Source of the DNA: a virus
DNA: 36,378 nucleotides
Virus record (IMG/VR): IMGVR_UViG_3300042511_000052
Location: 1-36,378 of that record
Reading direction: 5' to 3' (one strand)
Part shown: piece by piece, positions 1 to 36,378 of the stretch
Position numbering within the stretch: the first letter of the stretch is position 1
How the letters are laid out: every line of letters starts with the position of its first letter
The notes under the pieces: model-generated
The model's database searches: none
The model's input: only the letters and a program-made list of their open reading frames with translations
What the model was told of the DNA's origin: nothing
Made by a program: the position numbers and the translations under genes

Positions 1-150
1 TGACTTCAGCCGCGTCCTTAAGGTCGCCAAGCTGTTGAATTGCAGCAACGCTTAGAAATGCAGCCGCAGCACCGCCCAACTTGTCGAAGCCCATGCTGAC
101 AACGCTTAGGTCTTTGTTTGCAGTCTTGGCAAAGCTGGCAACTCGCTTGG
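1..150. repeat. Terminal direct repeat, left copy (33-base deletion variant)
   Basis: These 150 bases match 36196-36378 except that 33 bases present on the right are missing here. The missing segment is bounded by the 7-base repeat CGCCAAG, found once here (25-31) and twice on the right. The simplest reading is the overlap of a circular or terminally redundant assembly in which two sequence variants were captured. Confidence 0.9.
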
Positions 151-229
151 CGTTTTTATCCATCGCGGAGGCAAACGCTTTATCCTTGGCGGTCAGGATG
201 ATGTTTAGCTGTTCTGCACTAATTGCCAT
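1..229 (-). CDS. Tape measure protein, N-terminal part (continues at the right end)
   Basis: This is the amino-terminal piece of the tape measure gene, which is split by the point where the circular genome was opened. The start codon ATG is at 229-227 and the reading begins MAISAEQLNIILTAKDKAFA. After 45 residues it reaches the MGFDKLGG segment that also occurs at the right end of the window. The start overlaps the end of the preceding tail chaperone frame, which stops at 219. Positions 1-150 repeat 36196-36378 but lack 33 bases, so this copy would give a protein 11 residues shorter, without changing the frame. A tape measure protein sets tail length and is threaded inside the growing tail tube. 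Confidence 0.88.
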   Translation of the reverse strand, partial: MAISAEQLNIILTAKDKAFASAMDKNAKRVASFAKTANKDLSVVSMGFDKLGGAAAAFLSVAAIQQLGDLKDAAEV

Positions 230-440
230 CAACTTGCTCCACAAGTGCGCGATACTGTTCTGCCGTCATTGCGGTCGATCCAGCTTTTTTAGGTGCGTGG
301 GCATCATGCCAACCTTGGAACACAAGCCACGCATCCAGCGGGATCATATCACGGATTTCTTCAGGACGTAACCCAATGACAATTCCGTTTTTGACCATGC
401 CGCGAACATTTAATCGGCTAGGCTTTGCTCCGCTATGGTC
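219..440 (-). CDS. Tail assembly chaperone, -1 frame extension (TAC_6-like)
   Basis: This frame lies one base back from the upstream chaperone ORF and is open from the A9 run to a TAG at 221-219, which overlaps the tape measure start. Entered by a -1 slip it adds 73 residues to the first 116 of the upstream protein, giving a 189-residue fusion. It also has an internal ATG at 398-396 that would give a 59-residue protein. The segment GLRPEEIRDMIPLDAW followed by MTAEQYRALVEQV resembles the small TIGR02216/PF09550-type chaperone that follows gp10 in the Rhodobacter gene transfer agent. Family assignment is from memory of the pattern. Whether it is made only as a fusion or also alone cannot be told from sequence. 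Confidence 0.72.
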   Translation of the reverse strand, partial: DHSGAKPSRLNVRGMVKNGIVIGLRPEEIRDMIPLDAWLVFQGWHDAHAPKKAGSTAMTAEQYRALVEQVDGN

Positions 441-787
441 TTTTTTTTTGACGCTTCATCCATTGCATCAGGCATAAAGGCCACGCCGACCACAGCTTGG
501 GCGATCTGATACAATCGCAACAGATCAGCGGGTGTTGCCGCCGCAATAACTTTGTCGGCTTCTGCGTCTTTCATCCCACCGCCGACCAAGGCCAGCGCCA
601 AAAGGTCACGGGTTTCTTTGCTGTTCAGCTTTGTGCCACGACCGAACAGGCCATCCCACACATCAAATATGCCGCGATGCTTATCTTCAAACCGCTCAAT
701 CTCACGATTGCGAAGCAGGAAAACATAAGAGGTGTCGCCGATATATTCGGCAACACCTCCACGCGGCGCTTCAGCCGTTATAGTCAT
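410..787 (-). CDS. Tail assembly chaperone, GTA gp10-like
   Basis: The 125-residue product resembles the gene transfer agent gp10 family (PF11836). These chaperones bind the tape measure protein before the tail tube polymerises around it. It sits in the canonical place between the major tail protein and the tape measure gene. The N-terminal region with EYIGDTSYVFLLRN and EIERFEDKHRGI is the conserved part. Near its end the lysines 114-116 are encoded by nine consecutive A residues followed by G, a classic -1 slip sequence, and the -1 frame downstream is open. Confidence 0.75.
   Translation of the reverse strand: MTITAEAPRGGVAEYIGDTSYVFLLRNREIERFEDKHRGIFDVWDGLFGRGTKLNSKETRDLLALALVGGGMKDAEADKVIAAATPADLLRLYQIAQAVVGVAFMPDAMDEASKKKTIAEQSLAD
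440..449 (-). other. Putative -1 ribosomal frameshift site (A9G)
   Basis: On the minus strand the run reads AAAAAAAAAG in frame as AAA AAA AAG, matching the efficient A-AAA-AAG slippery heptamer used by many phage tail chaperones. The zero frame ends 11 codons further on (stop at 412-410), whereas the -1 frame stays open for 73 codons. I could not compute a downstream stimulatory structure. A sequencing error in the homopolymer would instead make the two ORFs one gene, so read support over 441-449 matters. Confidence 0.62.
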
Positions 788-1215
788 CAGATAGCCGTAA
801 ACGTAACAACGCCGTTGCTGGTCAGCGACAGCGAATAGGTTATGCCGCCTTCAGTTTCTCCACCAAATTCGAGCGACCCGATGTAGAACGAACCAGCGTA
901 TGTTCCAAACGCAGGAACAGTCACAGTGAAGTTGCCCTTTGGATCAGCCAACATGGCGACAGTGTTCATCCGCAGTTCAGTAACGCTATCTTCAAAATAG
1001 CCGTCACCAGAAATGGTAATGTTTTTCACGCCGTTTAGGCTTTCGGTCCACAGCGCACCAGCGGGTGTGGTGCAATCAGGTGTGGTCACATCAATCAACG
1101 AGTTGTTGATAGTGATAGCCTTGCTGTTCAGACCGCAGAGGTTTGCAAATGCTTCAGTCGGTGTTGCGCCATCGCCGATTTTGACAAGCAGGGCGCGTCC
1201 AAGTTGTTTAGCCAT
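787..1215 (-). CDS. Major tail protein (TP901-1 / GTA gp9 type)
   Basis: The product (142 residues from the chosen start) has the features of the TP901-1-type major tail protein family (TIGR02126/PF06199), which polymerises to form the tail tube. It begins MAKQLGRALLVKIGDG and ends in a glycine- and threonine-rich beta region. An ATG at 1227 would add MEAI, but the ATG at 1215 is preceded by GGAGG at ideal spacing and is preferred. The leader is nearly the same as that of the major capsid gene. The neighbours (DUF3168 upstream, gp10-like downstream) match gene transfer agent order. Confidence 0.85.
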   Translation of the reverse strand: MAKQLGRALLVKIGDGATPTEAFANLCGLNSKAITINNSLIDVTTPDCTTPAGALWTESLNGVKNITISGDGYFEDSVTELRMNTVAMLADPKGNFTVTVPAFGTYAGSFYIGSLEFGGETEGGITYSLSLTSNGVVTFTAI

Positions 1216-1246
1216 GATGGCCTCCATGTATAGGGCTTGCCCAAGG
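1213..1246 (-). promoter_or_regulatory. Shared leader and ribosome site of major tail gene
   Basis: Read on the minus strand it contains CCTTGGGCAAG, ten variable bases, GGAGGCCATC and then ATGGCT. The same two blocks with the same 10-base gap occur before the capsid gene at 4461-4494. CTTGGGCAAG is itself partly self-complementary. Confidence 0.6.
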
Positions 1247-1259
1247 CCCGTTGCTAGGC

Positions 1260-1670
1260 TTATTCAAGCAACGCTTGAAGTGCGATTACAGCCGTATAAC
1301 CACGACCATCAGTGTCTCTTGTAACCGAATACGTCTGGAAAATCAATTCTACCAGCGTAAACCCAGTGACTGTCACGTTAGCCTCTTGCCGATGCAAAGC
1401 TGCGCGAACAGCCTCAACCATCTGCACAGCCTCAACACGGCCCGATGCGGAGCGGCTGTTGGCTTCAATCGTGATGTCCACAACCGATCCAAGTGTGCTG
1501 TCTGTGTCAAAAGCGTTTGCCGTGATTTGGTCAAACCGCAGATATGGAAATGTCACGGCTTGCGGCGGTTCGTCATAGACGCGTGTAGAAACAATCGCAG
1601 TCACGCCAGCAACAGCAACAAGCCTAGCCCGCAAGCCTTTTTGGAGAGCAAGGGCGAAACCATCAGCCAT
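1260..1670 (-). CDS. DUF3168 tail completion/terminator-like protein
   Basis: The 136-residue protein resembles the DUF3168 family (PF11367), which lies just upstream of the major tail gene in the gene transfer agent and HK97-like phages and includes tail terminators that cap the tail tube. Supporting features are the N-terminal helix LALQKGLRARLVAVAGV, the FPYLRFDQI strand and the C-terminal GRGYTAVIALQALLE. It overlaps the previous gene by eight bases, typical of a coupled late operon. Confidence 0.75.
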   Translation of the reverse strand: MADGFALALQKGLRARLVAVAGVTAIVSTRVYDEPPQAVTFPYLRFDQITANAFDTDSTLGSVVDITIEANSRSASGRVEAVQMVEAVRAALHRQEANVTVTGFTLVELIFQTYSVTRDTDGRGYTAVIALQALLE

Positions 1671-2052
1671 TAGTTGCTTCCTTCATGCCGCGATTAACAG
1701 CAGACTTAATGCTTTTGCCAAACTTTTTGCCCTGCAATTTTTGAGCCAAGCGAATGTAAGGTTGCGCCTCCGTTGTGCCGCGATTGCCTTTTTGACGCCC
1801 AAATTCCACAGCATTTGCCTTGGTCTGCGCTTCTTTTGTTGGGGGTGCAGCTTCCACCGATGCAGTTAAGCCATCTGCTTCATAAACAGTATGAATCCAC
1901 CCACGCAGTTCGCCAGACTTTGTAGGAACCAAACGCCGCGCCATGTTTGCAGCCTGTTCAGTATTCAGTCGAATAGACTTAACAAGATTGCGTTCAACAG
2001 CCTTTGGCATTGATGCAAGTTGCTTAATGAGTTTTTCAGCATCAACCTTCAT
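1663..2052 (-). CDS. HK97 gp10-like neck/tail connector
   Basis: The 129-residue basic protein looks like the HK97-gp10 family (PF04883), a head-tail joining protein. The pattern is a helical N-terminus (KLIKQLASMPKAVERNLVKS), ARRLVPTKSGELRGWI, and a late AVEFGRQKG segment followed by a lysine-rich end. It overlaps its neighbours by 4 and 8 bases. Order (adaptor, gp10-like, DUF3168, tail tube) supports the call. Confidence 0.78.
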   Translation of the reverse strand: MKVDAEKLIKQLASMPKAVERNLVKSIRLNTEQAANMARRLVPTKSGELRGWIHTVYEADGLTASVEAAPPTKEAQTKANAVEFGRQKGNRGTTEAQPYIRLAQKLQGKKFGKSIKSAVNRGMKEATNG

Positions 2053-2387
2053 GTTGCTACCCCGCGTTCAAGCAGGAACTCAACCACCACATCTTTAGCA
2101 TCAATATGAGTCACGTTTTTTATGGCCCAAGTATAGCCACGAATGATAACACGATCAGCCGCCGTAACAGTGTCTGTGAAGCTGTCGGCACGGCAGCGCA
2201 TGGTTGCCATAGCCACATCATTCAGTGCGCCGCCTTGGATAGCCTCACGGCCCGTGCGCTCACGAAGGTCAGCCCAGCGCACACCTACCTGTGACCATCC
2301 CGTATAGACGTTGCCATAGGCATCAATGGCGCTCTGATCTAGGCGCTGGAAGGTAGCACGTTCGCTGAATGCGCCAGCCTTAGCCAT
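2049..2387 (-). CDS. Head-tail adaptor (SPP1 gp16 / PF05521-like)
   Basis: This 112-residue protein resembles the phage head-tail joining family PF05521, which forms part of the neck between portal and tail. Diagnostic stretches are ERATFQRLDQ, DAYGNVYTGW and RWADLRERTGREA near the N-terminus and VEFLLERG at the end. A longer form would begin at a TTG at 2405. The ATG at 2387 is chosen because it overlaps the stop of the preceding gene by eight bases, as elsewhere in this operon. Confidence 0.78.
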   Translation of the reverse strand: MAKAGAFSERATFQRLDQSAIDAYGNVYTGWSQVGVRWADLRERTGREAIQGGALNDVAMATMRCRADSFTDTVTAADRVIIRGYTWAIKNVTHIDAKDVVVEFLLERGVAT

Positions 2388-2973
2388 AGAACGAATTCCG
2401 TTCAATTCCGATCATATCGGTGAAGCCAAACGGCAAGTCATACATTTGCTTTTCGGTCGATGTCTCGCGCATATCATACCAATGCGCCACCAGCATCATC
2501 AGCGCATGGCGCACAGTCTCAGGAACGCTTGCAGATGTTGACCCATAGCCGATGATATATTCAATCTTGATGGCATCATCTCGCGTTTGCGTAACGGGCC
2601 AAGCCTTGCCAGATTTAGGCGAAACACTAATGCGGTTTGGTGTTCCAAACACGTTGAAATCAGCCAAAGTCGCGGTCTGCAATGCGCCATCGACATCATA
2701 ATATTTGATGGCAGACACAGATTGCACAGGTCCAAGTGACAGATAAACTGTGTTTGGATTTGGCGACAGCCATTGGCCCCAAGTCTGCGTAATCATGGCC
2801 TTGCCCAGCGCACCTTGCACATCAACAAAAGCCACCGCAGCGTCAATTAAACGCTGGATGATTGTGTCATCGTCGCTGCTTTCAACCTTCATCTGTGCCT
2901 TCGCTTCCGCCAGCGAAATTGGTGCTGTGGCGGGTGCTGTAACGCGAACGAGTGAAAACTGCGGCGCCAACAT
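2380..2973 (-). CDS. Head-tail connector protein (gp6-like)
   Basis: The 197-residue protein fits the gp6-like connector family (PF05135; TIGR02215/TIGR01560 type), a ring that docks on the portal. Typical signatures are TAPISLAEAKAQMKVESSDDD, the helix DTIIQRLIDAAVAFVD, a central strand-rich region and PETVRHALMMLVAHWYDMRE. It lies between the small capsid-adjacent gene and the adaptor, the usual place. Confidence 0.82.
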   Translation of the reverse strand: MLAPQFSLVRVTAPATAPISLAEAKAQMKVESSDDDTIIQRLIDAAVAFVDVQGALGKAMITQTWGQWLSPNPNTVYLSLGPVQSVSAIKYYDVDGALQTATLADFNVFGTPNRISVSPKSGKAWPVTQTRDDAIKIEYIIGYGSTSASVPETVRHALMMLVAHWYDMRETSTEKQMYDLPFGFTDMIGIERNSFYG

Positions 2974-2976
2974 TTG

Positions 2977-3165
2977 TTATTCCTTCACGGCTTTTTCGAC
3001 CGCAACCTTTTTGACGGCGCGTTCAATGGGAGCCGATTCAACATTTTCAGCAATGCCAGCTTCGACATAACGCACAGCTTCGACATCGGTGACATCGATA
3101 ATTGCGCCCTGTTCGTAAACAAAATCAAAGCCAGCCATCGAAGTAAGCAAACGAACTTTAGCCAT
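2977..3165 (-). CDS. Small capsid-adjacent protein of unknown function
   Basis: This 62-residue protein lies between the major capsid and connector genes, where many HK97-type phages carry a small protein of unknown role. It starts MAKVRLLTSMAGFDF after a GGGGGCCATT ribosome site that resembles the leaders of the capsid and tail tube genes. The C-terminal third is rich in Lys, Glu, Ala and Val. I do not recognise a function. Confidence 0.6.
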   Translation of the reverse strand: MAKVRLLTSMAGFDFVYEQGAIIDVTDVEAVRYVEAGIAENVESAPIERAVKKVAVEKAVKE

Positions 3166-3185
3166 AATGGCCCCCTTATGGTGAT

Positions 3186-3207
3186 GGGCAGGACCAAAGC
3201 CCTGCCC
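3186..3207. other. Hairpin just after the capsid gene
   Basis: GGGCAGG and CCTGCCC form a perfect 7-base-pair stem with an 8-base loop between the capsid stop (3216) and the next start (3165). No U-tract follows on the minus strand, so it is more likely an mRNA 3' stabiliser or partial terminator than a full stop. A drop in expression after the capsid gene would fit. Confidence 0.5.
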
Positions 3208-3215
3208 AGTTAATG

Positions 3216-4463
3216 TTAGGCGTTCTTCAGGTGCTTGATAGCAGCGGTGTTTGCCAACACGCCGTCGAAGCGGGCATAACCCAAGATGCCGTAATCGGGA
3301 GCAAAACGCTCACGAGCCACGAACAGCGTGGGTGCGCCGACTTTACGCACATAGAACTTTGCCATGTCGCCGAACAACATGATCTTGTTGCCAGTTGCTT
3401 GCGAAGCCATCGCTTGGTTCACAACCACGTTATAGCCCAAGATGTTCTGCGGAACAGCGGCCTGATAGTTGCCCATCTGCCAAAGGTAGTTGCCCTGACC
3501 ATCTTTCAACTTGCGAACAGCAGCCAAAACGCTGTCGTTCATCATAATGGCGGTCGAAGGCGAGGAACGATAGGCGGGATCAACGGAGTGGATCAGGTCA
3601 ATGATTTCATCCGCAGTCACGGCAGCAACAGCAGCGGCGGTTTTGCCCAAGGTCGAGTTGGTAACGATACCTTCGACATCAGACGAACCAGAACCAGTGG
3701 TCAACTTGGAGTTCGCAATGCGACCCAGACGCTCACCCAACAGTTCACCCAGCAGCGATTCGACATTCAAGATCGAGTCGTTTGCAAGTTCGTATGACCA
3801 ACGCACCCAAGCGGTGTCAAACGCATATGCGCCCAACTGAGCCTGACCGAATGTAACGTCCTTGCTGCCATCGTCGGTGACAGAGCCACCTTCGGTGTGA
3901 GCAACAGCCGTCACAGCCGTATCGTTAACAGTCGGGATGTTGAACGTGTTGCCGCCAGTGGTGTTGATGACAGTAAACAGGTTGGAGTCATACATCGGGC
4001 CAGAAGCAATCATGGCCTTTTCAATGAACGAAGCCAATTCAACAGGAACAGTGTAGCCGCCAGCGGTGTTTGTGCCAGCAGTCTGTGCGCGAACTTCCGA
4101 ACGCTGCAACACTGCGCGATGTTCTGCATCCAAGCCATCAACGCCGCCGTTGGCGATCATGGCATAGAACGCAGTGCGATAGTCAACCTTCGCGCCGTCA
4201 TCAACAGCAGCCACAGAGGTGCGCTCTGCAACAGGACGCTTCGACAGGTCGATGCCTTGTGCGGCACGAACAGCAGCGTCCACTTTTTCCATGCGCTTGG
4301 CAACGCCTTCAAGGCGATCATGCTCAACCATCATGGCGTCAAATTCGCGCTCGATTTCAGCGGCGCGGGCTTCGTTTGTCTTGTCGGTAGCTTCCGACAG
4401 CTTAGAACGGGCCTCGGTGGCGATACGCGCCATTTGCTCCCGCAGAGTCTTTAGATCAGCCAT
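3216..4463 (-). CDS. Major capsid protein, HK97 family
   Basis: The 415-residue protein has the HK97 capsid layout (PF05065/TIGR01554). The first roughly 100 residues are charged and predicted coiled coil (the delta scaffold domain, normally removed by the protease). A linker near QTAGTNTAGGYTVP marks the usual start of the mature shell protein, followed by the capsid fold and a terminal VARERFAPDYGILGYARFDG region. The protease gene lies directly upstream and the leader AGGAGGCCATA is strong. The actual cleavage point cannot be read from sequence. Confidence 0.93.
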   Translation of the reverse strand: MADLKTLREQMARIATEARSKLSEATDKTNEARAAEIEREFDAMMVEHDRLEGVAKRMEKVDAAVRAAQGIDLSKRPVAERTSVAAVDDGAKVDYRTAFYAMIANGGVDGLDAEHRAVLQRSEVRAQTAGTNTAGGYTVPVELASFIEKAMIASGPMYDSNLFTVINTTGGNTFNIPTVNDTAVTAVAHTEGGSVTDDGSKDVTFGQAQLGAYAFDTAWVRWSYELANDSILNVESLLGELLGERLGRIANSKLTTGSGSSDVEGIVTNSTLGKTAAAVAAVTADEIIDLIHSVDPAYRSSPSTAIMMNDSVLAAVRKLKDGQGNYLWQMGNYQAAVPQNILGYNVVVNQAMASQATGNKIMLFGDMAKFYVRKVGAPTLFVARERFAPDYGILGYARFDGVLANTAAIKHLKNA

Positions 4464-4494
4464 TATGGCCTCCTACAATGTGCCTTGCCCAAGG
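4461..4494 (-). promoter_or_regulatory. Shared leader and ribosome site of capsid gene
   Basis: On the minus strand this reads CCTTGGGCAAG, ten bases, GGAGGCCATA, ATGGCT. It matches the leader of the major tail gene (1213-1246) in both conserved blocks and in spacing, which is unlikely for unrelated intergenic DNA. Confidence 0.6.
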
Positions 4495-4528
4495 GCTGGG
4501 GTTTTGGGCCAACAGCGGGAGACCGCCG

Positions 4529-5482
4529 TTATTCGTCCGCTACAAAGTCTTTGCGTTCCCACGCTTGGCAGACTCGTAGGTTATGACAAATGAAATCTAG
4601 CTTTTCGCACCAGCCTCGACCTCCACCATCCATGTCAAATGGCGTCAATGGGATGTCCTCCATCGACTTCATCATTTCTGGAGTGTTATTAAAATAAGAA
4701 CAATTGGCACAAAGTTGGCGACGAGCTTCTGCCTCGTTGATGCTCCAAACATCAGCCATCTTTGCCCAATATTCAGGGTTTGCGGCTGGGTCAGACGATG
4801 CAACTTCTGGCCCAAGGTTCCAATTCTCAACAGCGTTTTGCATATTGATTGCGTTCATGCTGCCAGAAACAATCTCAGGCTGTTCAACTTCTGGCAAAAG
4901 ATACTCATTGCGAACATCAATGCCAGCGGCCTTGGCCTTCATGCGCATACGGCGCACAGCCTGAGACTTTACTTGTTCTTCGCGATGCTTTTCCAGCGAC
5001 CGCAAAGCAATCTCTGTGCCATCGTAAGCTGGCGTTGTAACGATGCTGACATCAAACAACTGCGCCTCTTGGATCATGCGCTTTGGCATCTTAGAACTGT
5101 CATCCCATTTCTGACGCACAGGCCGAAATGCAAATGACATTTTATCCAAATCACCGCGCTTCATCTTCGGCACGATGCTGCGAACATCTGGGTCAGTCTG
5201 ATCAAGCATGGCTTCCATATACAGACCACGTTCATCTTCAACCAAGGTCAAAGTGCCAGAACGAGTGCGGGCTAGTGGCAAGCCTTCATGGTTAATCAGA
5301 AAAACAACGTCATCCCGACCGATGGCATTAGTAAATGCACCACGCATGATGACTTCGGTGAACATTCCACCGATGTTTGTTTCTTCGTCAAACACTGCGG
5401 CATAGCCAGCAACGCGCACTTCTCCATCTTCACCCTCACGGATTTCGACAGGAACACCACGACGGATTTCTTTTTCAGACAT
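4529..5482 (-). CDS. Prohead protease (HK97 type) with Cys-rich tail
   Basis: The first half carries the HK97 prohead protease domain (PF04586): RGVPVEIREG, AGYAAVFDEETNIGGMF, FTNAIGRDDVVFLINHEG (candidate catalytic His in LINHEG), and MSFAFRPVRQKWD followed by VSIVTTPAYDGTEI. The start at 5482 has GGGG upstream and begins just before the domain; ATG at 5527, overlapping the portal stop, is an alternative. The protein (317 residues) is longer than a bare protease. Its C-terminus contains CANC, then GWCEK, FICHN and RVCQAWERK, a cysteine cluster suggesting a metal-binding module. The protease cuts the capsid delta domain during head maturation. Confidence 0.87.
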   Translation of the reverse strand: MSEKEIRRGVPVEIREGEDGEVRVAGYAAVFDEETNIGGMFTEVIMRGAFTNAIGRDDVVFLINHEGLPLARTRSGTLTLVEDERGLYMEAMLDQTDPDVRSIVPKMKRGDLDKMSFAFRPVRQKWDDSSKMPKRMIQEAQLFDVSIVTTPAYDGTEIALRSLEKHREEQVKSQAVRRMRMKAKAAGIDVRNEYLLPEVEQPEIVSGSMNAINMQNAVENWNLGPEVASSDPAANPEYWAKMADVWSINEAEARRQLCANCSYFNNTPEMMKSMEDIPLTPFDMDGGGRGWCEKLDFICHNLRVCQAWERKDFVADE

Positions 5483-5516
5483 TTCTGACCCCGTTTGATG
5501 TTTTGATTGTAGCACA

Positions 5517-6734
5517 TTACCCGCCATTTGCACCACCAGCATATTTTTGGCTTCCAAGAGGCACAGTTGCCCCTTGAATCAACAGATCAGTCGCACCTTT
5601 GGCTGGAAGATTTTCAATAGCGCGGATCTCGTCAGGTGTTCTAATGGCGTTTTGGATAGACACTGCATAGGCTTCCATGCGTGACTTCAGATCACCGCGC
5701 AGCAAGCCGTCCACGTTAAACTCAACATAAAAGTCTGACCCACGCCCAAAGAATTTCAGGTTCATTTCCTGTTCAAACTGTTCCACCCAACGCTTCACAG
5801 TGTGCTTCACGAAATGCAAATCTTGCTGTTCCGTATTGGAAAACGTGCCGTGCGTCAGGTCTTGCAGGAATACAGGCGGCAAAGAGTAAATGCGGGCGAT
5901 CTGTTCAATGCTGAACCGCTGCAATTCCAAAAGCTGCATATTCTCAGGCGATAGGCCGATGGTCTTTAGTTCATGGCCCAGAGGCAAAGCCATAATCGGT
6001 CGGCCTTCCTTAGCCAGCTTCAAGGTAGTTGCAGCTACATCTTCAGATGCGCGGTTAGCAGCCGCACCAGATGCAAACGGCCCTTGCAGCACAGCAGGGG
6101 GAATGCCTCCAGATTGGAATGCCTTCGATCCATAGCGGCTGGCTGCGATAGCCATGCCGATGGCATCTTTGTTCTGAGAGATTGGCCCACGCGCATCTGT
6201 CAGGTTTGCCTTGAGCATAAACGGCAGATCAAGGATTTCGGTTGACTCGTAAACCCGCGAACTTGCGCGATAGATTTTGCGCCCATCAATCAGCCGTTCA
6301 ACCCGCACCTTGGTGGGATCAAGCGGATACAAGTTTACAATCTCGCCAAGGTTGTTGCGCTCAATGTAGGTTACAGCCCTACCGCCAGTTAGCGTTTGTT
6401 CAAACGAATATTTCCGCCACTCAAAGCTGGACATATCTTCGTTGATGGCATCGTGCAGGATTGTCGATAAGCCAATATCAGCCTTTTCACGCCCACCATC
6501 AGCAGCTTTGCGATAGACTTGCAGTGGTAAACCAGCGATTGTGCCAGAAATGAAGTTAACTGCAGCCCAAACAGCAGGGACACCAAGTGCTGTATCGACA
6601 TTTACAGTTACCCCAGAAGATGCGTAAAGGTCACCCCAACCCATGATTTGCAAGAAATCATTCGCAGAAACAGGCGCGGTTGGGTTTTCCAGATTGCGTT
6701 TTTCCGTTTTACGGAACCGATCAAAGAGTGCCAT
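5517..6734 (-). CDS. Portal protein, HK97 family
   Basis: The 405-residue protein matches the HK97-type portal family (PF04860/TIGR01537). This dodecameric ring is the DNA entry point of the head and docks terminase. Typical features are SGVTVNVDTALGVPAVWAAV, GTIAGLPLQVYRK, the YKW-type central region and VFLQDLTHGTFSNTEQQDLHF near residue 310. ATG at 6734 follows GGAAC; a TTG three codons upstream is possible. Confidence 0.92.
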   Translation of the reverse strand: MALFDRFRKTEKRNLENPTAPVSANDFLQIMGWGDLYASSGVTVNVDTALGVPAVWAAVNFISGTIAGLPLQVYRKAADGGREKADIGLSTILHDAINEDMSSFEWRKYSFEQTLTGGRAVTYIERNNLGEIVNLYPLDPTKVRVERLIDGRKIYRASSRVYESTEILDLPFMLKANLTDARGPISQNKDAIGMAIAASRYGSKAFQSGGIPPAVLQGPFASGAAANRASEDVAATTLKLAKEGRPIMALPLGHELKTIGLSPENMQLLELQRFSIEQIARIYSLPPVFLQDLTHGTFSNTEQQDLHFVKHTVKRWVEQFEQEMNLKFFGRGSDFYVEFNVDGLLRGDLKSRMEAYAVSIQNAIRTPDEIRAIENLPAKGATDLLIQGATVPLGSQKYAGGANGG

Positions 6735-6775
6735 CTGTTCCAATCCATAATGGATGTTTCAAAAAACATATCACA

Positions 6776-8500
6776 TCACGCGCCTAGTGTAAATGAAGGG
6801 TCATCCCAAGGTGATGCTGGCGGTTTTGTTGCTTCACCAACCATTGCAGCACCAATAGCCATAGTCGCAGCCAAAGCCATGTCGATACGACCTGTTGCCC
6901 TTTGTTTTTCAAAGCGGCGCAACCCTGCTGGCGATGTCCAAAAGCAAGCAGATGCAACCGCCGATCTAAGAGCAGGGTTCACTTCAATTCTAATGCGATT
7001 TTCCAAAATCAAATCTTCAAATTGATTCACAGATTGCGGCATCCAAAGGGGGGTGTCTTTTCTTTGATTGGTTCCCTGCGGATGTTCAATCAAAGGCAAC
7101 ACACCACCTATTTCGTCTAATGCATTTTCAAAGGTTTTGATCAGCCATCGGTCGTAGGAAACTGCCTGAATGTCGAACTTTGATGCAGTATCCACCATGT
7201 CATAAGCGATGTGGTCATAGCGAATAACCTTGCCTTCTGGCGCAATTAGCCATCCATCGCGAACCCAAACCGAATATGGTGCTTTATCCATAAGTTCGCG
7301 CTGATCTACTGTATCTGCGGGTGTGTATCCACGCGCAAATAAGGCAAACTTTGGTCGCCCATCATCTGTTTGACCGTCAGGAAAAACATAGGCAACACCA
7401 GTAATGTCTTTTGTTGCGGAAAGGTCCAAGCCAATGAAACAAGGCTTTCCTAAGAAATCATCCATTGTCATAAGCGGATCTTCACACGCCTCCCATGCTT
7501 TTCTACTGATCCAAGCCGCATCTGCATCGGTCCATACACAAAAATGCAGTCTCAAAATTCCATTCATCTTAGCCGGTATGACTTTTGCTTGATCGACCAC
7601 GCCCTGAAGATAGCTTTCCTTAATGATCACACCGAGCAATGGATTCACCTTTGACCAGCAAGACGGATCATTTAATGGGTCATCTCCTTCATCTAACGCG
7701 CAAACGTATGGGAAAGTAGTATCATCTTCTACATCACCCGCTGAGACAGCACATGCGTGTGCATGTTCTTCCCAGCAAACGCTGTTTCTATCGCTCCCGC
7801 TGTTAGTAATCATTAGCATCAGCGGCTGGTTGCGAAACTTGAACCCACGTTCCAACATCTCCATGATGCCGCGATCTGGATGTTCATGGACCTCATCGCA
7901 CAAAGCAAAATGTGGGCGCGGACCAGATCCGCTTTTGCCACTGTCACGGCTGATCGGGCGAAAGAATGATCCAGTGCTAATGTAAGCAAGGTTCCAGACA
8001 GGGTTAACGCCAGATGGTGTTATGCGCTTTTCCAAGGCTGGCGATTGTCTTACCATCTTCACGGCATCCTGAAACAGGATCATAGCTTGGTCTTTTTTTG
8101 CAGCCGCAGCGTAAATCTGCGCACCAGATTCACCGTCAGCCATCAAACCATATAGGCCTATGCCACCAGCAAGCGGTGATTTTCCGTTACCTTTTCCCAT
8201 TTCGATGTAGCAGCGACGAAAGCGGCGAAAGCCATCAGGCTTTTTCCAGCCAAAGATTGATCCAACGATGAATGCCTGACTGATGTGCAAATGAAACGGC
8301 ACACCTTCAAACTGCCCTTCGCTAAGTTTCAGGACATTATGGAAAAATCCAATGGCGCGATCAGCCGCCATTTCATCAAAATAGATGTCTTTTCGCTTTA
8401 GATCAGCTAGATGTCTACGGCATTGATTGCGAACGTGCGGGCCAGCCGAGATTTCACCAGCCAAAACTTGTTCTGCATATTGATGGACGATGTGGGTCAT
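6776..8500 (-). CDS. terL: Terminase large subunit
   Basis: The 574-residue protein is the ATPase and nuclease that pumps DNA into the head. The N-terminal ATPase carries a Walker A-like MGKGNGKSPL at about residues 101-110 and a Walker B HFALCDEVHE at about 197-206. The C-terminal nuclease region contains CFIGLDLSATKDIT (catalytic Asp candidates), YDRW and the terminal GRIDMALAATMAIG. It belongs to the Terminase_1 (PF03354)/HK97-P27 associated group. It overlaps terS by four bases. Confidence 0.94.
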   Translation of the reverse strand: MTHIVHQYAEQVLAGEISAGPHVRNQCRRHLADLKRKDIYFDEMAADRAIGFFHNVLKLSEGQFEGVPFHLHISQAFIVGSIFGWKKPDGFRRFRRCYIEMGKGNGKSPLAGGIGLYGLMADGESGAQIYAAAAKKDQAMILFQDAVKMVRQSPALEKRITPSGVNPVWNLAYISTGSFFRPISRDSGKSGSGPRPHFALCDEVHEHPDRGIMEMLERGFKFRNQPLMLMITNSGSDRNSVCWEEHAHACAVSAGDVEDDTTFPYVCALDEGDDPLNDPSCWSKVNPLLGVIIKESYLQGVVDQAKVIPAKMNGILRLHFCVWTDADAAWISRKAWEACEDPLMTMDDFLGKPCFIGLDLSATKDITGVAYVFPDGQTDDGRPKFALFARGYTPADTVDQRELMDKAPYSVWVRDGWLIAPEGKVIRYDHIAYDMVDTASKFDIQAVSYDRWLIKTFENALDEIGGVLPLIEHPQGTNQRKDTPLWMPQSVNQFEDLILENRIRIEVNPALRSAVASACFWTSPAGLRRFEKQRATGRIDMALAATMAIGAAMVGEATKPPASPWDDPSFTLGA

Positions 8501-8991
8501 GTGAAATACTGCGCTGTTGGATCATTGTCTTGAGCCCTATCAGCCTCAATACCAAGGCGCACACGGCTAGAAGGTGTCAACCCATACTCTGCCGCATACT
8601 TCATAGCGTCTCTCATCGCTGTATTTGCCGTTCCGACCATAGGGTTTTGAATAATGTTGCCGTTGCTGGTTTTTATAATCAAGCCACCGCTGGCAGGGTT
8701 CGCTTTTGCCATTTGCTGGATTGCTTCCTCTGCTTTGCGCCAACGCCCATAGGCCTGACAATACATTGCCAACCCACGCCCATCTATTTCAGTCAAGACA
8801 CCACAACGAAACAAAGCGCCGCAAATGTGCTGCCATTCTTCAAGCGCGTATTCATCAAGATGATCTGGCGCCTGTGGAATGTCAGGCATTACCATGACAG
8901 GCTTAGGTTCGTTTCGCACACGACTTCTTGCACGATCCTGATCTGTCACAATCTTCAAAGCAGTTGGCTTAGGTTTTCTTCCTCTTGTCAT
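8497..8991 (-). CDS. terS: Terminase small subunit, P27 family
   Basis: The 164-residue protein starts MTRGRKPKPTALKIV and carries the P27-type pattern (PF05119): APDHLDEYALEEWQHICGAL, LTEIDGRGLAMYCQAYGRW, and the C-terminal MKYAAEYGLTPSSRVRLG. It recognises phage DNA and hands it to the large subunit. Its start codon overlaps the stop of the glycosyltransferase-like gene (ATGA arrangement), so its translation may be coupled to the modification cassette. Confidence 0.9.
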   Translation of the reverse strand: MTRGRKPKPTALKIVTDQDRARSRVRNEPKPVMVMPDIPQAPDHLDEYALEEWQHICGALFRCGVLTEIDGRGLAMYCQAYGRWRKAEEAIQQMAKANPASGGLIIKTSNGNIIQNPMVGTANTAMRDAMKYAAEYGLTPSSRVRLGIEADRAQDNDPTAQYFT

Positions 8992-9851
8992 GTTTTTTTC
9001 TTGAACTTTTCGTCAACAATCTTTGGAACTGCGTAAGTCCAATTGATCTTGTGATGAAGTCTTTTGTGCGCTGTTCCCATTAACTTGATCTTGCAGCAGC
9101 TAGGTTCGGCCATAACGCTGTAGAAAGACTTAACATATGTGCCGAATGCCTTGTATGCTTCCGTGTTTCCTCCAGAGTTTGACTGTGTTTGCAGCTGTAC
9201 TAGCATGATGTTGGCTATCTGAAAAAACATTTCCCCTACCTTACCCTGAGTAAGATAAGTGTTCACATCGTCGTTCATACGCCCAATAAAGATACAGTCA
9301 TCGGCTGGGTCTTGGTTAACCTTAAAGACAAAACTATTCATAGCTTTGCGTTTGTATTGAATGTTGCTAAATGTTCTTGCCCCACCGATATGATCACCGC
9401 CTTGGCTCATCGCAATGGTCGTGGCTTTTGTGGTTTCAAGGCAATCTATAAAAGCCTCAAACACTTTATTCATTTGCTTAATCGGCTTTGATCGTAGCGT
9501 ATCGCCTTCTATGAAACGATGCACCATAGTTGGGTAATCGTCCTCATACTCAAAGAAATAGTCAAGGCCCAGTGATCTTGCTATGTCGTAGCAAGCATTA
9601 CGAGCGTAAACAATTACCTTATTGCCTTTGAAGTTATCCATGATGTCAAACTTCTTTTCGTAGTCTTTTTTGCTAAAAACAACCACCTCATCCTTGTATT
9701 TTTCTTGATACTTAGACAAGGTTTTGTCTTCATCGTCACAGATCAGGTAAATTTTGCCTGTGTACCCAGACCGACGCAAAGTGCGGTAAGTCATTACCTT
9801 GTCTGGTCTTCCATGCGTCAAAATAAAAACTGCGTAGTTATGTGTTTCCAT
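8988..9851 (-). CDS. TAGT-like (TET-associated) glycosyltransferase
   Basis: The 287-residue protein begins METHNYAVFILTHGRPDKV, then GYTGKIYLICDDEDKT, matching from memory the TET-associated glycosyltransferase family (PF20691), described computationally in phages that modify 5-hydroxymethyl pyrimidines and related to the GREB1 glycosyltransferase domain. A metal-binding acidic motif, EYEDDY, lies at residues 101-106 as expected for a GT-A fold. It follows the NTase-phosphatase gene by a 14-base overlap and overlaps terS. The coding region is AT-rich relative to the structural genes. No TET/JBP oxygenase is present in the window, so the acceptor is uncertain: modified DNA base, protein or other. 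Confidence 0.68.
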   Translation of the reverse strand: METHNYAVFILTHGRPDKVMTYRTLRRSGYTGKIYLICDDEDKTLSKYQEKYKDEVVVFSKKDYEKKFDIMDNFKGNKVIVYARNACYDIARSLGLDYFFEYEDDYPTMVHRFIEGDTLRSKPIKQMNKVFEAFIDCLETTKATTIAMSQGGDHIGGARTFSNIQYKRKAMNSFVFKVNQDPADDCIFIGRMNDDVNTYLTQGKVGEMFFQIANIMLVQLQTQSNSGGNTEAYKAFGTYVKSFYSVMAEPSCCKIKLMGTAHKRLHHKINWTYAVPKIVDEKFKKKT

Positions 9852-10794
9852 TTTTGATCCTCGTGCTGCTGTAATTGTGTTTGCGCTTTAGATAGACAAT
9901 TTCCTTGCCTAAGGCTTCAATGCTAGATTTCATTTCCCAATCATCAGTGCGATGATCTTCACCTAGAAAATAAACGTCATACTCAAGAGAAGCAAACATG
10001 TTGGCATCTCTGGTAGAATCTTCATATGGAATCACCTCATCGACCCACTTAACTGCGCGAAGCTGCATGTATCTTTCATAGATAGACTGAATGGGGTTTT
10101 TGTAGGTTGGCTTACAATGCAGCCCAACTATAAGGAGGTCGCAATGTTTTTTTGCTTCTTCTAGGGCCAGCACATGGCCTGAATGCAGGATGTCTGCAAC
10201 CATTGGGAAGAATCCGATTTTCATGTTGTTTCCTTTCGATGCTGATGATTCGATTGTGTAAGGCTTGCAGTTCTTGATGTGCAGATCATAGTAGGCCTTA
10301 TGGATTGCTTTTTTTGGTGGGTCTAAAGCAAACATAAACATCTTGATTGTCCCACTATGGGCAACAATAAGAATTTGCTTGCCAGAGTGTTTGCTTTCTA
10401 TGTCATTGACAAAGGATTTAACCCTGTCCAAAAAAGCTACCTTGCTTTCCACTTTGTATTTTCTTAGAAAGTTTGAGTTCTCACCCTTAAGTAACTTTTC
10501 ACTGTTGAGATGTTTTCCCTCTAGCAGACCCTTGTTGAGTTCCATAAGCCTAGCGTCAAATACCATCTTTGTATGGCGATGATTTCTTAAGATTTTGTTG
10601 GCTGTGGCTTTTGCGCGTTGCAACGGTGAGCAATAACAATAGTCAAAATGCTCATGCTTAAGGTCATCGGAAACTACATAGGCCTGTTTGATACCGATCT
10701 CATTTAGCGGTATGTCATACTGCCCGTGCATAATTCCATTTTTGTTCCAGTATGTTTGCCCATGTCTAACAAGGATGTATTTATTCTTCGTCAT
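9838..10794 (-). CDS. Histidine phosphatase-cytidylyltransferase fusion
   Basis: Residues 1 to about 170 form a histidine phosphatase domain with the full catalytic set: RHGQT (His11), SPLQRAKAT (Arg60), LMELNKG (Glu85) and LIVAHSG (His146). Residues 191-318 form a TagD-like nucleotidyltransferase with HSGH at 204-207, YERYMQLRAVKWVDEVIPY, LGEDH and SSTRIK (the ISTTxIK-type motif). Such enzymes join CTP to glycerol-3-phosphate or similar polyol or amino-alcohol phosphates. The boundary has its own ribosome site and ATG at 10224, so a separate 128-residue transferase may also be made. It overlaps the ParB gene by 14 bases. The substrate is unknown; the two domains could make and trim a phosphorylated metabolite for the next gene. 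Confidence 0.8.
   Translation of the reverse strand: MTKNKYILVRHGQTYWNKNGIMHGQYDIPLNEIGIKQAYVVSDDLKHEHFDYCYCSPLQRAKATANKILRNHRHTKMVFDARLMELNKGLLEGKHLNSEKLLKGENSNFLRKYKVESKVAFLDRVKSFVNDIESKHSGKQILIVAHSGTIKMFMFALDPPKKAIHKAYYDLHIKNCKPYTIESSASKGNNMKIGFFPMVADILHSGHVLALEEAKKHCDLLIVGLHCKPTYKNPIQSIYERYMQLRAVKWVDEVIPYEDSTRDANMFASLEYDVYFLGEDHRTDDWEMKSSIEALGKEIVYLKRKHNYSSTRIKNGNT
10222..10236 (-). promoter_or_regulatory. Internal ribosome site for free nucleotidyltransferase
   Basis: On the minus strand the bases read AAAGGAAACAACATG, a strong Shine-Dalgarno spaced 7-8 bases from an in-frame ATG (Met191). The protein from here, starting MKIGFFPMVADILHSGH, is exactly a stand-alone TagD-sized enzyme. This could give two products from one gene, or record a past fusion of two genes. 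Confidence 0.55.
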
Positions 10795-11554
10795 TCAAAT
10801 CTTCCATTTGTTCAGTAAAAAGAACAAACCCATTTTTGATCGCTTGATCGTAATCAACAATGACAAGGGCGCTTTGTTCCATGAGTTCCTGACATTCTTT
10901 TGACGAGTGTGCATAAAAGTTAGCAATTTTTTCATAGTTAAAGACAGTGTGCCGACAAGCCGCCGACATCAAAAATTGTTTTTCCTTTTCCTTCAAACTA
11001 CTTTGTTGGATTGCGCTAATTAAATCAGTAGTTTTTTTGTCATCATACAAATCTTCCAGCAATGGCTTTTCGCCTGATGGTTCATAGGTTGGAACATCTA
11101 CTTTTTGACTATATTCATTACTTTCTTCCTTTGGCTTGTCAAAAAGTTCTGAAAGTTCTCCAGCATCAAAACCAGTTAGGCCAAGATCAAATCCCATGTC
11201 CTTGAGGTCTTTAAACTCGACCGCAAGCATATCATTGTCCCAACCAGCATTCAGAGCCAGCTTGTTATCCGCAATGACATAGGCTTTCTTTTGAGCATCG
11301 GTCCATCCAATAGCCGTCATGGTTGGCACTTCATCTAGGCCAAGCTTTTGTGCGGCAAGCAATCGACCATGCCCAGCTATGATCTGACCATCCGCGTCCA
11401 CTAAGATGGGGGTAGTGAAACCCCACTCCTTAATTGATGCTGCGATCTGACCGATCTGCTCTTTGCTGTGCGTTCTACTGTTTCGAGCATATGGAACAAG
11501 CGCAGACACCTTGCGGCGCGTTACATTGTCGGCGGGCCATTGCTGTTCGGTCAT
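10781..11554 (-). CDS. ParB-domain protein with unusual C-terminal domain
   Basis: Residues 14-110 are a ParB/Srx-type nuclease-like domain: KVSALVPYARNSRTHS, IAASIKEWGFTTPILVD, AGHGRLLAAQKLG and ADNKLALNAGWD. In many phages this same sequence leads into a DNA methyltransferase, but here no methylase motifs follow. Instead residues 165-250 form an AT-rich-coded domain with AACRHTVFNYEKIANFYAHS and LMEQSALVIVDYDQAIKNGF, which I recall seeing on other phage ParB-like proteins but cannot name. ATG 11554 has GGAG upstream and is preferred over a GTG at 11575. First gene of the modification cassette; the likely role is DNA recognition or NTP-dependent DNA handling for the enzymes downstream. Confidence 0.78.
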   Translation of the reverse strand: MTEQQWPADNVTRRKVSALVPYARNSRTHSKEQIGQIAASIKEWGFTTPILVDADGQIIAGHGRLLAAQKLGLDEVPTMTAIGWTDAQKKAYVIADNKLALNAGWDNDMLAVEFKDLKDMGFDLGLTGFDAGELSELFDKPKEESNEYSQKVDVPTYEPSGEKPLLEDLYDDKKTTDLISAIQQSSLKEKEKQFLMSAACRHTVFNYEKIANFYAHSSKECQELMEQSALVIVDYDQAIKNGFVLFTEQMEDLNDEE

Positions 11555-11575
11555 GTTTTGCTCCAGTTTCACCAA

Positions 11576-11679
11576 CTGAAAGCAGATTTGACCCCCGTTG
11601 TCAATTTTGGCTTTGTCAAAAGAATGGTTTGGATGCAGGTTTGGATGCTTTGCCTATAGGGATCGCATATACCCCCCCC
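11576..11679 (-). promoter_or_regulatory. Regulatory gap before the ParB cassette
   Basis: This 104-base gap is one of the longer non-coding spacers in the leftward unit. It holds a tandem 11-base repeat (GGTTTGGATGC at 11626-11636 and 11638-11648, plus strand), two TTGACA hexamers on the minus strand (11619-11614 and 11604-11599), an inverted repeat TTGAC-N7-GTCAA at 11588-11604, and nine G residues on the minus strand at 11672-11680. The hexamers resemble -35 boxes but no good -10 follows at 16-18 bases, so an activator-dependent late promoter or an operator is more likely than a plain sigma-70 promoter. Confidence 0.45.
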
Positions 11680-12483
11680 CTATGGATAACTTTCCGCCTC
11701 TAGGAAAATCACCTCCATGTCGATGCTTATCGCACCTGTGCCGCTGTTCACCTTGGCAAGCACACCCACGTCTGTCAGCTCTGGCACGACCATAGGCATA
11801 TCAAAGGTGATCTCAAAGTTTGACACCATGCCAATGATTTCCTGTATCTTCACGATTGGCTTGTAAGGCGCTGTCGTCTGCAAGATGCTTTCACGTTTTA
11901 GGATCAGCACATCTGTTGACTTGTTGGCTTGCACTTCAGGATTGATCTGAATGGATGTTATCAGGCCCACATGATTGCGTGGAACAGTGATCGAACCGAT
12001 ACCCGTTGTTCCGCTTGGAAATCCGTTTAGTTGTATCTGGCCCCAATCCTCTGTCCCTGCCGCATTTTGAATCGTAATGTTGCCAAGGTGTGACCCAGCC
12101 GTTGCCGTGCCGTATGTCCCGCTTTCATATACCTCTGCCAAATACAGGCGAATAAATGTCACAGCGGTTGCGGCTGATGCTGATGCACCATTGGTTGCGA
12201 TGATAGCAGTTATCTCATCCCCGCTTGCATTCAGCCCCCACAGCCTTACAGAACGCGCACCAGCGCCGCTAGCGGTGTCTCCTGCGTTACCACCAGCCTT
12301 GATGCGAAGTGCTGTTGCAGCGGCTGGCTGTGGCGTCCTGTAAAGGCCCGTATCAGATACAGGGCTGTATGTCGTTCCAATAGTCATATGCCGACCGAAC
12401 TGGTGATGCACATGGGCTTGGTTCATGTTGCCAATGGCAAGGTGATGCGACCAAGGCAAACTGTTCTTCTGGCGAATTTCCAT
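11680..12483 (-). CDS. Putative virion structural protein
   Basis: The 267-residue protein is rich in Ala, Gly, Thr and Ser and appears to be mostly beta strand, with SVRLWGLNASGDE, ATAVTFIRLYLAEVY and ITVPRNHVGLITSIQI. The pattern resembles poorly characterised structural proteins of marine and alphaproteobacterial phages, possibly a capsid decoration or fibre-type protein, but I cannot assign a family. It follows the HNH gene directly (TAATG overlap, AGGGG ribosome site) and is separated from the rest of the structural genes by the ParB cassette. Confidence 0.5.
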   Translation of the reverse strand: MEIRQKNSLPWSHHLAIGNMNQAHVHHQFGRHMTIGTTYSPVSDTGLYRTPQPAAATALRIKAGGNAGDTASGAGARSVRLWGLNASGDEITAIIATNGASASAATAVTFIRLYLAEVYESGTYGTATAGSHLGNITIQNAAGTEDWGQIQLNGFPSGTTGIGSITVPRNHVGLITSIQINPEVQANKSTDVLILKRESILQTTAPYKPIVKIQEIIGMVSNFEITFDMPMVVPELTDVGVLAKVNSGTGAISIDMEVIFLEAESYP

Positions 12484-12833
12484 TAACGATTGCCCCTGTG
12501 TCGCGGGTCAATGGGCCAGCCATCATTCCCGATTGATAGATCAAAGCCATGATATTCTATTTGCTGAATGTCGCCCGAGTGGCATGACCAACAGACCGCT
12601 TGCAAATTGTTATAGTCGAAAAACAAATCCAAGTCACCCTTGTGCGCGACAATGTGGTGGACAATAGCGGATCTTGGGTCTGTTCTGCCACGCTTAAGCA
12701 AGACACCGCATTGCTTATGCTGGCATCTGTAGCCATCCCTAAGTAGCACACGGCGGCGCAACTGTTGCCATTGCTTGGTCTGGTATAGCTTCCTATACTC
12801 AGTGGCTTCTGGTGTGCGCCACCTGTCCAGCAT
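12483..12833 (-). CDS. HNH endonuclease (packaging-type)
   Basis: The protein has an HNH fold with two cysteine pairs: CQHKQC and CWSC, and the core motif IVHHIVAHKGDLDLFFDYNNLQAVC (His-His, Asn). HK97-like phages commonly carry such a nuclease next to terminase, where it assists DNA cutting during packaging. Here it is separated from terS by about 3.5 kb holding a structural gene and the modification cassette. The ATG at 12833 is used; a TTG at 12842 would add three residues. Confidence 0.82.
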   Translation of the reverse strand: MLDRWRTPEATEYRKLYQTKQWQQLRRRVLLRDGYRCQHKQCGVLLKRGRTDPRSAIVHHIVAHKGDLDLFFDYNNLQAVCWSCHSGDIQQIEYHGFDLSIGNDGWPIDPRHRGNR

Positions 12834-12996
12834 TTTGCTCAATCATTATCTCCATCACAATGCCAAGCGACACGATCATATCCAAGATGCTGACGCCTTC
12901 ATCATGTATATCAGCAAAAAAAAGCAGGATGTCATTGGCAACCTCATGTGCCACTTCCTGATCTACCTTGCTCATATCCACTCTAATTTCTGGCAT
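12799..12996 (-). CDS. Small acidic protein, unknown
   Basis: This short ORF (65 residues; 58 if started at the better-placed ATG at 12975) overlaps the start of the HNH gene by about 35 bases. It has an acidic helical front (KVDQEVAHEVANDILLFFAD) and a hydrophobic middle (SILDMIVSLGIVMEIMI). It fills the otherwise empty gap between the HNH and GcrA-like genes. No family recognised. Confidence 0.5.
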   Translation of the reverse strand: MPEIRVDMSKVDQEVAHEVANDILLFFADIHDEGVSILDMIVSLGIVMEIMIEQNAGQVAHTRSH

Positions 12997-12998
12997 AT

Positions 12999-13292
12999 TC
13001 AGGATTGTAGTCCATTTTGTTTAGCAATGGTATTAAGAATTGATAACCCAAACTCTGACGTTGGATCGAACCACCACAATGGTCTTTGACTGTGGTCTTT
13101 GTTTTCAGGTTTGCGAATGATGCTATGCACACCAGTTGGTTCGTTTCGCACTCTCGCTATTGCCCCGATGCAAGCGTTCTTTGTCATTCCAACAATAGTA
13201 GCGGCTTTAGTGTGCGTCATGCTCATGTTCTCCACGAGGTGCAGCGCCATAAGGATTTGTTCGTCCTTGTAACGGTCTAGCGTTCTATACAT
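12999..13292 (-). CDS. GcrA-like helix-turn-helix protein
   Basis: The 97-residue protein has a central helix-turn-helix, KAATIVGMTKNACIGAIARVR, whose second helix resembles that of the alphaproteobacterial cell-cycle regulator GcrA (consensus like TRNAVIGKVHRL). GcrA binds methylated DNA together with sigma-70 RNA polymerase. A phage copy might redirect host transcription or act as the late activator. The similarity is limited to the HTH, so the regulatory role is inference. Confidence 0.5.
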   Translation of the reverse strand: MYRTLDRYKDEQILMALHLVENMSMTHTKAATIVGMTKNACIGAIARVRNEPTGVHSIIRKPENKDHSQRPLWWFDPTSEFGLSILNTIAKQNGLQS

Positions 13293-13558
13293 TGAATTTC
13301 TCCTGCGATTGCCAGATACCCAGCGGCGTCCACATAGCTGTCAACGTGATCTGGGTTGCCTTTGATGCGAGCGATTTTAAACAGCACCATCATCATGGCA
13401 ACATCAAGACCATTGAAAACGCACCTGTCGCGCCCATACATCCACCAAATCCAGAGGGATGCCACGTTTTCAAAGTTGTCTTCTGCATCCCCATGCGTCG
13501 CATCGCGGTCTTTGGTGATGTATTCGATTGCGGTCTGTAGGATTTCTTCGCGGTTCAT
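13277..13558 (-). CDS. DUF6378-like phage protein
   Basis: The 93-residue protein shows the pattern of a widespread phage family (DUF6378 by memory): HGDAEDNFENVASLWIWW, then NGLDVAMMMVLFKIARI and a closing HVDSYVDAAGYLAIAGE. Function is unknown. The conserved Asp, Glu and helical layout recall all-alpha MazG-like pyrophosphatases, a weak suggestion only. It overlaps both neighbours, consistent with one operon. Confidence 0.65.
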   Translation of the reverse strand: MNREEILQTAIEYITKDRDATHGDAEDNFENVASLWIWWMYGRDRCVFNGLDVAMMMVLFKIARIKGNPDHVDSYVDAAGYLAIAGEIQCIER

Positions 13559-13857
13559 TTGATGCTTTCCTTGTAGCGAATGGCTGCTGCCTTTATCCGC
13601 AAGATGGTTGCTGGGTTAGTTGAGTCTATAACTCGCTTGAAGTGCGATGAACTGAAGCCAAGCGCTCTTGCCGCTGAGGCCATTGTGGAGAAATGCACCC
13701 CCTCGATAGTGACGGGTCTCTTTTTTGTTGTGCCTAGACCTACCATGTCCATGCGCCCACGGGCCAGTGCTGAATAGATTGCTTCTTCTGTTACATCCAT
13801 CGCTGCCGCAGCTGCGCGGACTGTAGGAAACCTTTGGCCCCGAATTTCTACAATCAT
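13555..13857 (-). CDS. Tandem NUMOD-like DNA-binding protein
   Basis: Two similar modules are visible in about 100 residues: VEIRGQRFPTVRAAAAAMDV...AIYSALARGR and VTIEGVHFSTMASAARALGF...HFKRVIDS. Each has a short strand followed by a helix-turn-helix, as in NUMOD1-type modules normally found on homing endonucleases. No nuclease domain is present, so this is either a free DNA-binding regulator or a remnant of a homing enzyme. Start ATG at 13857 overlaps the upstream stop. Confidence 0.55.
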   Translation of the reverse strand: MIVEIRGQRFPTVRAAAAAMDVTEEAIYSALARGRMDMVGLGTTKKRPVTIEGVHFSTMASAARALGFSSSHFKRVIDSTNPATILRIKAAAIRYKESIK

Positions 13858-14069
13858 CAAGACAAATCCTTTGGGCGTGGCATAGGCCGTGGGCTGACGA
13901 TGATCTGATCCGTGTAGATGCAGCGCATTTGCGTATGCCTCATGGAATGTTCCTTAGCCAAGGCTAGGGCTTCGTCCATCAGGTCGCCGCAAGTCATATA
14001 TGCTGGCACTTTAAAGCCAGACTGTGATCCGTCGATCCATGTGATCAGTAATATGGCAAGTAGTTTCAT
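13857..14069 (-). CDS. Small protein with N-terminal hydrophobic segment
   Basis: The 70-residue protein begins MKLLAILLITWIDGSQ, an export-type or membrane-anchoring segment, followed by a soluble part with two cysteines and a proline-rich end (SPRPMPRP). The two cysteines could pair outside the cytoplasm. GGAGGGG precedes the start. Function unknown. Confidence 0.5.
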   Translation of the reverse strand: MKLLAILLITWIDGSQSGFKVPAYMTCGDLMDEALALAKEHSMRHTQMRCIYTDQIIVSPRPMPRPKDLS

Positions 14070-14122
14070 TTGTTCCCCTCCAGTTCAGCCAGCGCATCAT
14101 CGCGCTTGATCAGGTCAGTCAT
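14066..14122 (-). CDS. 18-residue micro-ORF
   Basis: A short frame MTDLIKRDDALAELEGNK starts at an ATG with GGGAG eight bases upstream, overlaps the stop of the preceding gene and ends on the start of the next (AAATGA). It may be a translational-coupling leader or a shortened relative of small phage proteins. Real but minor. Confidence 0.4.
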   Translation of the reverse strand: MTDLIKRDDALAELEGNK

Positions 14123-14354
14123 TTCGTTTCTCCCATAAGGTTTTGATTTTTGCTTTGAGTGCATTGCGTTGGTTCTCGCGCCAAGTTGCAATGAAATCCC
14201 GTCTTGCCTCAACTGTCCTCAATTCCATTGCATATCGCGCCGCGCTGTCTAGCAGTTCCTCATTACACGCTGCGTTATAGGCTTCCTTGCTGTCTCTGCT
14301 CGGCAAGTAGACCTCGCCCATCCCCACTGGATCACCCACTTGCCAAACCCTCAC
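14115..14354 (-). CDS. Small early protein, unknown
   Basis: This 79-residue protein has a helical, charged C-terminal half (AARYAMELRTVEARRDFIATWRENQ). It starts with GTG at 14354, directly after the preceding stop. I have a weak memory of similar small phage proteins but no function. Its position between SSB and other small proteins suggests an early role. Confidence 0.5.
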   Translation of the reverse strand: MRVWQVGDPVGMGEVYLPSRDSKEAYNAACNEELLDSAARYAMELRTVEARRDFIATWRENQRNALKAKIKTLWEKRND

Positions 14355-14584
14355 AGTTTAATTGGTTTGCGGGCAATGTAGGCAAACTTTCCAGCACCTA
14401 GTTTGCGCTGGTAAAGAATGCATTTTCCTTCGTTGTAAAGTTGCAGCGCATCAGCTTTATGCTTGCCAGAAGCGTATTCCCCAATGTGATATACCACCTC
14501 GTCACCACGTTGCATTGAATCCAGTATAGTGTGCAAAACGCCACGCTGGTCTTTAACGATGTTGTATTCCATGCGCTCGCTCAA
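14351..14584 (-). CDS. Small early protein, unknown
   Basis: The 77-residue product overlaps the end of the SSB gene. TTG at 14584 or ATG at 14572 could be the start. It has a basic C-terminus (YQRKLGAGKFAYIARKPIKL) and a middle part of the form DEVVYHIGEYASG. This looks like a small compact domain of the kind found in many phages beside SSB; no function can be assigned. Confidence 0.55.
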   Translation of the reverse strand: MSERMEYNIVKDQRGVLHTILDSMQRGDEVVYHIGEYASGKHKADALQLYNEGKCILYQRKLGAGKFAYIARKPIKL

Positions 14585-14949
14585 AATGGAATCTCATCAT
14601 CTAGATCAGAACGGCTGTTGATCTGCGGTTCTTGTTCGTTGCGTTCCTTTGTGACGCCCATAAAAGTCAGGTCTTGCACCGAGAGTGTTAAGCGGCCCTT
14701 GCCTTCGTAAACATCTACGTTCGGTCGTCCAGACACCACCAGTTTTGTGCCTTTGACGATGTGGCTGCTTAGGCTGTCAGCCCGCTTGCCCCAGATGCTG
14801 CATTGCACCCAAGTGCTATCGCGCTTGTTTCCGTTCTTATCCTTGCCGTTGTCGACGGCGATGGAAAAACCCAGCACAGGATCACCGCCTTGCGTGTTTC
14901 GCAACACAGCGTCCTTGCCCACGTTTCCTGCGATTGTCATTGTTAGCAT
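14581..14949 (-). CDS. ssb: Single-stranded DNA-binding protein
   Basis: The 122-residue protein has the OB-fold SSB pattern: TIAGNVGKDAVLRN, GDPVLGFSIAVDNG, STWVQCSIWGKRADSL and KLVVSGRPNVDVYEGKGR. It ends in DLDDEIPF, the acidic tip that recruits replication and repair partners. AAGGAA before the ATG at 14949 decides the start. It coats single-stranded DNA during phage replication and recombination, and would work with the ERF/exonuclease pair. Confidence 0.93.
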   Translation of the reverse strand: MLTMTIAGNVGKDAVLRNTQGGDPVLGFSIAVDNGKDKNGNKRDSTWVQCSIWGKRADSLSSHIVKGTKLVVSGRPNVDVYEGKGRLTLSVQDLTFMGVTKERNEQEPQINSRSDLDDEIPF

Positions 14950-14968
14950 TTTGCGTTTCCTTGTTGAG

Positions 14969-15262
14969 TTAGTGTGTAGCGTGAAACTCTTCTTGTTCGT
15001 CAGCAGTGCAAGCGACCCCGCTTTCGATGTCCCACCAAATGTCGCCACCGCGATCAGCCACAAAGTCAATCAAACCTTGTGTGCAGGGGTAAACTTTGTA
15101 CATCCCAGAAGTGAAAACCTCATCTTGGTCGCGTTCTTCCCCGTTCAGACCAATCCAAGGCCCAACATCGCGGACAAGGTTTGACCAAGCCTCATCCACG
15201 CTTGGCGCAACGCTTTGGATGATGTTGTTGTTGCAAACAATGATGTAACCAGCGCTTTTCAT
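14969..15262 (-). CDS. Small early protein, unknown
   Basis: The 97-residue acidic protein starts MKSAGYIIVCNNNIIQSVAPS after a GGAGAG ribosome site. It contains DEAWSNLVRDVGPW and closes with a charged region ending EEFHATH. Three scattered cysteines are not arranged as a metal site. Family not recognised. Confidence 0.55.
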   Translation of the reverse strand: MKSAGYIIVCNNNIIQSVAPSVDEAWSNLVRDVGPWIGLNGEERDQDEVFTSGMYKVYPCTQGLIDFVADRGGDIWWDIESGVACTADEQEEFHATH

Positions 15263-15263
15263 T

Positions 15264-15563
15264 TTAGTTCTCTCCGCTTATCAAGTTTTTCATATGTCGC
15301 GCACCAGTGATAAAGGCGTCTATAGCCTCATAAGTTTGTCTAGCAGTCCCGCGCAAAGTTAGATCACGCTGCCCACCCTGCGGCCCTACCATTTGGCATA
15401 GCCGTGAGCCCTGCCCGTTGATGTCGAGAATGAATGTTCCTACGTTAACTGTATGGCGTCCATCTTCCCCCCTTGGCCCATAAGGTTCTGCTTCATAACC
15501 AAACAAGTCATTCAGTGTTTCCACTTTGCTGTCGAGGTGCTTAATGGTAATGCGGTTTGTCAT
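15264..15563 (-). CDS. Small early protein, unknown
   Basis: From the ATG at 15563, preceded by GGGAAGAACCAAC, the protein is 99 residues. It begins MTNRITIKHLDSKVETLNDL and ends with a helix ARQTYEAIDAFITGARHM. A longer frame upstream lacks a convincing ribosome site. The layout is that of a small cytosolic early phage protein; function unknown. Confidence 0.58.
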   Translation of the reverse strand: MTNRITIKHLDSKVETLNDLFGYEAEPYGPRGEDGRHTVNVGTFILDINGQGSRLCQMVGPQGGQRDLTLRGTARQTYEAIDAFITGARHMKNLISGEN

Positions 15564-15595
15564 GTTGGTTCTTCCCTTGGTTGATATGATTACAG

Positions 15596-15802
15596 TTAAG
15601 CGAAATGTTCGCCAGTTTCTTCGCCCCATTGGCTGCGATGTGCCAGCATTTGCCCTGATCCGTTGTATGATCTGCCGCAGTCGCAATCATTTGACCAACT
15701 GTCAAAAAGTGTAAATTCTTGGCTGCAATCGCAGCGGATCACCTTAAATGTGCGAAGGCGTCCACTCCAAACTTCTTGAACTGTGCCGATTGTGCGTGTC
15801 AT
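15596..15802 (-). CDS. Small zinc-ribbon-like protein
   Basis: The 68-residue protein has two cysteine knuckles, CDCSQEFTLFDSWSNDCDC, followed by GRSYNGSGQMLAHRSQWGEETGE. This arrangement occurs in many phages and would bind one zinc. ATG 15802 follows GGGAGAG; an upstream ATG at 15817 overlaps that ribosome site and is less likely. Function unknown; nucleic-acid binding is plausible. Confidence 0.62.
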   Translation of the reverse strand: MTRTIGTVQEVWSGRLRTFKVIRCDCSQEFTLFDSWSNDCDCGRSYNGSGQMLAHRSQWGEETGEHFA

Positions 15803-15831
15803 TTCAGTCTCTCCCATTTTGATAGATGAAA

Positions 15832-15851
15832 ACCAGCCCCGCAGGGCTGGT
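15832..15851 (-). terminator. Possible weak intrinsic terminator
   Basis: ACCAGCCC and GGGCTGGT form a perfect 8-base-pair stem with a four-base loop, followed on the minus strand by a short T run (GGTTTTC). It lies between two small early genes, so partial termination or RNA processing is more likely than a complete stop. Confidence 0.5.
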
Positions 15852-15866
15852 CATAAATGCTGTGCT

Positions 15867-16079
15867 TTAAACCAACCAAGTAAGGCCACAATTAGTGACA
15901 GGAACGTCCTGCCACTCCATAATGTCGGCCAGTTCCCAACCTGAAGGCATTGCCCCGTTGCGGCACACAGCCTTGATACGGATTGTGCCGCTAAAGCTAA
16001 CAGCGTCAGACGTTGCGCGGTATGTGTGTCCACGCAATGTAAAGAGTTCGTTAGCGAGAATATTTGAAAGCATAATCAT
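15867..16079 (-). CDS. Small early protein, unknown
   Basis: The 70-residue protein begins MIMLSNILANELFTLRGH after GGAAGAACCAG, the same ribosome leader as the next upstream gene. It contains GTIRIKAVCRNGAMPSGWEL, suggesting a small beta-rich domain. Family not recognised. Confidence 0.55.
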   Translation of the reverse strand: MIMLSNILANELFTLRGHTYRATSDAVSFSGTIRIKAVCRNGAMPSGWELADIMEWQDVPVTNCGLTWLV

Positions 16080-16106
16080 CTGGTTCTTCCTTTTGTTAGA
16101 GGTGGT

Positions 16107-16122
16107 GGGGGCCGAAGCCCCC
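16107..16122. other. UUCG-type tetraloop hairpin
   Basis: On the minus strand GGGGGC-TTCG-GCCCCC is a six-base-pair GC stem closed by a C(UUCG)G-type tetraloop, an exceptionally stable RNA hairpin. It follows the stop of the gene at 16127 with no U-run, so it is likelier to protect or process the mRNA than to terminate. Confidence 0.55.
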
Positions 16123-16126
16123 GATT

Positions 16127-16462
16127 TCAGAAGTTGTAGTCGTAGAAGGAGCGCGGTCTTATGTCGATCTTGTGCTTCCCAAGCGCGCTGTGGAAGTATC
16201 CGTCTGCGCGTTTGTAGGCTTTCATCGGGGGGCTTTTCTGGTCAATTTCAATCATCCAGCGCTGTTCGCTTTGATTAGAGCAGTGCGCCAAAAACCCGCC
16301 AGCGTGGAACTCCGCGTTCCAAGTCGGGTCAAGTTCGGCTTTCATTGAGCGGATCGTGATCTGCTTGCCGCTCTTGCTTATTGCCAGAACTTCGTAAGGC
16401 TGGACGTCGCTGTATCCGTAGAGGTTTGCGTAGCCAGTGGGTAGTGTGCAAGTCATGGTCAT
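16127..16462 (-). CDS. Early phage protein of a common unknown family
   Basis: This 111-residue protein begins MTMTCTLPTGYANLYGYSDV and includes YEVLAISKSGKQITIRSMKAEL, EFHAGGFLAHCSNQSEQRW and a terminal IRPRSFYDYNF. The pattern (YxV...TxRxxxA...GGFxxH...W) is one I recall from many phage and plasmid proteins, all uncharacterised. It is the first gene after the promoter at 16502-16529. Confidence 0.62.
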   Translation of the reverse strand: MTMTCTLPTGYANLYGYSDVQPYEVLAISKSGKQITIRSMKAELDPTWNAEFHAGGFLAHCSNQSEQRWMIEIDQKSPPMKAYKRADGYFHSALGKHKIDIRPRSFYDYNF

Positions 16463-16558
16463 CTGGTTCTTCCTTTGTTGTTGTGCGGTTCTTGTGAGTT
16501 CACTCTACAACCACAAAAAATGATGTAAACCGTTTTTTTGCGTTTAGCGCAACTATTT
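16463..16558 (-). promoter_or_regulatory. Promoter for the small early operon
   Basis: Within this 96-base gap the minus strand has TTTACA (16529-16524) and TAGAGT (16507-16502) separated by 16 bases, a reasonable sigma-70-type promoter 40 bases upstream of the GGAAGAACCAG ribosome site at 16462. An inverted pair GCGCTAAACGC lies just upstream. No intrinsic terminator is obvious, so read-through from the replication genes is possible. Confidence 0.45.
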
Positions 16559-16945
16559 TCATTCCATCCGCTTCACGCCAAAGCCAACGTCCCGCATGAT
16601 TTCCGCAGCCCGTTCTGGTGACATCCGTTCACGCGGTTCTGGCTTATGCGCTATGCCGCGCTGCTTCATTTCCAGCACCTTAGACGCCGATGCAACGCCA
16701 TCCATCTCAACCCTACACCGAGCCACGATGTCGCCCTCTAGCGGGCGTTTTCGGCGGTCTGCGTTGGCATCAGACTTCCACCAGCGCACAGCCCTTTCGA
16801 TAGCCCACTGAGGGAAATCCTTTAGAGAGTAAAACCAATCCTGCGCTTCCATCTTCTTGACGACCTCTGGGGTGTTTTTATCATAGTATGGGTTGAGCAG
16901 CGCAGAGACCCTAACTAAGATCCAAACCCCATCCGCCGGCGTCAT
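16559..16945 (-). CDS. Putative replication accessory / helicase-loader-like protein
   Basis: From the ATG at 16945 the protein is about 128 residues, with ADGVWILVRVSALLNPYY, EAQDWFYSLKDFPQWAIERA and DRRKRPLEGDIVARCRVEM. The pattern of a tryptophan-rich helical domain followed by a P-x-x-GDI-x-x-R turn is common in small proteins next to the replication initiator in alphaproteobacterial phages. The frame stays open upstream to 17164, but that would overlap the replication gene by 254 bases, so the short form is chosen with reserve. Confidence 0.55.
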   Translation of the reverse strand: MTPADGVWILVRVSALLNPYYDKNTPEVVKKMEAQDWFYSLKDFPQWAIERAVRWWKSDANADRRKRPLEGDIVARCRVEMDGVASASKVLEMKQRGIAHKPEPRERMSPERAAEIMRDVGFGVKRME

Positions 16946-17663
16946 TAACGTCTTCTGGATTCTCAGCACGGTATTTTTCTCGGGCAACGATGTCGGCAGC
17001 CACTGAGGCGAACGCCGCAGCCATGCCAGACCTTTGTCCACTTTTTCCTCTGTCAGCGGTTCTATATTTCCGCGCATTGCCAAGCCATGTCCGCCAGGCG
17101 GCGTCCCAGTCTCTAAAGCGGTTTTGCTTAGAGCGGTGGAAGTTTCCAAATCGGTCTGCTTCATCTTCGATCTCCTGTGCTGTGAAACCGCGATCTATCG
17201 CGTCTTGAACATTCTTGTCGCTTGGTATCCACCCCTCTGGCAGATCCATTTCAGGCTTGCGTTGCTTGGGTGCTTTTGGGCCCAATACTTCTTCTGGTTT
17301 AGTATCTGTGTTTACATCTGGTATAGGTTTGCCCTCAGTGGCAACTTCATTTGCCTTGCAGGGCAAATGGTCTTGTCCTGATGGGCAAAACCATTTTGTC
17401 CTATCGTATGCAGATTTGTTGTAGGACCCAGATAGGATCATGCCATCGGCCTCAAGACGTTCTAGCGATGTCCTGATCTGCTTAGGAGTCATGTAAGGGA
17501 AAAGTTCAGACCACGCCCTGACACTGTTATATGTCCAGTTGTGATCATCGTGTTCATTGTGGCCGTTGGCTGCGTTCTTAGCGCACCACCACACTATGTT
17601 TTGGTAAAGCACAGCGGCATGGATGCCCACCCTCTGCGCTATGTCTGGATCGAAGCTATGCAT
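16911..17663 (-). CDS. Putative replication initiator / replisome organiser
   Basis: The 250-residue protein begins with a winged-helix-like region (SFDPDIAQRVGIHAAVLYQN, then YMTPKQIRTSLERLEADGMI), has a charged linker, and ends in a small domain WIPSDKNVQDAIDRGFT...FGNFHRSKQNRFRDWDAAWRTWLGNA. This two-part layout is typical of phage replisome organisers that bind the origin and load helicase. No helicase or polymerase is visible elsewhere in the window, so replication must use host enzymes. AAGGAG lies before the start. Confidence 0.7.
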   Translation of the reverse strand: MHSFDPDIAQRVGIHAAVLYQNIVWWCAKNAANGHNEHDDHNWTYNSVRAWSELFPYMTPKQIRTSLERLEADGMILSGSYNKSAYDRTKWFCPSGQDHLPCKANEVATEGKPIPDVNTDTKPEEVLGPKAPKQRKPEMDLPEGWIPSDKNVQDAIDRGFTAQEIEDEADRFGNFHRSKQNRFRDWDAAWRTWLGNARKYRTADRGKSGQRSGMAAAFASVAADIVAREKYRAENPEDVNDAGGWGLDLS

Positions 17664-17822
17664 TTCGGCACTCCTTAATGTTGTGGAGACGCCAATCGCA
17701 GTGTAGAACCACGATCAGCGCATCTGGTTCATGCGCTTGCCGAGATCAGCGGACTTCTCACCCGCTGCGGCTTACTAGGGCTGGTCGAGCGTTGCAGCGC
17801 TCCCAGCCCATTTTTTTACACC
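17664..17822 (+). ncRNA. Possible plus-strand small RNA or structured leader
   Basis: This gap has no coding sequence but three perfect stems on the plus strand: AGCGCAT/ATGCGCT (17717-17737), CAGCGG/CCGCTG (17747-17767) and the terminator hairpin at 17778-17809, followed by seven T. A plus-strand transcript ending here would be antisense to the 5' leader of the replication gene. No convincing promoter was found. Read on the minus strand, the same stems would form a structured leader for the replication gene, and a 17-codon frame MGWERCNARPALVSRSG starts there. Confidence 0.4.
17778..17817 (+). terminator. Strong rho-independent terminator on the plus strand
   Basis: GGGCTGG...CCAGCCC encloses an inner GAGCG/CGCTC stem with a TTGCAG loop, 12 base pairs in all with a two-base bulge, followed by A and seven T at 17811-17817. 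The orientation is opposite to the flanking genes, since no plus-strand gene lies upstream. Confidence 0.7.
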
Positions 17823-17847
17823 TTATTCAAAAACGAATAAAGCGTTT

Positions 17848-18204
17848 TCACGTAACTCGAAGATTTAAGCCCATGGCGATGGCGACTGCATATCTGACCT
17901 CAAAGTCGCGAGTCCACATCCCCTTGGCATCCTCCAGCACCTCTATGTTATCCTCGACATAGGCAAAGTCCACTGTCAGTCTCATCTTGCGCCCTGTGCG
18001 TGTGTACATGGGTCTGTACTGACCGATCAGGTCGATCTTGACCTGTCGACGTAGGTTGCTGATTTCCCCAGCCCGTTCCAGCAGCTGCAACTCCATGTAG
18101 CGCTGCGCTTCCTTCTTGCTGTCGAAGGTGATCTCACCAACCTGTGTTTTCTTTGCGCCATACTTGTTCCGAGTCTTACGGGCGAAACTGGGTTGTATTT
18201 TCAT
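17848..18204 (-). CDS. DUF1064-family nuclease-like protein
   Basis: The 118-residue form starts MKIQPSFARKTRNKYGAKK. NKYGAKKTQVGEITFDSKKEAQRY, a central RRQVKIDL, VDFAYVED and EDAKGMWTRDFEVRY match the DUF1064 family (PF06356), a PD-(D/E)xK-like fold found in many phages. It may act on recombination or replication intermediates. Upstream ATGs at 18213 or 18279 overlap the repressor gene and are less likely. Confidence 0.8.
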   Translation of the reverse strand: MKIQPSFARKTRNKYGAKKTQVGEITFDSKKEAQRYMELQLLERAGEISNLRRQVKIDLIGQYRPMYTRTGRKMRLTVDFAYVEDNIEVLEDAKGMWTRDFEVRYAVAIAMGLNLRVT

Positions 18205-18403
18205 GCCATCCATCCGCTGAAACGATTTGGCGGGTGGCGAACTCCACCAGCTTGCGTGACAGCCTATCTGGCACAACAACGCCAGACAACCATCTTGATA
18301 GTTGGCTATTCGTCACGCCAATATAGGCTGCAAACTCTTTTTTCTTCATGCCTTCAGCCTTGATGTGCTGGGCTAGTGCGATGCGTGATGATGTTTTTTC
18401 CAT
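18176..18403 (-). CDS. Cro/XRE-type repressor
   Basis: The 75-residue protein from ATG 18403 has a helix-turn-helix, MKKKEFAAYIGVTNSQLSRWLSG, of the Cro/CI XRE type, and a short tail. It is the first leftward gene and lies next to the divergent control region, where a Cro-like autoregulator would bind. No CI-sized partner is visible, arguing against a standard lysogeny switch. An earlier ATG at 18418 would add MQNAY. Confidence 0.78.
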   Translation of the reverse strand: MEKTSSRIALAQHIKAEGMKKKEFAAYIGVTNSQLSRWLSGVVVPDRLSRKLVEFATRQIVSADGWHENTTQFRP

Positions 18404-18500
18404 GTAGGCATTTTGCACACTTTTGCGCCAGATGCAAATATGTGTTTACAACGTCCAACAAGCGCGTTACAAGAAATTTGCAAGGATAGGAGAAAAAGCC
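18404..18500. promoter_or_regulatory. Divergent early control region
   Basis: This gap separates leftward and rightward transcription. On the plus strand TTGCAC (18413-18418), a 17-base spacer and AAATAT (18436-18441) form a possible promoter for the recombination operon. Inverted TGCAAAT (18434-18440) and ATTTGCA (18475-18481), and repeated TTTTGC (18411 and 18421) and TTACAA, are candidate operator half-sites for the adjacent Cro-like protein. A leftward candidate is TTGTAA with TGTAAA 16 bases later. Confidence 0.5.
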
Positions 18501-18725
18501 ATGCAAGCATACTACAAAGGGGAAGAAATCAAGGTGCGTTTTGTCGCAGACAGTGTTCGCACAGACTTCGGTGTTCCGAACTCGCCTGTCTGGGAAGAAG
18601 TGGACATGAACACTGTGGAAGTCGCCGAACTGCACATCTTAGATATGCCGTTCAACATCAAGGAACTGCCTAAAGCGTTGCAGGACGCCATCTTGTCACT
18701 GTGGAATGAAGTGGAGTTTTTCTAA
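18501..18725 (+). CDS. Small acidic early protein, unknown
   Basis: The 74-residue protein starts at ATG 18501, placed by AGGAG nine bases upstream. It begins MQAYYKGEEIKVRFVADSV and ends KALQDAILSLWNEVEFF. It is the first gene of the rightward operon, a position often used for host-takeover or anti-restriction proteins, but nothing in the sequence shows which. Confidence 0.65.
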   Translation: MQAYYKGEEIKVRFVADSVRTDFGVPNSPVWEEVDMNTVEVAELHILDMPFNIKELPKALQDAILSLWNEVEFF

Positions 18726-18817
18726 TGCGTGAGTGGATCGAAGATGCAGTTGGGGCTGTGATGCTCTTTGGGATTGGCTACGGCCTATGGTTCTTGGCTT
18801 ATGGATTGGGGTTCTAA
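18725..18817 (+). CDS. 30-residue single-pass membrane peptide
   Basis: A TAATG overlap begins a 30-residue frame: a short charged front (MREWIEDA) and then one hydrophobic stretch, VGAVMLFGIGYGLWFLAYGL. It is tightly packed between its neighbours, with the next ATG two bases after its stop. Similar tiny membrane peptides occur in early operons of alphaproteobacterial phages by memory. Function unknown. Confidence 0.55.
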   Translation: MREWIEDAVGAVMLFGIGYGLWFLAYGLGF

Positions 18818-18818
18818 G

Positions 18819-19415
18819 ATGACCGAACACAAAAACATCTACATGGCTTTGTGCGCCGCACAGGCTGGCATGGGAAAGGTTGTGAAGGGCGCAACCAACC
18901 CTGCGTTCAAATCGAAATACGCCGACCTTGCCGATGTGGTTTCTGTCGCCATCCCAGCCTTGACCGAGCAAGGCATTGCAATGTTCCATATGATGGTGCG
19001 GGATGAACAGGGTGCTGTGATGCGCACGATGCTGGTTCATGGCGCCAGCGAAACCAGCGTTTCCTGCGATGTGCCGCTGATCATCAACAAGCAAGATATG
19101 CAGGGCATGAAGTCGGCCACGACTTACGCCAAGCGGATCGGCCTTGAAAGCCTGACAGGCATCGCGCCAGAAGATGACGATGGCAACGCAGCTGCTAAAG
19201 CCGCGCCCAAGGTCGAAGCAAGCAAGTTGATCAGCAAAGATCAATATGTGGACATGAGCGACCTGATGTTTGACACAAACACAGATGAGGCAAAGTTCTG
19301 CGCTTACTGGAAAGTAAAGCAGCTTGAAGACATGACCGAAAAGCAAGCGACTGACGCAATCGCCATGCTTACAAAAAAAGCAGCATTGGGGGTGGCAAAT
19401 GGAACAGCGCTCTGA
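18819..19415 (+). CDS. erf: ERF-family single-strand annealing protein
   Basis: The 198-residue protein shows the ERF family pattern (PF04404): IYMALCAAQAGMGKVVKGATNP, KYADLADVVSVAIPAL, and DMQGMKSATTYAKRIGLESLTGI. It anneals complementary single strands in phage recombination, with the exonuclease gene that follows. ATG 18819 is preferred over an upstream frame at 18768. Confidence 0.9.
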   Translation: MTEHKNIYMALCAAQAGMGKVVKGATNPAFKSKYADLADVVSVAIPALTEQGIAMFHMMVRDEQGAVMRTMLVHGASETSVSCDVPLIINKQDMQGMKSATTYAKRIGLESLTGIAPEDDDGNAAAKAAPKVEASKLISKDQYVDMSDLMFDTNTDEAKFCAYWKVKQLEDMTEKQATDAIAMLTKKAALGVANGTAL

Positions 19416-20013
19416 GGAATGGTTCGCAGCGCGGTTGGGATGTGTCACAGCATCCCGCACCGCCGATGTGATGGCAAAAACCAAGTCTGGATATGCTGCT
19501 AGTCGAGCCAACTACATGGCCCAGCTAATAACCGAGCGTCTAACGCAGACCTCTGTGAAAGGCTTCACCAGCGCCGCCATGCAATTTGGCACAGATACGG
19601 AACCACAGGCCCGCATGGCCTATGAACTGATGACAGGCGAAACGGTTTTGGAGACAGGCTTTGTCCCGCACCCAACCATCTTAGGCTTCGGTGCATCACC
19701 TGATGGGTTGGTGGGATCGGATGGGCTGATCGAAATCAAATGCCCAAACTCTGCCACCCACATCGAGACGCTGCTGGATGGCAAGGTTCCATCTCAATAC
19801 ATGATCCAGATGCAAGTGCAGATGATGTGCTGCGGGCGGGAATGGTGCGATTTCGTCAGCTTTGATCCTCGCATGCCAGCCGATATAAGTTTTTGGATGC
19901 AAAGGGTTTTTGCTGATCCTGTCATGCAGGAAAAAATTGCGACTGAGGTGATCAAGTTTCTTGGCGATGTAGAAATGAAACTTCAACAGCTGCGGGAGAA
20001 ATTCAATGCTTAA
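19399..20013 (+). CDS. YqaJ-type viral recombinase exonuclease
   Basis: The 204-residue protein matches the YqaJ/lambda-exonuclease family (PF09588). RSEEWFAARLGCVTASR opens the fold, FGTDTEPQAR lies at the substrate site, and the PD-(D/E)xK core is GASPDGLVG (Asp102) and LIEIKCP (Glu112, Lys114). It resects double-stranded ends so the ERF protein can anneal strands. It overlaps the erf gene by 17 bases. Confidence 0.92.
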   Translation: MEQRSEEWFAARLGCVTASRTADVMAKTKSGYAASRANYMAQLITERLTQTSVKGFTSAAMQFGTDTEPQARMAYELMTGETVLETGFVPHPTILGFGASPDGLVGSDGLIEIKCPNSATHIETLLDGKVPSQYMIQMQVQMMCCGREWCDFVSFDPRMPADISFWMQRVFADPVMQEKIATEVIKFLGDVEMKLQQLREKFNA

Positions 20014-20182
20014 TTCCAAGCTGATCATTGCGACCTATGAACGCATTGAAGATGAAGCGGGTGGTATGTGGAATGCTATCCCATCCATGACGCTAGACAA
20101 AGTGGCACAGGAACTAGACATCCCACGCGATGAGGTCAGCACAGTGATGGTGTCATACTGGACCAATCAGGGCGCGGGCTGA
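20006..20182 (+). CDS. Small protein with HTH-like segment
   Basis: A 58-residue frame starts at the ATG overlapping the exonuclease stop and ends at the TGATG shared with the NinB gene. Residues about 28-55 (SMTLDKVAQELDIPRDEVSTVMVSYW) look like a helix-turn-helix. The tight overlaps on both sides support a real gene. Function unknown. Confidence 0.6.
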   Translation: MLNSKLIIATYERIEDEAGGMWNAIPSMTLDKVAQELDIPRDEVSTVMVSYWTNQGAG

Positions 20183-20568
20183 TGCCATACAAGGTTCGTC
20201 TCACAGGTCCACGGCAGCGCCTCTATGCCCACCAGCTTATAGACGCAGCGCCAGACTTGGCGACCGTGACAATTGCGGGCGGTGATCGAACTTTGGAGCA
20301 AAACGACAAACTTTGGGCCATGCTGACCGATGTGGCAATGGCCCGCCCAGAAGGCCGCAGATGGACGCCTGAAACTTGGAAGTGCGCCTTTATGCACTCT
20401 CTAGGCCATCAGGTGGCATTCGCGGAAGGCTTGGATGGATCAGGTCCATTCCCGCTGGGGTTTAGGTCGTCAAAACTGACCAAGTTGCAGATGTCGGATC
20501 TGATCGAAACGATTTACGAATATGGCGCACGACATGGTGTCGTGTGGTCCGAAAAGGAGAGCCAATGA
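20182..20568 (+). CDS. ninB: NinB recombination protein
   Basis: The 128-residue protein fits the NinB family (PF05772; lambda Orf): TIAGGDRTLEQNDKLWAMLTDV, WTPETWKCAFMHSLG, FRSSKLTKLQMSDLIE and YEYGARHGVVW. It binds single-stranded DNA and helps exchange SSB for the annealing protein in lambda-like recombination, which suits its place after erf and exo. Confidence 0.9.
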   Translation: MPYKVRLTGPRQRLYAHQLIDAAPDLATVTIAGGDRTLEQNDKLWAMLTDVAMARPEGRRWTPETWKCAFMHSLGHQVAFAEGLDGSGPFPLGFRSSKLTKLQMSDLIETIYEYGARHGVVWSEKESQ

Positions 20569-20819
20569 AATACGAATGGGAAGCGGACGCGCTAGACCTT
20601 TTGCATGATTTAATCCACAAGATTAACCATGACAAAAAATACATTAACAGCGAATTCTACATTGTTGGAATAGCTGTTGAAAATGAAAGCACGGGCGAGG
20701 GCGCTTATCTTTCAATGCTTGAAAATGACAGTTCAGTAATTCTTTCTGACATTATGCGCGATGTTGCGTCAGATGCAGAAAACTTTTACCAAACAACAAT
20801 CCTTAACAGGAGAACATAA
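20565..20819 (+). CDS. Small early protein, unknown
   Basis: From ATG 20565, which overlaps the NinB stop, the protein is 84 residues. It is acidic with a front helix DALDLLHDLIHKINHDKKYI and a core EFYIVGIAVENES...AYLSMLEN. No recognised family. Its composition is AT-richer than the neighbouring NinB gene. Confidence 0.6.
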   Translation: MKYEWEADALDLLHDLIHKINHDKKYINSEFYIVGIAVENESTGEGAYLSMLENDSSVILSDIMRDVASDAENFYQTTILNRRT

Positions 20820-20822
20820 ACC

Positions 20823-21083
20823 ATGAAACCAAGACTAAACTCCACAAGGTGGCAAGCGCTCAAAGACATTGAGCAATACGGGCAAGAAGTCTTCACATCA
20901 ATCCACAGCGGGGTTCATGGCGCTGCTCTTTACAGCCTTGAACTGGTCGGCTGGGCTGAACGTGCAGACCAGCCCGATGATGGCCCATTCTTTGTGATTG
21001 AAACTGTAGGCAACCACTGGCGGCTGACCGACGAAGGCAAAGCCGTGCTTAAAATCCTTCCACCAACCAAACCGAGGAACTGA
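20823..21083 (+). CDS. Winged-helix-like small protein, unknown
   Basis: The 86-residue protein starts after AGGAG. RWQALKDIEQYGQEVF, LYSLELVGWAER and WRLTDEGKAVLKIL resemble a compact winged helix of the kind that ends L-T-x-x-G-x-x-x-L. Possibly DNA-binding; no family assigned. Confidence 0.58.
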   Translation: MKPRLNSTRWQALKDIEQYGQEVFTSIHSGVHGAALYSLELVGWAERADQPDDGPFFVIETVGNHWRLTDEGKAVLKILPPTKPRN

Positions 21084-21084
21084 T

Positions 21085-21315
21085 ATGCAAGACATCAACC
21101 AAGAACTGCTTCAGATTGTGGAACGCATTGAGGCGCAGAATGCCACCATTTCAGATGAAACTGAGGTGAGAAAAACAATCTATGCAGATGCCAAATCATC
21201 AGGCTTTGACGTAAAGGTTCTGCGCAAGGTCGTGGCACTGCGGAAGAAACGCGCCGATGATCTGGCTGAAGAAGAAGCAATCGAGACCATGTATCGCTCA
21301 GCGCTGGGGATGTAA
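21085..21315 (+). CDS. GapR-like DUF2312 nucleoid protein
   Basis: The 76-residue protein resembles DUF2312 (PF10073), the family of GapR, an alphaproteobacterial protein that clamps overtwisted DNA ahead of replication and transcription. Matching stretches are IVERIEAQNATISDETEV, AKSSGFDVKVLRKVVALRKK and the end MYRSALGM. A phage copy may support replication or compete with host GapR. It supports an alphaproteobacterial host. Confidence 0.85.
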   Translation: MQDINQELLQIVERIEAQNATISDETEVRKTIYADAKSSGFDVKVLRKVVALRKKRADDLAEEEAIETMYRSALGM

Positions 21316-21317
21316 TC

Positions 21318-21509
21318 ATGCACTGGATTCTAAAGCCGTTCATGAAGACCGCAGCGTATTCCAAACTGCCGCCGTTGTATGAAGAAAAAGACCAAATTGA
21401 AGCGGCCATACAACGGGCCAAAAAGTCCAAGACAAAAGTATCTGACTTGTATGATATGGCGCGGCAGAACAACATCCAGTGCCTGAAGTGGGAAAGATGG
21501 CTGACCTAG
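21318..21509 (+). CDS. Small early protein, unknown
   Basis: The 63-residue basic protein follows GGGGATGTAATC. It begins MHWILKPFMKTAAYSKLPPL and has a lysine-rich helix IEAAIQRAKKSKTKVSDLYD. It overlaps the start of the HNH gene. No function recognised. Confidence 0.55.
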   Translation: MHWILKPFMKTAAYSKLPPLYEEKDQIEAAIQRAKKSKTKVSDLYDMARQNNIQCLKWERWLT

Positions 21510-21823
21510 CAGGACGCGGCCCACTGGGTCAGAAGAAACCCAAGGCCGAGCGTGGAACAGCCAAGGCGCGGGCGCATCTTGCCCGCGTCAAACAACTGCC
21601 CTGCGTAATCTGCTTGAGGCACGGGCCAAGCGATGCTCATCATGTGATCTGTGGTCGCTATGGATCAGCTAAGGCCAGTGACTTTGAGGTGATTCCACTT
21701 TGCAAGGCGCACCATCAAGACGGCCCTGATGCGATCCACAATGGCAAAGCATCTTGGGTTGAGAAATACAGGGAAGATCACAAATATCTGCCATTGGTCG
21801 AACAGTGGCTTCGTGGTAGTTAA
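21497..21823 (+). CDS. HNH nuclease, DUF968/Ref-like
   Basis: The 108-residue protein has CVICLRHGPSDAHHVICGRYG, FEVIPLCKAHHQDGPDAIHNGK and ends YLPLVEQWLRGS, the pattern of small phage HNH nucleases related to DUF968 and the P1 Ref protein. The zinc ligands CxxC and CxxHH are present. GGGAAAG precedes ATG 21497. The last 50 bases of this gene are partly repeated at 22515-22562, beyond the homing endonuclease gene. Confidence 0.82.
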   Translation: MADLAGRGPLGQKKPKAERGTAKARAHLARVKQLPCVICLRHGPSDAHHVICGRYGSAKASDFEVIPLCKAHHQDGPDAIHNGKASWVEKYREDHKYLPLVEQWLRGS

Positions 21824-21843
21824 CTTATGGGAGAAGTGCTAAG

Positions 21844-22368
21844 ATGGAAAAAGACCCGCCTTCGATTGAATACTTACGCGAGCGGCTGCGCTATGAGCCG
21901 GAAACTGGAAAACTGTTTTGGCGCGAACATAAATCAATGCCACAATCGTGGAATACTCGTTGGGGTGGCAAAGAGGCGCTTGCAGCTTTGCACACGAAGG
22001 GTTATCTGCATGGGGTGTTTGGTGGAAAAGGATTAAAGTCTCACCGAGTAATTTGGGCCATAGAGCATGGCTTTTGGCCAGTCCACCAAATTGACCATAT
22101 TGACGGAAATCGATCTAACAACCGAATAGAAAACCTGCGCGACGTGATTCAAAGCGTCAACATGCGCAACGCAAAGAAACAAATTAACAATGCTTCAGGC
22201 TTTGTTGGTGTTAGGTTTGTAAAAGACATTAAAAGATGGCAAGCGCGTATAAACATTGACAAAAAAAATGCACCGCATCTTGGCTATTTTGATAATATTG
22301 AAGACGCCATAGCAGCCCGCCAAGAAGTTAGTCAGAAGCACGGATACACCGAAAGGCACGGCACATAG
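21844..22368 (+). CDS. HNH-AP2 homing endonuclease
   Basis: This 174-residue protein has an HNH nuclease core, SHRVIWAIEHGFWPVHQIDH followed by IDGNRSNNRIENLRDV, and a C-terminal AP2-like DNA-binding module, NASGFVGVRFVKDIKRW...ARINIDKK...LGYFDNIEDA. This is the usual architecture of free-standing phage homing endonucleases, selfish genes that copy themselves into related phages. It lies between two copies of one gene end, suggesting that it inserted here. Confidence 0.9.
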   Translation: MEKDPPSIEYLRERLRYEPETGKLFWREHKSMPQSWNTRWGGKEALAALHTKGYLHGVFGGKGLKSHRVIWAIEHGFWPVHQIDHIDGNRSNNRIENLRDVIQSVNMRNAKKQINNASGFVGVRFVKDIKRWQARINIDKKNAPHLGYFDNIEDAIAARQEVSQKHGYTERHGT

Positions 22369-22406
22369 ACAAGCCCAGCGGGCGGTGGCTTCAAAACACC
22401 CGCAGC

Positions 22407-22562
22407 GTGGCAAAGTCGCCTATCTTCCCGACTAAGGCCACGCATGAAAAATTAAATCACGCCCTGTGTGGGGTAGAAAAGGCAGGGCTCCACGGCCCAT
22501 GCGCTCAGGGTGAAGATCACCCCCACAAATATTTGTCGTTGGTGGGTCAGTGGCTAAAGTAA
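22407..22562 (+). pseudogene. Remnant ORF with a copy of the HNH gene end
   Basis: A frame from GTG 22407 runs 51 residues and ends EDHPHKYLSLVGQWLK, closely similar to the end of the HNH gene (EDHKYLPLVEQWLRGS), although upstream of this the two are not alike. No ribosome site is clear and the frame continues upstream through the homing gene. It is best read as the left-over 3' end of a gene disrupted when the homing endonuclease arrived; it could still be a small gene. The stop lies in the convergent hairpin. Confidence 0.4.
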
Positions 22563-22575
22563 TGCAACCGCATTA
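22560..22575. terminator. Hairpin shared by both converging stops
   Basis: TAATGC-AACC-GCATTA forms a six-base-pair stem that contains the stop of the rightward frame (22560-22562) and the stop of the leftward metallophosphoesterase (22573-22575). It lacks a long T run on either strand, so it is only a weak candidate bidirectional terminator. Confidence 0.4.
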
Positions 22576-23694
22576 CCCTATCGCGGCGGTGTGCCTCATA
22601 ACCTCGCCGCGTTCACGATGCACTGTGATGCACTTCATAGTGCTGCGACCAGTGTACCCAAAACCAGCCGCTGCTGCATCACGGGTGGTTATAGCCCGAT
22701 GGCTCTCCCAGTATATCCCGCCAATATCTTTGCTGCTGTCTTGGTGGATGTGGCCCGTGTCCAAATACCGCCAATATGTCCTGCCCCACATCGGAGCATG
22801 AACATCAGCCACTTGCATTGCAAGGCGCTCTGGCTTGGTCTTATCCCCATGATGTGCAGCCAAGAGGTTGCGGCCAAATTCCATGACCCACATTTTAGCC
22901 GGGTTCCAATGCACAGTAACGCGCTCGTCTTCTTCGTAGCGCATGATCAATGCGATTGCTAACATAGGCGTAAAGTCAGGGTCGTGATTGCCAGCCAACA
23001 CAACAACTTCAATATGCTTGTGCTTTGCTTTTGCCGCTTCGATCATCGCAACGTGCGCTCGGACCGCAGCTAGTGCCACCTGTGCAAAGCGCCCATCAGC
23101 ATCAAGGATATGTGCGCTAGTTGGCGTCATGTTCTTGCTGTCATTCTGATGAAGCGTGTCTCCCAAGTTCAAAATAATTGCACGATCAGTGTAAGGAGCA
23201 GCATTGATTAACATTGCAGATGCTTCACTCATGCGTTGTGCGGCGATTGCAATGTTATACTCCGCACCCGTTTCGTCTTTCCATGCTCGCATACCAAAAT
23301 GCACATCGGCAATTAGATAACGGGGCAAGAGATCATGGGAAACATTGTCTGGTATTGGAGCAAGAAGAGGCTGGGGAACGGAGCCAAGGGCTTCTTTGAA
23401 TAACTCAGCCCAAGTTGCTAGATCATCCTTAAGGCTTTCTGCCTTCCAGAATACACTGTCCCATGATCCTGTTTCTTTGTTCTGAACACGCCGCCAGCCG
23501 TGCTTGCCTGTCTCAAGAGATAGACCAGTGCTTTCTAATGCCTCAACAATACCTTTATCTGAGTTTAACCAAGCCTCGGCTGAAGCATAAGCACGACGAA
23601 CATAGGCTTTGTCGATCTGCAATTCCTTAGCCGCAGCAGTCTTGCTGCCGAGACGTTTGACGACATCGTAGATTTCACGTTGGCGAGGTGTCAT
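22573..23694 (-). CDS. Metallophosphoesterase with N-terminal HTH
   Basis: The 373-residue protein begins with a helix-turn-helix-like segment (REIYDVVKRLGSKTAAAKEL, then IDKAYVRRAYASAEAW). The catalytic part carries the calcineurin-like motifs in order: LIADVHFG (Asp130, His132), LNLGDTLHQ, LAGNHDPD, AAHHGDK and DTGHIHQ. It resembles phage-encoded SbcD/Mre11-related phosphoesterases. It is the last gene of the leftward unit, overlapping Rz1, an unusual place for a DNA enzyme. Substrate (DNA ends or nucleotides) unknown. Confidence 0.82.
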   Translation of the reverse strand: MTPRQREIYDVVKRLGSKTAAAKELQIDKAYVRRAYASAEAWLNSDKGIVEALESTGLSLETGKHGWRRVQNKETGSWDSVFWKAESLKDDLATWAELFKEALGSVPQPLLAPIPDNVSHDLLPRYLIADVHFGMRAWKDETGAEYNIAIAAQRMSEASAMLINAAPYTDRAIILNLGDTLHQNDSKNMTPTSAHILDADGRFAQVALAAVRAHVAMIEAAKAKHKHIEVVVLAGNHDPDFTPMLAIALIMRYEEDERVTVHWNPAKMWVMEFGRNLLAAHHGDKTKPERLAMQVADVHAPMWGRTYWRYLDTGHIHQDSSKDIGGIYWESHRAITTRDAAAAGFGYTGRSTMKCITVHRERGEVMRHTAAIG

Positions 23695-23912
23695 TTACTG
23701 CATCCTGCGTCGATCTGCTGGATCAGTAGCGCCCCCGTAACCAAGGAGCGTGGGCCACCATCCGCCGCCAGCGCCGCCGCGTGGGATGTACGGCTCTGCG
23801 CCGTACCATCACAGATCGCGCTGTCGTTCAGCGCGGCGGCGCAGCCACTCAGCAGCAGCGTCAGGGTCAGGCACAGGCCTAACTGAGTTGATCCTTTTCG
23901 AAGTTTCGGCAT
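23691..23912 (-). CDS. Rz1-like outer-membrane spanin lipoprotein
   Basis: The 73-residue product has a signal peptide with lipobox LTLLLSGC (Cys24), so the mature protein would be anchored in the outer membrane. It overlaps the Rz-like gene out of frame by 104 bases, the classic Rz/Rz1 arrangement. Together they fuse inner and outer membranes in the last step of lysis. Confidence 0.72.
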   Translation of the reverse strand: MPKLRKGSTQLGLCLTLTLLLSGCAAALNDSAICDGTAQSRTSHAAALAADGGPRSLVTGALLIQQIDAGCSK

Positions 23913-24024
23913 AGCCTTTTAACTCCTCGATTTTTGCTGCTGCCTTTCCTGCTGACTTTCCTGCAAGCCATGCGGCAAACAGAGTCAGAATAGGTTTCAG
24001 CAGCGAGGCAATGAGCGAACTCAT
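23809..24024 (-). CDS. Rz-like inner-membrane spanin
   Basis: From ATG 24024 the 71-residue protein has an N-terminal membrane segment (SLLKPILTLFAAWLAG) and a charged helical periplasmic part ending EWLRRRAERQRDL. It overlaps holin at its start and Rz1 at its end. Shorter than lambda Rz, but the layout and position fit. Confidence 0.65.
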   Translation of the reverse strand: MSSLIASLLKPILTLFAAWLAGKSAGKAAAKIEELKGYAETSKRINSVRPVPDPDAAAEWLRRRAERQRDL

Positions 24025-24188
24025 GCCTTGCGCTTGGCGATCACTGACCAAACCGCAACGATGATTGTAGCAGCCGCGCCACCGACTGTGGTGGCAGTTT
24101 CGCTGTCGATCAAACCTTTGCCGACTAGATAGCCGCCAAGTGCCGATGCAAGTGCGCGGGCTATGCCGCCGATTTCAGTAGCCGTCAT
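24021..24188 (-). CDS. Holin (Pam3 gp28-like)
   Basis: A 55-residue frame starting MTATEIGGIARALASALGGY has two hydrophobic stretches (ARALASALGGYLVGKGL and GGAAATIIVAVWSVI) and ends KRKA. The pattern matches the small putative holin family named after Pam3 gp28, by memory. It overlaps the endolysin stop and the Rz start. It would make the membrane hole that triggers lysis. Confidence 0.72.
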   Translation of the reverse strand: MTATEIGGIARALASALGGYLVGKGLIDSETATTVGGAAATIIVAVWSVIAKRKA

Positions 24189-24733
24189 TTCTTTATTCCC
24201 TGAAACATTGCCAAAATGGCGTGAAAGATTGCCGCAAGTGTTGATTCTGGTTCCGTCTGGTCAGTCACGATGTGCATATCTGCCGTCACTGGTGTTAGGA
24301 ACAGTTGCCGTTCAGCTTCACGGCGGCGCACCAGCCCTTTGGAAACAACGCCGCCAGCCTTGTTCCACATTTGAAAAGCGTTGGCGGCTTTGTCATAGTT
24401 GCCAGCGTTTAGTTCGCGCAGGACTGTGCTTTTGGCAAAGGCTGTCGGGCCGATGTTGTAGGATAGGCAGATGGCTGCCCCCCGTTGATTTTGATTGACT
24501 TTTGCAGTGATCAGCGCATCGACTGTTGCAGCAAACTTATCGACGCCCATCCGCAACAAATCCTCAGCACGATCATGCGTGATGGTCATGCCTTTGGCTG
24601 GCACGATGCCAACATCAGCCATAGCGGTTGTGCCATAGCCGATAGTCCACACGCCAACGATGTCTTGATAGGCCGTCAGCTTGCAGCCTTCAAACTGCTT
24701 GATCAAATCCAGTGTGGCTTGGTTCACGCTCAT
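24185..24733 (-). CDS. Endolysin, T4-type lysozyme (GH24)
   Basis: The 182-residue protein has the GH24 active site FEGCKLTAYQDIVGVWTIGYGTT with Glu15, Asp24 and Thr30 at T4 lysozyme spacing, followed by RGAAICLSYNIGPTAF and GLVRRREAERQLF. It cleaves the glycan of peptidoglycan. There is no signal peptide, so it needs the holin. The C-terminus carries an extra hydrophobic helix (TLAAIFHAILAMFQG) that may hold it at the membrane. Confidence 0.92.
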   Translation of the reverse strand: MSVNQATLDLIKQFEGCKLTAYQDIVGVWTIGYGTTAMADVGIVPAKGMTITHDRAEDLLRMGVDKFAATVDALITAKVNQNQRGAAICLSYNIGPTAFAKSTVLRELNAGNYDKAANAFQMWNKAGGVVSKGLVRRREAERQLFLTPVTADMHIVTDQTEPESTLAAIFHAILAMFQGIKK

Positions 24734-24954
24734 TTACGCATATCCCTCTGGATTTCATCCAACTTTTTTAAGACGTTCGTAAAGCCATCCTTGATCTCTT
24801 TGAGTTCGCGGTCATGGTTTTCTTTAGTCAGCACAAACTCAGTTTTTATGACGGCGATCTCAACTGAATGACCTTGGGTCATCTTGTAGTGCGCCCACAT
24901 AAACGCAACGATGGGAAGCACTGCGAATTGCAGCAGGAGTTTTGCCAGTTCCAT
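24730..24954 (-). CDS. Membrane protein with coiled coil, possible holin or antiholin
   Basis: The 74-residue protein has one N-terminal membrane helix (LAKLLLQFAVLPIVAFMWAHY) and a charged helical tail (ENHDRELKEIKDGFTNVLKKLDEIQRDMRK). GGAG lies eight bases before ATG 24954; longer starts at 24975 and 24987 exist. Located just upstream of endolysin, so a role in timing lysis is likely but unproven. Confidence 0.6.
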   Translation of the reverse strand: MELAKLLLQFAVLPIVAFMWAHYKMTQGHSVEIAVIKTEFVLTKENHDRELKEIKDGFTNVLKKLDEIQRDMRK

Positions 24955-24980
24955 TAGGTCCATCTCCTGCTGCATGATCT

Positions 24981-25280
24981 TTACCAAGGCAATCCGTTAA
25001 GGGTGACGGGGTTCTTCTGGGCCGCGATCTGTTGCGCCAGAGATGCTTCTGCCGCATCCTTGTCCACGCCGCTTGCCCAGACCCATGCCAGCACCTCGGC
25101 TTCAGTCAGGTTGGCGTAAGGCACAAAGTCTGGTGCGCTGGCGTCAGGCGTAAACCCTGCCGTGCCGTATGCCGATGCGGAATAATCCCCATCAACTGCA
25201 CTCACGTTCCAGTGGGCCGTGGTTACGCCGCCGTTAGCCGCATTGCGGTCCATTTGGCTGATGCTCCAAGTAGTCGTCAT
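24981..25280 (-). CDS. DUF7936-like fibre-linked protein
   Basis: The 99-residue protein starts MTTTWSISQMDRNAANGG and contains HWNVSAVDGDYSASAYGT, then LTEAEVLAWVW, and ends AAQKNPVTLNGLPW. I recall this pattern as a small family that sits after tail fibre genes (DUF7936 by memory). Probably a virion or fibre-assembly protein. Function is not known. Confidence 0.6.
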   Translation of the reverse strand: MTTTWSISQMDRNAANGGVTTAHWNVSAVDGDYSASAYGTAGFTPDASAPDFVPYANLTEAEVLAWVWASGVDKDAAEASLAQQIAAQKNPVTLNGLPW

Positions 25281-25486
25281 TCGTCAGTCTCCTTAAGCGA
25301 GGCGGTCAGCATGTTCACGAAGGCATCACGGCCCACTTGTAGCTGATCTAGGTTGAAGCGCGTTGACCCGATCTTGCGGTCCAAGTCTGCGATGTGGTTG
25401 ATCATGGCCTTCTGCTCGTCGGTCAGTTGATCCTCAGTATAGTCTACGTCATTGATCGTGATGGTTACTGGTTTTTTCTCGGCCAT
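25277..25486 (-). CDS. Small DUF6447-like protein
   Basis: The 69-residue protein shows INDVDYTEDQLTDEQKAMINH followed by a helix DLDRKIGSTRFNLDQLQVGR, a pattern of a small phage family with a coiled-coil end (DUF6447 by memory). It lies between the fibre and DUF7936-like genes and could assist fibre assembly. Confidence 0.6.
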   Translation of the reverse strand: MAEKKPVTITINDVDYTEDQLTDEQKAMINHIADLDRKIGSTRFNLDQLQVGRDAFVNMLTASLKETDE

Positions 25487-25506
25487 CGTGATCCTCCTTC
25501 TATGGG

Positions 25507-28365
25507 TTACGAAATGCGGTAAACAGTGTAGGTATTTGTAGCGGTCTTGCGGAACCGCAATAGTCCAGACGTTCCAGTTGCAACAGTCATGGTCCCCACC
25601 AAGGTCAGGCTGGTTGCCGTGCCGATAGTTAGCAATGCGGCCCCCGTGTTGATGAAGGACACATCGAAAGACATATCTGTCGGGAATGTAGCTGGTAGGC
25701 CACCTTCGATTAGCGTGCCTGTTGGCAAGGTTAGCGTAGCGGCAGCACCCGTGTATTGGATGATGCCAGTGAGAAGTTCTGCGATGGTCAGGGTTGCCGC
25801 CGCAGCCTTTGATGTCTGTGCTGGCTGTGCTTGATAGACAACACCAGTAGTCATTGATGCGCCAGTGACATGGAGTTTGGTTACGGGGGCGGTATTGCCA
25901 ACCCCCAAGTTCCCACTTACGTCAAGCGTCATGGCTTGGGTGAAGGTGATCGCAGTACCAGCCGTGCCAGAGGGGGCGTTGAACCAGCGATGCTCACCAG
26001 CGGATGATTGGTAGGTCGTGGCGGCACCAGTGTTGGCGTATTTAAACGCCGTGTCATAGTAGGTGTTTGATCCAACGTATAAGCTGTTCGCAGTGCTACC
26101 CCAAATGTGGTTCCCCGTTCCGCCAACCGACAAAGATTTACCAGCTCCCCAAGCTGCTGGCGTAACCCCAATCCCCACGTTGCCAGAGGTGTCGATACGC
26201 ATACGCTCTGTGCCGCTTGACGAGTTTACAGTAGCGCCCGTGGAGAAAAGAAGTGAACCCGTGTTGTTTAATATGGCGGCAGTCTGTCCCGCTGTGGCAT
26301 TACTCAGCATCAAACGAGAGGACAAAACGCTGTTGCCTAAGTCCTGCGAGAGGTTAAGGCCGTTGACGCCAGATGCAGAGATAGTCACCAGAGTATCTGG
26401 GCTGCTCGTCCCAATCCCCACGTTGCCAGAGGCGTTGATACGCATACGTTCGGCGGCGGCACCATAATCGTAGGTCACAAGAGCATTTGCAGAGCCAACA
26501 TAAAACCCGAAATGATTGGTGCTATACTTCAAGCGAGTGCTTGCAACGCCCGATCCAGCAGCCGCAACCTCATTTGTGGTTATAGCCGCATTTGCATTGT
26601 AGATTTGTAGGTTACTTGTGGGCGAACTCGTGCCAATGCCCACGCTGCCAGTGCTGTCGATACGCATACGTTCTGTGCCAGTCAACGTAGTGGTATTCGC
26701 GGCAGTGCTAAACACAATAGAAGTTGCAGCGTTCATGGTGGAAACGCCGCCACCTATATCAACCTTATTATCGGTTGCTGCGGATCTCAGAAGCATACCA
26801 GAAAACGGCTCTTCTGCGTTTGTATAGTGTCCGCCACCAACTACACCGTTTTTGGTTGTGGCATCCGTGGTTACGTCTTGAATGCGAAATTGTCCCGCAA
26901 GGCCGCTTGCAACTATGTGAACGCGAGCCGCAGGAGAACTCGTCCCAACCCCCAAGTCCCCGTCCGCATCAATACGCATACTTTCGTTTGCGCCGTTGGA
27001 CCTCAAAAATATCAGTTGTCCAGTGTTTACTTGGAGACTTAGGTTTGCACTCCCCCCAGAATAAATTGTGCGATTGGTGGTGCCTAGATAGATATTGCCT
27101 TCCACTTGCAATTTATCAGCGGGAGAATTCGTCCCAATTCCCACGTTACCCAACTCGTTAATCCGCATACGCTCAGTAAGCGCACTGCCCGTCTGGAAAA
27201 CCAGAGTCCCAGCAGAACTGTCATTGGTTGCACCGATAGTAAAAGTTCCTAGCGACCCGTTTGTCGACATGATGGCGCGAGTAGCTCCAGCAGAACCAAT
27301 TTGAAATGTTTTGTCTCCGCCCGAAACGCCGCCTATTTGCAAGTTTGCGGTGGGCGAACTCGTCCCAATCCCTACGTTGCCGGAGGCGTCGATACGCATG
27401 CGCTCTGTAGAGGCCGTGGCGAGAGCAATGACACCCGCTGAACCCGAAGCGTTGATTGTGTGAAGTGCGCCCACAGAGCCTACGGTGGTGGAACTGGTGA
27501 ACCTCAAGGCCCTGTTGTTCGTGGCGTCGTCTCCCCCAACGCGCATGTACTCGCCGTTCGCACCAAGAGCTACTTCCAGCTTTGCAGCGGGGGCCGTTGT
27601 CCCGATCCCCACGTTGCCAGAGGCGTCGATACGCATACGCTCCGAACCGCCAGTGCCGAAATAAACTAGGCTACCGCCTATGGAGAGGGGTTGAAAGCTG
27701 CCGATAAGAGTGGAGTCTACACCTTGTATAGAAGACTGCGTTGCGTTGTGAGAAACCCTAATTCCTTTTGTCGTTCCACTTAGGCCAAGGCTGTAGTTTG
27801 GGTCTGTCGCCCTGCAAACAAGTCTCGCATTAGCGGAACTCGTCCCAATGCCCACGTTGCCCGCAGAGGTGATACGCATAGCTTCAACGCCAGCCGTAGC
27901 CACAGCCACTGTATCCGCAGCGGGGAAGAATAGGCCCGCATCAAGGTCGCCCGTGTTGGTGATTGATGGTGCGGCGGCTGTGCCGTCTGCGAAGGAGGCT
28001 TGGCCTGTAAATGCGGGGTCAGCAGACGGAGCGGCACCAAGATTTGTGCGGGCTGTCGCTGCGTTAGATGCGCCTGTGCCACCATCTGCAACGGCTAGGT
28101 CGGTGATGCCTGTAATCGTGCCGCCGTTGATCGTGGCTGATGTGATGGTCAAAGCAGCTACGGTATTCCCCGTCAAAGCCGCATTCAGGCTCGCGTCAGA
28201 TACGTTGGCTAGATCAGCCCGCGCCGCTTGCACACCGCCAGCCGTTACGCCGTCATGCACATGAACCGACTTGTTCGTCGTGTTAACACTGATCTCACCA
28301 TCTGCACCTGTGAAGCTGGTGTGCTGTGTGGATGTCCCACGGCGGCGCTGAACTTGTTTTGTCAT
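25507..28365 (-). CDS. Long tail fibre / receptor-binding protein
   Basis: The 952-residue protein starts QVQRRRGTSTQHTSFTGADG, a match to the Mtd N-terminal domain that attaches to the virion. It then has nine repeats of a GNVGIGTSSP-type motif, often preceded by ERMRID. The repeats suggest an elongated beta-structured shaft. The C-terminal 110 residues form a Thr/Leu-rich beta region (ATLTLPTGTLIEGG, SFINTGAALLTIG). The S74 chaperone domain that usually ends such repeat fibres is not seen. Likely decides host range. Confidence 0.83.
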   Translation of the reverse strand: MTKQVQRRRGTSTQHTSFTGADGEISVNTTNKSVHVHDGVTAGGVQAARADLANVSDASLNAALTGNTVAALTITSATINGGTITGITDLAVADGGTGASNAATARTNLGAAPSADPAFTGQASFADGTAAAPSITNTGDLDAGLFFPAADTVAVATAGVEAMRITSAGNVGIGTSSANARLVCRATDPNYSLGLSGTTKGIRVSHNATQSSIQGVDSTLIGSFQPLSIGGSLVYFGTGGSERMRIDASGNVGIGTTAPAAKLEVALGANGEYMRVGGDDATNNRALRFTSSTTVGSVGALHTINASGSAGVIALATASTERMRIDASGNVGIGTSSPTANLQIGGVSGGDKTFQIGSAGATRAIMSTNGSLGTFTIGATNDSSAGTLVFQTGSALTERMRINELGNVGIGTNSPADKLQVEGNIYLGTTNRTIYSGGSANLSLQVNTGQLIFLRSNGANESMRIDADGDLGVGTSSPAARVHIVASGLAGQFRIQDVTTDATTKNGVVGGGHYTNAEEPFSGMLLRSAATDNKVDIGGGVSTMNAATSIVFSTAANTTTLTGTERMRIDSTGSVGIGTSSPTSNLQIYNANAAITTNEVAAAGSGVASTRLKYSTNHFGFYVGSANALVTYDYGAAAERMRINASGNVGIGTSSPDTLVTISASGVNGLNLSQDLGNSVLSSRLMLSNATAGQTAAILNNTGSLLFSTGATVNSSSGTERMRIDTSGNVGIGVTPAAWGAGKSLSVGGTGNHIWGSTANSLYVGSNTYYDTAFKYANTGAATTYQSSAGEHRWFNAPSGTAGTAITFTQAMTLDVSGNLGVGNTAPVTKLHVTGASMTTGVVYQAQPAQTSKAAAATLTIAELLTGIIQYTGAAATLTLPTGTLIEGGLPATFPTDMSFDVSFINTGAALLTIGTATSLTLVGTMTVATGTSGLLRFRKTATNTYTVYRIS
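26160..27890 (-). repeat. GIGT/ERMRID repeats in the fibre gene
   Basis: About eight imperfect copies of a 45-50 base unit encoding ERMRIDxSGNVGIGTSSP lie 190-310 bases apart, near 26165, 26405, 26627, 26936, 27122, 27357, 27599 and 27840. The segments between them differ in sequence. Repeats like this can recombine and change fibre length. Confidence 0.7.
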
Positions 28366-28395
28366 ATGTCACCTCGGAGGTTGTGAGTCTTTATA

Positions 28396-28587
28396 TCACA
28401 CCGCATTAAGCTGCGCGAGAGTTTCAATGGCCCACGGAAACAAAGGATCATCCGGCGGATAGAAGTTGAACCCTATGCCGCATAGTTCTCCCTCAATGGC
28501 TTTCACGACATGCAACGTGATGCCGAATTGGTCTTCTGACCCGCCTACAATAGTGCCGACGGTCACGTCACCTTGATTAGTCGCCAT
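28396..28587 (-). CDS. Small protein beside the fibre, unknown
   Basis: The 63-residue protein begins MATNQGDVTVGTIVGGSEDQ and has GIGFNFYPPDDPLFPWAIE. It overlaps the end of the J-like gene by about 25 bases. It is probably a small tail component. No family recognised. Confidence 0.5.
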   Translation of the reverse strand: MATNQGDVTVGTIVGGSEDQFGITLHVVKAIEGELCGIGFNFYPPDDPLFPWAIETLAQLNAV

Positions 28588-31500
28588 CTTAGGACAAACC
28601 CCTCTAAACGGTCCACAAGCCTAGTGTTCAGCGAGACGCGAATCCATAGCCTCTGATTGCCAGACCAGCGGGTTATCGGCACAACGTGTGCCTCCCAACC
28701 CCACTGAATGTTTTGCGGCTGGCTGCTGATGTTGGAGCTTAAAGCATAGACGGTTCCATCAGAACCCTCTCTGCCTACAAGAGCCATGAATGTTTCTTTC
28801 GCGCCAGTCCATGCGGAGGAAGCAACTGTCGTTTCGATCCAATACTCGGCGAGTTGGTCCAATACGTTTGAGTTGTTGTCGTCGATCAGCGCTGGCAAGG
28901 TGAAGGTTCCAGTTGCCAGTTCAAGCTGTCTGGAGATGACAGGCCCGTTGAACTCAGCCGAACCATCTTTTTTGATTTGCCAGCCAGTTGAACCAGAGAC
29001 AAACGAAGTCGATTGAATCGTATCGCCAATCTTCGCGTTTGTGATAATGCCATCAGTGATCTGGGCCGATGTCGTGACAACATTATTGGCCGCCAGCGTT
29101 GCCGCCGTGACCGCACCAGCGGCGATCTTGGATGTGATAATCGCTCCAGCCAAAATCTTGTCAGCCGTTATGGCATCTGTGGCAATCTTGTCAGCCGTGA
29201 TGGACCCAGCGGCAATCTTGGCGCTGACAATGGCGTTGGCGACGATCTGATCTGCGTTGACAGCGCCAACCGCGATCTTGCCAGCGATCACGCTGTTGGC
29301 CGCCAGCTTGTCGCTTTCAATGGACCCAGCCGCAATCTTGGCCGCCGTGATGGCGTTGGCGGCGACCTTGTCAGCCGTCACAGCGTTGGCCGCGACTTTA
29401 TCCGCAGAGATCGCGCCAGAGACAATCTTGGCCGCTGTAATCGAGTCAGCAGCAATCTGCGTGGCAGTCACTGCATCAGCCGCGATCTTGGCGGTTGTGA
29501 TGGCTCCCGCGTTGATCTCGGTCGCAGTGACTGCGTTGGCCGCGATCTTGCCAGTTGTAATCGCCCCAGAAGCAATCTCTGTCGCGGTCACAGCGCCAGC
29601 GGCGATCTTGGCAGTCGTAATGGAACCAGACGTGATCTCGGCGGCTGTCACCGCTCCAGCGGCGATCTTTTCGGTTGTGATCGCGTCAGCCGCAATGTTG
29701 ATTGCCTGAACTGCATCAGTGGCTATCTTGCCAGCGGTGACGGCTCCTGCGGCAATGCTGGTGGCAGTTACAGCGCCCGCATCTATTGCCGCTGCCGTTA
29801 CTGCTCCAGCAGAAATCTTTTCAGCCGTCACAGCCCCAGCGGCAAGCGTGCCGACCGTCACGGCACCCGCCGAAATTTTTGCGGTGGTGATGGCACCATC
29901 GCTGATCTTCGTCGCTGTAATGGCGTTAGCCGCCACAACGTCAGCAGTGATCGCCGCCGTTGCGATCTTGGTGGTGGTGACAGCAGCATCGCCGATCTTG
30001 ACGGCTGTGACGGCGGCTGCGGCGATCTTGTCGGCAGTTACAGAGTCAACGCCCAGCTTTGTGGATGTGATAGCTCCGACAGCAACAGCCGCCGCAGTGA
30101 CCGCCTGATTGCCGATCTTTGTCGCGGTGATGGCTGCGTCTGCGATCTGTCCAGAGTTAATCTGCCCTGCAAGATCGGTCGCAGGCACGGCGGCTGTCCA
30201 CGCAGAGCCTGTGTAGCGATACAGCTTGTTGTCGGTCGTCAGGAGGACGACGCGGCCCTGATAAAGATCAATCGACGGCAGCGCGGCGACAACCTCAATC
30301 GGGCGCAGGCCGTTAGAGAACAGTTCCGCCCCAAGCGTGCCGTCGATGTCGGTCGTGCTGACAGCCGTCGTCCACGCGCCGTCAACAAGGCGATACAGCT
30401 TGCCGTCAGTGGTCAGAACAACAATCTGAGGGCCTGTATAGCCCGCCACCGTAGGTAGCGTCGTCACCACCCCGACAGGCTCAATGCCAGCGGCGAAGCT
30501 AGCAAATGTCAGAGAGCCAGCCTCGACCGAAGAAGCCGTGTAGATGTCCGTTGACCAAGACGACGATGCAGCATCCCAGCGGTAGATGGTGATCTCAGGC
30601 AGAAGCAGCACAAGCTGGCCGTCAAAGCCGCCTGTAGCTGGCAGTGACGAAACAGGTTCAACACCAAAAGCACCAGCCTCGCTGAACAGGTCATTCACTG
30701 CCTGATTGAAGTCAGCAGGCGCGATCAAAAGCGTGGTCGAGTTGACAGATGACGTGAATGGAGACTTGTTCAGTGAGAAGTCAACCGCCCTGATCCAGTG
30801 ATAGAGCGTCACGTCATTGGCAAGATTGGCGCGGACAAAGTTTGAGCCGGATGATTGCCCGATCTGCGTGGCGCTGGCCAGATTGTTTGTCGCGCTTTCC
30901 CAGATTTCGCAATATGCGAAATCTTGATCAGCAGGATTGATCCAACGCAATTCTAGATATTTTAGACCAGCCGATGCCGTCAAGTTTGATGGTGTGCTTG
31001 GTGGGGTTGTGTCTCCAACAGATGAGATGGACGAAGAAAGAAAGTTGGACCGAACGCCCATGCTGTTGATGGCGCGGACCCTGATTTGATAGTCATATCC
31101 ATTCAGCACTGGTTGAATGGTGAAACTGTTTGATGTGCCAAGAACAGATGAATATTCAGCATCTGGTGTCAGAATTGGCTCGTTAGTGAGGCCCCAATCC
31201 TCGGTTTCCGTTGCAAAGACGGTAATGCTGCCCCAATCTTCGCTTTCCGTTTGCGCTGCGGCAATGGTTCCATAGTCTTCTTCACCACCAAGTCGCTTGT
31301 ATTGGACTTCGTAATATTGGACAAAACTATCTATAGAAGCTGTCCATGATGCGCGAATGGCAGGAATAGCAATGCCATCGTCATTCAAAACAGTGGTGGC
31401 TGTTAGGACTAAGTTTGACGGCGCTGTAACTGTATTGAAAACAGGCAATGCAGTGTTGTTGCCTATAATTGCAGTTTCGTCGGCATCCCAATCAAAGGCT

Positions 31501-32930
31501 GCTTCAGATGTTTCACGCAACGTCAGCTTGACCCGCAGATCGCCAGCATCATTGTTAGCAAAGAAACTCCAGCCAACAACTTCAAATTCTTTGGCTGTCC
31601 ATCCATATCGGCTGTTCGTCAAGGCAACGATGTCGCCAACCTGAACCTTAAATGCTTCCATGCCAAAATCAGCAGATAGCGTCATCTGCTCACGGCCACG
31701 ATTTAGGGTCAGTGCGCCGATCCGTTGTGCGCTTGCCGCCGATGTCGTGAACGGCAGCGTCAGGTCAATCGGCGTTTCAACATTGTTGTCTTCAATCAGA
31801 TACGCGGCGCTTGTTATTTCAGGATAATCAACAACGATGTATCCTTGGGCCTTATCTACAAAAGTTCCGCGCACCACGTTGAATACATCAGACATCGACT
31901 GTCGCGTTTGCAACTGGATGGAACTGCGTAGATCATCAAGCGTAAATGTTCTAACTGGGTTGGTGTAATACGCTGGCTTTAGCTGCCAGCGTCCTTGGCC
32001 CCAAAACAACATTCCAGCGCAAGATGTCATCATGTCTTGCAGAACAGAACCAGGGGTTTGATCTGCTCGAATAACGCCGTTCATCGTATAGCGTTTTTCA
32101 TCACCGCCAACGGCTAATGGAACATTTTCATCAGATACGTTGGCAGCAGTCGCAAACATAGTTTCATCAACGCCAACATCCCCCAAGCCATAATCTGCCA
32201 TGAGATAATCGCGGATGCACAAAGCAGCATTGGCTGAATGCAAAGTTTGTGCGCTGCGTGGATCGTAAACTTTCTTGCCGTTGACGATAGCAGTGAACAA
32301 AGGAATGCCGTTTGGGAAAACGTCCTGATCGTATTCCAACCTTATGTATAAATAGGCTAGGCCATTCCCGACAAAGTTGCTGTCGATCTGATTGCTTTCA
32401 GCCAAAAGCAATGCTGGAGCGGTGGTTTGGCTTCCTGTATATTTGACAATGCGGATTTTGCTGTCCCAGTTTTGGCTGGTAACAAATCCGCTGCCGTTAA
32501 GCGTAACGATGTCATCATCAATATATATGCTGCCGATGGACGCGACTTCATGCCCAGCCAGCGTTAGGATCATGTGAAGATATTTGTTCTCACTCCCCGT
32601 TGATTCCAAATATGTAATCGTTCCGCCTTTGCGGGTCGTTCCATAAACGTAATCTTGCGGCGCTGCTGCTTCGCGTGAGTTTACCAACGTGCCTGTCATT
32701 CCTGACATACTGGGTGGCTTGGGCGACAATGCTTTCACAGCCCACGAGGTCACCAGTGTGGTGGCGATATAGCCGACACCATAAGTTAGGATTGCACCGC
32801 CAATCCCTGCGCCCACAGTGATGCCAACCGCGCCAAGGATAGCTGCCCCAACAACCTGTGGCATACGCGGAGCCACGTTCCACATCGACAGACCAGTTGA
32901 GCCAGTAAGCAGCTTTTTTAGAGGTGTCAT
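28563..32930 (-). CDS. J-like tail tip / central fibre protein
   Basis: At 1455 residues this is the largest gene. The first 70 residues contain a glycine-rich hydrophobic stretch (VVGAAILGAVGITVGAGIGG), then a J-type hub region (GTTRKGGTITYLESTGSENK, YLHMILTLAGHEV). Fibronectin III-like modules lie near 630-720 (RVRAINSMGVRS, DTTPPSTPSNLTA), then three related short modules (YRLVDGAWTTAV and similar). About 370 residues of decapeptide repeats follow, then a compact C-terminal domain with FNGPVISRQLELATGTF. It sits after the NlpC-position gene, as lambda J does, and likely contacts the receptor. Confidence 0.85.
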   Translation of the reverse strand: MTPLKKLLTGSTGLSMWNVAPRMPQVVGAAILGAVGITVGAGIGGAILTYGVGYIATTLVTSWAVKALSPKPPSMSGMTGTLVNSREAAAPQDYVYGTTRKGGTITYLESTGSENKYLHMILTLAGHEVASIGSIYIDDDIVTLNGSGFVTSQNWDSKIRIVKYTGSQTTAPALLLAESNQIDSNFVGNGLAYLYIRLEYDQDVFPNGIPLFTAIVNGKKVYDPRSAQTLHSANAALCIRDYLMADYGLGDVGVDETMFATAANVSDENVPLAVGGDEKRYTMNGVIRADQTPGSVLQDMMTSCAGMLFWGQGRWQLKPAYYTNPVRTFTLDDLRSSIQLQTRQSMSDVFNVVRGTFVDKAQGYIVVDYPEITSAAYLIEDNNVETPIDLTLPFTTSAASAQRIGALTLNRGREQMTLSADFGMEAFKVQVGDIVALTNSRYGWTAKEFEVVGWSFFANNDAGDLRVKLTLRETSEAAFDWDADETAIIGNNTALPVFNTVTAPSNLVLTATTVLNDDGIAIPAIRASWTASIDSFVQYYEVQYKRLGGEEDYGTIAAAQTESEDWGSITVFATETEDWGLTNEPILTPDAEYSSVLGTSNSFTIQPVLNGYDYQIRVRAINSMGVRSNFLSSSISSVGDTTPPSTPSNLTASAGLKYLELRWINPADQDFAYCEIWESATNNLASATQIGQSSGSNFVRANLANDVTLYHWIRAVDFSLNKSPFTSSVNSTTLLIAPADFNQAVNDLFSEAGAFGVEPVSSLPATGGFDGQLVLLLPEITIYRWDAASSSWSTDIYTASSVEAGSLTFASFAAGIEPVGVVTTLPTVAGYTGPQIVVLTTDGKLYRLVDGAWTTAVSTTDIDGTLGAELFSNGLRPIEVVAALPSIDLYQGRVVLLTTDNKLYRYTGSAWTAAVPATDLAGQINSGQIADAAITATKIGNQAVTAAAVAVGAITSTKLGVDSVTADKIAAAAVTAVKIGDAAVTTTKIATAAITADVVAANAITATKISDGAITTAKISAGAVTVGTLAAGAVTAEKISAGAVTAAAIDAGAVTATSIAAGAVTAGKIATDAVQAINIAADAITTEKIAAGAVTAAEITSGSITTAKIAAGAVTATEIASGAITTGKIAANAVTATEINAGAITTAKIAADAVTATQIAADSITAAKIVSGAISADKVAANAVTADKVAANAITAAKIAAGSIESDKLAANSVIAGKIAVGAVNADQIVANAIVSAKIAAGSITADKIATDAITADKILAGAIITSKIAAGAVTAATLAANNVVTTSAQITDGIITNAKIGDTIQSTSFVSGSTGWQIKKDGSAEFNGPVISRQLELATGTFTLPALIDDNNSNVLDQLAEYWIETTVASSAWTGAKETFMALVGREGSDGTVYALSSNISSQPQNIQWGWEAHVVPITRWSGNQRLWIRVSLNTRLVDRLEGFVLRWRLIKVT
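29040..30150 (-). repeat. Decapeptide repeat array in the tail tip gene
   Basis: About 37 tandem 30-base units encode a ten-residue repeat close to A-G-A-V/I-T-A-x-K-I-A. The first units (near 30150) and last ones (near 29040) are more divergent. The protein segment is probably a long trimeric rod. It is also the reason that a 481-codon frame is open on the opposite strand. Confidence 0.85.
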
Positions 32931-33337
32931 TGTCTAACCCACGCGCTGTCGATGTATTCGATGGGGTAATATACCACACCCATGTCGGAAAGGAACGCCG
33001 CGCTTGACCCTACGGATATTCCAAAGCCAGACCCCAAATATCCAGCATTTAAGAACGTCTGGCTCGATGTCACAAGCGCACCCCGTGGTGGCACATCATA
33101 CGACCTTTCTAGACGATCTTTCAGCATATCTTCCAGAGTTTCATATCCATATTCTTGTCTGATCTGCACCCGTGTCATGGGCTTCTCGCCGTCCATGTAT
33201 CGGTTCAAAAGATCGTCGGCCCAGCCCTGACCGTGCATTCTGCGAAATGCTTCGTTCGTAAAGATAAGGCAGTCCCAAATGCCCCATTCAAATGGCCTAT
33301 TGGCAACCTCACGCAAAAAGGCATGAAGTTCTTTCAT
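32927..33337 (-). CDS. DUF6950-like tail protein (NlpC/P60 position)
   Basis: From ATG 33337, overlapping the previous stop, the protein is 136 residues. FLREVANRPFEWGIWDCLIFTNEAF is the signature of DUF6950, with a cysteine placed as in NlpC/P60 peptidases, which occupy this slot in gene transfer agents and lambda-like phages. A glycine-rich part (AGYLGSGFGISVGSS) follows. No clear His partner is obvious, so peptidase activity is uncertain. Confidence 0.68.
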   Translation of the reverse strand: MKELHAFLREVANRPFEWGIWDCLIFTNEAFRRMHGQGWADDLLNRYMDGEKPMTRVQIRQEYGYETLEDMLKDRLERSYDVPPRGALVTSSQTFLNAGYLGSGFGISVGSSAAFLSDMGVVYYPIEYIDSAWVRQ

Positions 33338-33885
33338 GCTTCCTTGCGGCCCCACACAATAGACTTGTCCTGAAGGTCTGCAACATAGCTAAAGAACGTA
33401 TCCCCAGCGTAACGAGATTGATGGCTTTCGTGGGTATAGCGACGAACCCGCGCCCTGTTCAGTTCAACGAGTTTGCTTTCGATAGCCAAAGAAATAACAG
33501 ATGTTTCGCCACTGTCTTCAATGGTCATTACGTTCATATAACCAGAGAAAACCTCAACAATGTCTGCTGATCCTGTTACGCCAAAGTAAATGCGACAAAT
33601 TCGGCGCTGGTATGGCTCTGCTAATGCCAATGAAACAATGGCGTTATCAATGCCACTTATCGTTATGGATGCAGATTTTGCTGACAAGTCGCCAGCTTCT
33701 TCTAACCCGCTAATGGTCATAAGATTACCAACGCCAAGGTATGTGTTGATCCCAATTAGCCTGTCGCCATAACCAGTCCAAAGCCGCAGCGGTGCGGTGT
33801 CAAACAGCATTTCAACTGCGTAGAACGGGTAAACCTCTGGCTGGCTTAGGGCCGAAAGGATGGCTGCTGGGATTGAACGTGCCAT
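33334..33885 (-). CDS. DUF2163-like baseplate hub protein
   Basis: The 183-residue protein looks like the N-terminal region of gene transfer agent gp13 (DUF2163): MARSIPAAILSALSQPEVYPF, LRLWTGYGDRLIGINTYLGVG, then ISGIDNAIVSLALAEPYQRR. It would form the hub where tail tube meets tip. It is shorter than gp13, so the C-terminal half may be provided by other proteins. Confidence 0.68.
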   Translation of the reverse strand: MARSIPAAILSALSQPEVYPFYAVEMLFDTAPLRLWTGYGDRLIGINTYLGVGNLMTISGLEEAGDLSAKSASITISGIDNAIVSLALAEPYQRRICRIYFGVTGSADIVEVFSGYMNVMTIEDSGETSVISLAIESKLVELNRARVRRYTHESHQSRYAGDTFFSYVADLQDKSIVWGRKEA

Positions 33886-34508
33886 CAGACAGCCTCCATC
33901 GCGCCGAATGTCATGCCGTATATAGCCAATTCATTGATTGAAAAGCCCTGCTCATTGCTGGATAGCCTGAATAGCCCTTGGGCATTGCTCACAGTGACAG
34001 CGGCATTGTCGGCTGGTGCAACACGGATATGCGGCCAGATGTCTAGCGTGACAGCCCCGCCCGCACTGCTGTTGGCATCAGCCAGCACCTTGTGCAGCCG
34101 TGATGAACTGCCGCTGCCCAGTTGAATATAGTCACCAGCCTTCAGCCAGCCCGTTGTGCTGCTTGTCGCGCCGTCGATCACAAGCGATCCACCAGTTTGG
34201 CTTGCGCCGTTAACCAGCGGTGTGCCTGTTGCCACACCTCTGGCTGTCGCGCCCATCGGGTCACCCATTAGGAACGTGCCAAGCTGCCCACGCAGACTGA
34301 GTAGCCATGCGTTCCATTGTTCAGCATCGGCCCGCTTCATCGGCTTTAAGGTGACATCGGCTGTCCACATTTGGCCCGCATAAGCAAAAGCCTGACCAGC
34401 AAAGGTGAACGGCGATCTAGCATATGCAACCGCGTTGATTGCCCTGATTTCGATAGACTTGATGGCCTTTGTCGCAACTGGCAAAGACAGCGGGTAAGTT
34501 ATTGCCAT
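33885..34508 (-). CDS. Distal tail-type protein
   Basis: The 207-residue protein follows the tape measure gene and precedes the hub gene, the place of the distal tail protein. It has FAGQAFAYAGQMWTADVTLKPMKRADAEQWNAWLLSLRG with GTFLMGDPMG, and a beta-rich region with GSSSRLHKVL and LFRLSSNEQGFSI. The role, a ring closing the end of the tube, is inferred mainly from position. Confidence 0.65.
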   Translation of the reverse strand: MAITYPLSLPVATKAIKSIEIRAINAVAYARSPFTFAGQAFAYAGQMWTADVTLKPMKRADAEQWNAWLLSLRGQLGTFLMGDPMGATARGVATGTPLVNGASQTGGSLVIDGATSSTTGWLKAGDYIQLGSGSSSRLHKVLADANSSAGGAVTLDIWPHIRVAPADNAAVTVSNAQGLFRLSSNEQGFSINELAIYGMTFGAMEAV

Positions 34509-36378
34509 TAGAACGCACTCCCATAACTACCGCCGCGCCGTTTTGCATCCAGCACAGCCATCTTGGCGCTGTCGGCGATCTGCGGCATTAGCGATTTAAT
34601 CTCTGCACGAACAGTTTGCTGAACACCAGTGCTGACATTTATGGTCTGCATCACTGTAACGCTACTGCCACCGCCAACAGCGGCCTTGGATTGCGACACA
34701 GACAACACACGACCCGCGCTAGAGGGCACAAACAGTTCGCGCCCATGCTCACCGACAACTGCTGGCTGACCAGCTTGCATAGACCCGCCAGATGCCATGC
34801 CGATTGCTTTGCCTATAAACCCAAGAATGCCACTGCCGCCGCTAGTTGCAGATGCAAACTGACCAACCATCCGCTGCACGACCAGCACCCGATAAAGTTC
34901 CTTGATGATGTCAGCCGCCATGCTGCGGAAAGCATCCTTGGCGCTGGATGTGCCATCAACCATGCCCATGAACGCATCTTCCATAGACGATTGAATCGTG
35001 CTGGATATGGTTTCAAACTCGCTCATGGTCAGGCCAAGGTTTTGCACCTGTGCTTGATAAACTGCCAACGCTTCTTTTGTCTTGAGTGCAATAATGGCGG
35101 CATCGCTCATGCCTTTGTTTGCGCCAGTTTGGGCGATCTTGCCCATCTCGTTTGCAATGGTTAGCTGCTCTTGCTGTGTTGCAAGGGCTATAATGCTTTG
35201 GCGTTGTGTTTCCGAAACTGTGCCATTCGCAGCCATAGCTTGCGTCATCAGCGTTTCGATCAATGCAGCCTTTTCAACCGCCGCATTTTTCTTGATTTGT
35301 TCTTCTTTGCTAAGACCATTCAACTCAATTTCAGTTTGCAATTCTGCGTTTTTGTCAGACACAGATTGAACGGATGCACTATAGGTTGCATCCAGTGCTC
35401 TCTCTGCGGCCTCTCTATCAACAGCGGCAACAACCAAAGCCCTGTTAACCTCAGCTTCAAATTCTGCTGATTTTATAGCGTCTGCCCTATCTTGCCCTGA
35501 TCTTCCATCGGCGATAACTGGAACAACTGCTTTCAAATCATTTACTTTATTTACGGCTGCTCCATATGCCAGATACGCATCACGGACTTCACCAGTAGCC
35601 GTAGCCGCATAAGCCAGCGCATTGTTTGATGTGACTTGGCGCTGTGTTCCTGCAAACAGAAAGTCATTTACAGCTTTTGTAAGGCTGGCAATACCCTGCG
35701 CGGCATCAATGACAAACGGCATCAAGTTCACAAGCGCAGCCGTCAGGTTCGCGCTGACAACCATAGACATTGCATCAAGTTTGTCAGCGGCCTCTGCGGC
35801 ATTATAGATAACATCGCGGTTGATAACGACCCCAAGGCTTTGAGCCTCTGCCGCCATTGCTTCCAAACCAGCCGAACCATCAGCCAGCATATTGACCATC
35901 GCCAAACCGCTTTTGCCGAATAGATCAGTGGCAAGTGTGGCACGTTGTGCTGGGTTTTCAACCGCTGCCAGTTTGTCGGCAATTCTAGACAATGCTTGGT
36001 CTAGCGGTATCGTAGACAACTCAGAGCCAGACAGACCAAGTTCGTCCAGCGATTTTTTAGCAGATGTGCCACCCATCGCGGCATCGCCAAGGTTCTTGGT
36101 TAGCTTCTGCAAAGACCCTTGCAGCACATCAGCCGAAACGCCGCTAAGTTGTGCCGCGTATTGCAGTTCTTGCAAAGCATCTGTGGTGATGCCGATGACT
36201 TCAGCCGCGTCCTTAAGGTCGCCAAGTTTATTCGCGGCATCTCGCACAGCCACGCCAAGCTGTTGAATTGCAGCAACGCTTAGAAATGCAGCCGCAGCAC
36301 CGCCCAACTTGTCGAAGCCCATGCTGACAACGCTTAGGTCTTTGTTTGCAGTCTTGGCAAAGCTGGCAACTCGCTTGG
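34508..36378 (-). CDS. Tape measure protein, main part (5' end at left of window)
   Basis: The frame is open from the right end of the window; its true start is at position 229. Together they give about 649 residues. The N-terminal half is Ala-rich and helical with GDLKDAAEVIGITTDALQELQYAAQ and a lambda-tape-measure-like GLAMVNMLADGSAG; the C-terminal region has GGSGILGFIGKAIGMASGGSMQAGQPAVVGEHGRELF, the usual end of tape measure proteins. At 649 residues the tail would be moderately long if the usual length relation holds. Confidence 0.9.
   Translation of the reverse strand, partial: KRVASFAKTANKDLSVVSMGFDKLGGAAAAFLSVAAIQQLGVAVRDAANKLGDLKDAAEVIGITTDALQELQYAAQLSGVSADVLQGSLQKLTKNLGDAAMGGTSAKKSLDELGLSGSELSTIPLDQALSRIADKLAAVENPAQRATLATDLFGKSGLAMVNMLADGSAGLEAMAAEAQSLGVVINRDVIYNAAEAADKLDAMSMVVSANLTAALVNLMPFVIDAAQGIASLTKAVNDFLFAGTQRQVTSNNALAYAATATGEVRDAYLAYGAAVNKVNDLKAVVPVIADGRSGQDRADAIKSAEFEAEVNRALVVAAVDREAAERALDATYSASVQSVSDKNAELQTEIELNGLSKEEQIKKNAAVEKAALIETLMTQAMAANGTVSETQRQSIIALATQQEQLTIANEMGKIAQTGANKGMSDAAIIALKTKEALAVYQAQVQNLGLTMSEFETISSTIQSSMEDAFMGMVDGTSSAKDAFRSMAADIIKELYRVLVVQRMVGQFASATSGGSGILGFIGKAIGMASGGSMQAGQPAVVGEHGRELFVPSSAGRVLSVSQSKAAVGGGSSVTVMQTINVSTGVQQTVRAEIKSLMPQIADSAKMAVLDAKRRGGSYGSAF
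36196..36378. repeat. Terminal direct repeat, right copy
   Basis: These 183 bases equal positions 1-150 plus 33 bases at about 36227-36259. The extra segment lies between two CGCCAAG copies (36220-36226 and 36253-36259) and codes for 11 residues in frame, NKLGVAVRD-like. Likely the circular closure overlap, with a natural length variant. Confidence 0.9.

Follow-up and report, generated by a model that had tools for sequence, protein, structure and literature searches.

In plasmids, it is textbook knowledge that antisense RNAs can control replication initiators. Among the described examples, the REx-C module of Pseudomonas plasmids (pPsv48C RepJ/RepA-PFP, ColE2-like) places three stem-loops before rep, the distal one being the proposed terminator of an antisense RNA, with flanking A-stretches and compensatory changes, and the antisense promoter being proposed inside the third; moreover, a short leader gene is coupled to rep, and the module is swapped among unrelated rep genes (PMC5304414). 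In the IncFII plasmid R1, the CopA/CopT/tap system directs a small antisense RNA against the rep leader and couples rep to a leader peptide (PMC12361487). In phages, the small cis-antisense RNAs OOP of lambda and sar of P22 target cII and ant, and the reviewed antisense RNAs OOP, sar and aQ serve lysogeny or regulate antirepressor or late genes (PMC12197685). The put RNA of HK022 is a cis antiterminator that acts on RNA polymerase (PMC9378689).

The window analysed here is the whole stretch of 36,378 bases of an IMG/VR virus record, which carries terminase, portal and tape-measure genes, as well as a large tail fibre gene at 25507-28365 (minus strand) with an N-terminal Major tropism determinant domain (PF18454). 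For the segment 17664-17822, the original prediction had described a 12-bp GC-rich stem followed by T7 on the plus strand, preceded by two more perfect stems and lying among leftward genes, and had proposed either a small antisense or trans-acting RNA that controls the replication gene, or a leader structure belonging to the opposite strand. The convincing genes on both sides are indeed all leftward, with the DUF1064-like gene and the replication initiator both on the minus strand, and a 94-aa ORF on the plus strand (17678-17962) runs across the region. The features of the locus are listed below, helices P1 to P5 being named on the minus strand and P1' to P3' on the plus strand.

16911-17663, minus strand: replication initiation gene (DnaD/O-like; start codon 17661-17663; phrog_11233, E 8.5e-37), the putative controlled gene
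17667-17693, minus strand: P5 hairpin, enclosing AAGGAG (17671-17676), the Shine-Dalgarno of rep; the antisense -35 is complementary to its CCACAA loop
17681-17686, plus strand: putative antisense promoter -35, TTGTGG, in the P5 loop; the sense UCCACAA is almost invariant
17695-17715, minus strand: P4 hairpin, GU-tolerant; the complement of the antisense -10 lies within its apical loop
17704-17709, plus strand: putative antisense promoter -10, TAGAAC, in the P4 loop, with a 17-nt spacer from the -35
17716 to 17818-17819, plus strand: antisense RNA predicted from the fold and the promoter/terminator signals, about 100 nt long (P3', P2', P1' and U-run)
17717-17737, minus/plus strand: P3/P3' hairpin, 7 bp, perfect
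17739-17771, minus/plus strand: P2/P2' hairpin, 6+4 bp flanking an asymmetric internal loop
17778-17809, minus/plus strand: P1/P1' hairpin, P1 in the minus-strand leader; on the plus strand, P1' would be the terminator stem of the antisense RNA
17810-17819, plus strand: A T7 A C, the U-tract that would complete the antisense terminator, with T7 at 17811-17817
17813-17818, minus strand: -10-like element of the leader (rep mRNA) promoter, TAAAAA, 3 nt before P1 and overlapping the antisense U-tract on the plus strand
17836-17841, minus strand: -35-like element of the leader promoter, TTTATT, which is the highest-ranking sigma70-like site but scores weakly in the window itself (p 0.68)
17848-18279, minus strand: DUF1064 / Holliday junction resolvase-like gene (PF06356 and phrog_190), upstream of the leader

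Relatives were gathered by searching with the two flanking proteins, and about 40 viral contigs retain the intergenic element. In an alignment of 24 sequences, on which the structure of the window was imposed, five minus-strand helices (P1-P5) are backed by compensatory changes, with 98.9% of the cells paired and 11 pairs showing double changes, a result reached by none of 500 shuffles, and controls with slid partners paired only at 31-42%. The covariation sought in the stems of related phages is thus found in P1-P3. A covariance model built from this alignment (R1) retrieves more distant members and, among unrelated DUF1064 contigs, only L076, which has a genuine P1. The leader stays constant while the downstream gene is swapped, translations revealing initiators of the MHSFDP type, others of the MSHYMTAL type and, in L003, a short GIY-YIG-like ORF. 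P1 itself consists of a GGG.GAGCG/CGCTC.RA.CCC core and a covarying outer stem; across all P1 loci, a GGGA/TC-RA-CC core and its 2-nt RA bulge are invariant and the outer stem and apical loop variable, which suggests that the bulge is recognised by a protein, an RNase or the polymerase. Two further ideas about the leader were discarded: neither of the candidate leader peptides of the window (a 17-aa ORF at 17758-17811 and the 5-codon MNQMR ORF at 17715-17732) is kept in relatives, and a ColIb-P9-style pseudoknot between the P2 loop and an arm of P5 showed a mean complementarity of 4.11 against 4.20 with shuffled partners.

A GU pair on one strand is an AC mismatch on the other, so that wobble pairs distinguish the strands. 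Read on the minus strand in the window family, P1-P3 comprise 1014 Watson-Crick, 2 GU and 8 AC cells despite free sequence change, versus 406, 43 and 4, respectively, in P4-P5 (Fisher 1e-20 for the GU contrast, a nominal value because the cells are not independent). The wider family gives the same picture for P1, with 425 Watson-Crick and 3 GU among 428 pairs. The excess of GU over AC in P4 and P5 argues that these helices act as sense leader, which, together with the covariation, bears out the idea of a structured minus-strand leader. The near absence of wobble in P1-P3 points to a constraint to pair on both strands as the simplest reason, with the reservation that inverted repeats acting at the DNA level would yield the same Watson-Crick-only picture.

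On the plus strand, the 12-bp GC-rich stem and its T7 are present (17778-17809 and 17811-17817), though with a 2-nt bulge, P1' reading GGGCTGG-TC-GAGCG..CGCTC-CCAGCCC (7+5 bp); because of this bulge, a generic terminator scan made no call at P1' plus T7. Regarding the two stems before it, P3' is perfect as claimed, whereas P2', with its asymmetric internal loop, is not strictly so; the P2 loop is purine-rich and Shine-Dalgarno-like on the sense strand and CU-rich on the antisense strand. The segment 17664-17822 folds better than shuffled sequence on both strands (z = -3.8 for the plus and -4.2 for the minus), and the predicted plus-strand RNA (17716-17819, 104 nt) forms three hairpins at -47.4 kcal/mol (z -4.64), equalled by none of 200 shuffles. 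A distal stem followed by a U-run, terminator-like as a sequence feature only, occurs in the window and in 44 of 59 dereplicated loci; such a run (at least 5 T in 8) lies on the opposite side of P1 in 1/59 and is absent in 9/59.

Promoter-like signals were found for both strands, their p-values being nominal because the sequences are related. Sense sites are enriched upstream of P1 (58 dereplicated loci; Fisher 1.5e-7, nominal), with T enriched at -33..-31 of the sense promoter region, and the A-rich stretch doubles as sense -10 and as part of the antisense U-run. The plus strand of the P5/P4 loops carries in relatives TTGTGG, then 17-18 nt, and then TATATT, TATGAT, TATCTT, TATGCT or TAGAAC. 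The best antisense sigma70-like site falls at one fixed offset in 20 of 23 dereplicated loci of the window family (nominal p 9e-18), and 16 of 35 best sites of the wide family group at +28 to +42 after P1 (nominal p 1e-5). Compared with shuffles over 58 loci, the antisense site gives a Fisher value of 5.6e-3, versus 0.89-0.98, that is, no excess, for three controls, of which one took the sense strand at this position, one the antisense strand upstream of P1, and one a stretch lying 350 nt further on. The antisense promoter of the window taken alone is weak (p 0.47), and the case rests on the family. A start 7 nt past the antisense -10 would yield an RNA running from the P3' hairpin to P1' and the U-run, which is exactly the wobble-free part. 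Altogether, the wobble-free P1-P3, the promoter-like motif at a fixed position and the U-run support the small antisense RNA of the original prediction as an inferred product of this segment.

We consider it probable (roughly 0.6), judging from sequence, that a compact RNA module using both strands occupies the segment and places a phage replication initiator under cis-antisense control. This reading builds on a conserved leader, pairing signatures that differ by strand, the position of the promoter-like motif, the U-run, the replication-gene context and the single copy, all of them observed. A minus-strand promoter ending just upstream of P1 would give rise to a leader RNA folding into P1-P5, in which P5 would sequester the rep Shine-Dalgarno. 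A plus-strand promoter in the P5/P4 loops would direct a small RNA, from about 17716 to 17818, complementary to P3, P2 and P1 and terminating at the P1' stem and U-tract. We infer both transcripts, their pairing and the repression: the cis-antisense RNA would bind the nascent leader and lower expression of the replication gene and, as its dose would climb with the number of phage genome copies, negative feedback would result. Since the antisense RNA predicted for the window family does not cover P5, its action on rep would have to be indirect.

Another possibility, which we hold to be rather unlikely, is that only the minus-strand leader is functional, rep being controlled in translation by the P5 Shine-Dalgarno hairpin, perhaps with a bound protein or ligand, and the plus-strand terminator being a by-product of an A-rich -10 beside a perfect inverted repeat. 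Such a scheme would agree with the leader covariation and the sense GU pairs of P4/P5, and the A-rich -10 does account for part of the T-run, but it leaves unexplained why GU is avoided in P1-P3 and not in P4-P5, why a -35/-10 pair at 17-18 nt is kept in the unpaired P4/P5 loops, and why the A-richness reaches -2.

The element itself extends well beyond the relatives of the window. Scanning IMG/VR with a degenerate P1 core pattern, GGGGAGCGN{3,14}CGCTCRACCCG, retrieved at least 120 viral stretches versus 18 for the reversed pattern, and the outer stem was lengthened by at least 3 pairs in 55 of 63 distinct matches versus 2 of the 18 reversed controls. After P1, most distinct matches carry another hairpin, whose loop is made of purines and resembles a Shine-Dalgarno sequence, often with a start codon after it, and the P1+P2 core is found in more than 50 distinct phage loci. 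As judged by inspection, 24 of 28 records searched whole hold a single genuine copy, whose neighbours are mostly primosomal proteins, O-like/DnaD-like initiators, primases or DnaB. HNH endonucleases flank the element in a few loci, and HNH or GIY-YIG-like endonuclease ORFs immediately follow it in L149, L173, L200, L203 and L003, an arrangement suggestive of mobile endonucleases having moved in between the element and the replication gene. In a group of marine contigs (L132, L141, L161, L164, L167, L195 and L204), P1+P2 occur near the gene of the terminase large subunit (TerL; shown for L132), with neighbours on the opposite strand. Two MAGs labelled Phycisphaerae and Pirellulaceae (L112 and L116) contain close DUF1064 relatives of the phage group (71-74% identity), L112 also having the element; the contigs concerned are probably of phage origin and misassigned during binning. 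A cultured example is Sulfitobacter phage pCB2047-C (HQ317384.2), where a P1+P2-like element, accompanied by a third hairpin that bears a GGAG loop, occurs at about 29147-29175 on the minus strand, near the replication operon, between the first early gene and an HTH gene and in an orientation opposite to the operon; neither strand of it shows a good promoter. No codirectional gene follows the sense RNA in the L132 group, L187, L193 and pCB2047-C.

Searches elsewhere were negative: the P1 pattern occurred in 1 of 385 alphaproteobacterial genomes, no more than its reversed control, Rfam 15 gave no covariance-model score above the gathering threshold, and plasmid BLAST for the element returned nothing beyond a 22-nt chance match. 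RNA matches in a Pelagibacter phage and in cyanophages were discarded, as they are located in an adjacent ORF, outside the hairpins. A phage-plasmid lifestyle was likewise set aside, ParA not being found in 25 records and integrase being found in 3.

The recurrence of a single copy beside replication genes of differing types, even with no codirectional gene after it, would also suit inverted repeats acting as DNA, either as a replication origin or as single-strand or cruciform hairpins bound by replication proteins, which predicts wobble-free, Watson-Crick-only covariation; we regard this as improbable, given the flanking promoter signals and U-tract, the sense-specific P4/P5, and the Shine-Dalgarno-like P2 loops followed by start codons. 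It is similarly doubtful that the P2'-P1' transcript acts chiefly in trans, as a small RNA that would use its CU-rich P2' loop to bind the ribosome-binding sites of mRNAs from the phage or the host, since in most loci it would be antisense to a replication-gene leader, even if P2' loops are CUCCC-like throughout and, in the L132 group, L193 and pCB2047-C, the transcript would run in the direction of the operon with no leader opposite it.

Under cis-antisense control of the initiator, a variant of the mechanism may be envisaged for part of the wide family. Short leader ORFs (e.g. MPKIYHNRLLPRKVAP, MLSNTRQRTVTQGIVL) begin after the P2 loop in L137, L146, L166, L169, L170, L184, L134, L172, L206, L076, L129 and L130, where their ends overlap the replication-gene start (ATGA or GTGA) and the rep Shine-Dalgarno is placed in a further small hairpin; the overlap reads ATGA in L137, L146, L166, L134, L076, L129 and L130. 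In such loci (e.g. L137, L146, L134, L076, L130), the antisense RNA would mask the ribosome-binding site of the short leader ORF and, by analogy with translational coupling, a leader ORF ending over the rep start (ATGA), with the rep site in a hairpin, would convey the control.

As in antisense-RNA replication control, a structured leader stands directly upstream of the replication initiator in the window, and the wide-family context agrees. The architecture closely resembles that of REx-C in its stem-loops, its predicted promoter and terminator placement, a possibly coupled leader gene and its exchange between rep families; unlike REx-C, the element is located in phages, adjoins phage-type replication genes and has a conserved GGG.GA/UC.RA.CCC core in P1, which shows no sequence similarity to SaL1 of pPsv48C. 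With CopA/CopT/tap it would share a small antisense RNA, predicted here, against a rep leader; the coupling of rep to a leader peptide may be paralleled in several wide-family loci, whereas the leader peptide is absent or vestigial in the window family. OOP and sar are small phage cis-antisense RNAs, as the predicted RNA would be, but their target is not the leader of a replication initiator and no structural or sequence relation was seen. HK022 put also opens a phage transcript with two hairpins, but a put-like antiterminator was rejected, as no HK022 sequence matched the descriptor and a codirectional gene is missing downstream in some loci. The best reading, by analogy, is that the phage element works like REx-C, ColE2 and CopA-CopT, shared descent not being claimed, with no detectable homology.

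We give about even odds to the broader view that these loci represent a class of RNA modules for phage replication control that is widespread and has so far gone undescribed, in which an overlapping sense leader and cis-antisense RNA, single-copy and exchanged between unrelated replication genes, would give phages, mostly with no integrase or ParA detected, a plasmid-like copy-number feedback. If true, many phages would meter the synthesis of their initiators by genome dosage, a ready regulatory part would become available, and the conserved, unannotated gaps that precede phage primases and initiators would be accounted for.
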